Assembly: GCA_025356055.1 (NCBI GenBank)
Contig: JANXUU010000028.1
Location: 1-41,226 of the forward strand
Direction: 5' to 3'
Length of the DNA: 41,226 bases
From: Sphingomonas sp.
GTDB lineage: Bacteria; Pseudomonadota; Alphaproteobacteria; Sphingomonadales; Sphingomonadaceae
In this document: positions 1 to 41,226 of the stretch, piece after piece
How positions within the stretch are numbered: the first letter of the stretch is position 1
How the letters are laid out: every line of letters starts with the position of its first letter
Notes under the pieces: model-generated
Seen by the model: the letters and a program-made list of their open reading frames with translations, nothing else
What the model was told of the DNA's origin: nothing
The model's database searches: none
Position numbers and translations under genes: made by a program

Positions 1-2279
1 GCGAGTGGACGCGGGCGAACATCGCGGCGATGCGCACGCAACTGAAAGGGCTCGGCTTTGCCCTCGACTGGAGCCGCGAACTGGCGACCTGCGAGCCCGA
101 TTATTACGGGCATGAGCAGGCGCTATTCCTCGACCTGCTCGAGGCTGGCCTGGTCTATCGCAAGGAAAGCGAGGTCAATTGGGACCCGGTCGACGCGACC
201 GTGCTGGCCAATGAACAGGTCATCGACGGGCGCGGCTGGCGGTCGGGCGCACTGGTCGAGCGGCGCAAGCTGAGCCAGTGGTTCCTGAAGATCACCGATT
301 TCGCCGAGGAATTGCTCGACGGGCTGGGAACGCTCGACCAATGGCCCGACAAGGTCCGGCTGATGCAGGAGAACTGGATCGGCAAGAGCCAGGGGCTGAA
401 ATTCGCGTTCGAGCTGGCCGAACCCGAAGCCGGGATCAGCTCGGTCGAAGTGTTCACGACGCGGCCCGACACGATCTTCGGGGCTAGCTTTGTAGCGATT
501 TCGGCGGGGCATCCGCTGGCGCAGGCGGTGGCCGAGCGGGACGGGGGGGCGAGCGCTTTCATCCTCGAGTGCAAGACCGGCGGGACGACCGCGGCCGAGA
601 TTGAAACGGCGGAAAAGCGCGGTTTCGACACGGGCCTGGAGGTGGTTCATCCGCTCGACCCGACCCGGCGGCTACCCGTCTGGATCGCCAATTTCGTGCT
701 GATGGAATATGGCACCGGCGCACTGTTCGGGGTGCCCGCACACGACGCCCGCGACTTCGAATTTGCAAACAAATATGAACTTGAAATCCGCCGCGTGGTG
801 ATCCCGCAGGGCGGCGATCCCGACGCTTCGGTCGACGGGCCCGAGACGGGGTACGGGGTCGCAGTCCATTCCGGTTTCCTCGACGGACTATCGAGCGAGG
901 AGGCCAAGGACGAGGTCATCCGCCGCGCCGAGGCTGGCGGATGGGGCGAAGGGACGACCCAATATCGGCTGCGCGACTGGGGCGTGTCGCGGCAACGCTA
1001 TTGGGGGACGCCGATCCCGGTGATCCATTGTGCGGCCTGCGGACCGGTCGGGGTGCCACGCGACCAATTGCCGATCGTGTTGCCCGAGGATGTGACCTTC
1101 GATGTGCCGGGCAACCCGCTCGACCGCCACCCGACCTGGCGTCATACCGTCTGTCCTAAATGCGGCGGCAAGGCTCGGCGGGAGACCGACACGCTCGACA
1201 CGTTCGTCAATTCGTCGTGGTATTTCATCCGCTTCGCCAGCCAGCCGGGCGATAAGCCGTTCGACCGGGCGGAGGCCGAACAATGGCTTCCGGTCGCGCA
1301 ATATATCGGCGGGGTCGAACATGCGATCCTGCATCTGCTCTACGCGCGCTTCTGGACCCGGGCGCTTCAGAAGATCGGCAAGATCGGGATTGCCGAGCCG
1401 TTCAAGGGGCTGTTCACGCAGGGGATGGTGACGCACGAGACGTACAGGTCGCTCGACGGGCGCTGGCTCGGGCCGGACGAGGTCGACGATGCGCCGGGTG
1501 CGACGCTGATCGAGCGGGCGACGGGAACCGCGGTGGTCCGCGGCCGGATCGAGAAGATGTCCAAGTCGAAGAAGAATGTCATCGATCCCGAGCCAATCGT
1601 CGACCGCTATGGCGCGGACGCGGTGCGCTGGTTCATGCTGTCGGACTCGCCCCCCGAGCGCGATCTGGAATGGTCGGAAGCAAGCATCGAGGGAGCCGCA
1701 AGATTCGTGCAGCGGGTGTGGAAGCTCGTGCGCGGAGCACGCGAAGCGAGCGGCAGCGACGCGACGCAACAAGAACAAGCGAGCGGCAGCGACGCGACGC
1801 CAACAAGAGACTTGGCGGTCGACAGGAAACTGGCTCGCGCGACGGCAGCAATCGGCGCAGCGATCGACGGGCTGGCGTTCAACAAGGCGATCGCGGCGGT
1901 CTATGAGCTGGTCGGCGCGCTTGAGAAGGCCGCGCCCTCGATCAGTCGGGACGAAGCGGTGCGGGCGCTGGTCAAGCTGGTGTCGCCAATGGCTCCGCAC
2001 CTCGCCGAAGAAAGCTGGGCAATGCTTGGCGGCGAGGGGATGGTCGCAGATGCGGCGTGGCCTGAGTTTGATCCGGCTCTGCTGGTCGACGACGAAGTGA
2101 CCATCGCGGTTCAGGTCAACGGCAAGCTTCGTGACACGGTGACGGTCGCGCGTGGGATGGACAAGGACGCGCTCGAGGCAATCGCGTTGGGGCGCGACAA
2201 GATCGTTCGCCTGCTCGGCGGGGCGACTCCGCGTAAAGTGATTGTCGTTCCCGACCGGCTGGTCAATATCGTCGCGTGA
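1..2279 (+). CDS. leuS: Leucyl-tRNA synthetase, 5' end outside window
   Basis: Charges tRNA-Leu with leucine in the cytoplasm. The reading frame is open from the first bases (codons in phase with position 3), so the gene starts upstream; roughly 95 N-terminal residues, including the HIGH motif, are missing against a usual length near 850. Visible are the CP1 editing domain (TTRPDT near 460-480 and [19 protein letters not shown] near 712-770), a zinc-type CxxC pair near 1031-1165, the KMSKS loop at about 1557-1571, the anticodon-binding domain and the C-terminal domain ending at TGA 2277-2279. An 11-residue tandem repeat ([11 protein letters not shown], then [11 protein letters not shown]) sits in the linker between the catalytic core and the anticodon-binding helices, where the family normally has a short variable segment. 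It keeps the frame, so the enzyme is probably functional. lptE follows after a repeat-filled gap. Confidence 0.97.
1746..1811. repeat. 33-bp in-frame tandem repeat inside leuS
   Basis: Two copies of a 33-bp unit, 1746-1778 and 1779-1811. The first 22 bases are identical (each begins GCGAGCGGCAGCGAC) and the tails differ slightly (ACAAGAACAA against CAACAAGAGA type endings). As 33 is a multiple of three, the copies add 22 residues without disrupting LeuRS. Read on the minus strand the unit runs TTGTTGGC, then a short variable middle, then CGCTGCCGCTCGC. The same two blocks occur in the lptE repeat 500 bp downstream. Confidence 0.9.
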
Positions 2280-2304
2280 TGAATACAAAGCGCTCCGGCC
2301 ATTT

Positions 2305-2500
2305 ACTTTTGTTGGCTGCCCTGTCGCTGCCGCTCGGCAGCGGCGGGGACTTTGCTCGATGATCGGCCGGATGCCTCGCTGGTTTTTGTTGGCTGCCCTG
2401 TCGCTGCCGCTCGCCGGCGGCGAGGACTGTGCTCCATGATCGGTCGGATGCCTCGCTGGTTTTTGTTGGCCGCCCTGTCGCTGCCGCTCGCCGGCTGTGG
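2305..2500. repeat. 77-bp tandem repeat, about 2.5 copies, at the lptE start
   Basis: The string GTTGGCTGCCCTGTCGCTGC recurs at 2311 and 2388, and with one change at 2465, giving an exact 77-bp period. Each unit carries the lptE start-codon and signal-peptide coding segment: ATGATCGG at 2359 and again at 2436, followed by the same WFLLAALSLPLAG-coding DNA. Only the last copy continues into the mature protein. The upstream copies are out of frame with it (77 is not a multiple of three), so they are untranslated, or encode short decoy peptides. The unit boundaries are approximate. Confidence 0.9.
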
Positions 2501-2945
2501 CCTGCACCCCTTGTATGAGGGCGGCAGTTCCGGAATAGCAGCCACTGGGCTTCGCTCGATCGAAGTCGCGCCGATTCCTCAACGCAGTGGCTGGCTTACC
2601 CGCAACGCGCTGGTCGACCGGCTGGGCGGCGAGCATCCGGCAGGGCTTTATCGGCTCGAGGTCGAACTGGACGACACGCTGATCGGGTTCGGCATTCGCG
2701 GCGATGCGGCGGCTACCCGTGAGCGACGGACACTGCGCGCGCGCTATCGGCTGGTCGCACGAGCAAGCGGCGCGGTGCTGCTCGACGCCACCGCCGGATC
2801 GGATGCGGGGATCGACGTCGTCAGCTCCGAATATGCCACCGTCGTCGCCGAGCAAAGTGCCGCCGAGCGGCTGAGTCAGGTCGTCGCGGATCAGATTGTC
2901 GTTCGACTGGCGCGCTACATGACGGCCGCGCCGCGGCGCCCGTGA
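2436..2945 (+). CDS. lptE: LPS-assembly lipoprotein LptE
   Basis: Outer-membrane lipoprotein that plugs and assembles the LptD barrel for lipopolysaccharide export. The 169-residue product starts with a lipoprotein signal peptide ending in the lipobox LAGC (Cys21), followed by GLHPLYEGG, the typical alphaproteobacterial LptE opening. The rest is a small alpha/beta domain with two predicted long strands. The ATG at 2436 is chosen because the frame upstream of it is repeat DNA; an ATG at 2448 (MPRWFLL) is an alternative. Its 5' region is triplicated (77-bp repeat), so earlier ATGs lead to non-productive frames. holA begins 7 bp downstream, a common lptE-holA pairing. Function is inferred from the signal peptide, motif and context. 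Confidence 0.9.
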   Translation: MIGRMPRWFLLAALSLPLAGCGLHPLYEGGSSGIAATGLRSIEVAPIPQRSGWLTRNALVDRLGGEHPAGLYRLEVELDDTLIGFGIRGDAAATRERRTLRARYRLVARASGAVLLDATAGSDAGIDVVSSEYATVVAEQSAAERLSQVVADQIVVRLARYMTAAPRRP

Positions 2946-2952
2946 GGGTGCG

Positions 2953-3966
2953 ATGAAGGCCAGCAAGGCAACGCTCCTCGCGAGCCTCGACCGGCCCAGC
3001 CCCGAGGTGCGGTTCTATTTATTCTACGGACCCGACGAGTCGGGATCGCACGCGCTGGCGCATCGGCTGCTCAAAAGCCTGGGCGCGGAGCGGTTCGTCG
3101 TGACGGCGGGCGCGGTCAGGGGCGATCCCGCACTACTCGCCGACGAAGCGAGCGCGATGGGGCTGTTCGGCGACAAGCGATTACTGTGGATCGACCCCGC
3201 CGGAGACGAGATTGCCGAGGGTGTCGCAGGACTGCTCAGCGCACCAGCAGTCGAAAGCGTCGCGATTGCGATTGCCGGGTCGCTGAAGAAGAGTTCGGCA
3301 CTCCTCAAGCTGGCCGAGGCGGATCGCGGGGCTCTGGCGCATGCATCCTATCTCCCCGAGGGGCGCGACGCCGACCGGATGGTGGTCGATCTAGCGCGCG
3401 CGGAAGGATTGCGGGTGAATGGCGAACTGGCGTCGCGAATCGCGGCGTCGGCCGGCGCCAACCAGGCTATCATTGCCTCGGAAATGGCGAAATATGCGCT
3501 ATACTTGGGAGCGAGCGCGGAGGCGGTGCGCGACCTTGATCCGGAGACGATCGAGTGGCTCGGCGCGGACAGCAGCGAGGGAGATTGGCAGCGGATCGGA
3601 GATCTGGCGCTTGATGGTCGGCTGGCGGAACTTGGCGACGCGCTGCAGAGGCTTTCGCCGGGGGCGACGGAAGTCGTGCCAATCGTGCGGGCATTGCAGC
3701 GGCGGGTGCTTCAACTGGCTCCTCTGCGGGCGCGGATCGAGCAGGGCGAGCGCGTTGACAGCATTTTGACGTCAATGGGCAAGGCATTGTTCTGGAGAGA
3801 TAAAGCGATTCTTGCGCGGTTATTGTCGCAGTGGAGCGCGGCACGTTTGGCGCAGGTTGCGGAGCGGATAAGCGGACTGGAGCGACGACTGATGCTGAGC
3901 CCGGCTCCGGCTGAAGCCGCGCTTGGCGAGGAGCTGCTGGCAATTGCCCGCGCATCGCGGAGGTAG
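2953..3966 (+). CDS. holA: DNA polymerase III delta subunit
   Basis: Delta subunit of the clamp loader; it opens the beta sliding clamp at primed sites during replication. The product is 337 residues, normal for HolA. It begins with the N-terminal RecA-like fold (FYLFYGPDESGSHALAHRLL), a degenerate nucleotide-binding region as expected since delta does not hydrolyse ATP. It ends with the helical collar domain (ALQRRVLQLAPLRARIEQG, WRDKAILARLL). The start is the ATG 7 bp after the lptE stop. It is the last gene of the rightward leuS-lptE-holA group and converges on parB. Confidence 0.95.
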   Translation: MKASKATLLASLDRPSPEVRFYLFYGPDESGSHALAHRLLKSLGAERFVVTAGAVRGDPALLADEASAMGLFGDKRLLWIDPAGDEIAEGVAGLLSAPAVESVAIAIAGSLKKSSALLKLAEADRGALAHASYLPEGRDADRMVVDLARAEGLRVNGELASRIAASAGANQAIIASEMAKYALYLGASAEAVRDLDPETIEWLGADSSEGDWQRIGDLALDGRLAELGDALQRLSPGATEVVPIVRALQRRVLQLAPLRARIEQGERVDSILTSMGKALFWRDKAILARLLSQWSAARLAQVAERISGLERRLMLSPAPAEAALGEELLAIARASRR

Positions 3967-4071
3967 GTTTACAAATCGGCTGTTCTCGGGCCGCACCCCC
4001 CATCCCGCCAGCTACCCGGACGGACCAAGCCGGGAGGACGCGAGGCCAAGTTCGATACTCGCAGAAACGCC

Positions 4072-4950
4072 CTAGATCGGTTCGCCCGAGAGGCGCTGAC
4101 AGATCATGTCGAGCTGGTCGAGAGTTGAGTAGGCGAGGCTGACGGTGCCCGCGGCACCTGAATGGGCGACCTTGACCTTGAGGCCGAGCAGGTCGCCCAG
4201 TTGTCGCTCAAGCGCGACTAGGTCGGCGTCGACCGGCTTGGCAACGCGGCCCGCGGCAGGCGTGCGCGTTGACGCTGGTTTGGCGGCACGCGCACGTTCC
4301 TCGACCTGACGGACAGTAAGACCCTGTGTAACAATGTCTTTTGCTATGGCGGAGGCATCAGGCGTGCCAATGATGGCGCGCGCATGACCCATGCTGATGG
4401 CGCCGCTGACGAGCAGTTCGCGGACGTCCGCGGGAAGGTCGAGCAGGCGGAGCAAATTAGCGACGTGGCTGCGCGATTTTGCGACGAGCTTGCCGAGTTG
4501 ATCCTGGGTGTGGCCGTGGCGGGCGATCAATTTGGCGTAGCCTTCGGCTTCCTCGATCGCATTCAGATCCTCGCGCTGGATATTCTCGATCAGCGCGATT
4601 TCGGCCGACGAGGCATCGTCGATTGTCATGATCATCGCGGGGATGCTGTGAAGCTGCGCCTGCTGCGCCGCGCGCCAGCGGCGTTCACCGGCGATCAGCT
4701 GGTAGCCACCGTCGACAGGGCGGACGAGGATCGGCGAGATGACTCCGCGTTCCCGAATGGATTCGGTCAGGTCGTCGATTGCCGCCACATCGAAATGTGC
4801 GCGCGGCTGGTTAGGATTCGGATAAATCAATCCAACGCTGATCTCACGAACCGTTGCCGAACTGGGCTGCGATGGATGATCGGGGACCGGCCTAACAACT
4901 TCGCCAAGCAACGCCGACAGCCCGCGACCAAGGCCTGGACGACGGCTCAT
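4072..4950 (-). CDS. parB: Chromosome partitioning protein ParB
   Basis: CTP-dependent DNA clamp that loads at parS and spreads to mark the origin region for segregation. The 292-residue protein opens with the conserved SRRPGLGRGLSALLGE leader. It then shows the ParB/Srx nucleotide-binding fold (PNPNQPRAHFD, GERRWRAA, ENIQREDLNAIEEAEGYAKL) and the helix-turn-helix parS-binding region (HTQDQLGKLVAKSRSHVANLLRLL). A C-terminal dimerisation domain closes it. The frame is open further upstream, but the ATG at 4950 is chosen because it matches the family start and forms a 4-bp ATGA overlap with parA. Two parS sites are present nearby. Confidence 0.97.
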   Translation of the reverse strand: MSRRPGLGRGLSALLGEVVRPVPDHPSQPSSATVREISVGLIYPNPNQPRAHFDVAAIDDLTESIRERGVISPILVRPVDGGYQLIAGERRWRAAQQAQLHSIPAMIMTIDDASSAEIALIENIQREDLNAIEEAEGYAKLIARHGHTQDQLGKLVAKSRSHVANLLRLLDLPADVRELLVSGAISMGHARAIIGTPDASAIAKDIVTQGLTVRQVEERARAAKPASTRTPAAGRVAKPVDADLVALERQLGDLLGLKVKVAHSGAAGTVSLAYSTLDQLDMICQRLSGEPI

Positions 4951-5732
4951 GCGGCTTCTGCCGTCCCGCGATTGAGGCGGCCGATTACTTCTCGAGCCAG
5001 TCTCACATAAGCCTCCGATCCGGGGCATTTGAGGTCGTAGATAAGCGCTGGTAGGCCGTGACTTGGTGCCTCCGACAAACGTACGTTGCGCGGAATGACG
5101 GTCTCGAACACCGCAACGCCAAGGCAAGCGCGGACGTCCTCCGCGACGGCCTGAGAGAGGTTGTTGCGGCGGTCGTACATGGTCAATGCGACCCCTAGGA
5201 TTGCGAGCGAAGGATTAAAGGCCAGGCGAAGTCTCTCGACCGTCTGAAGAAGTTGGCTAAGGCCCTCGAGCGCAAAAAACTCACACTGGAGTGGGATAAG
5301 CAATTGTTGAGCCGCCACTAAGGCGTTGACAGTCAGCAGTCCAAGTGAAGGGGGGCAGTCGATCAAGCAAATGTCCCAACGGCCTGGCAGCACTGCGGCG
5401 AACGCGCGCGTAAGGCGATGGGTACGATTGTCCATCGTGACAAGCTCGATTTCGGCGCCCGAGAGATCAACCGTTGCCGGTAAAAGATCGAGACGGGGAA
5501 CCCTGGTAGCAATCACCGAGTCAGCGATGGTCGTTTCGCCCATCAATACATCGTAGCTCGAGTGGGCGCGCGCCGACTGCGGGACGCCCAGGCCGGTCGA
5601 GGCATTTCCCTGTGGATCCAGGTCGGCGAGAAGCACTTTCCAGCCAATGGCGGCAAGCGCGGTGGCTAGGTTGATTGCGGTCGTCGTCTTGCCAACCCCA
5701 CCCTTCTGGTTGGCGATTGCAATTTGAATCAT
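4947..5732 (-). CDS. parA: Chromosome partitioning ATPase ParA
   Basis: Deviant Walker-type ATPase that moves the ParB-parS complex to the opposite cell pole. The 261-residue product starts [20 protein letters not shown], with the deviant Walker A KGGVGKTT; LLADLDPQGNASTGLG (Walker A') and DICLIDCPPSLGLL (Walker B) follow. The start at 5732 is fixed by family alignment and by its ATGA overlap with the rsmG stop. Its own stop overlaps the parB start in the same way. It is the third gene of the coupled mnmG-rsmG-parA-parB run. Confidence 0.97.
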   Translation of the reverse strand: MIQIAIANQKGGVGKTTTAINLATALAAIGWKVLLADLDPQGNASTGLGVPQSARAHSSYDVLMGETTIADSVIATRVPRLDLLPATVDLSGAEIELVTMDNRTHRLTRAFAAVLPGRWDICLIDCPPSLGLLTVNALVAAQQLLIPLQCEFFALEGLSQLLQTVERLRLAFNPSLAILGVALTMYDRRNNLSQAVAEDVRACLGVAVFETVIPRNVRLSEAPSHGLPALIYDLKCPGSEAYVRLAREVIGRLNRGTAEAA

Positions 5733-6340
5733 CGCGTTCCCCTCGGCTGCACACCGGTAGCGAGCAGGATCGACGCGGCCTCGTCGGTCAGGCTCGGTTC
5801 CAGTCGATAGGTACCCTGCCACGCGATACGAACATCATCCAGTTCCTTCTGCGCTGTACGACCCTTGGGGAGGATCCAGACGGTCTTCGAATGGGACAAA
5901 TGGCGTGTCATCGCGAGCATTTCAGTTGCGGGTGCGACTGCCCGACCGGTGATGTTGTCAAACTTCGCGCTCACCGCCGTAGCCTTGCCGTGGATGATGG
6001 TGACGTTATCGAGAGAAAGGTGGCTCTTTACAACATGAAGGAACTTGGTGCGCAAGCGGCGCGGTTCGACGAGGGTGACGGGGTCACCAGTGACAATGGC
6101 GATGACCACGCCCGGGAGACCGGCCCCGGAGCCGATGTCGATACAGCTTCCCGGTCTCAAAAGGCGGATCAGTTGAGCCGAGTCGAGCAGATGCCGTTGC
6201 CAGAGGTTTCCGAGAGTTGATGCCGCTATCAGATTCTGTTTGCTCGATTCTTCGACTAGGATAGCGGCGTAGGCTTCCAACTTGTCGAACGTTTCACGTG
6301 AAACACTTCGTCCGCAAACCTTTATCAGTTCCTCGATCAT
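5729..6340 (-). CDS. rsmG: 16S rRNA (guanine-N7) methyltransferase RsmG
   Basis: Methylates a guanine in the 530 loop of 16S rRNA (G527 in E. coli numbering) using S-adenosylmethionine. The 203-residue protein has the SAM-binding motif [16 protein letters not shown] and the [11 protein letters not shown] segment typical of RsmG/GidB. The frame stays open upstream, but the ATG at 6340 gives the expected length and overlaps the mnmG stop by 4 bp (ATGA). The codons for VSRETF near the N terminus form a perfect parS palindrome, so this coding sequence also serves as a centromere site. Confidence 0.96.
6291..6304. promoter_or_regulatory. parS centromere site inside rsmG
   Basis: GTTTCACGTGAAAC is a perfect 14-bp palindrome matching the bacterial parS core (consensus TGTTTCACGTGAAACA). 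It lies within the rsmG coding region, where it encodes VSRET on the minus strand, about 1.3 kb from parB. ParB is expected to load here. Confidence 0.92.
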
Positions 6341-8145
6341 GCGGCTGCGCGGACAAGCGCGAAGTGGAGCGCGGACAAGGCGGCCGGGGTGATTCCGCGC
6401 ACCCGACCGGCCTGTGCCAATGTTCCCGGCTGTGCGGACGTGAAACGCTCGACCATCTCGGTGGAAAGACCTGGGACGCTCGAAAAACAAAAATTCGCTG
6501 AAATCTTGACGTTTCGATCTACATCTAAAGCCGCCCATTCACGTCTCTGGCGGTGCAGATACGGGGCGTATTCTGCGTCCGCGATGACCTCTTCCAACGC
6601 GGATCCGCTGCTGTCCAATTGCGCGATCACCGAGTCGCGATATTCGGGGCAGAGCATCCACTCACGCAGCGTCCGCCGAGTCGGCCGCCCCTCGTCGAGC
6701 AACTCCCTGTCGCGCGTGCTTCGGTCGAGGAGCTCTGAAGCGATGTCCAACGCTACTCTATGATTTTCAATCGACTCGCGCCGTTCGCTGCCGACGCATT
6801 CGGCGTCGATTGCCTGCTTGCCAAGGCGAGTGGAGGCGTTGTCAGCGCGAAGGTGCAGCCGAAACTCGGCGCGGGCCGTCATCATGCGATAGGGTTCAGT
6901 GACACCATGAACCGTCAGGTCGTCAATCATGACGCCAATGTAACTCGACGCGCGATCAAAGGTGACTGTCGCCAAGCCAAGCGCGTGTGCCGCGGCGTTA
7001 AGACCAGCGACGACCCCTTGGGCTGCCGCCTCTTCGTAGCCAGTTGTGCCATTGATCTGACCGGCGAGAAACAAGCCGGATATGTGACCGTGTGCGAGCT
7101 GCGAATCGAGCCGGCGCGGATCAAGGAAAGCATATTCGACTGCGTAGCCGGGCTGAAAAATTGCGGCACGTTCAAGGCCGGGAATAGTCCGGACGAATTG
7201 CGCCTGCACATCGGCGGGGAGCGAAGTCGAGATGCCGTTAGGATACACGAGGTGGGTACCGAGGCCCTCAGGCTCAAGGAAAATCTGATGACCGTCGCGG
7301 TCGGCGAAGCGTTTGACCTTATCCTCGATCGAGGGACAATAACGCGGCCCGCGACCCTCGATTGCCCCCGAGAACAGCGGAGATCGGTCGAGATTGGCTG
7401 TGATGATGTCGTGCGTTCGCTCTGTCGTGCGAGTGATTGCGCAATCGACTTGGGGAAGGCGGGTGAGAGGTGGGAGGGCAGACATCGACCAACTGGATCG
7501 TTCTGACGGTTGCGCTCCGAGCCTTGCCCAGTCGATAGTCCGTCCGTCGAGGCGGGGCGGAGTGCCGGTCTTGAGGCGGCCCTCCGCGAGACCGAGTTCT
7601 TCAACCTGCTCGGCAAGACCCAGCGACGAGCGCTCCCCGGCGCGACCGCCCGGTCGTTGTCCAAGTCCGCAAAAAAGCTTTGCCCCGAGAAACGTCCCGG
7701 TCGAGACCACTAGGGCCCGGCAATCGATCGAATTACCACTCGCAAGATCGACTCCGGTTAGTGTTTCGCCTGTCAGTCGGAGCCGGGCAACTTCGCCTTG
7801 AATCACAGTGACGTCGGCGTTGGCAATCATCGTGGCGATGGCAAAGCGGTAAAAGCGGCGGTCGGCCTGTATCCTCGGCCCGTGTACGGCGCTACCTTTG
7901 CTGCGGTTGAGCATCCGACGGTGAATTGTCGCCGCGTCTGCCGCGCGAGCCATCAGGCCGTCGAAGACGTCTAGCTCGCGGACGAGATGTCCCTTCCCAA
8001 CGCCGCCGATCGAAGGATTGCAGGAAAGTTGACCGAGATTCGTCGACGAGAATGTGACCATTCCGACGCGCGCGCCACGCCTTGCAGCCGCAGCCGCAGC
8101 CTCGCAGCCGGCGTGGCCCCCACCGAGAATAAGCACGTCGAACAT
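6337..8145 (-). CDS. mnmG: tRNA uridine 5-carboxymethylaminomethyl modification enzyme MnmG
   Basis: FAD-dependent partner of MnmE that installs the cmnm5 group on wobble uridine 34 of certain tRNAs. The 602-residue product begins with the dinucleotide-binding motif [13 protein letters not shown]. It contains [18 protein letters not shown] and [19 protein letters not shown], both diagnostic for GidA/MnmG, and a C-terminal helical MnmE-binding domain. The length is slightly short of the 620-630 common in the family. Its start at 8145 is an ATG; the 110-bp gap to mnmE carries a parS site. The stop overlaps rsmG by ATGA. Confidence 0.97.
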
Positions 8146-8235
8146 CGGACGGGTCTAGGACGCGGTCATGATTGCCGCAAGAACACAGGACCGCCCATCT
8201 CCTGAGTACGCAAATCCCTTTACCGCAAACAAGAG

Positions 8236-8251
8236 TGTTCCACGTGAAACA
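8236..8251. promoter_or_regulatory. parS centromere site between mnmG and mnmE
   Basis: TGTTCCACGTGAAACA matches the 16-bp parS consensus, with one asymmetric position (C for T at the fifth base), a variant I recall from alphaproteobacteria. It is intergenic, about 90 bp upstream of the mnmG start and 5 bp past the mnmE stop codon. It probably also overlaps the mnmG promoter region. Confidence 0.9.
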
Positions 8252-8255
8252 TGCT

Positions 8256-9533
8256 CTATTTGCCGAGGCAGAAGCGGGAGAAGAGGGCGTCGATAGCATC
8301 TTCAACTCCCGCGCGGCCAGTCAAGCGATCAAAGGCAACGCGCGATGAACGAAGCGATTCGGCGAGAAGGAGCAGATCGGTAGAGGCGGTTCGCAGTTGA
8401 TCTGCCGCGTCAGCTACCGCAGTCGCTTGCCGGCGATTGAGAGAAACCTCGCCCTCCGCCGGGAAAAGCGAAGCTGCCACAGTTCCCAGCATGCCGAGCA
8501 ATTGCGGGATGCCAGCCCCGGTGAGTGCAGAGACCGATAAAGCACCTTTGACAACTGGTTCGCCTAAATCGGACTTTGTAGCGATGAGGAGAAGGTGGGG
8601 ATGTGTCGGCGCATCGGCGAGATCGCCCAGCCACAACAGAATTTCCGCCCGCTTGGCCTCGGAGCGCGCGCGCGCAACACCAATCGTTTCCACAGCATCA
8701 GTGGTCTCCCGCAGGCCCGCAGTGTCGATCAGGACAACCGGGACGCCTTCGATTGCGAGCGGGACTTCGATTGAATCGCGCGTGGTTCCGGGAATATCGG
8801 TGACGATCGCTCGATCAGCTCCCGCGAGTGCGTTGACCAGACTAGATTTGCCCGCATTGGGAGGGCCGGCGATGACGACGCGAATACCGTCTTTGAGACG
8901 TTCCGTACGAGGGCGAGCGAGCCAGGTGTCAAGCTCGGTGGCGAGCGCGAGCGCGTCGCGGCAAAGCGCGCTGGTGTCGGTCGCGGTCTCGTCCTCGTCG
9001 CCGACATAATCGATCGCGGCCTCTGCGCGCGCAGACAAGTCGAGAATTCGTGACTGCCAAATGTCGACTTGGCAGGAAAGCAATCCTCCAGCGAACGCGA
9101 GCGCGGCCTGACGCTGCGATTCGGTCTCGGCCTCGAGCAGGTCTGCAAGGCCTTCGGCTTGGATCATGTCGATGCGGCCATTGACGAGCGCGCGGCGAGT
9201 AAACTCGCCGGGTTCAGCCTGCCGAAGGCCCAGTGACGTCAAGGCGTCGAGAATTGCGGCGACTACAGCGCGACCACCATGACATTGATATTCCACGATA
9301 TCCTCGCCCGTGGCGCTGCGCGGAGCATCGAAGCAGAGGATCATCACGGAGTCGAGTTCGGTTCTGGAACGAGGATCGTAAAGGGTCCGAAGCGTTGCCT
9401 CGCGGGGAGGAGGGAGCGAGCCGGCGAGCGCATTGGCTGCCGCCTTGGCCCCCGGGCCGCTGGTACGGATGACAGCGATTGCGGCCGGCGGGCGACCGCT
9501 GCTGAGCGCGGCGATAGTGTCGCTGAATCCCAT
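8256..9533 (-). CDS. mnmE: tRNA modification GTPase MnmE
   Basis: GTPase that works with MnmG in tRNA wobble-uridine modification. The 425-residue protein has the N-terminal tetrahydrofolate-binding domain (DTIAALSSGRPPAAIAVIRTSG), a helical domain and an inserted G domain with GPPNAGKSSLVNAL (G1), GTTRDSIE (K-loop), DTAGLRET (G3) and ATKSD (G4). It ends FCLGK, the variant of the C-terminal C(I/L/V)GK motif that carries the catalytic cysteine. The ATG at 9533 fits the family start. No clear Shine-Dalgarno sequence precedes it, and the stop of a decayed reading frame lies 1 nt upstream. The gene leads the block running toward parB. Confidence 0.96.
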   Translation of the reverse strand: MGFSDTIAALSSGRPPAAIAVIRTSGPGAKAAANALAGSLPPPREATLRTLYDPRSRTELDSVMILCFDAPRSATGEDIVEYQCHGGRAVVAAILDALTSLGLRQAEPGEFTRRALVNGRIDMIQAEGLADLLEAETESQRQAALAFAGGLLSCQVDIWQSRILDLSARAEAAIDYVGDEDETATDTSALCRDALALATELDTWLARPRTERLKDGIRVVIAGPPNAGKSSLVNALAGADRAIVTDIPGTTRDSIEVPLAIEGVPVVLIDTAGLRETTDAVETIGVARARSEAKRAEILLWLGDLADAPTHPHLLLIATKSDLGEPVVKGALSVSALTGAGIPQLLGMLGTVAASLFPAEGEVSLNRRQATAVADAADQLRTASTDLLLLAESLRSSRVAFDRLTGRAGVEDAIDALFSRFCLGK

Positions 9534-9534
9534 A

Positions 9535-9735
9535 TCAAGTCAGGTACGCGGCAATTTCATGCCAGCCTTCGCAGATCGTCTTGCGCGCCACGTAGAGATT
9601 CACCGCCAAGCCGACCCAAGCGACCGAACGGAAGCGCCCGATGTCGATCAGGGCAAGCTCGGCCGGCGCGGTCGGCGCGGTCGGCGCCGAGGGAGGTGAG
9701 CAGCATCGCGATGTCCATGGTAATGCCATGCCCAG
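9535..9735 (-). pseudogene. Decayed fragment resembling a TerC-family C terminus
   Basis: On the minus strand the frame ending at TGA 9535-9537 reads GRFRSVAWVGLAVNLYVARK and continues TICEGWHEIAAYL. This resembles the last membrane helix of YjbE/TerC proteins and parallels the RYHWISWIGFVVILWVAGNM ending of the intact gene at 9769-10431. No family N terminus or membrane core is present. A short ATG frame at 9719 (MDIAMLLTSLG) is in another phase and runs into GC-rich tandem repeats (GCGCCGACC units near 9668-9690). I infer the remnant of a second terC-like gene after deletion; similarity is judged by eye. Confidence 0.4.
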
Positions 9736-9763
9736 CCGCGGGCGCTCCCGCAAGCGGGCATGG
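9726..9763 (-). terminator. Hairpin just downstream of the terC-like gene
   Basis: Outer arms CCATGCCC (9726-9733) and GGGCATGG (9756-9763) enclose an inner stem GCGGG (9738-9742) / CCCGC (9747-9751) with a CGCT loop. It starts 6 bp past the stop codon of the leftward gene. There is no U-run, so it may stabilise the mRNA end or act with Rho rather than be a classical intrinsic terminator. Confidence 0.5.
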
Positions 9764-9768
9764 AGCGT

Positions 9769-10431
9769 CTAGGCGAACAAGCTGGTGATGCCCTTGATGT
9801 GCGCGTCGCCGACCCAGCCGTCGTGGATCATGTTCCCGGCGACCCACAGGATGACGACGAAGCCGATCCAGCTGATCCAGTGATAGCGCTGGACGAGGCG
9901 AGCAACGAGGTTGGCGGCGAGGCCCATCAGGAGGACCGAGAAGGTCAGGCCGATAAACAATAATGCGGGATTGTCGCGGGCGATCGACGCGACGAGGAGG
10001 ACATTGTCGAGGCTCATCGACAAATCGGCAAGGGTGACCTGGATCGCAGCCTTGAGGAAGGATTTTGAGGCGGACGGGCCTTCGACCGCAACGGTGTCGG
10101 GATCGTCGGCGATGACGACTTTCTTCGCCGGGCGGAGTTCGCGCCACATGTTGTAGGCGACCCACAACAGGAGGAGGCCGCCCGCGAAGAGGAGCCCGGT
10201 GATCTTGAGCAATTGCGTCGCGACCAGCGCGAAACCGATCAGGAAGACCAGCGCGATCGACACGCCGAGGAGAAGGACCTTGCGGCGCTGCTTGTCGGGC
10301 AAGCCCGAGGCGATGGTGCCCATGATGACGACATTGTCGCCGGCCATGGTGAGGTCGCCAAGGATGATCTGGCCGAGGCTGGCGAGCCCGGTGGGGGTCA
10401 GCGCCGAGGCGAAGTTGAGGGTCGGAATCAT
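9769..10431 (-). CDS. TerC/YjbE-family integral membrane protein
   Basis: Inner-membrane protein of the TerC family, some members of which export metal ions such as manganese; the substrate here is unknown. The 220-residue product has about seven hydrophobic segments. The paired family motifs are visible: GDLTMAGDNVVIMGTIASGLP near residue 25 and its internal repeat ADLSMSLDNVLLVASIARD near residue 139, each with acidic residues expected to lie in the membrane. The start is the ATG at 10431. It lies between rho and mnmE in the same direction, an insertion into the usual origin-region order, with a decayed relative downstream. Confidence 0.88.
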   Translation of the reverse strand: MIPTLNFASALTPTGLASLGQIILGDLTMAGDNVVIMGTIASGLPDKQRRKVLLLGVSIALVFLIGFALVATQLLKITGLLFAGGLLLLWVAYNMWRELRPAKKVVIADDPDTVAVEGPSASKSFLKAAIQVTLADLSMSLDNVLLVASIARDNPALLFIGLTFSVLLMGLAANLVARLVQRYHWISWIGFVVILWVAGNMIHDGWVGDAHIKGITSLFA

Positions 10432-10498
10432 CGCCGGGCCTTAACGCTAAACCGGCCCACCGACACGCATGAAGCGTGCCGGAAGTGCCGACTCCGCT

Positions 10499-11755
<1,257 letters not shown>

Positions 11756-11967
11756 GTCGGGCTCGTGGATGAGAGCGAAAGGAAAATTCGTCGCGCGACA
11801 GGACGCCGCTCGGAATGGGGCACGCACCGACGAAGGGGAAAAAGGCCGGCGCAGCCGTCTGGAGACGAGCGTTAGGTCTCGGCTTGCTTCAAGTCAATAT
11901 GGGGCAGAGGATCGAGAATCCAGATTCCCAGTCCTAAAACCGCTTCACGCCCTCGTCGTCGTATCGC

Positions 11968-12420
11968 CTAGAACGGCTTCACGATCACCAGCACCACGAT
12001 CAGCGCGGTGGCGATTCCGGGGACCTCGTTCATGATGCGCAGCGTGCGATTGGCGAGCGGGCGCTTGCCGTTCGCCAGCGTGCGACCATAGCTGCCGAGC
12101 CAGCCCTGATAGCCCGTCAGCAACACGACCAGCAACAGCTTGGCATCGAACCAGTGCTGGCCGAACGCGCCGATATGGAAGGCGAGAATCAGGCCGAGCA
12201 GCCAGACGATGACCATCGCCGGGGTAAGGATGATCGCACGGGTGCGGGCCTCGCGCTCGATCCAGGCGCGGTCCTCGACTGACCCCGGGCTGGTGGCATG
12301 GTGGTAAACGTAAAAGCGGGGCAGCAGGAACAGCCCGGCCATCCAGAAGATGACGAAGGTAACGTGGGCCGCCTTTACCCAAGGGTAAGCGTTGCCGAGG
12401 AAACCGATCCAATTGCTCAT
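11968..12420 (-). CDS. hemJ: Protoporphyrinogen IX oxidase HemJ
   Basis: Membrane enzyme oxidising protoporphyrinogen IX to protoporphyrin IX in haem synthesis. The 150-residue product has four hydrophobic helices. The conserved histidine lies in WVKAAHVTFVIFWMAGLFLL, followed by LPRFYVYH; both fit the HemJ (UPF0093) family, as does the length. The ATG at 12420 overlaps the hemE stop by 4 bp (ATGA), so the two haem genes are translationally coupled. rho follows downstream on the same strand. Confidence 0.92.
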   Translation of the reverse strand: MSNWIGFLGNAYPWVKAAHVTFVIFWMAGLFLLPRFYVYHHATSPGSVEDRAWIEREARTRAIILTPAMVIVWLLGLILAFHIGAFGQHWFDAKLLLVVLLTGYQGWLGSYGRTLANGKRPLANRTLRIMNEVPGIATALIVVLVIVKPF

Positions 12421-13478
12421 ACGGGAGCCTTTAGCAGCGCGACGAGCTGTTCGACATGGGTGATCGGCGTGTCCTGCTGAATTCCGTGACCAAGGTTGAA
12501 AATGTGCGGCCGGGTCGGGAAGGCAGCGCGGATGCGCCCGACCGCGGCGCGCAGCGTGTTCCCCCCGGCAATCAGCGCAAGCGGGTCAATATTGCCTTGG
12601 ACCGGGAGGCTTTTAGGGAGTTCGGCGTCGGCCCAGGCGGGGTCGACGGTCTCGTCGAGGCCGATCGCATCGATCCCGGTAAGGCGGGCGTAGGCGGCTA
12701 ATTTGCCGCCGGCGCCCTTGGGGAAACCGATGATCGGGATATGCGGATGGCGTGCCTTCAGTGCCGCAATCAGCCGCGCGGTGGGGGCAATTACCCAGCG
12801 CTCGAATTCGGACGGGGCGAGGCTGCCCGACCAGCTGTCGAACAATTGGAGCGCATCGACCCCGGCCTCGACCTGCCCCGAGAGGTAGGTCAGCGTGACC
12901 TCCTCGATCCGCTCGATAATCGCCTGGAACCGAGTGGGATCGGAATAAGCGAGGCGACGGGTATCGGACTGCTCCCGGCTGCCTTGCCCTGCGACCATGT
13001 AGGTTGCCACCGTCCATGGACTTCCGGCGAACCCCAGAAATGTCGTCTCAGGCGACAACAAAGCCTTTACCCGTCTCACGGTGGCATAAATCGGCGCGAG
13101 GCGCTCCATGGCCGGCTGGAGGCCCTCCACCGCGGCATTCATCAGCGGGGGCGACAGCCGCGGTCCTTCACCGGCGACGAATTCGAGATGCTGGCCGATT
13201 GCGTGGGGCACGATGAGGATGTCGCTGAACAGGATCGCGGCGTCGAAGGCGAAGCGGCGCAGCGGCTGAAGGGTGACTTCGGCGGCGGCTTCTGGGTCAT
13301 AGGCCAGCCCAAGGAAGCCGTCTTTCGTGGCCCTGAGCGCGCGATACTCCGGCAGATACCGCCCCGCCTGGCGCATCATCCATAGCGGCGGGGGATCGCG
13401 ACGCTCGCCCCTGAGCACGGCGAGCAGCGGCTTGTCGGCAGTTTTGGCGTGGGTATTCAGGTCGGGCGAGCTCGCCAC
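12417..13478 (-). CDS. hemE: Uroporphyrinogen decarboxylase
   Basis: Decarboxylates uroporphyrinogen III to coproporphyrinogen III in haem synthesis. The 353-residue product has the N-terminal signature PPLWMMRQAGRYLPEYR with catalytic-site arginines, FSDILIVPHAIG, GFAGSPWTVATYMVAG and the C-terminal FNLGHGIQQDTPITHVEQLV. The start is a GTG at 13478; AGGAAG lies six bases upstream in the minus-strand sequence, and no ATG lies near, which supports GTG. The gene is the leftward border of the candidate replication origin, as hemE is at the Caulobacter origin. Confidence 0.96.
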   Translation of the reverse strand: MASSPDLNTHAKTADKPLLAVLRGERRDPPPLWMMRQAGRYLPEYRALRATKDGFLGLAYDPEAAAEVTLQPLRRFAFDAAILFSDILIVPHAIGQHLEFVAGEGPRLSPPLMNAAVEGLQPAMERLAPIYATVRRVKALLSPETTFLGFAGSPWTVATYMVAGQGSREQSDTRRLAYSDPTRFQAIIERIEEVTLTYLSGQVEAGVDALQLFDSWSGSLAPSEFERWVIAPTARLIAALKARHPHIPIIGFPKGAGGKLAAYARLTGIDAIGLDETVDPAWADAELPKSLPVQGNIDPLALIAGGNTLRAAVGRIRAAFPTRPHIFNLGHGIQQDTPITHVEQLVALLKAPV

Positions 13479-13630
13479 TTATCTTCCTAACTTATAGATT
13501 CTTTAAGAATAGAATGAAGCAGTAGATGGTCGCTGGGTCGCGGGGTTTAGGGCTGCGTCCCGGCTTTGCCAACAGGCGGCTGGGAGGAACGACTCATGGA
13601 GTCGGCGCGAGTCGTCAAGGTCCGTCCCCG

Positions 13631-13639
13631 CTATCCACA
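13631..13639 (+). promoter_or_regulatory. DnaA box, one mismatch
   Basis: CTATCCACA differs from the consensus TTATCCACA only in the first base. It lies inside the hemE-maf gap, 125 bp from the perfect box and in the same orientation. Confidence 0.65.
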
Positions 13640-13755
13640 GCGTGGTGGTCAAGCGACACGGGCTGTGGACGGGGGTGGGGGCCAGGGTCGCGCGAAACGG
13701 GACGAACCGCCGGTCTTTTTCCGCCCCCGCTGCTGGGCTACGGAACATCATGAGT

Positions 13756-13764
13756 TTATCCACA
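13756..13764 (+). promoter_or_regulatory. Perfect DnaA box
   Basis: TTATCCACA, the exact DnaA-binding consensus, 24 bp upstream of the maf start. I saw no other exact copy in the window. Confidence 0.8.
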
Positions 13765-13787
13765 AGCGTGTACCGGACCTTGGCCCG

Positions 13788-14369
13788 ATGACCGTCCTCG
13801 CCTCGGGAAGCGCGATTCGGCGGGCGCTGCTCAAGGGGGTCGGGCTCGAATTTAAGGTCGAGCAGCCGGAAGTCGATGAGAATGCGCTCAAGCAGGATTT
13901 CGCCGGGACGACCGAAGCGCTGGCGACGATGCTCGCCGCAGCCAAGGCGGTCGAGGTCGGCGAACGATTCCCCGGGGAATGGGTGATCGGCAGCGATTCG
14001 ATCGCCGAATGTCGCGGTCGCCGATTCGACAAACCGCGCGATCGTGCCGAGGCGGCCGAGCATCTGCGCTTCTTTTCGGGAAAAGCGCTGTGCCTGATCA
14101 GCGCGGTGGTGCTGGCACGCGCGGGAGTCGCCGAGTGGGAGCATGTCGAGCGCGCCCGGTTGTGGGTGCGGCGCTTGTCCGAGGCCTTCATCGAGGAATA
14201 TCTCGCCGCCGAATGGCCCGGCGTTGCCGGCTGCGTCGGCGTGTTCCGCATGGAGGGACGCGGAGCGACGCTGTTCGAGGCGGTCGAGGGGAGCCATTTC
14301 ACCGTCCTCGGGCTGCCGCTGCTACCCTTGCTGGGCGCGCTTCGGGAGCGCGGTGAGATGACGTCATGA
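13788..14369 (+). CDS. maf: Maf-family nucleotide pyrophosphatase
   Basis: Maf proteins hydrolyse non-canonical or particular nucleoside triphosphates and can affect septation. The 193-residue product begins VLASGSAIRRALL, a variant of the SxSxxRxxLL motif. It continues with PEVDENAL (the conserved VDE), a divergent GSDSIAECRGRRFDKPRD, FFSGKAL and the C-terminal VEGSHFTVLGLPL. The ATG at 13788 is chosen because the 74-codon upstream extension of the frame runs through the DnaA boxes and shows no family similarity. The stop overlaps aroE by ATGA. It belongs to the divergent relatives that lie beside hemE at alphaproteobacterial origins. Confidence 0.9.
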   Translation: MTVLASGSAIRRALLKGVGLEFKVEQPEVDENALKQDFAGTTEALATMLAAAKAVEVGERFPGEWVIGSDSIAECRGRRFDKPRDRAEAAEHLRFFSGKALCLISAVVLARAGVAEWEHVERARLWVRRLSEAFIEEYLAAEWPGVAGCVGVFRMEGRGATLFEAVEGSHFTVLGLPLLPLLGALRERGEMTS

Positions 14370-15190
14370 CGCGCCTCTATGCCGAGGTCATCGGCGATCC
14401 GATCGGCCATTCCAAGTCGCCGTTGATTCACAATTTCTGGCTCGGGAAGCTGGGGATCGACGCTGAGTATCGGACTGAGAGAGTCACCTTGGATACTCTC
14501 CACGACTATCTTGCCAAGCGTCGCCGCGATCCGGCTTGGCGCGGGTGCAACGTGACGATGCCGCTCAAACAATATGTTGCGCCGCTGGTCGACGCGGTCG
14601 ATCCACTCGCCGCGCGGATCGGTGCGATCAACACGATCGTCGCGGGTCGCGACGGATTAAGCGGATGCAACAGTGATGTCGCTGGGTTCATCGAGCCACT
14701 GGCCGAATTGGCGGGCAAAGGCGGCCAAGCTGCGCTTTATGGCACTGGCGGCGCGGCGCGCGCGATCGCGGTCGCGCTGGCCGATGCCGGTTTTCGAATC
14801 GTCATTCACGGCCGCACTGCCGAGCGTGCTCACGTTCTGGCCGCAATGATCGGTTCCGGGATCGGGGCGGCGGGCATGTCCGATCCAACTTTTCTTGGTG
14901 TTGCAAATTCGTCCTCATGCCTGATCGTCAATGCCACCTCGCTGGGCATGATCGGTCAACCGCCGCTGCCGATCTCGCTTGCGGCGCTCCCGCCCACGAC
15001 ATTCGTTTACGATATCGTCACGTCGCCACGCGACACTCCTTTGCTTATCGACGCGAGGGCAAGGGGAATGTGCAGCTTCGACGGGCTGCAGATGCTGATC
15101 GGCCAGGCGGCGGTCGCGTTCGGACAGTTTTTCGGCGAGCATGCCCCACGCGAATGCGACGCCGAACTGCGCGAAAGGCTGATGGCGTGA
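14366..15190 (+). CDS. aroE: Shikimate dehydrogenase
   Basis: NADPH-dependent reduction of 3-dehydroshikimate to shikimate in aromatic amino-acid synthesis. The 274-residue protein has the substrate motif GDPIGHSKSPLIHNFW and the catalytic lysine in NVTMPLKQ. It also has the nucleotide-binding loop YGTGGAARAIAVAL (usually GAGGAARA) and the C-terminal DGLQMLIGQAAVAF. The ATG overlaps the maf stop and its own TGA overlaps the coaE GTG, so maf-aroE-coaE form a coupled run. Confidence 0.95.
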   Translation: MTRLYAEVIGDPIGHSKSPLIHNFWLGKLGIDAEYRTERVTLDTLHDYLAKRRRDPAWRGCNVTMPLKQYVAPLVDAVDPLAARIGAINTIVAGRDGLSGCNSDVAGFIEPLAELAGKGGQAALYGTGGAARAIAVALADAGFRIVIHGRTAERAHVLAAMIGSGIGAAGMSDPTFLGVANSSSCLIVNATSLGMIGQPPLPISLAALPPTTFVYDIVTSPRDTPLLIDARARGMCSFDGLQMLIGQAAVAFGQFFGEHAPRECDAELRERLMA

Positions 15191-15783
15191 CTCTCAAGCT
15201 CGCTCTGACGGGGTCGATCGGGATGGGCAAGTCGACCGTCGCGGCGATGTTTGTCGACGCGGGCATCCCGCTATTCGACGCCGATGCCGAAGTGCGCCGG
15301 CTGCAGTCCGACGGCGGTCCGCTGGTCGAGGCGATCGGCGCGCGATTTCCCGCCGTAATGGTCAATGGCGTCATCGATCGCGACCGGCTCGGCGCAGAAG
15401 TACTCGGCAACCGCGACGCGCTTGCTGCGCTCGAGGTGATAGTTCACCCCGCAGTTCTTACCGCACGTGCGCGATTCGTCGAAGCGCATCACGGCGCGCA
15501 AGCCTTATTGTTCGACATCCCCTTGCTGTTCGAAACCCATGGCGAAAGTGCGTTCGACATTCTGATCGTCGTCTCCGCCACCGACGTCATCCAGCGTAAG
15601 CGCGTGCTCGCTCGCGCCGGAATGAATCGCGACAAATTCACTGCGATCATGGCGCGCCAAATGCCCAACGAGGAGAAGCGTCAGCGCGCCGATTTCGTCG
15701 TCGATACCAGCGGCAGCCTTGACGAAACCCGCGCCGAAGTGATGCGCATCCTTGCTTGTCTCGGGCTGCCAACGGGTCGATAA
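15187..15783 (+). CDS. coaE: Dephospho-CoA kinase
   Basis: Last step of coenzyme A synthesis, phosphorylating dephospho-CoA. The 198-residue product begins VTLKLALTGSIGMGKSTVAA with the P-loop GSIGMGKS. It has FDADAEVRRL, VIHPAVLTARARFV and DIPLLFE, all characteristic. The GTG at 15187 is preferred, since the open frame further upstream lies inside aroE; GTG overlaps the aroE stop by four bases (GTGA). Confidence 0.95.
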   Translation: MTLKLALTGSIGMGKSTVAAMFVDAGIPLFDADAEVRRLQSDGGPLVEAIGARFPAVMVNGVIDRDRLGAEVLGNRDALAALEVIVHPAVLTARARFVEAHHGAQALLFDIPLLFETHGESAFDILIVVSATDVIQRKRVLARAGMNRDKFTAIMARQMPNEEKRQRADFVVDTSGSLDETRAEVMRILACLGLPTGR

Positions 15784-15790
15784 GAACGTC

Positions 15791-16486
15791 ATGCGCGAAA
15801 TAGTGTTCGACACGGAAACGACCGGCCTCAACCCGGCGGGGGGCGACCGCATCGTCGAAATCGGCTGCGTCGAAATGTTCAACCGGGTCGAGACCGGACG
15901 CGAATATCACGCTTACTTCCATCCCGAACGGCCGATGCCAAGCGAGGCCGAGGCGGTCCACGGCCTGTCCGACCGCTTCCTCAGCGACAAGCCCTTGTTC
16001 CGCGACAAGGCGCAGGAATTGATCGACTTTCTCGGTGACGCACCGCTCGTCGCGCACAATGCCGGGTTCGACTTCGGGTTCCTCAACCGCGAGCTCGAGC
16101 GGTGTGGGCGCAACCCGATATGCCTGAGCCGGATGGTATGCACCCTGGTTCTCGCGCGAACTCGCCACCCCGGCGCCAAGCATAGCCTCGACGCCCTGTG
16201 CAGCCGCTTCGGGGTCGATCGCAGCCAGCGGGTCAAACATGGCGCGCTGCTCGACGCGCAATTGCTCGTCCAGGTTTATATCGAGCTGACCGGCGGCCGA
16301 CAGATCGGTCTCGGCCTCATCACCGACGTTTCTTCGACGGCCGGATGGGCGCCTACCGCACCGATCGACCGCCCTGTCCGCGAGGCTCGACCTCATTTTG
16401 CGAGCGATGAAGAAATCGCCCGTCATCGTGCGTTCATTGCTCGGCTTAAGCAGCCGTTGTGGGAGCGTTTCCTGCCGGCGGCATGA
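15791..16486 (+). CDS. dnaQ: DNA polymerase III epsilon subunit (proofreading exonuclease)
   Basis: 3'-5' exonuclease that proofreads the replicative polymerase. The 231-residue protein shows ExoI VFDTETTGLNP, ExoII VAHNAGFDFGFLNREL and ExoIII epsilon-type HSLDALCSRFGVD followed by HGALLDAQLLVQVYIEL, so all catalytic acids are in place. The ATG at 15791, 7 bp after the coaE stop, is the family start. The maf-aroE-coaE-dnaQ order is common in alphaproteobacteria; here secB, which often joins this group, is not seen. Confidence 0.95.
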   Translation: MREIVFDTETTGLNPAGGDRIVEIGCVEMFNRVETGREYHAYFHPERPMPSEAEAVHGLSDRFLSDKPLFRDKAQELIDFLGDAPLVAHNAGFDFGFLNRELERCGRNPICLSRMVCTLVLARTRHPGAKHSLDALCSRFGVDRSQRVKHGALLDAQLLVQVYIELTGGRQIGLGLITDVSSTAGWAPTAPIDRPVREARPHFASDEEIARHRAFIARLKQPLWERFLPAA

Positions 16487-16512
16487 TCCGTCGGTGACGT
16501 AGGAGAGTGAAT

Positions 16513-17100
16513 TTGGATATCAGGGTTTCGGGACACCAGGTCGATACCGGTGAGGCATTGCGCACGCACGTCAGCGAACGGATTGGCGCCATCACCGACA
16601 AGTATTTCTCGCGCGCAGTCGCTGCCAACGTCACCTTTGGGCGCGGGCCGTATGACGATTTTACGTGCGATATCGTCTCGCCGGTGTCGCAGGGCGTCGT
16701 GCTCAAGGCGTCTAATCGCGCCAATGACGCGCATGTCGCGTTCGAAGGCGCGGCGGACAAGATCGAGAAGCAATTGCGTCGCTATGTGAAGCGGTTGCGC
16801 GAACGCCGCGGGCAGGCAGTCGAAAGCAATGGTGACGAAATTCCCGCGATCCAGGCCAACGCCGGCTACACCATCTTCGCCGCGCCCAAGGACGAAGAGA
16901 GCGAAATTCCCGACAGCCCGCCGATCGTCGCCGAGACTCGCGTGGACATTCCGGAGGCGAGCGTCGGCGACGCCGCGATGATGCTTGACCTGCGCAACAC
17001 AAATGCGCTGATGTTCAAGAACGCCAAGACCGGCGACTACAACATGATCTATCGTCGGGACGACGGGACGATCGGGTGGGTTGAGCCCGGCGGGTCCTGA
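16513..17100 (+). CDS. hpf: Ribosome hibernation-promoting factor, long form
   Basis: Binds the 30S subunit in stationary phase and promotes inactive ribosome dimers. The 195-residue protein has an N-terminal HPF/RaiA domain (DIRVSGHQVDTGEALRTHV through RYVKRLRER). A linker and the C-terminal ribosome-dimerising domain (ALMFKNAKTGDYNMIYRRDD) follow, so it is the long type. The start is set at TTG 16513: AGGAG at 16501-16505 lies 7 bases ahead. The GTG at 16507 is only one base from the same AGGAG and is less likely. ptsN follows, as in the well-known rpoN-hpf-ptsN grouping, but rpoN is absent here. Confidence 0.92.
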   Translation: MDIRVSGHQVDTGEALRTHVSERIGAITDKYFSRAVAANVTFGRGPYDDFTCDIVSPVSQGVVLKASNRANDAHVAFEGAADKIEKQLRRYVKRLRERRGQAVESNGDEIPAIQANAGYTIFAAPKDEESEIPDSPPIVAETRVDIPEASVGDAAMMLDLRNTNALMFKNAKTGDYNMIYRRDDGTIGWVEPGGS

Positions 17101-17178
17101 CAACCGTTGTGCAGCGGTCTATCGCGCTGTCCTCGGGAAGGGCGACGGGCCTGTCACCAAGTCACGAAGTTCCGGCCG

Positions 17179-17643
17179 ATGCAGCTTTCCACTCTCCTCG
17201 ATTTCGACTCGATCCGCATTGGGGTTGCAGCGCGCACCAAGCGCGGACTGCTCAACCAGCTCGGGCTCGATGTGGCGCATCGGCTAGCGGTCGATCCAGA
17301 CGCGATCCAGCAGTGCCTCGCGTCACGCGAACGGCTCGGATCGACCGGATTTGGCAATGGGGTGGCGATCCCCCACGGTAAACTGGCGGGCCTCACCGGG
17401 GTCTATGCGATGGTCGCACGGCTCGCCGAGCCGATCGACTATAAGTCGGTTGACGAAGCCCCGGTCGACATCGTCTTCCTGATGCTGTCGCCGCCCGATT
17501 CCGGGGCCGATCATCTCAAAGCGCTCGCCGCGATCAGTCGCGTGGCGCGCAATTCCGCCACTCTCGAGAAATTGCGCGGGGCACGAAGCCGCGATGCGTT
17601 CGCCGCGGTGTTGATGGGCGCCGATGAGCGCGACGTCGCTTGA
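17179..17643 (+). CDS. ptsN: PTS IIA-like nitrogen-regulatory protein PtsN
   Basis: EIIA(Ntr) protein, phosphorylated on histidine by the nitrogen-type phosphotransferase chain and acting as a regulator. The 154-residue product has the phosphorylation site GNGVAIPHGKLAGL. It also has VDIVFLMLSPPDSGADHLKALAAISR, typical of the family. The ATG at 17179 is taken; open sequence to 17107 lacks family similarity. It sits downstream of hpf and a DUF1491 gene follows within a few bases. Confidence 0.93.
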   Translation: MQLSTLLDFDSIRIGVAARTKRGLLNQLGLDVAHRLAVDPDAIQQCLASRERLGSTGFGNGVAIPHGKLAGLTGVYAMVARLAEPIDYKSVDEAPVDIVFLMLSPPDSGADHLKALAAISRVARNSATLEKLRGARSRDAFAAVLMGADERDVA

Positions 17644-17651
17644 GTCTGCCC

Positions 17652-17990
17652 ATGGAAGAGGCGCGGCTGGCGGCGGCGGTCGAGGCATCGGCGCTGATTC
17701 GAATCGCTCAGGCGCAGGGCGGGTTCGGGGCGGTTCTTCACAAAGGGGACGCCGAGCGCGGGGCGCTGCTGATCGTGGTGCTCGAGCGCGGAGTGTTGCA
17801 TACGATGCTGGCACGGCAGTTCGACGGTGTTCGCTATGCCTGGGCACCGCTGCCAGTCGATGTCGCCGATTCGGCCAACGCCCAATTGTTCCTCGAAAAA
17901 CGCAAGCGCAACGACCCCGATGAATGGCAAATCGAACTGGACATCCCGTCAGCGCAACGACTCGTCGCCGAAGTGACCTCGATGGGTTGA
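17652..17990 (+). CDS. DUF1491 family protein
   Basis: Small cytoplasmic protein of a family found mainly in alphaproteobacteria; its function is not known. The 112-residue product has ALIRIAQAQGGFGAVLHKGD, then GALLIVVL and a C-terminal DPDEWQIELDIPSAQRLVAE. The start is uncertain: ATG 17652 matches the family, while a TTG at 17640 overlapping the ptsN stop is possible. No convincing ribosome binding site is seen for either. The 167-bp gap after it (17991-18157) shows no gene. Confidence 0.75.
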   Translation: MEEARLAAAVEASALIRIAQAQGGFGAVLHKGDAERGALLIVVLERGVLHTMLARQFDGVRYAWAPLPVDVADSANAQLFLEKRKRNDPDEWQIELDIPSAQRLVAEVTSMG

Positions 17991-18157
17991 ACGCTTTGTC
18001 TGGATGATGAACGGACGATGACAGTTACCGAGCGGGGGGCATTCTGCGGCTAATCGGGCCGGGAATGCCACGCAGACGGGGATTGGATCCGAGGGAAAGA
18101 AAAGGGCGTCTATCGCCTCGTTCCTCGCCGCTGATCACCGCATAGTGAATGGTTTGA

Positions 18158-18832
18158 ATGTCCGTGTCGTTTCGCACCGCCTTGCTGGTGCTGGCCGCTT
18201 TGGCCTCTTCCTCGGTCGCTCCGGCGCAGGTCGTTCCAGCCTCGCTTATTGCAGCGTCGCTGAGCCGGTATGAGCCGAACAGGGCCTCCAATGAGCTTCC
18301 GAAAATGATCGCCCCGGTGTCGATCGAAGCGCTGCCGGAAGCGCAGCCGCTGCTCAGCAACAGCCTGGATATTGGATCGATCGACAGCAATATTGCCGAT
18401 GACAACAAGCCGGTTTCCGGTGAGACTCTGGCGGCAGTGGTGTCGCGCCTCAAGAGCGTCACTCCCGGCAGCAGCGAGATCGAGTGCCTTGCGGGCGCGA
18501 TCTATTTCGAATCGAAGAGCGAACCGCTCGCCGGCCAGCTGGCTGTCGGCGAAGTCATCGCCAACCGCGCCAAGTCGGGCCGCTTCGCCTCGACCTATTG
18601 CGGGGTCGTGTTTCAGCGCGGCCAGTTCAGTTTCGTGCGCGGTCACGCCATGCCGGGCATCGCCCGCTCGGGCGCGCAGTGGAAGACTGCCGTCGCCGTC
18701 GCTCAGATCGTCGACAGCAAGCTCAAATCGTCGAGCGCCCCGCGTGCGTTGTTCTTCCACGCCAGGCGGGTCTCGCCGGCATGGCACGCGACCCGCGTCG
18801 CGACGATCGGGAACCATATCTTTTACCGCTGA
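18158..18832 (+). CDS. SleB-type cell-wall hydrolase, secreted
   Basis: Probable peptidoglycan hydrolase of the Hydrolase_2 (SleB/CwlJ) family, acting in the periplasm. The 224-residue protein has an N-terminal signal peptide (FRTALLVLAALASSSVAPAQ) and a low-complexity linker. The catalytic domain lies near residues 105-215: CLAGAIYFESKSEPLAGQLA with the probable catalytic glutamate, VIANRAKSGRFASTYCGVVF, and the C-terminal FFHARRVSPAW. In alphaproteobacteria, which do not sporulate, such proteins probably act in wall remodelling. It appears to be a single-gene unit. Confidence 0.88.
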   Translation: MSVSFRTALLVLAALASSSVAPAQVVPASLIAASLSRYEPNRASNELPKMIAPVSIEALPEAQPLLSNSLDIGSIDSNIADDNKPVSGETLAAVVSRLKSVTPGSSEIECLAGAIYFESKSEPLAGQLAVGEVIANRAKSGRFASTYCGVVFQRGQFSFVRGHAMPGIARSGAQWKTAVAVAQIVDSKLKSSSAPRALFFHARRVSPAWHATRVATIGNHIFYR

Positions 18833-18919
18833 TAATAGCGGAGACAGCGTCTCTGGGAGGGGACGAGCGGGGACCGGCGGCTGCTAGCTTCCGGTCCCGC
18901 TTTGTTCTAGCGTGGCGCA

Positions 18920-19405
18920 ATGGCGACCGCTCCGATTCCTGATTGCTTCGCCGACGCCCCTCCGATCGCGGGCGAAGTGGCGCGTGGCGTGACCCGGCTG
19001 TTCTGCCGCCGCGACCTGTTCGCGATGTGCGAAGTGCCCTTGCCCAACGGTCGCCGCGCAGACCTGATGGCGATCGACGGCAAGGGCCTCCTGACAATCG
19101 TCGAGATCAAGGTCGCCAAGGCCGACCTGCTCGGTGATGGCAAATGGCGTGACTATCTCGATTATTGCGATCATTTCTTCTGGGCGGTGCCCGCCGCGCT
19201 CGCGCACCACACCGAAGCGGTCGAATTCCTGCCCGACGAAGCTGGGTTAATTGTCGCCGACCGCTATGACGCGGCGGTAATTCGGGAAGCCGCGCTCAAG
19301 CCGCTCGCCCCAGCGCGACGCAAGGCCGAGCTGCTCCGATTCGCGAGGCGAGCGGCCCGGCGGCTGTCGACGCAGATCGACCCGGGGCTGGGAGACTGGG
19401 ATTGA
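18920..19405 (+). CDS. mmcB: MmcB-like DNA repair protein (PD-(D/E)XK fold)
   Basis: Resembles the MmcB family, linked in Caulobacter to repair of crosslinked DNA, with a nuclease-like fold. In the 161-residue product the segment GRRADLMAID, then LLTIVEIKVAKADLLGD, gives the D...ExK arrangement of PD-(D/E)XK enzymes. KWRDYLDYCDHFFWAVP follows. The ATG at 18920 is preferred. Its downstream neighbour is convergent, 9 bp away. The gene name is from motif recognition and was not verified by search. Confidence 0.82.
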   Translation: MATAPIPDCFADAPPIAGEVARGVTRLFCRRDLFAMCEVPLPNGRRADLMAIDGKGLLTIVEIKVAKADLLGDGKWRDYLDYCDHFFWAVPAALAHHTEAVEFLPDEAGLIVADRYDAAVIREAALKPLAPARRKAELLRFARRAARRLSTQIDPGLGDWD

Positions 19406-19414
19406 TTCACAAGA

Positions 19415-20032
19415 TTATTTGAAAACCGGTCCGGCGATAATCTTCTTCAACGGCTTTACGCTTTCAATCAACTTGGTCATTTCTCCCGATCGCGAGTCTC
19501 GATTCGCATAGTCGCGCGCGCTGTAGCCCGCGGCGGTGTCGCGCTTGTCGGGATTGGCACCGCGTTCAAGCAAGGCGCGGACCATTGTCGGCTGCCGCAC
19601 CTGAACCGCGACAATCAGCGCGGTCTCGCCCAGCCGGTTGGCGCGGTCGACCATTGCGCCATGGTTGAGCAGTAGTGCAACTCCGTCGCCCCACCCCAGC
19701 CTCGCCGCGATCAGCAAGGGAGTTTCGCCACGGTCGTCACCGACATTGGGATCGGCGCCACGACCGATCAAAAACCCCAGCCAAGTCGAATCGCGCCGCC
19801 GCGCGACGATGTTGAGCGCGGTCTCGCCCTTGGCGCCGCGATAGGACAGCACGGTCGAGCCATTGCCTTCGAGCAACTCGGTCGCCTTGTTGCCGTCGAT
19901 CTCGCGCACCGCGGTAAGAAAGCTTTCGCCATTATTGCCACCGATGCCCTGCGCGCCAAGCGGGGCCGCGCCCAGTCCCCCGGCAAGCGCCAGGCCCAGC
20001 CAGATCGTCGCTCCCAACATCTTGCCGAGCAT
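19415..20032 (-). CDS. Secreted ankyrin-repeat protein
   Basis: A 205-residue protein with a signal peptide (MLGATIWLGLALAGGLGAAP, cleavage probably near AQG) followed by four or so ankyrin repeats. Repeats read as GETALNIVARRRDSTWLGFL, GETPLLIAARLGWGDGVALLL and GETALIVAVQVRQPTMVRALL, each with a following GADPN- or GANPDK-like turn. Such repeats bind other proteins; the partner is unknown. An export signal places it in the periplasm. The ATG at 20032 is taken, with another at 20020. It is divergent from the YcgN-family gene. Confidence 0.88.
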   Translation of the reverse strand: MLGKMLGATIWLGLALAGGLGAAPLGAQGIGGNNGESFLTAVREIDGNKATELLEGNGSTVLSYRGAKGETALNIVARRRDSTWLGFLIGRGADPNVGDDRGETPLLIAARLGWGDGVALLLNHGAMVDRANRLGETALIVAVQVRQPTMVRALLERGANPDKRDTAAGYSARDYANRDSRSGEMTKLIESVKPLKKIIAGPVFK

Positions 20033-20101
20033 CTGAATTCCCCGTTCTCACGTCGCCGTGGCTTGAACCCGCGCCTGTGCCCGCCCATTGCTGGCCTGAC
20101 G

Positions 20102-20539
20102 ATGAATAATGCAATGCCTTTCTGGGAAAAACCACTGCGCGAGCTCGACAGCGGGCAGTGGGAGGCGCTGTGCGACGGTTGCGGACGCTGCTGCCTGCAC
20201 AAGCTCGAGGATGAGGAGACGGGCGAGCTCCACCCGACCAATGTCGCGTGCAAGCTGCTCGACCGGCGCACGTCGCGGTGCAGCGACTACAAGCATCGCC
20301 GGAAATATGTCTCGGACTGTGTCGTGCTTCACCGCGACCGGCTCGAGGAACTGGAATGGCTACCGTCGACCTGCGCCTACCGGCTGCGCGGCGAGGGCAA
20401 GCCGCTTTACCCGTGGCACTACCTCGTCTCGGGCGACCGCGAGAGCGTCCACGCGGCGGGGCAATCGACCCGTGGCTGGACCGTCAGCGAGGTCGACGCG
20501 GGCGAGCTTGAGCATCACATTGTCGACCGTCCGCTCTGA
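20102..20539 (+). CDS. YcgN-family cysteine-cluster protein
   Basis: Cytoplasmic protein of the YcgN/UPF0260 family (cysteine cluster, probably metal or iron-sulphur binding); the biochemical role is unknown. The 145-residue product begins FWEKPLRELDSGQWEALCDG, and CGRCC follows directly. Further cysteines lie in RTSRCSDY and SDCV, and the family ending LPSTCAYRLRGEG is followed by WHYLVSGD. The ATG at 20102 (MNNAMPFW) is chosen; 20114 is also possible. The stop lies inside the start region of the following metalloprotease gene. Confidence 0.88.
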   Translation: MNNAMPFWEKPLRELDSGQWEALCDGCGRCCLHKLEDEETGELHPTNVACKLLDRRTSRCSDYKHRRKYVSDCVVLHRDRLEELEWLPSTCAYRLRGEGKPLYPWHYLVSGDRESVHAAGQSTRGWTVSEVDAGELEHHIVDRPL

Positions 20540-21224
20540 AGTCGGCGAGGTCGCGGGGGTCCCGCTGACCGTCCGCGTCCACCCCCGCGCGCGGCGGCTC
20601 AAGCTGAGGTTCGATGACAAGCGTGGGGGATTGTTACTGACCGTCCCGCCGCGCACCTCGCGCCGTGCCGCGCTGGCGTGGGCGGAATCGCAGCGCGATT
20701 GGGTCGCCGCCCAGCTGACCCGCCAGCCCGCTGCTCAGCCGCTTGCACCAGGCGCGCTGATTCCGTTCGACGGCGGGGACGTGCGGTTGGAATGGGACGA
20801 AACGGTCGAGCGCAGCGTCCGCCGCGTAGGCAATGCAATGGTCAGTGGCGGACCTCGCGAAGGCTTTGAACGCCGCATCGAAGCCTGGCTCAAGGCCCGT
20901 GCACGCGATGCGCTGTCGTCGGAGACCGCCGAGATCGCGGCCGCCGCGGGGGTGACTGTCCGCGCCGTTTCGATCGGCGACGCCGATTCGCGCTGGGGGA
21001 GTTGCTCGGCCGCGGGAGCGATCCGGTATAGCTGGCGGCTGATCCTCGCCCCGCCCCACGTCCGCCGCTTCGTCGTTGCCCACGAAGTCGCTCATCGACT
21101 GCACATGGATCACAGCCCCGCGTTCAAAGCCGCCGAGGCGCGCCTTTACGGCGGCCCCGTCGCCCCGGCGCGACTATTGCTGCGTCGGCTGTCGCCCGTC
21201 CTGCGCCGGGTTGGCCGGCACTGA
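20520..21224 (+). CDS. YgjP/SprT-like zinc metalloprotease
   Basis: Probable metal-dependent peptidase of the YgjP-like (DUF45) family. The 234-residue product has the zinc motif VVAHEVAHRLHMDHS (HExxH followed by a downstream H). The DSRWGSCSAAGAIRYSWRLI segment just before it is diagnostic of the family. The start is uncertain because no ATG or GTG is available early in the frame; TTG at 20520 (20 bp overlap with the YcgN-family gene) or TTG at 20508 would both give translational coupling. Its 3' end overlaps the convergent penicillin-binding protein gene by 51 bp. Confidence 0.85.
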   Translation: MSTVRSEVGEVAGVPLTVRVHPRARRLKLRFDDKRGGLLLTVPPRTSRRAALAWAESQRDWVAAQLTRQPAAQPLAPGALIPFDGGDVRLEWDETVERSVRRVGNAMVSGGPREGFERRIEAWLKARARDALSSETAEIAAAAGVTVRAVSIGDADSRWGSCSAAGAIRYSWRLILAPPHVRRFVVAHEVAHRLHMDHSPAFKAAEARLYGGPVAPARLLLRRLSPVLRRVGRH

Positions 21225-23279
21225 GCCGGTCGGCGGGGGTGGGGGCCGTCTTTGCGCTCCACGATTGAGCACTTCGTCGAGGAAGTCCTGGTTCGGCAAT
21301 CCGGCCCCGTCGGGGCGGACCGCCGGCTGGCCGGGGGACGGCGTGCTGCCGGGATAGGGCGCGGGTCGATCGCCCTGCGGGATCGGGTTGCCATCGGCAT
21401 CGACCATCTGCGCCTCGGGGGCGAGCAGGTTGGGATCGACCGGAAGCCCCATCGCCTCCTCGTCGGGTTCGAGCTGCCAGTCGGGCAACGGCACCTGCGT
21501 GTCGAACTGCTCGTCCGGCCGATTGGCGGTGGCGACGACCATAAAGTCGTGGAACGCGCGCGCCGGCGCGGTGCCGCCCTGGAGGCCCGGGATCGGTCGC
21601 GCGTCGTCGCGGCCCATCCACACCCCGGTCGTCAGACCCGACGAGAAGCCGATGAACCAGCCGTCCTTGTTCGAACTGGTGGTCCCGGTCTTGCCCGCGA
21701 CAGGGCGCCCGATCTGCGCCGCGCGGCCGGTACCCGAAAGCACCGCCGACTGGAGCAAATCGGTCATCTCGGCCGCGACCCACGGCGCGACAAGCACACG
21801 ATTCTCGTTTGAATCGCGATTATAAAGCAGCCGCCCGTCGGCGGTGACAACCTTGCGGATGCCATAGGGCGTGACCGCGATGCCGTGGTTGCTGACCGAC
21901 GCGAACGCCTTGGTCATCTCGATCAGGCGGACGTTGCTGCTGCCCAAAACCATCGCGGGATAAGTCGAAATCTCGCTGGTGATGCCGAAGCGGCGCGCCA
22001 TGTCGGCGATGGTCGAAAAGCCCAATTTGGCGCCGATCTGCGCCGATATAGTGTTGATCGACCGCGAAAAGGCTTCGCGCAGCGTCACCGGGCCAAGATA
22101 GCCACGCGTCGAGTTGCGCGGCTTCCATCCCTGGATATCGACCGGCTGGTCGACCATCGTATCGGTCGGCTTCATCCCGCTTTCGAGCGCGCTCAGATAG
22201 ACGAACAGCTTGAACGAGGATCCTGGCTGGCGCTCGGCCTGGGTCGCGCGATTGTAGATCGACGAGACGTAATCGCGCCCCCCGACCATTGCCCGCACGG
22301 CGCCGTCGCGGTCGAGGCTGACCAGCGCGCCCTGCGCCCCGCCGGGGGCATTGGCGTTGATCGCTTGATCGGCAACGCCCTGAAGCTTGGGATCGAGCGT
22401 CGTCCACACGTCGATCGGCTCGTGCGTCTGGTCGATCAGCGTATCGAGCTGGGGCATTGCCCAGTCGGTGAAATAGCGCACACTGTTCTGGCGTGGCGCG
22501 GCCTGGAGCTGAACGGTGGCGGGATCGACTCCATCGGCGGCGGCGCGGCTGATGAAGCCATTATCGACCATCGCCTTGAGCACTACTGCGGCGCGGCCCC
22601 GCGCGGCCACTGCGTCGGCGGTCGGCGAATAATTTGATGGCGCCTTGACCAGTCCGGCGATGATCGTCGCTTCGCCCAGGCTCAGCTGGTCGGCGCCATG
22701 GCCATAAAAGGTGCGCGACGCGGCATCGATGCCATAGCTGCCGCCGCCGAAATAGACCCGGTTGAGGTAAAGCTCGAGAATCTGGTCCTTCGAGAATTTG
22801 AGCTCGAGCGCGAGCGCCAGCACCGCCTCCTGCGCCTTGCGCGCGAAGGTCCGCTGATTGGTCAGGAAGATGTTGCGCGCGAGCTGCTGAGTGATGGTCG
22901 ATCCGCCCTGCTTCCACTTGCCGCTGGCGATGCGCACCTGGAGCGAGCGGGCGATGCCGATCGGATCGATCCCCGGGTGGGAGCGAAACCTCTTGTCCTC
23001 GACCGCGATCATTGCCGCGCGCATCGTGGCCGGGATCTGGTCATAGCTGAGCCAGCGGCCGAAGCTTGGCCCGAGCGAGATCAGCACCGATCCGTCGGCG
23101 GCGCGCAGTCGGATCATCTGGCCAAGGTCGTTGCGCTTCCTCAGCTGGTCATAGTCGGGCAGCTGCGATTCCGCGACCGCGACGGCAATGCCGAGGACGA
23201 CCAACAGGAATGCTACGATCCCTCCGGCCCAGATGAAGAAACGCTGCATGCGCGAGCGAGCGGAGATCGAAATAGCCAT
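21174..23279 (-). CDS. Penicillin-binding protein 1A, bifunctional
   Basis: Class A penicillin-binding protein: peptidoglycan glycosyltransferase and transpeptidase, anchored in the inner membrane. The 701-residue protein has one N-terminal membrane helix (residues 13-33). The GT51 domain follows, with AVEDKRFRSHPGIDPIGIAR (catalytic Glu), GGSTITQQLARN and LNRVYFGGGSYGIDAAS. The transpeptidase has PGSSFKLF (active Ser near 354), SRSINT (SxN) and KTGTTSSNKDGW (KTG near 530). A proline-rich tail of about 60 residues ends the protein. It is shorter than many 1A homologues near 800 residues. The ATG at 23279 is taken. Confidence 0.94.
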   Translation of the reverse strand: MAISISARSRMQRFFIWAGGIVAFLLVVLGIAVAVAESQLPDYDQLRKRNDLGQMIRLRAADGSVLISLGPSFGRWLSYDQIPATMRAAMIAVEDKRFRSHPGIDPIGIARSLQVRIASGKWKQGGSTITQQLARNIFLTNQRTFARKAQEAVLALALELKFSKDQILELYLNRVYFGGGSYGIDAASRTFYGHGADQLSLGEATIIAGLVKAPSNYSPTADAVAARGRAAVVLKAMVDNGFISRAAADGVDPATVQLQAAPRQNSVRYFTDWAMPQLDTLIDQTHEPIDVWTTLDPKLQGVADQAINANAPGGAQGALVSLDRDGAVRAMVGGRDYVSSIYNRATQAERQPGSSFKLFVYLSALESGMKPTDTMVDQPVDIQGWKPRNSTRGYLGPVTLREAFSRSINTISAQIGAKLGFSTIADMARRFGITSEISTYPAMVLGSSNVRLIEMTKAFASVSNHGIAVTPYGIRKVVTADGRLLYNRDSNENRVLVAPWVAAEMTDLLQSAVLSGTGRAAQIGRPVAGKTGTTSSNKDGWFIGFSSGLTTGVWMGRDDARPIPGLQGGTAPARAFHDFMVVATANRPDEQFDTQVPLPDWQLEPDEEAMGLPVDPNLLAPEAQMVDADGNPIPQGDRPAPYPGSTPSPGQPAVRPDGAGLPNQDFLDEVLNRGAQRRPPPPPTGSVPANPAQDGRQPTQQ

Positions 23280-23332
23280 CGGGACGCATGGCTAGCGGGG
23301 CGCGCACCGGAAGGGAAGCGCACCCGCCACCG

Positions 23333-23755
23333 CTATTCCTTGGAGTCCTTGGGTTCGAACCCGAGCGAGGCCGAATTGATGCAATAGCGAAGTCCGGTCG
23401 GCCCGGGCCCATCGGGGAAGACATGTCCAAGGTGGCCCTCGCACTTGGCGCAGCGCACCTCGGTGCGCGTCATGCCGTGGCTGCGGTCGGTAATTTCCTC
23501 GACTGCCTTGCCAACTGGAGCGGTAAAGCTCGGCCAGCCCGACCCGCTCTCGAATTTTGTGTTGCTCTTGAACACTGGCTCGCCACACGCGCCACAGACA
23601 TAGTCGCCCGCCGCCTTGTTATCGAGCAGTTCGCCCGAGAACGGCGCCTCGGTCCCGGACTTGCGCAGGACGCGATAGCGCTCCTCGCCGAGCAGCTCGC
23701 GCCATTCCGCTTCGCTGCGTTCGATCTTGCTGTCCGACTGGTCGACGCTTGCCAT
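23333..23755 (-). CDS. msrB: Peptide-methionine (R)-S-oxide reductase
   Basis: Reduces methionine-R-sulphoxide in oxidised proteins. The 140-residue product has two zinc-binding CxxC pairs (VCGACGEP and [12 protein letters not shown]), [10 protein letters not shown] and the catalytic cysteine in [11 protein letters not shown]. Length and motifs are typical. No signal peptide is visible, so it is cytoplasmic. It lies upstream of the penicillin-binding protein gene on the same strand with a 53-bp gap, and is divergent from the first DUF4402 gene. Confidence 0.96.
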
Positions 23756-23817
23756 GCTGGCCTCCGCTTGCTGGGTTATGGATCGCTTAACTCTCTTTCA
23801 ACGCTTGGGCCCTAGCG

Positions 23818-24345
23818 ATGGAGCCCATGTTGGTGCGGACCCTGCTTGCTGCAATGGCGCTGCTGCTCGAGCTCGCCGTGCAATCCGGCCGCGCCGAGGC
23901 GCAGTGCCGCCTGTGCACCGCCCCGACGACCGCCCCCGAGGCCGAGGCAACCACCCCCGTCGCGCTGCAGGTCGAGGCCAATCTCGATTTCGACCGAATC
24001 GTGCTAGCCGGCAGCGGCGATGGCTCGGCCACGCTCGACCCCGACGGGTCGCGCCGAACGAGCGGAACGATCCTCTCGATCGGCGGGCGGGCGATGGTCG
24101 GCAGCATCCTCGTACGCGGCGAGCCCGGCCGCACGGTGCTGGTCACTCTGCCCACGCGCATCGCACTTCACGGACTGACCGGGAGCGATATCGTCATCGA
24201 CGGCGTTACCAGCGATTTGCCTGGCGCCCCGCGTATCGGTGCCGACGGGACGCTGGCGTTCCGTATCGGCGGCGCGCTTCACGTCACCGGCGAAGTCGAC
24301 GGGGATTATCGCGGCGATTTCAACGTCGATGTCGACTATCTGTGA
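23818..24345 (+). CDS. DUF4402 secreted protein, first of three
   Basis: Probable exported subunit of a surface fibre. The 175-residue protein has a signal peptide (MLVRTLLAAMALLLELAVQS, cleavage likely after AEA) and then QCRLC, a cysteine pair not seen in the two later paralogues. A DUF4402-type beta-rich domain follows, with LDFDRIVLAGSGDGSATLDP, then VLVTLPT and the C-terminal YRGDFNVDVDYL. The final G.(F/L/M).V.VDY pattern is shared by all three. It is more divergent than the other two and could be a minor or tip subunit; that is inference. ATG 23818 or 23827 could be the start. A strong terminator follows. Confidence 0.82.
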   Translation: MEPMLVRTLLAAMALLLELAVQSGRAEAQCRLCTAPTTAPEAEATTPVALQVEANLDFDRIVLAGSGDGSATLDPDGSRRTSGTILSIGGRAMVGSILVRGEPGRTVLVTLPTRIALHGLTGSDIVIDGVTSDLPGAPRIGADGTLAFRIGGALHVTGEVDGDYRGDFNVDVDYL

Positions 24346-24350
24346 CACCG

Positions 24351-24370
24351 CGGATGAACTCATCCGTTTT
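24351..24370 (+). terminator. Intrinsic terminator after first DUF4402 gene
   Basis: Arms CGGATGA (24351-24357) and TCATCCG (24360-24366) form a perfect stem followed by TTTT. It starts 5 bp past the stop codon. Confidence 0.8.
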
Positions 24371-24506
24371 GGATTAATCCTTAATCAGGCGGTAACCTTC
24401 CTGCGGAGGAAAGCCGAAAGCCAACGGGGCTAGTTTGCAATCCTCACGAGATCCGGGATGATCCTGGAAATCCGCCATGACCAAATATTTCCAAGTGGGG
24501 ACCAAA

Positions 24507-25028
24507 ATGGACAAGTTCACTCGCCTGTCGGCGCTCGCCGCCATGACCGCCGCATTTGCCGGCCCGGCCTTTGCCGCACCGGTCACGACAGCCCCGGTAG
24601 CTGCCGCCACGCCGGCGACTGCGACCGCGCAGATCGTCGATCCGCTCACGCTGACCAAAAGGGCGGATCTCAACTTCGGCACGCTCATCAAGAATTTGAT
24701 GACCGCGACTCGCACCGTGACGATCAAGGAAGACGGGACGATCATTTGCTCGTCCGAGCTGCTTTGTGGCGGGACCACCAGCTCGGCGGCATTCGACGTC
24801 CTCGGGTCGGCCAACCAGGTCGTCAAGGTCTATGTGGCGTCGAGCACGCTGAACGGTCCGGGCATCGCCACGTTGCTCTTCAGCCCGACCGCCGCATCGG
24901 CCAGTCCGCTGACGCTGAGCAGCACCGGCACAGGCAGCTTCAAGGTCGGAGGGAGCATCGACGTTACCCCGACTACCACGGCGGGGATCTACAGTGGCAA
25001 CATGGACGTTACGGTCGACTATAATTGA
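24507..25028 (+). CDS. DUF4402 secreted protein, second of three
   Basis: Probable exported pilin-like subunit. The 173-residue product has a clear Sec signal peptide (MDKFTRLSALAAMTAAFAGP, cleavage after AFA). A DUF4402 domain follows: ATAQIVDPLTLTKRADLNFG, a pair of cysteines in CSSELLCGG, and the ending GIYSGNMDVTVDYN. The start at 24507 rather than 24477 is supported by GTGGGGA 5 bases ahead; the third paralogue has the same GTGGGGA and an aligned start (MTKFARI). The 161-bp leader has no gene. A strong terminator follows, so this gene may be expressed alone at a high level, as major fibre subunits are. Confidence 0.86.
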   Translation: MDKFTRLSALAAMTAAFAGPAFAAPVTTAPVAAATPATATAQIVDPLTLTKRADLNFGTLIKNLMTATRTVTIKEDGTIICSSELLCGGTTSSAAFDVLGSANQVVKVYVASSTLNGPGIATLLFSPTAASASPLTLSSTGTGSFKVGGSIDVTPTTTAGIYSGNMDVTVDYN

Positions 25029-25053
25029 TCGCCTGACCTGATCGATCGAATGA

Positions 25054-25082
25054 GGGGCTGCCGGAAACGGCGGCCCCTTTTT
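25054..25082 (+). terminator. Intrinsic terminator after second DUF4402 gene
   Basis: GGGGCTGCCG (25054-25063) pairs with CGGCGGCCCC (25068-25077) around a GAAA tetraloop, followed by five T. It is almost the same in sequence as the terminator after the third paralogue, which suggests that gene and terminator were duplicated together. Confidence 0.9.
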
Positions 25083-25216
25083 CATGTCCGATCCGGAGCT
25101 TCCGTAAACGCTCCGGTAACCATTATCGAAAGCGAAGCCGCAATGCCTGCTGGTTAATGAGGCGCTGACCAAGCCGGGCCGAACCGGCGAGGACCAGATC
25201 AGTGGGGACTATATCT

Positions 25217-25732
25217 ATGACCAAATTCGCTCGCATCTTGACGGTAGCCGCCGTTGCCACCGCCACCTTGACCGCCACACCGGCGCTGGCCGTGCCGGTC
25301 GGTGCAACCACCGCCGCCACCGCCAAGGCGCAGATCGTCAAGCCGCTGGCGCTGACCGCCAAGACCAACATGGATTTTGGTACCATCCTTCTCTCTAGCA
25401 TCGCCGTCGGGCCGACCTACACCGTCATCCTGACCAGCGGCGGGGCGCTGAGCTGCACCGCCGGGCTGACCTGCTCGACGACCGGCATCCCGGCGACGTT
25501 CAACGTGCAGGGTTCAAATGGTCAGCTCGTCAAAATCTACACAGCGGCGAGCAACTTCACCAACGGTACCGCGACTCTCTCGATTACGCCGAGCGCTGCC
25601 GCGTCGCTGACGCTGACTAACTCCGGCTCGCCGGGGCTCGATTTCAACGTCGGCGCCTCCTTCCCAATCACCAGCGCCACCATCGAAGGTGTCTACACCG
25701 GCAACCTCAACGTGACGGTCGATTACAACTGA
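25217..25732 (+). CDS. DUF4402 secreted protein, third of three
   Basis: Paralogue of the preceding gene. The 171-residue product has a signal peptide (MTKFARILTVAAVATATLTA, cleavage near ALA). It continues TAKAQIVKPLALTAKTNMDF, has cysteines in LSCTAGLTC, and ends GVYTGNLNVTVDYN. The ATG at 25217 has GTGGGGA in front (25202-25208), matching the second copy. The paired cysteines could form a disulphide in the periplasm. The product is probably a structural subunit taken by the chaperone encoded next. An intrinsic terminator follows. Confidence 0.86.
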   Translation: MTKFARILTVAAVATATLTATPALAVPVGATTAATAKAQIVKPLALTAKTNMDFGTILLSSIAVGPTYTVILTSGGALSCTAGLTCSTTGIPATFNVQGSNGQLVKIYTAASNFTNGTATLSITPSAAASLTLTNSGSPGLDFNVGASFPITSATIEGVYTGNLNVTVDYN

Positions 25733-25760
25733 TCGCTTACTCGATCGAGTGGACCAGGAA

Positions 25761-25787
25761 GGGTCGCCGGAAACGGCGGCCCTTTTT
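25761..25787 (+). terminator. Intrinsic terminator after third DUF4402 gene
   Basis: GGGTCGCCG (25761-25769) and CGGCGGCCC (25774-25782) pair around GAAA, followed by five T. It lies 28 bp past the stop codon. Confidence 0.9.
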
Positions 25788-25876
25788 GCTGCCCCAGGGA
25801 ATGAATACCGCCATGGTTAGCAGTTAAATAACCATTTTGGACGAAAAGCGTCTCCAGATTGGATGGAGATTTGCTC

Positions 25877-26701
25877 GTGACCTTATTCCCGCGTTTCGTT
25901 CGCCTCGCGCTCACCGCGCCGCTCGCCTTGGCTGCACTGGCCACTCCCGCAATCGCCGGGATCGGCGACCTGCTCGTCGCCCCGACCCGCATCGTGCTCA
26001 ACGGCAGCCGCGGGACGCAGATCATCCTCAACAATATCGGCGACGACGTCGCGACCTATCGCATCAGCCTTGAGCTTCGCCGGATGACCGCCGACGGGTC
26101 GCTGGCCGAGGTCGCCACGCCGTCCGCCGCCGAAAAGGCCGCCGAGGACATGATTCTGTATGCCCCGCGCAAGGTGACGCTGCCGCCAAATCAGCCTCAG
26201 ACGATCAACATTTCCGCGCGAGCCCCGGCGGGCCTGCCCGATGGCGAATATCGCGTCCACCTGCTGTTCCGCGCGATCCCAAAGCCACGCCCCGTAACGG
26301 CGGCGCAGAGCGAGGCAAAGGGCATCAGCTTCTCGCTGACTCCGATTTATGGCGTGACCATCCCGGTCATCGTCCGCTTCGGCTCGCTTACTGCCAAGGC
26401 AGGGATTGCCAACGTTCATATGGTCAAGGACGGCGGCAAGCCCGCCGTTGCCATGGACCTGACCCGCACCGGCAGCCGTTCGACCTTTGGCGAAGTGCGC
26501 GTGCTTAAAGCCGGGATCAAGGACCCGATCGCGATCCAGCGCGGAATCGCGGTCTACACCGAAGTGGGCCAGCGCAGCGTCTCGATTCCGGTCAGCGACA
26601 AGCTCGCCTCCGCCGCCAATGGCCCGGTGACCGTCGAATATCTCGAGACCACGGAGGCCGGCACCCAGGTGATCGCCCAGACCAGCGCGGTGCTGCGCTA
26701 A
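25877..26701 (+). CDS. PapD-like periplasmic fimbrial chaperone
   Basis: Periplasmic chaperone expected to fold subunits and deliver them to the usher. The 274-residue product has a signal peptide (LFPRFVRLALTAPLALAALA, cleavage near AIA) and an immunoglobulin-like first domain. VAPTRIVLNGSRGTQIILNN and IGDDVATYRI are followed by LPPNQPQTINISA, the pattern around the donor strand in chaperones of the PapD superfamily. A second beta domain follows. GTG at 25877 is selected because GGAG lies 8 bases upstream; TTG at 25859 or 25871 is possible. The usher gene begins 24 bp after the stop. Confidence 0.82.
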   Translation: MTLFPRFVRLALTAPLALAALATPAIAGIGDLLVAPTRIVLNGSRGTQIILNNIGDDVATYRISLELRRMTADGSLAEVATPSAAEKAAEDMILYAPRKVTLPPNQPQTINISARAPAGLPDGEYRVHLLFRAIPKPRPVTAAQSEAKGISFSLTPIYGVTIPVIVRFGSLTAKAGIANVHMVKDGGKPAVAMDLTRTGSRSTFGEVRVLKAGIKDPIAIQRGIAVYTEVGQRSVSIPVSDKLASAANGPVTVEYLETTEAGTQVIAQTSAVLR

Positions 26702-26725
26702 GCCGCGAGAACCCGGGGGCCGTCC

Positions 26726-29437
26726 TTGCGCCTGGCCAAAAGCCTGGTTCGCGGCCTTGTCGCCGCGCTGACGCTTCCCGCGCTCGCCGCGGGGAGCGTC
26801 GCGACCGGTGCGGCCTCGTCCCCGGTCGCCCCGGCATGGAGCGCCGACCCCGACGACCAGTTTGTGCTTGAGGTCAACATCCGCCAGCTCAAGCTCGGCG
26901 ACGGTGTCCGCGCCTATGGCACGCCCGAGGGCACGTGCATCAATTTCGGCGACTTTCTGACGACGCTCGACGTGCCGCTACGAATCGACGTCGGCGCCAA
27001 GCGCGCGACCGGATGGGCGTTCAAGGAAACCAATAAGATCGCGATCGATCTCGGCACCGGGCGCGCATCGTACGGCGCGGGCAAGAGCGAGATGATGACG
27101 AGCGGCATGGTCCGCCTGACCCCCGACGGCTGGTGCGTCGAGACGGGGGCGCTAGCTCGCTGGTTCGGAATTGGCGTCAAGCCGTCTCTCGCCGGCTCGA
27201 TGCTATTGCTCAGTTCCGATTCGAAGCTTCCGGTTGAGCTTGCCAAAGAGCGCCGCGACCGCGCCGCGCGCCTGACCCACGCCAGCCTGAGCCTGGGCCA
27301 ATTGCCCCAGGTCCGCCTGCCCTATCGCCTGTGGCGCGCCCCCGCGCTCGATTTTGTTGTCAGTGGAGGCGTGACCTACAGCGCGAGGAACGGCGCGCGA
27401 ATCGATCGCCACGCCGCGCTGCTCGCCGCCGGCGAACTCGCCAGCATGTCCTACCAAGCCCAGGCGACGACTGACGCGCGCGGTCGCCCCGACAGCCTTC
27501 GGCTTCGCGCCTATAAAGCGGATCCTGACGGCCATCTCCTCGGCCCGCTGCGCGCGACCCATTTCGGGGTCGGCGACGTCGCCGGCCTCGACAGCCGACT
27601 GATCGGCGTCGGGCGCGTCGGGCGCGGGGTCGAGCTGACCAATCGTCCTCTGTTCACCCCGACCGCGTTCGATCGCACCCAACTCGAAGGCGATTTGCCC
27701 GTCGGCTGGGAGGCCGAACTGTATCGCAACGGCGAATTGCTCGCCTTTGCACCCGCCACTGGCGACCAGCGCTACCGCTTCGACGATGTCGAGCTGCGCT
27801 ATGGCGCGAACGAGCTCGAAGTGCGGCTTTACGGGCCTCAGGGGCAGATACGCACGCGGACCGAGACGGTCGATGTCGCCGACGCCGCCGCGCCGCCGGG
27901 AACGACCTGGTATTGGGCGGGGGTCAACCAGCCCGCGCGCGAGCTGATCGCGTTGCGGGCGCGGCCGCCGGATGATGGTTCGACGCCCAAGCTCCAGGCG
28001 AGCATCGCGCTGGAACACGGGCTCGACAAGCGCACCTCGGTGGGGCTCGCCGCGACCATGCAATTGGTCGACGAAGAGCGGCTTACCTACGTCGAAGGGA
28101 CGGTGCGGCGCTCGATCGGCAGCGCGCTGGTCGAGGTTGCGGGTGCGCGCGATAGCCACGGCGGGATGGCGGCGCGGGCCTCGCTGCTCGGCAAGCTCGG
28201 CCCGGTCGATATATCGGGCGAAGCGCTGGTCGCGAGCAATTTCCGGCTGAACGGGATTCGCGAACGAGCCATCCACCAGGCGCAATTGTCGCTCAGTGCT
28301 CCGCTGAAGATCGGGCGAAGCGTCTTTCCGGCGAGCGCCTCACTGCGAGTCATCGACCGTCCCGAAGGAGCGCGCTCGCTTGAGGCGGCGGGGCGATTGT
28401 CGGCTAATATCGGGCGGTTCAATCTCGGCGCGGACGTCCGCTGGCGGCACAACGGCAGTGGCGTGCTGGTTTCGGGGCGTGCCGACGATGTCGAGGCGAC
28501 GCTGATCGGCGCGGGGCATATCGGCCGCGTGCGATTCCGAGGAAGCAGCACTTTTGACCTCAAACCCTCGGCGCGGCTCAGGCTCGCCGAGCTTTCGGCG
28601 TATTGGGCGGCGTCCGAGAAGGCCGATTGGGATGCCGGGCTGGGCTATGACAACCAGGCCCGGCGCGGACGGGCGCGAATTTCCTACATTCGACGCTTTG
28701 ACACGATGGCGCTGGCGCTGACCGGCGAGGGCGCGTCCGATGGGTCGCTGGCGTTCGGTTTCAATCTAAATTTCTCGCTCGACCCGGTGCGGGGCTTCAG
28801 GCCGTCGCGGCTACCGATGGCGAGCGCGGGGATGATCCGCGCCCACGTCTATCGCGACCTCAACGACAATGGCGCGCGCGATCCGGGCGAGCCCGATGAG
28901 CCGGGTGCACTCATCACGACCGGCGCCCGGGTCGCGCAAAAGGCCACCGACAAGCGCGGCACTTCGACTGTTGCGGGGCTGACGATCTATCAACCGGTCG
29001 CGGTCGGGATCGACCAGTCGACGCTCAGCGATCCCAATCTCGCACCGCGCAAAGCCCTGCAAGTGGTCACGCCGCGCGCCGGAATTGCGGCCGAGATCGA
29101 AATCGGGCTGGTCGGGTCGGGCAGCATCGAAGGTGTGCTCATCAAGGACGGCGGCGGCGGCTTCGAAGGGGTCGAACTGGAACTGGTGAGCGGTGACGGC
29201 AAGCTCTCCGGCACAGCGCAAAGTGATTTCGATGGCTATTTTCTCTTCGATAAAGTTCCATACGGACATTACAATGTGCGCATTGCTGTTTCGTCGGCCA
29301 AGGCGATTCATGCCGAGATCGATTTGGGAGCGAGCGCGACGGTCAGCGGCGATAAGCCGACGGTTCGACTGGGCGCCCTTCGAGCGGTGCAATCGCTTGA
29401 GGTCGCGTCGGCGACGGCGAACGGCGGCACGAATTAA
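26726..29437 (+). CDS. Usher-like outer-membrane protein with C-terminal Cna-B-like domains
   Basis: Probable outer-membrane usher that assembles the DUF4402 subunits. The 903-residue product has a signal peptide (RLAKSLVRGLVAALTLPALA). Two cysteine-containing N-terminal modules follow (GTCINFGDFLTTLDVPLRID and TPDGWCVETGALARWFGIG). A long beta-rich region with YRNGELLAFAPATGDQRYRF resembles ushers, and a probable barrel runs to about residue 690. The tail contains AHVYRDLNDNGARDPGEP (SdrD/Cna-B-like, near 706). A carboxypeptidase-regulatory-like repeat (GVELELVSGDG, then DFDGYFLFDKVPYGHYNVRI) follows near 797-860. Start is TTG 26726, behind a GGGGG run. The combination differs from classical FimD ushers. 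Confidence 0.78.
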   Translation: MRLAKSLVRGLVAALTLPALAAGSVATGAASSPVAPAWSADPDDQFVLEVNIRQLKLGDGVRAYGTPEGTCINFGDFLTTLDVPLRIDVGAKRATGWAFKETNKIAIDLGTGRASYGAGKSEMMTSGMVRLTPDGWCVETGALARWFGIGVKPSLAGSMLLLSSDSKLPVELAKERRDRAARLTHASLSLGQLPQVRLPYRLWRAPALDFVVSGGVTYSARNGARIDRHAALLAAGELASMSYQAQATTDARGRPDSLRLRAYKADPDGHLLGPLRATHFGVGDVAGLDSRLIGVGRVGRGVELTNRPLFTPTAFDRTQLEGDLPVGWEAELYRNGELLAFAPATGDQRYRFDDVELRYGANELEVRLYGPQGQIRTRTETVDVADAAAPPGTTWYWAGVNQPARELIALRARPPDDGSTPKLQASIALEHGLDKRTSVGLAATMQLVDEERLTYVEGTVRRSIGSALVEVAGARDSHGGMAARASLLGKLGPVDISGEALVASNFRLNGIRERAIHQAQLSLSAPLKIGRSVFPASASLRVIDRPEGARSLEAAGRLSANIGRFNLGADVRWRHNGSGVLVSGRADDVEATLIGAGHIGRVRFRGSSTFDLKPSARLRLAELSAYWAASEKADWDAGLGYDNQARRGRARISYIRRFDTMALALTGEGASDGSLAFGFNLNFSLDPVRGFRPSRLPMASAGMIRAHVYRDLNDNGARDPGEPDEPGALITTGARVAQKATDKRGTSTVAGLTIYQPVAVGIDQSTLSDPNLAPRKALQVVTPRAGIAAEIEIGLVGSGSIEGVLIKDGGGGFEGVELELVSGDGKLSGTAQSDFDGYFLFDKVPYGHYNVRIAVSSAKAIHAEIDLGASATVSGDKPTVRLGALRAVQSLEVASATANGGTN

Positions 29438-29443
29438 CCATAG

Positions 29444-29495
29444 TCGTCCGGCACGACTTAACAGAGGCGTCGTCCGGCACGACTTAACAGAGGCG
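29444..29495. repeat. 26-bp direct tandem repeat after the usher gene
   Basis: Two identical 26-bp copies (29444-29469 and 29470-29495), each containing GTCGTCCGGCACGACTTAAC; GTCGT and ACGAC in it are inverted arms around CCGGC. A degenerate partial copy, CGGCACGAATTAACC, overlaps the end of the usher gene (29425-29439). Their role is unknown. Confidence 0.9.
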
Positions 29496-29551
29496 CGGCG
29501 GGGATAGATCAGGCGGCGACACTTGCCCGTGCGGATGTCGGCGGCGACGAC

Positions 29552-30139
29552 TTAGTGCCGCGCCACCTCGGCAATGACGACCGCCAGAGTCGAGCAATTG
29601 CCTCGTTCAAGCAATGGGAGCTCGATCATCACGCTTGCCGGGCGGCTCGCCATGATACGGTGGGTCTCGACCACGGGGGCGACCGCCCAGCCCCGCCTCG
29701 CTCGCTCGTTGGCGGGATCGAGATGCCCGGAAAAGACAAACAAGACGGCAGGCAGTTGTGCGTAAGTCGATAGAGTGCTGGCGGGCCGTCATAGACAAAC
29801 AGGCAGCCGCCATGGGGCCCCGCTACTGTTTCGAGCCGTACCGCATCACTCGCCCCGCCCCTCGCCCGGCGCTGGCTTGCCAGCAGCAGCTGTGTCCCGA
29901 TCAGCGCAACGGCCAGGAGCAGCGTCGTAAACCATCGCGTTCGTCGTTCGCCGAGGCGCGGCGAGGACGGCCGGCGCGAGCAGCGGCAAGCCATGACTGG
30001 ACGAACCGAAGCTGGTGCAGAATTGCTCGTCGAATCCAAGCAGCGGGTTGCCAAAGGTCTGCGCCCGCGTCGCCAGCGTTACCCCGAGCAGGATCCACGG
30101 GGTCGCGTGGGAAAGAGGAAAGTCATGCCTCCACCCCAT
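29552..30139 (-). pseudogene. Decayed glycosyltransferase-like membrane protein gene
   Basis: Pieces of one protein lie in different frames. From an ATG at 30139 the frame reads PWILLGVTLATRAQTFGNPL, then LGFDEQFC, like the start of GT39-type membrane glycosyltransferases (aspartate near the first loop). In the next frame comes RWFTTLLLAVALIGTQLLLA, then CLFVYDGPPALYRLTHNCLP. The reading returns to the first frame near 29740 with SGHLDPANERARRG and VVETHRIMASRPASVMIELP, ending at TAA 29552-29554. The central membrane core (several hundred residues) is missing. I infer a large internal deletion plus frameshifts. The family is recognised by eye only. Confidence 0.55.
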
Positions 30140-30166
30140 GGCCGCCCGAACGCTGCCGGGAAAATC

Positions 30167-30252
30167 TGGTGCGGTCGAGAAGACTCGAACTTCCACGGCC
30201 TTTCGGCCACAGCCACCTCAAGGCTGCGCGTCTACCATTCCGCCACGACCGC
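30167..30252 (-). tRNA. tRNA-Leu (anticodon GAG)
   Basis: An 86-nt cloverleaf on the minus strand. The acceptor stem is GCGGTCG paired with CGACCGC, followed by discriminator A and an encoded CCA. The anticodon stem CAGCC/GGCTG encloses the loop TTGAGGT with GAG, reading CTC and CTT leucine codons. The long variable arm (GGCC-GAAA-GGCC) marks a class II tRNA. The D-loop sequence TGGCGGAATGGTAGACGC is typical of tRNA-Leu. Confidence 0.95.
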
Positions 30253-30364
30253 ACGTGAACAGGCTCACCGATCGGGAGCCTCTGGCAAGGCGCGGCCACT
30301 AGCAAAGGCTTTCGAGCCACGCAACGGGCAAAGCCGCCACCAACCCGCGTCCCGCGTCGGGACA

Positions 30365-30387
30365 GAGGTAAACAACCTGTTTACCTT
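30365..30387. promoter_or_regulatory. Long palindrome, probable operator
   Basis: AGGTAAACA (30366-30374) and TGTTTACCT (30378-30386) are perfect inverted arms separated by ACC. It lies 16 bp upstream of the small secreted-protein gene. The length and symmetry suit a dimeric repressor, such as a TetR-family protein; no regulator gene is adjacent. Confidence 0.6.
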
Positions 30388-30402
30388 TGCCGTCGAAACT
30401 GC

Positions 30403-30651
30403 GTGTATGCCTTCATGTTCGCGCTGCTGCTCGCTGCCGTCACGGCCACCGCCGAGCCCGCAACCGCTCCACATGGCGCGGTTTTCCGGCCGAGCGCGGT
30501 TACCGCCAGTGCACTGGTTACCGTCCGCATTCTGGAATCCGCGACGATCGATTACCGCGTGGGCAAGCCCGCTGGCGGGGTCGCAAAGCGCGCAACTTCG
30601 CTGCTGATCGACGGGCAGCAAGTCGCCGCAACGCTGATCGAATTCCCGTAG
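30403..30651 (+). CDS. Small secreted protein of unknown function
   Basis: An 82-residue product with a signal peptide (MFALLLAAVTATAEPATA). The mature part reads SALVTVRILESATIDYRVGK and then LLIDGQQVAATLIEFP. I do not recognise a named family, though short exported proteins with this VRIL...LIEF pattern appear familiar from sphingomonads. Start could be GTG 30403 or ATG 30415. A palindrome overlaps its likely promoter. It ends immediately before the convergent zinc-ribbon gene. Confidence 0.6.
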   Translation: MYAFMFALLLAAVTATAEPATAPHGAVFRPSAVTASALVTVRILESATIDYRVGKPAGGVAKRATSLLIDGQQVAATLIEFP

Positions 30652-31458
30652 CTAGCTGGCCCAGCGCAGCGTCAGCGAAGTCGCATTGGCGGGAACACCA
30701 AGTTCGGCGGCGTTAAAGCTCGCACTCGCCCGGGGAGCGAGCCGCGCTGCGGGAGGCGGGATCATCCAGCTGTAGACGAGTTTGCCCCCGCCATCGCGCA
30801 AATCGGCCTGCAGCGCGGGAACTGGCTCGGTCTGGTCGGTCGGATTGATCACGCGCCCGCTGAGCGAGACGAGATCGTTCCCGCTGGCGAGCTTCTGGCG
30901 GTTCTGGCTGGTGACCATGAGCTTCAACGGACTGTCGGCGCTGGTTTCGGCGAGTCCGGCGCGCGCCATCCATTGGCGCGGGGCGAGGAAATAGGCGGCG
31001 GCGGCTAGCGCGGCAACGAACATGACGACCGCAAGGATGACCAGCGGTCCCTTGCGCCGCGGTGCAACCTCATTATCGTCATAGGGCGCATCGTTCCAGC
31101 CGCTGTCGTCGGCGACAATCGCAGGCTCGGGCAGGACATCGGCCAGCGGTTGCGTCTCGTTCAAGCGTTCCGGCTCAGCGACAGGCTCGCCCGCGTCAGC
31201 CGTCGGCGGAGTCGACGAGTCATCGTCGATCATCTGTGGCTCGGTGAACACGGTGGCAGCTTCAAGCAAGGGCGGAGTGACAGGGTCATCCCGCGCCACC
31301 ATCTCGGGCTCGACCGGAACGGGAGCCAATGCCGCCTCCTCGCCGGCCTGGTGCCAACTATGCTTGCACGATGCGCAGCGCACTGTGCGACCGTGCGATG
31401 GAATCGCTCCGTCCTTGACGGTATAGCTCGTCTGGCAGGCCGGACAGGTCAAAATCAT
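30652..31458 (-). CDS. MJ0042-type zinc-ribbon protein with DUF3426-like domain
   Basis: Membrane protein with an N-terminal zinc ribbon: MILTCPACQTSYTVKDGAIP and VRCASCKHSWHQ, two CxxC pairs. An acidic, proline-rich linker, a single membrane helix (GPLVILAVVMFVAALAAAAY) near residues 140-160 and a C-terminal beta domain (VSLSGRVINPTDQTEPVPAL) follow. The 268-residue length and its position divergent from ftsE-ftsX are usual in alphaproteobacteria. The exact role is unknown; the linkage suggests the cell envelope or division. ATG 31458 is the family start. Confidence 0.88.
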   Translation of the reverse strand: MILTCPACQTSYTVKDGAIPSHGRTVRCASCKHSWHQAGEEAALAPVPVEPEMVARDDPVTPPLLEAATVFTEPQMIDDDSSTPPTADAGEPVAEPERLNETQPLADVLPEPAIVADDSGWNDAPYDDNEVAPRRKGPLVILAVVMFVAALAAAAYFLAPRQWMARAGLAETSADSPLKLMVTSQNRQKLASGNDLVSLSGRVINPTDQTEPVPALQADLRDGGGKLVYSWMIPPPAARLAPRASASFNAAELGVPANATSLTLRWAS

Positions 31459-31546
31459 GCGCGTGCCAACTCCCGGAAAGCTGATCGCGGTAAACAGCAA
31501 TCGCCGATGCTTGGCAAGGCGGCGCCCCCTGTGCGACACAAGGGCT

Positions 31547-32263
31547 GTGAGTGGGGAAGCAGCAATCGTCGAGTTCGAGCGGGTCGGGCTGCGCTATGGC
31601 ACCGGCAGCGAAGTCCTGCGCGACCTCGATTTCAGCCTCGTCGGTGGCGGCTTCACCTTTCTCACCGGGCCTTCGGGCGCGGGCAAGACGTCGTTGCTGA
31701 AGCTCCTCTATCTCGCCCAGCGTCCGACGCGCGGATCGATCCGTTTGTTCGGCGAGTCGATCAACGATGCCCCGCGTGACGCCATGCCACCACTTCGCCG
31801 CCGGATCGGAGTGGTGTTCCAGGATTTCCGGCTTGTTCGGCACCTGAGCGTGTTCGACAATGTCGCGCTGCCGCTACGCATCGGCGGAGCGGGCGAAGCC
31901 GAGGTCGAGGGGCCGGTGCGCGAGATGCTCGCCTGGGTGGGCCTGAGCGACCGCGCCAGTGCGCGCCCGGCGACGCTTTCGGGTGGTGAGCAACAGCGCG
32001 TCGCGATTGCACGCGCCGTCATCGCCGCGCCTGAACTGATCATCGCCGACGAGCCGACCGGGAACGTCGATGCGGCCATGGCTCAGCGCATCCTCAATCT
32101 GCTGATCGCGCTCAACCGCCAGGGGACGACGGTGCTGGTTGCGACCCATGATTTAGGGCTGATTGTCGGCACCCCGGGGGCGCAGCTGATCCGGCTCGAA
32201 AATGGCGCGCTGGTCGATCCCACCGGGGCACTGCGCAACCCGCCGACGCGGGCGATGTCATGA
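31547..32263 (+). CDS. ftsE: Cell-division ATP-binding protein FtsE
   Basis: ATPase of the FtsEX complex, which couples divisome assembly to activation of wall hydrolases at the septum. The 238-residue product has Walker [11 protein letters not shown]-loop VFQDFRLV, signature [14 protein letters not shown], Walker [13 protein letters not shown] and the switch histidine in VATHD. The start is GTG 31547; the frame continues upstream to 31457 but lacks family similarity. The stop overlaps ftsX by ATGA. Confidence 0.94.
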
Positions 32264-33129
32264 ACTGGTTGTTCCCTGCCATGCCCGACCGTCGCCTGCT
32301 CCCAGGTGGCGGGGTGCGCGGCGCGACGCCGTGGGTAATCGCGATCATGACCTTCGTCATGCTGGTCGTCGCCGCTGCTGGAATTGCGCTCGGCAACAGC
32401 GCAGGACTGGTCGCGGCGGGGGTCAGCGAGCGCTATTCGATCCAGCTCGCCGATGGCGCGGCGCGGCAGGACGCGGCCGTGGCGGCAGCGAAGCGGACTC
32501 GCGGTGTTGCCCAAGTGCGGCCTGTGCCGGCGGCCGAAATGCGCGCCACCCTTGAACGCTGGCTCGGTCCGGCCGGGGCGGGCGCCGACTTGCCCCTCCC
32601 TGCGCTGATCGACGTCGACCTCAGCCCCGGTGCGGACGCCGCTGCGATCGGCGCGGCGATCGAGCGAGCCGTCCCCGGCGCGCGCTTCGTCGCCCACGCC
32701 GATAGTCTCCAACCGCTGCTGAAGGGACTTCGCTCGCTCAGCTTGCTTGCCGCGGCGCTGGTGTTGCTCGTCGGCCTGGCGAGTGCGGCAGCGGTGGTGC
32801 TGGCGACGCGCGGTGCGCTCGACACCAACCGCGCGACGATCGAGGTCCTTCATGGCATTGGTGCCAACGACCGGCAGATCGCCAACCTGTTCCAGCGCCG
32901 GATCGCGATCGACGCCCTGGTAGGCGGGCTTGGCGGAGGCATCACCGCAGGTCTTGCGCTGCTGCTCATTGCGGGCGGCGGTGCCAGCTGGATCGGGGAG
33001 CTCGCTGGCGGCAATGTGCTCCACGGTCATGACCTCGCGCTGCTCGCTCTACTGCCGCTCGCGATGGCGGCAATGGCGACCGTCGTCGCGCGCGGGGCCG
33101 TGCTGGCGACACTGAGGAGCAGCCTGTGA
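32260..33129 (+). CDS. ftsX: Cell-division membrane protein FtsX
   Basis: Membrane partner of FtsE. The 289-residue protein has an N-terminal cytoplasmic segment, a first helix (WVIAIMTFVMLVVAAAGIAL), a periplasmic domain (about residues 50-150) and three further helices including LLAAALVLLVGLASAAAVVL. EVLHGIGANDRQIANLFQRR lies in the cytoplasmic loop typical of FtsX. The coupling to ftsE is by ATGA and to the following gene by GTGA. Sequence is weakly conserved in this family, so context is important. Confidence 0.9.
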   Translation: MNWLFPAMPDRRLLPGGGVRGATPWVIAIMTFVMLVVAAAGIALGNSAGLVAAGVSERYSIQLADGAARQDAAVAAAKRTRGVAQVRPVPAAEMRATLERWLGPAGAGADLPLPALIDVDLSPGADAAAIGAAIERAVPGARFVAHADSLQPLLKGLRSLSLLAAALVLLVGLASAAAVVLATRGALDTNRATIEVLHGIGANDRQIANLFQRRIAIDALVGGLGGGITAGLALLLIAGGGASWIGELAGGNVLHGHDLALLALLPLAMAAMATVVARGAVLATLRSSL

Positions 33130-33659
33130 CGGCCCGCGCGGCGAGCCTCGCCGTGCTACTTTACGCAATCCTGTTCGCGCTGTTCGCGGTGTCGCTCGGC
33201 AATCCCGCTCCCGCCGGCGCGACGACCGAGGCGATCGTCGTCCTCACCGGCGGAAATGGCCGCATCGAGGAGGGCATCGCTCGTCTGGCCGCGCACCGCG
33301 CGACGCGAATGCTGATTGCGGGCACCGACCCGGCGGTGACCAAGGCCGACCTTGCCGTGCGCCTCCACGGCAGGCGAAAGCTGCTCGATTGCTGCGTCGA
33401 CCTGGGCTCGGAGAGCGTCGACACTCGCTCCAACGCCGAGGAAGCCAAACGCTGGCTCGATGCGCGCGGCTATCGCTCGCTGACCCTTGTCACCAGCGAC
33501 TGGCACATGCGCCGCGCGCTTTACGAATTCCAAAGCCATCTCGGACGTCACTATGAAATTCGCCCCGACGCCGTCCGCACCGAGCCCAACCTGATGACGC
33601 TGTTCACCGAATATAATAAATATCTGCTGCGGCGAATGGCCGTATGGCTCGACGTATGA
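33126..33659 (+). CDS. YdcF-like DUF218 protein
   Basis: DUF218 (YdcF/SanA/ElyC) family, members of which act in envelope integrity. The 177-residue product has one N-terminal helix (SLAVLLYAILFALFAVSLGN) and the domain beginning EAIVVLTGGNGRIEEGIARL. The family signatures STRSNAEE-like DTRSNAEEAKRWL and LVTSDWHMRRALYEF follow. The GTG start overlaps the ftsX stop and its stop overlaps plsC, so it is part of the ftsE-ftsX-ydcF-plsC coupled operon. Confidence 0.9.
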   Translation: MTARAASLAVLLYAILFALFAVSLGNPAPAGATTEAIVVLTGGNGRIEEGIARLAAHRATRMLIAGTDPAVTKADLAVRLHGRRKLLDCCVDLGSESVDTRSNAEEAKRWLDARGYRSLTLVTSDWHMRRALYEFQSHLGRHYEIRPDAVRTEPNLMTLFTEYNKYLLRRMAVWLDV

Positions 33660-34351
33660 ACCTTGTTCGCTCGGTGCTGTTCAACCTGATCTTCTACCCT
33701 GGCACCCTTGCTTACGTCCTGCTTGGGCTTGCCGTGTCGGTCCTCGGCGAGAAGCCGATGCGCGTCGTGGTCCGCGGCTGGTCTACCTTCCACTTCTTCC
33801 TGACCCGTCACCTGATCGGGATCGAGGAGCGGTTCGAGGGTGAGCTTCCGCAAGGCTCATACCTGTTCGCGATCAAGCACCAGTCGATGTACGAGGCGGT
33901 CGCGACTTTACGGGTATTCGACGCCCCGATCGTCGTGATGAAGCGCCAGCTCAGCCACATGCCCTTCTTCGGCTGGCTGACCCAGGTCCATGGCGTTATC
34001 GGCGTCGATCGCGAAGCGGGGCCGGCGGCACTTCGCCACCTCGTCGCGGCGGGCAGGGCAGCGGCGGCGAGCGGACGGCCGGTGGTTATCTTCCCCGAAG
34101 GGACCCGCGTTCCCGTCGGCGAGCGGCCCGAGCTCAAGCCGGGGTTCGCTGCCCTTTATCGGGCGACAGGGCTGCCCGTCGTCCCGATTGCAGTGGATGC
34201 CGGGCTGGCGTGGCCTAAGGGGCTGGTCAAGCGTCCCGGCCTGGTCACCTGGCGCGTCGGCGAAACCATCCCCGCCGGACTCAAGCGCCCCGAGATCGAG
34301 GCTCGCGTCCACGAGGCGATCAACGCGCTGGAGCGTCGCCCAGCCAGTTAA
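33656..34351 (+). CDS. plsC: 1-acyl-sn-glycerol-3-phosphate acyltransferase
   Basis: Converts lysophosphatidic acid to phosphatidic acid in phospholipid synthesis, at the inner membrane. The 231-residue product has an N-terminal membrane segment, then KHQSMYEA, then MKRQLSHMPFFGWLTQVHG, FPEGTR (substrate-binding) and VVPIAVDAG. The catalytic HX4D motif is H-QSMY-E here, an Asp-to-Glu change at a catalytic position. ATG 33656 overlaps the upstream stop by ATGA. Its 3' end overlaps the convergent DUF2332 gene by 32 bp. Confidence 0.92.
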   Translation: MNLVRSVLFNLIFYPGTLAYVLLGLAVSVLGEKPMRVVVRGWSTFHFFLTRHLIGIEERFEGELPQGSYLFAIKHQSMYEAVATLRVFDAPIVVMKRQLSHMPFFGWLTQVHGVIGVDREAGPAALRHLVAAGRAAAASGRPVVIFPEGTRVPVGERPELKPGFAALYRATGLPVVPIAVDAGLAWPKGLVKRPGLVTWRVGETIPAGLKRPEIEARVHEAINALERRPAS

Positions 34352-35378
34352 TACAGGCGCCATGCGGATGGCAGGTCGCGAGCAGTTGGTCCTCGCCACC
34401 CGGCCAGCATTTGAGCCGCAAGGTCGGGTCCTGTTCGTCGGGCGTTCGCTCGAACCGCAGCCATCCGATCGGTGCGCGTTCGGTGGCCCGCTCCCCCGCC
34501 CGCTCGATCGCCGAAGCGACTCGCTGCTGGCTCGCCGGGGGGAAATATTGGAAGGCGATCGAATGATAGAAGAGGCGGCTGGTGCCTTCTGGTTGGGCCT
34601 CGGCTAGCTTCACTTCGATCCACGAAGCCGCGTCGTCGGTGTCGATGGTCACAGGCTGCGCCTCCGCGACCTTGAGTGCCGCCTCGAGCTGGGCAATCCG
34701 CTGCGCCTGGTCGGCCCACACGAAGGCGAGCAGCCGGTCGCCGTCGCTAAGCGGATCGAGCGGCGTCAGGTCGACGCCATGACGCCCGATCACCTCGATC
34801 TTCGCCTCGGGCGGCGGCGGTCCGGTCCACTCGGGCTTGAGTTGAAGTGGCGACGACGGATCGCCCGTCTGAAGACCGCCTAGATCAAAGCCGAAGCGAT
34901 CCATCCCGAGGTTCAGCCCCGCGCTCGCACCAAGCTCGAACAGCGCGACGGGCAGCGGAAATCGCCAGGCGAAGGCCAGTACCCCCGCGAACAGCGCATT
35001 TGATCGTCCGACCTCGTTGGTCTGCGGCGGCCGGTCAAGCCACTCGGCAAGCCCCGGCGACACCATCGCCTCGTCGATCGCCGCGCCCAGCCGCTCAGTC
35101 TCGGGCATTGCATTGGGCGGGTAGCAGGCAGCAAGCGCCGACAGCGTCCCCGCCCGAACCCCGGCATGCAGCCCGCCGCACATCCTGAGCGGCACCGCAT
35201 CGCCCGATGGCCGTGGATCGCCCGGCCACGAGATCAGTCGCCGCGCAACCTCGCCTTCGGGCCACTCGCGTTCCGCCAGCAGGTCGCACACCGCAGCGGT
35301 CAGCGGCGAGCCGAGCGCCCGACACCACCCCGCCTGCTCAGCAAAGGCGGCGCGCACATCAGCCGCGGAGTCGTGCAC
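34320..35378 (-). CDS. DUF2332 family protein
   Basis: Uncharacterised family; no function is claimed. The 352-residue product has AAFAEQAGWCRALGSPLTAA at its start, then PFELGASAGLNL-like VALFELGASAGLNLGMDRFG, a glycine-rich loop reminiscent of SAM-dependent methyltransferase motif I. RLFYHSIAFQYFPP follows. The start is placed at GTG 35378 ([12 protein letters not shown]); this overlaps the pheT stop by 20 bp. The frame is open to 35417 inside pheT. Confidence 0.82.
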   Translation of the reverse strand: MHDSAADVRAAFAEQAGWCRALGSPLTAAVCDLLAEREWPEGEVARRLISWPGDPRPSGDAVPLRMCGGLHAGVRAGTLSALAACYPPNAMPETERLGAAIDEAMVSPGLAEWLDRPPQTNEVGRSNALFAGVLAFAWRFPLPVALFELGASAGLNLGMDRFGFDLGGLQTGDPSSPLQLKPEWTGPPPPEAKIEVIGRHGVDLTPLDPLSDGDRLLAFVWADQAQRIAQLEAALKVAEAQPVTIDTDDAASWIEVKLAEAQPEGTSRLFYHSIAFQYFPPASQQRVASAIERAGERATERAPIGWLRFERTPDEQDPTLRLKCWPGGEDQLLATCHPHGACINWLGDAPAR

Positions 35379-37731
35379 CCAGCTTCCCGGCCGCAGCGAC
35401 GATCTTCGCCGACACATCGGCGATCTCGGCGTCGGTAAAGCTTTTCTCGCCCGGCTGGAGAGTGACTTCCACGGCCAGGCTTAGCCCCGCGTCGCTCTCG
35501 AACCGGTCGAACAGTCGTGCGCCCACGATGACCGCCTTGTCCGCCCCCCGCACCGCGCGCATGAGCGCGTCGGCGGTGACCGCCGCAGGCACGAAAAACG
35601 CGAAATCGCGTGTCACTGGCTGAAGCGCCGGTGGCGTGAAGGCCGCCCGCGCCCGTCCGCTCGACCGAGGCGCGGGGATGGCGTCAAGGTAGATTTCGGC
35701 GGCAATCGTCCCGGCGGGGGCGTCAATTTCCTTTGCCAGGCGCGGGTGAAGCTCGCCGAATGCGGCGAGGATCGTCTTCGGCCCGAGTCCGAGCGTTGCC
35801 GAGCGTCCGGGGTGCCAGGTCGGTCCCGCATCTGGAGTGAGGGTCAGGTTCGCCACCGGCGCGCCCGCCGCCTCGAGAAGCGCGATCACATCCGCCTTGG
35901 CATCATAGACATCGAACGCGCTCGCCTTGCCCGACTGCCAGTTGCGCGTTGTCCGCTCGCCCGCCAGCAAAACCGCCACAGTCGCGCGTTCGCCCTCGGC
36001 AAGATATCGCCGGCCGATCTCGAATAGCCGGATCGATGTCGCCCCGCGATCGGCATTGCGCCGCGCCGCTGCGACCAGCCCGGGGAGCAGCGACGGCCGC
36101 ATCGCCTTCATTTCCTCGCTAATCGGATTGGCCAGGATCCACGCTGCCCCGCCGAATCGATCGGCGTCGGCGGATGGGATGAAGCTCCAGTTGATCGCCT
36201 CGTCGAGACCGCGCGCGGCGGCCGCCCGCCGCACCCGCCGCTCGATCAGTTGCGAGCGGGTTGCGGTCGGCTTGGCGACCCCTTCCGCGCGCGGCAGCGG
36301 GGTCGAGGGGATATGGTCGAAGCCGATGATCCGTGTGACTTCCTCGACCAGGTCGGCCGGCCCATCGATGTCACGCCGCCAGCTCGGCACGACCGCATCG
36401 TGACCGTCGAAGACGAAACCGAGCGATTCGAGGATCGCGCGCTGGCGACCTTCGGCTACCTCAATTCCCCCAAGCGCCAGCGTTAGCTCCGGGTTGAACG
36501 CAATTTTCCTGGGCTCCAGCGGCGGTCGGCCTGCTCGGGTCACCGGGCTGACCGTGCCGCCGCAATGCTCGACGACCAGCCGCGTCGCGATGGCCAGTCC
36601 CTCGTCGAGAAACGCCGGATCAACCCCCCGCTCGAACCGCTGGCGCGCATCGCTTGTCAGGTTCAGCTTCTGCCCGGTCCGCGCAATCCGTGGCGGGTCG
36701 AAATAAGCACATTCAATGATGATGTCCGTGGTTGAACCGGACACGCCGCTGTGCTCGCCGCCCATGATCCCGCCGATGTCGTGGACTCGGCGCTCATCGG
36801 CAATGACGGTCATTGTCGCGTCGAGCGTGTACTCCTTGCCGTTAAGTGCGAGCAGTTTCTCTCCGTCGCGGGCCCTGCGCGCAATCAATCCTCCGTCAAG
36901 TTTTGCACGGTCATAGACATGGAGCGGCCGGCCGAGATCGATCGACACGAAGTTGGTAATATCGACCAGAGCAGAGATTGGTTTCTGCCCCGCGGCCTTT
37001 AGTTTCGCCAGCATCCACGGAGGCGACGTACCATTGGTCAGGCCCGACGCAGCCTGCGCGAAGAAAGCAGGGCAGCCTTCGGGATCATCGATCCGCACTG
37101 ATGGTGCCTCGCCGTTCATTGCCAGCGGTGCGCGCTCCTCCATCTTGTAAACTGCTGCAAGCGGCTTCAGCGTTCCCAGTCCCGCCGCCGCCAGGTCGCG
37201 CGCAATTCCGCGCACCCCCATGCAATCTTGGCGGTTAGGCGTGATCGCGACGTCGAACACCGGGTCGTCGAGCCCGGCATAATCGGCGAAGCTGGCGCCC
37301 ACCGGGGCATCGGCGGCAAGTTCGATGATGCCGTCATGCTCCTCGCCGAGCATCAGCTCGCGCACCGAACACATCATGCCGTTCGATTCGACCCCGCGGA
37401 TCGAAGCCTTCTTGAGCACCATATCGCTGCCCGGGACATAGGCGCCGGGTCCACCGAACACCCCGATCATCCCCGCGCGGGCATTGGGCGCGCCGCATAC
37501 CACCTGCAGCGGCGCGCCGTCGCCGGTGTCGACCGTCAGTACCTGCAGCTTGTCGGCCTGCGGGTGGGGCGCGGCGGTGAGCACCTTCGCCACCTTGAAC
37601 GGGGCGAGCGCCTCGGCCGGATTGTCGATCCCCTCGACCTCCAGCCCGATGCGGTTGAGCAAGTCGGCGACCGCTACTGCATTGGCATCGGTGTCGAGAT
37701 GATCCTTGAGCCACGACAGCGAAAATTTCAT
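35359..37731 (-). CDS. pheT: Phenylalanyl-tRNA synthetase beta subunit
   Basis: Beta subunit of the alpha2-beta2 enzyme that charges tRNA-Phe, containing the editing site. The 790-residue protein begins [20 protein letters not shown]. It has the tRNA-binding EMAP-like domain ([20 protein letters not shown]), the B3/B4 editing region ([20 protein letters not shown]) and B5. The C-terminal anticodon-recognition (ferredoxin-fold) domain starts [15 protein letters not shown] 37731 overlaps the pheS stop by ATGA. Length is normal. Confidence 0.97.
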
Positions 37732-38810
37732 GCCCCCACTCCCCCGCTGAGCGTGGGCACGTCGAGCGCCGAAAATCCGTAATGCTTCATCCAGCGCAGG
37801 TCGCCGTCGAAGAAGGCGCGCAAGTCGCTCATGCCATATTTGAGCATCGCCAGCCGGTCGACTCCGGTCCCGAATGCGAAACCCTGCCACTCGGCGGGGT
37901 CCAGCCCGCATGCTTCAATCACCGTGCGGTGGACCATCCCGGAACCGAGCACTTCCATCCATCCTTCGGACCCGCCAACCACGCGCCGTCCCTTTTCCAT
38001 CGACCAGCCGATGTCGATCTCGGCCGATGGCTCGGTGAACGGGAAGTAAGATGGGCGCAGGCGGATGACGATGTCGTCGCGCTCGAAAAAGGCTTTCAGG
38101 AACGTCTCCAGGGTCCATTTCAGATGGCCCATGGTGATGCCCTTGTCGATCACCAGCCCCTCGATCTGGTGGAACATCGGGGTGTGGGTCGCGTCGCTGT
38201 CGCTGCGATAGACGCGGCCCGGTGCAATGATCCGGATCGGCGGCTTTTGTCCCAACATCGTGCGGATCTGGACGGGCGAAGTGTGTGTGCGCAGGACCAT
38301 TGGCCGCTCATGCTCGCCGGCGAGGTAGTCATCGCCCGCCGCCGTGCGGGCGTTCACATAAAACGTATCGTGCATCGCCCGCGCGGGATGGGTTTCGGGA
38401 ATGTTGAGCGCGGTGAAATTGTGCCAGTCGTCCTCGATCTCCGGCCCTTCCGCGACCGCGAAACCCATGTCGGCGAAGATCTCGGTCAGCTCGTCCATCA
38501 CCTGGCTGACCGGGTGGACCGAGCCCCGCGGCATCTCCCGAGCCGGGAGCGACAGGTCGAGCCGTTCGGTTGCCAGCCGCGCATCCAGCTCCGCCGCCTC
38601 GAGTTCGGTCTTGCGCGCCGCGATCGCTCGCGTCACTTCCTCGCGCCGTGCATGAATCTTCGGACCGTCCACCGCGCGCTGCTCAGGCGTCATTCCGCCA
38701 AGCGACTTCAGCAGCGCGGTAATCTCCCCTGACTTGCCCAATGCGGCCACGCGCACTGCATCAAGGTCCGGGAGCGTACCGGCGGCGGCAATCTGGTCGA
38801 GGATCGTCAT
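37728..38810 (-). CDS. pheS: Phenylalanyl-tRNA synthetase alpha subunit
   Basis: Catalytic subunit for charging tRNA-Phe. The 360-residue product begins [20 protein letters not shown] with the N-terminal coiled coil ([20 protein letters not shown]). Class II motifs follow: [12 protein letters not shown] and [14 protein letters not shown], then [34 protein letters not shown] and the C-terminal [20 protein letters not shown]. The frame is open upstream but overlaps the regulator gene in another frame; ATG 38810 is the family start. It is separated from rplT by two unrelated genes. Confidence 0.97.
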
Positions 38811-38851
38811 GGCTGGCGCTCTAGCCGCTGCGGACCCCGAATTGCAAAACC

Positions 38852-40264
38852 CTACGCCGGAACGAACGGATAGGGCGAGATCGTCTTGCGATTTTCGTCG
38901 ACCGCCAGCGTCCGGCCGGCTGGCGCCGTTGCACGCTGGGGGCAGTTCATTCGCGGGCACAGCGCGCACGCCGGGCCGACCGCAGTGATCGGCGGGTTGG
39001 CCAGGTCGATCCCCGCCGCGCAATGCAACTTCCCGGCATAGCGCAACTCGCACCCGAGCCCGACCGCGAGCAATCCGTCGGATTGGACATCGGGCCGGAT
39101 GGGCCGCTCGATCGTCCGCGAAATGGTGAAGAAGCGCTGCCCGTCGGGGGTCTCGATGACCTGGCTGATCGCTTTGCCCGCATTCTGGAACGCGGCGTGC
39201 AAATTCCACCGCGGGCATGTCCCGCCGAAGCGCGAAAAGGGAAAGCTGCTTCCCGCATAGCGTTTGGAAATATTCCCCGCCGCATCGACCCGGATCATGA
39301 AAAACGGCACCCCGCGCGCTCCGTCGCGGCTCAATGTCGTCAGCCGGTGTGCAACCTGTTCGACGTTCGCGCCATACTCCCCGCACAATCGGTCGATCGA
39401 ATAATCATACTCGTCGGCCGAGGCGAGGAAGCGGCCATAAGGCATGATGATCGCGCCTGCGGCATAGTTGGCCAGGCTGACGTGCAGCAAATGACGCGAT
39501 CCCTGGTCGGGCGGCGCGGCGGCGGCGACGACCCGCTGGATGACCTCGCGAAACTCGACCATCGCCAGCTGATACGCCAGTCCGAAGGTGCGATTCTCGC
39601 TCCGCAGCAGCGACGACAGCAGGAACACCCGTCGCTCGGGATCATAATATTGCGTCGTCTCGCCCAGCTGTGACGGATTTACGACCCTTGCCGAAATCCC
39701 CCACGCGTCCTTGAGCCTTCGCCGAAGGGGCTCGGCGATCGACAGCGCGTCGGCCATCGCCACCCCGAGCGTCTCGGCGCACTCCTCGAGCTCGGGGAAA
39801 TGATTGCTCGATTCCTGGATATAGTCGCGCACCCACGTCTCGGGCGTGATCAGCGCGCGCGGATCCTCACCATCCTCGCCGTGCGACCGGCGCTGGAGAT
39901 CGCGCAACGCGGTGTACAGCCGCGCCACCCCGTCGGCCACCGTCGGCGCATTATTCGCCAGCTCGACCAGCTCGAACCGCGATACGCCAAGGTCGGCGAA
40001 CATCGGGTCGGAGAAGATCTCGGCGAGCTGCTCGGCGCCCGCGCCGTCATTGCCTTCGGCAGCGAAGGTCTTGACGTTGACGTCGAACACTTCGGCCAGC
40101 CGCAGCAGGACTCCTGCGGTCACCGGCCGCTGGTTGCGTTCAAGGTGATTGAGGTACGACGCCGAGATGCCGAGCTGCGCGGCCATCGCGCTTTGCTGCA
40201 GCTCGCGTTCGCGGCGGAGGCGCTTCAAGCGAGCACCAAGGAACAGTTTGCGTTGAGCGACCAT
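38852..40264 (-). CDS. XRE-family regulator with ScfR/DUF2083 domain
   Basis: Transcriptional regulator of the RamB/ScfR type, some of which control short-chain fatty acid or acetate/propionate metabolism. The 470-residue product has an N-terminal XRE helix-turn-helix ([20 protein letters not shown], then [20 protein letters not shown]). An IrrE/ImmA-like middle (residues about 190-290) has a degraded motif in which [12 protein letters not shown] replaces a clear HExxH. The cysteine-bearing DUF2083 C terminus ([31 protein letters not shown]) could bind metal or Fe-S. ATG 40264 is chosen. An inverted repeat sits just upstream. Confidence 0.88.
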
Positions 40265-40272
40265 GCTGTAGC

Positions 40273-40291
40273 TTGTGAATGATTTACACAA
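40273..40291. promoter_or_regulatory. Inverted repeat upstream of XRE regulator
   Basis: TTGTG (40273-40277) and CACAA (40287-40291) are inverted with a 9-base spacer, beginning 9 bp upstream of the regulator start codon. A wider pair CTTGTG/CACAAG (40272-40277 and 40294-40299) is also present. Autoregulation is inferred from position only. Confidence 0.4.
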
Positions 40292-40397
40292 ACCACAAGT
40301 CACTTCGCGGCGGCTTCGCACTTTTCAGTGCGACTGTGACAGGAAAATAACGCTGGAGAGTTCAACGATAAATGTCAGCACACAAAGGAGTTTTGCA

Positions 40398-40601
40398 ATG
40401 GAACGGCGTTACTGGGTCATCGGCGGGGACTATAGCGACTGCGACTTCGGCGCACTCGAGCCCGGCTCGGAGCAGATCAGTGGCCCGTTCAACTGCGAAG
40501 TAAAAGCGCGCACCGAGTGGCAGCGGCTGACGTTCCGCGACAAGGCGGGCGCCACCACCCGCTTCACCATTGCCGCCGAGCCCGAGCGCATCTGGCAATA
40601 G
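40398..40601 (+). CDS. DUF4170 family protein
   Basis: Short cytoplasmic protein of a family found mostly in alphaproteobacteria; function unknown. The 67-residue product reads MERRYWVIGGDYSDCDFGAL, then SGPFNCEVKARTEWQRLTF, matching DUF4170. ATG 40398 is preceded by AGGAG at 40386-40390 with 7-base spacing, which overrides the longer open frame from 40275. It is divergent from the XRE regulator and followed by a hairpin. Confidence 0.85.
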   Translation: MERRYWVIGGDYSDCDFGALEPGSEQISGPFNCEVKARTEWQRLTFRDKAGATTRFTIAAEPERIWQ

Positions 40602-40641
40602 GCAAGAGTTAGGAGAGGACGCCGCAAGAGCATCCGACTAA

Positions 40642-40673
40642 GGGGGCGTCACGGGCAACCGAGGCGCCCTTTT
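40642..40673 (+). terminator. Probable terminator after DUF4170 gene
   Basis: GGGCG (40644-40648) pairs with CGCCC (40665-40669), the latter followed by TTTT. The stem is short and the loop 16 bases long, so it is weaker than the other terminators here. Confidence 0.55.
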
Positions 40674-40701
40674 CTAAACTGCAGCGCGAACCGTACAAAT
40701 G

Positions 40702-40732
40702 AAAAGGGCGTCCCAGCATTGCCGGAACGCCC
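40702..40732 (-). terminator. Intrinsic terminator after rplT
   Basis: On the minus strand GGGCGTTCC pairs with GGGACGCCC (9 bp including one G-U) around a 9-base loop, followed by TTTT. In + coordinates the arms are 40706-40714 and 40724-40732. It ends the rpmI-rplT transcript. Confidence 0.85.
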
Positions 40733-40756
40733 CAATTCTTTGCCTGCTTTTTCCGC

Positions 40757-41146
40757 TCAAGCGGCAACGGCAGCCGTGCGATCGCCCTCGTTCGGCAGAT
40801 GCGCTTTCGCCTGCGCGATGAGCGCGGAGAAGGCTTCGCCCTCGTGCATCGCAATGTCGGCCAGGACTTTCCGGTCGAGGTCGATGTTCGCCAGCTTCAT
40901 CGCGTGAATGAACTGGCCATAGGTCAGTCCCTCGGCGCGAACCGCAGCGTTGATGCGCTGGATCCACAAGGCGCGGAAGCTGCGCTTCTTAACCTTGCGA
41001 TCGCGATAGGCATATTGCCCGGCCTTTTCGACAGCCTGGCGGGCGATGCGAATCGTGTTCTTGCGACGGCCGTAATAGCCCTTCGCATTGTCCAGGATCC
41101 GCTTGTGCTTGGCGCGGGTGGTTACACCCCGTTTGACGCGTGCCAT
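40757..41146 (-). CDS. rplT: 50S ribosomal protein L20
   Basis: Assembly and structural protein of the large ribosomal subunit, binding 23S rRNA. The 129-residue product begins [20 protein letters not shown], then [20 protein letters not shown] and the conserved [20 protein letters not shown]. The tail after LADIAMHEG is Ala-rich and slightly longer than in E. coli (118 residues). It starts 13 bp after the rpmI stop and is followed by an intrinsic terminator. Confidence 0.98.
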
Positions 41147-41159
41147 GTTCCGCTAGCTC

Positions 41160-41226
41160 CTAATTGAGGCCGTAGGGGGCCCAGAGCTTCACCCGGGCCG
41201 TATCGGCCTTGGCGAGCACTTCGGTA
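41160..41226 (-). CDS. rpmI: 50S ribosomal protein L35, C-terminal end only
   Basis: The last 21 codons of a leftward gene whose start is beyond the window: EVLAKADTARVKLWAPYGLN then TAG at 41160-41162. The ending VLAKAD...VK.WAPYGL fits the sphingomonad form of L35, and the position 13 bp before rplT is the usual rpmI-rplT order. Confidence 0.85.
   Translation of the reverse strand, partial: TEVLAKADTARVKLWAPYGLN

What the first reader, a model, noticed from the sequence alone, without database searches (positions are those of the whole stretch)
13479..13787. Candidate chromosomal origin between hemE and maf
The sequence shows a 309-bp gap with an AT-rich end (13479-13530), a perfect DnaA box at 13756 and a one-mismatch box at 13631. 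hemE points left and maf right, and most genes on each side are transcribed away from the gap. parABS with two parS sites lies within 8 kb. Placement of the origin beside hemE is established for Caulobacter. The low number of DnaA boxes may indicate a compact origin, or additional binding motifs not recognised here.
Basis: partly seen in the sequence, partly recalled or inferred. Interest (0 to 1): 0.72.

Follow-up and report, generated by a model that had tools for sequence, protein, structure and literature searches.

The report
Chromosome replication origin beside hemE
The short gap between two genes is very probably the place where this bacterium starts copying its chromosome; it is the expected spot for its family, slightly remodelled because one neighbouring gene has been lost.

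Summary
The 309-bp hemE–maf gap is very probably the chromosomal origin of a draft sphingomonad genome. Both DnaA boxes are the window's only ≤1-mismatch ones; the perfect one is among 7 in 2.52 Mb. The AT-rich end is the window's most AT-rich 52-mer; the genome's only two parS sites (≤2 mismatches) lie 5–7 kb away. In 107 related loci the gap carries 260 ≤1-mismatch boxes (6.9 in shuffles), a preferred 122–125-bp spacing, an origin-specific TTGCCAACAG element and 6- to 12-fold more GANTC than other intergenic DNA. Skew fits put the origin at hemE in three of five relatives; dnaA is far away. Where hemE moved (G028) the elements stayed behind; where PPSR was lost (this clade) they stayed beside hemE: they mark an origin, not a promoter. 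Against: the window's hemE side has wrong-sign skew, the same-genus cumulative minimum lies 90 kb off, CtrA and IHF consensus sites are absent. hemE-linked origins are already reported for this family (PMC4741004): a new member of a known kind.

The parts
13479..13787 (.). putative chromosomal origin (oriC), whole intergenic region
13479..13530 (.). AT-rich stretch, candidate duplex unwinding element; overlaps the hemE upstream region
   Evidence: 71% AT, most AT-rich 52-mer of the window
13514..13529 (+). ATGAAGCAGTAGATGG: five triplets ending in G in phase, DnaA-trio-like
   Evidence: run of 5; mean run 2.5 in 79 anchored gaps vs 1.6 in shuffles; position. No adjacent DnaA box within 2 mismatches
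13540..13545 (+). GCGGGG, conserved GC-rich block following the trio-like stretch
   Evidence: alignment of 108 gaps
13566..13575 (+). TTGCCAACAG, conserved element of sphingomonad origins, not a DnaA box (the following TTGAC half is not kept here)
13497..13501 (.). GANTC site 1 (CcrM target motif)
13591..13595 (.). GANTC site 2
13599..13603 (.). GANTC site 3
13609..13613 (.). GANTC site 4
13631..13639 (+). DnaA box 1, CTATCCACA (1 mismatch), preceded by the conserved TCCCC
13663..13669 (-). inverted half box (CTGTGGA on +), conserved in the family
13756..13764 (+). DnaA box 2, TTATCCACA (perfect), 125 bp from box 1
12417..13478 (-). hemE, left boundary gene
   Evidence: URO-D
13788..14369 (+). 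maf, right boundary gene in this clade (PPSR lost in between)
4072..5822 (-). parB (4072-5127) and parA (open frame 4947-5822)
6290..6305 (+). parS site 1
8236..8251 (+). parS site 2

Best explanation
The hemE-maf gap is the chromosomal replication origin (oriC). DnaA binds the two same-facing boxes 125 bp apart, helped by weaker half boxes between them, forms an oligomer that spreads leftward over the GC-rich block and the trio-like stretch, and melts the AT-rich end next to hemE, where the helicase is loaded; two forks leave in opposite directions. ParB on the two parS sites 5-7 kb away then moves the new origins apart. The four GANTC sites make the origin a likely target of cell-cycle methylation (CcrM). 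Shown: the sequence elements, their conservation, their staying at this locus when either neighbouring gene is lost or moved, the link to parS, and skew fits in relatives. Inferred: DnaA binding, melting direction, methylation control and actual firing in this organism.
For: Own genome: only place in 2.52 Mb with the paired boxes; the genome's only two parS sites at up to 2 mismatches near by; most AT-rich 52-mer of the window. Family: 260 boxes of at most 1 mismatch in 107 gaps vs 6.9 in single-base shuffles, 103 of 107 gaps with at least one, 40 same-strand pairs at 122-125 bp. Pair pattern: 30 places in 27 of 119 genomes, 23 of the 30 within 600 bp upstream of hemE; backward control 1 of 119 genomes. 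TTGCCAACAGNTTGAC: 21 of 119 genomes, one place each, 20 of 21 upstream of hemE; backward control 1 of 119. GANTC 15.3 per kb in the 107 gaps vs 1.3-2.4 per kb in other intergenic regions of five genomes. Skew: best-fitting origin at hemE in G077 (40 samples), G107 and G071 (20 each), no position better; hemE scores above dnaA in all five relatives; in 46 of 60 loci the skew rises across the gap as an origin predicts. Natural separations: in G028 hemE lies on another contig with no box, no GANTC and no TTGCCAACAG in the 645 nt upstream, while two boxes, TTGCCAACAGCTTGAC and six GANTC stay between the UPF0093 gene and PPSR-maf; in this clade PPSR is gone and the elements stay with hemE.
Against: The window's hemE side has skew +0.073 where an origin in this orientation predicts a negative value (60 loci: mean -0.021, sd 0.037), and a strand classifier trained on 65 pieces of G077 (94% cross-validated) also reads the hemE side as right arm (+4.4, +3.5) and the maf side as mixed. 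In same-genus G077 the contiguous cumulative minimum is at 321.6 kb, 90 kb to the hemE side, in a shallow trough. G053 and G094 fits do not single out hemE: 15% and 27% of positions score higher. The pair pattern is absent from 92 of 119 genomes, including G077 (which keeps one perfect box in the gap), and 7 of its 30 places are elsewhere, so box sequences vary. Another own place, on contig C13, also has two boxes of at most 1 mismatch, 180 bp apart, between a recombinase gene and an epimerase gene. No CtrA or IHF consensus site in the gap. Only two good DnaA boxes.
Confidence: 0.91

Rival explanations
1. The gap is only a divergent promoter region for hemE and maf; the boxes are DnaA-controlled promoter elements or chance.
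For: The AT-rich part abuts the hemE start and would also suit a promoter; two boxes in 41 kb is the chance number.
Against: In G028 hemE has left and the element set remains at the old locus, with no box, GANTC or TTGCCAACAG in the 645 nt upstream of the relocated hemE; in this clade PPSR has left and the set remains. Preferred pair spacing, one copy per genome of the TTGCCAACAGNTTGAC element, parS and skew fits are not promoter properties.
Confidence: 0.03
2. The origin is elsewhere on the hemE side, tens of kb away (as the G077 cumulative minimum at 321.6 kb would suggest), and the hemE gap is a relic.
For: G077 contiguous skew minimum and classifier switch near 300-320 kb; the window's hemE side has right-arm skew.
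Against: No perfect DnaA box (nearest 231 and 713 kb) and no parS site near 321 kb in G077 (weaker boxes were not searched there); in G107 and G071 the best fit is at hemE; the elements at hemE are conserved.
Confidence: 0.05
3. The origin lies beside dnaA, as in many bacteria.
For: Common arrangement in other phyla (recalled). In the draft own genome dnaA is on another contig (C11), so its distance cannot be measured.
Against: In five relatives dnaA is 0.9-2.0 Mb from hemE and scores below hemE as origin, narrowly in G053 (0.206 vs 0.246), widely in the other four; [quoted passage not shown] no perfect box on own contig C11.
Confidence: 0.01

Closest known systems
hemE-linked oriC of Sphingomonadaceae (Sphingopyxis granuli TFA and DoriC entries; PMC4741004, passages seen)
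   Same: Position beside hemE, conserved DnaA boxes, AT-rich unwinding element.
   Different: PPSR (COG1806) is missing between origin and maf; the TTGAC half of the TTGCCAACAG element and the TTTATTCACA box seen in several relatives are not kept; four GANTC sites, fewer than in several relatives.
Cori of Caulobacter crescentus (hemE / COG1806; as described in PMC1914354, passages seen)
   Same: Same locus, AT-rich segment, DnaA boxes.
   Different: Caulobacter has five DnaA boxes, five CtrA sites and one IHF site; here two good DnaA boxes and no match to the recalled CtrA or IHF consensus; the right boundary gene differs.
Wolbachia / Ehrlichia / Anaplasma ori (hemE / COG1253; PMC1914354)
   Same: An origin that stayed at hemE while COG1806 is no longer its neighbour.
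   Different: There by rearrangement that brought in a CBS-domain gene, with COG1806 kept elsewhere; here PPSR has no match in the genome and maf has closed up.
Basal unwinding system (DnaA box - spacer - DnaA-trios; PMC8287927, passages seen)
   Same: Triplet-phased stretch beside a GC-rich block and an AT-rich segment.
   Different: No DnaA box within 2 mismatches next to the trio-like stretch in this genome.

Membership tests
Sphingomonad hemE-linked chromosomal oriC | intergenic region immediately upstream of hemE | tested here: met
Sphingomonad hemE-linked chromosomal oriC | conserved DnaA boxes; preferred same-strand spacing near 123 bp | tested here: met
   125 bp
Sphingomonad hemE-linked chromosomal oriC | AT-rich unwinding element | tested here: met
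   (composition only; melting not testable)
Sphingomonad hemE-linked chromosomal oriC | parS sites near by | tested here: met
Sphingomonad hemE-linked chromosomal oriC | GC-skew minimum at the locus | tested here: inconclusive
   best fit at hemE in 3 of 5 relatives, but contiguous minimum 90 kb away in G077; own genome is a 157-contig draft with wrong-sign local skew on the hemE side
Sphingomonad hemE-linked chromosomal oriC | autonomous replication / coverage peak | not testable with these tools
   needs an experiment or raw reads
Caulobacter-type Cori | hemE and COG1806 as boundary genes | tested here: not met
   hemE yes; PF03618 has no match in G000 or G077
Caulobacter-type Cori | CtrA sites (recalled consensus TTAA-N7-TTAA) | tested here: not met
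   0 in own gap (one TTAA half at 13503), full site in 1 of 107 family gaps, TTAA in 53 of 107
Caulobacter-type Cori | IHF site (recalled consensus WATCARNNNNTTR) | tested here: not met
   0 in own gap on either strand; forward form in 1 of 107 gaps
Basal unwinding system | three or more NAN trios | tested here: met
   AAG CAG TAG within 13514-13529
Basal unwinding system | DnaA box (at most 2 mismatches) within 16 bp of the trios | tested here: not met
   the only boxes with at most 2 mismatches in the gap are at 13631 and 13756

The most novel reading that the evidence does not exclude
Sphingomonad origins have exchanged the direct CtrA gate of Caulobacter for a methylation gate: a dense GANTC array (about 15 per kb, against 1.3-2.4 per kb in other intergenic regions) read in its hemimethylated state, together with an unknown factor that binds the origin-specific TTGCCAACAG(N)TTGAC element, decides when DnaA may open the origin. 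[quoted passage not shown]
Probability: 0.12. Interest if true: 0.6.

Novelty: new member of a known kind. Interest (0 to 1): 0.3.

Why it matters
It places the origin of a draft sphingomonad genome within a few hundred bases and gives a signature (box pair, TTGCCAACAG element, GANTC density) for finding origins in draft genomes of the family even where a neighbouring gene has been lost or moved; the exact patterns reach only 27 and 21 of 119 genomes, so looser models would be needed. If functional, the GANTC density and the non-DnaA element would make a CcrM-linked control of initiation testable in a group in which, as PMC8116508 reports (passage), ctrA mutation does not harm growth or viability of Sphingomonas melonis.

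Tried and rejected
Sharp skew test inside the window: rejected as a locator, because skew follows gene direction and skew near the origin is weak in the relatives. dnaA-linked origin: disfavoured. Promoter-only reading: disfavoured through G028. A full basal unwinding system in this gap: not met. CtrA and IHF sites: none. A second own place with two boxes (contig C13) lies between a recombinase gene and an epimerase gene; I judged it less likely, without further test. Multiple alignment of 108 gaps gave 903 columns with many gaps, so I counted motifs and built no covariance model. A query that I took for PPSR from locus L222 was in fact an aroE-like frame; PPSR in G028 was then identified by Pfam. 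My first check for TTGCCAACAG near the relocated hemE in G028 read one strand only; one search read both. A stretch of G077 at about 106-117 kb that looked very AT-rich is a masked run of N (7,500 bases) and is not reported as a feature; L119 (5,000) and L140 (2,500) also hold N, which count as zero in the skews. The paper search for the string TTGCCAACA with 'origin' showed 10 of 254 papers, none on bacterial origins; the rest were not seen.

Full report
What is there. The window is a whole contig (C16, 41,226 bp) of a 157-contig, 2.52-Mb draft genome. The gap 13479-13787 separates hemE (-) from maf (+). It holds TTATCCACA at 13756 and CTATCCACA at 13631, the only two boxes with at most 1 mismatch in the window; that number per se is the chance number, but both sit in the same 309 bp, and the genome has only 7 perfect boxes in all, so 0.0009 would be expected in the gap. 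Of the 6 other places one (C13) has a second box of at most 1 mismatch within 300 bp; it lies between a recombinase gene and an epimerase gene. The AT-rich 13479-13530 is the most AT-rich 52-mer of the window.

Neighbourhood. Left of the gap, on the minus strand: UPF0093, rho, a TerC-family gene, mnmE/trmE, gidA, gidB, parA, parB; right, on the plus strand up to 19.4 kb: maf, aroE, coaE, an exonuclease (dnaQ-like), an S30AE gene, a PTS EIIA gene, a cell-wall hydrolase, an MmcB-like gene. Outside that the directions are mixed. parS: two sites genome-wide at up to 2 mismatches, both in the window (6290, 8236); in all 8 genomes searched the sites lie within about 14 kb of hemE, with one further 2-mismatch site elsewhere in G021.

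Family comparison. HemE searches gave 29 relatives with flanks (117 of 119 genomes have hemE at E up to 1e-60) and 80 named loci (the best 80 of 583). From these 109 loci 107 gaps were used; one duplicate (L143) and one short locus (L173) were dropped. In 460 nt each, which includes some coding sequence, they hold 86 perfect and 260 boxes of at most 1 mismatch against 0.25 and 6.9 in single-base shuffles; 103 of 107 have at least one and 82 at least two; same-strand pairs pile up at 122-125 bp (40 pairs). TTGCCAACA is in 44 of 107 and GCCAACA in 61 of 107 gaps. GANTC occurs 651 times against 178 in shuffles; against other intergenic regions of five genomes (crude ORF calls) the gaps have 15.3 per kb versus 1.3-2.4 per kb, and the gap of each of the five is above its 95th percentile. 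The window's gap has 4 GANTC sites, 12.9 per kb against 2.8 per kb in the window; 2.5% of 309-nt windows of the window have as many, so for this one gap alone the excess is modest.

Uniqueness. The pattern TATCCACA-N100-128-TTNTCCACA has 30 places in 27 of 119 genomes; 23 places, in 23 genomes, lie within 600 bp upstream of hemE, 7 elsewhere; the backward control hit 1 of 119 genomes. In the own genome it occurs once, in the gap. TTGCCAACAGNTTGAC occurs in 21 of 119 genomes, once each, 20 of them upstream of hemE; its backward control hit 1 of 119. The window and G077 keep only TTGCCAACAG, without TTGAC.

Two natural separations. The one exception for TTGCCAACAGNTTGAC, and one of the seven for the pair, is a single place in G028 on contig C2: two boxes, six GANTC and the AT-rich and TTGCCAACAGCTTGAC elements between the UPF0093 gene and PPSR-maf-aroE-coaE-dnaQ, while hemE lies on contig C4 with no box of at most 1 mismatch, no GANTC and no TTGCCAACAG in the 645 nt upstream (PPSR by Pfam). 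In the window's clade the reverse happened: PPSR (PF03618) has no match in G000 or G077 but lies beside hemE in the 8 other genomes searched; maf starts 316-346 bp from HemE residue 15 in 5 of 108 relatives measured, 1,090-1,458 bp in 97, and was not found in 6. These 5 and the window form one clade in a HemE tree (support 91/76, 88% of 200 bootstrap trees), so one loss suffices. The elements follow neither gene; they belong to the locus.

Skew. A two-breakpoint fit to 20-kb samples puts the origin at hemE in G077 (40 samples, 2 contigs), G107 and G071 (20 each, one contig), with no position scoring higher; in G071 the skew goes from -0.037 to +0.065 between the two stretches that meet at hemE, though the next sample on the right is -0.051. 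G053 and G094 are inconclusive, with 15% and 27% of positions scoring higher than hemE. hemE scores above dnaA in all five, narrowly in G053. dnaA lies 0.9-2.0 Mb from hemE in these five. Against the reading: contiguous data of 520 kb in G077 show a shallow trough with its minimum at 321.6 kb, 90 kb from hemE; no perfect DnaA box or parS site is near that point. In the 60 of 80 named loci that were long enough, hemE-side skew averages -0.021 and the other side +0.011, and in 46 of 60 it rises across the gap; the window does not: +0.073 on the hemE side, +0.025 on the maf side. A 4-mer strand classifier agrees with this wrong sign. The hemE side is a run of minus-strand genes with C-rich third positions, which may drive it, but I could not show that.

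Mechanism. Shown: elements, their order and conservation. Inferred: DnaA nucleates at the boxes and spreads to the AT-rich end. The 13514-13529 stretch has five in-phase triplets ending in G; in the 79 of 108 gaps (78 family, 1 own) that have a GCGGG/CGGGG anchor the mean longest run is 2.5 against 1.6 in shuffles; shared descent may inflate this. The basal unwinding system's DnaA box next to the trios is missing here, and 25 of 78 anchored gaps have a reverse box within 2 mismatches there (1.8% in shuffles). CtrA and IHF consensus sites (recalled) are absent from the own gap.

Known or new. PMC4741004 (passages) says that the origin was placed close to hemE as predicted for most Sphingomonadaceae in DoriC and that conserved DnaA boxes and an unwinding element are seen in Sphingopyxis. 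PMC4059872 (passages) reports a predicted origin with three DnaA boxes close to hemE in Novosphingobium sp. PP1Y, there also close to a dnaA gene. PMC1914354 (passages) describes hemE-COG1806 as the likely ancestral boundary and a changed boundary in Wolbachia and relatives. [quoted passage not shown] So the finding is a new member of a known kind. In the ten library searches I saw no listing that names a GANTC density or a TTGCCAACAG element in sphingomonad origins; I opened five papers and only passages of them, CcrM papers such as PMC3973325 were seen as listings only, and subscription papers are not held.

Noticed in passing
L263 (G028:C2:203000-215000), origin elements at about 208,300-208,600; L264 (hemE on C4): A relative in which hemE has moved to another contig while the origin element set stayed between the UPF0093 gene and PPSR.
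   Followed up: yes
G000 and G077 whole genomes: PPSR (PF03618), the usual origin neighbour, has no match in either genome of this genus; one clade of six rows lacks it at the locus.
   Followed up: yes
window 1-13478: The hemE side has an unusually strong positive GC skew (about +0.07), and the parAB-gidA-trmE block has a lower G+C (0.59-0.62 around 5-9 kb) and third-position G+C (0.63-0.67) than most neighbouring genes.
   Followed up: partly
L002 (G000:C13:547-3555), boxes around C13:1867 and C13:2047: A second own place with two DnaA boxes of at most 1 mismatch, 180 bp apart, in the gap between a recombinase gene and an epimerase gene that face each other.
   Followed up: partly
G107 whole genome: 43 perfect DnaA boxes, against 1-16 in the other 25 genomes of the same search (16 in G021 of the same genus).
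   Followed up: no
G024:C7:1380999 and G109:C1:119860: The box pair upstream of hemE lies in the opposite orientation to that of the other genomes with the pair at hemE.
   Followed up: no
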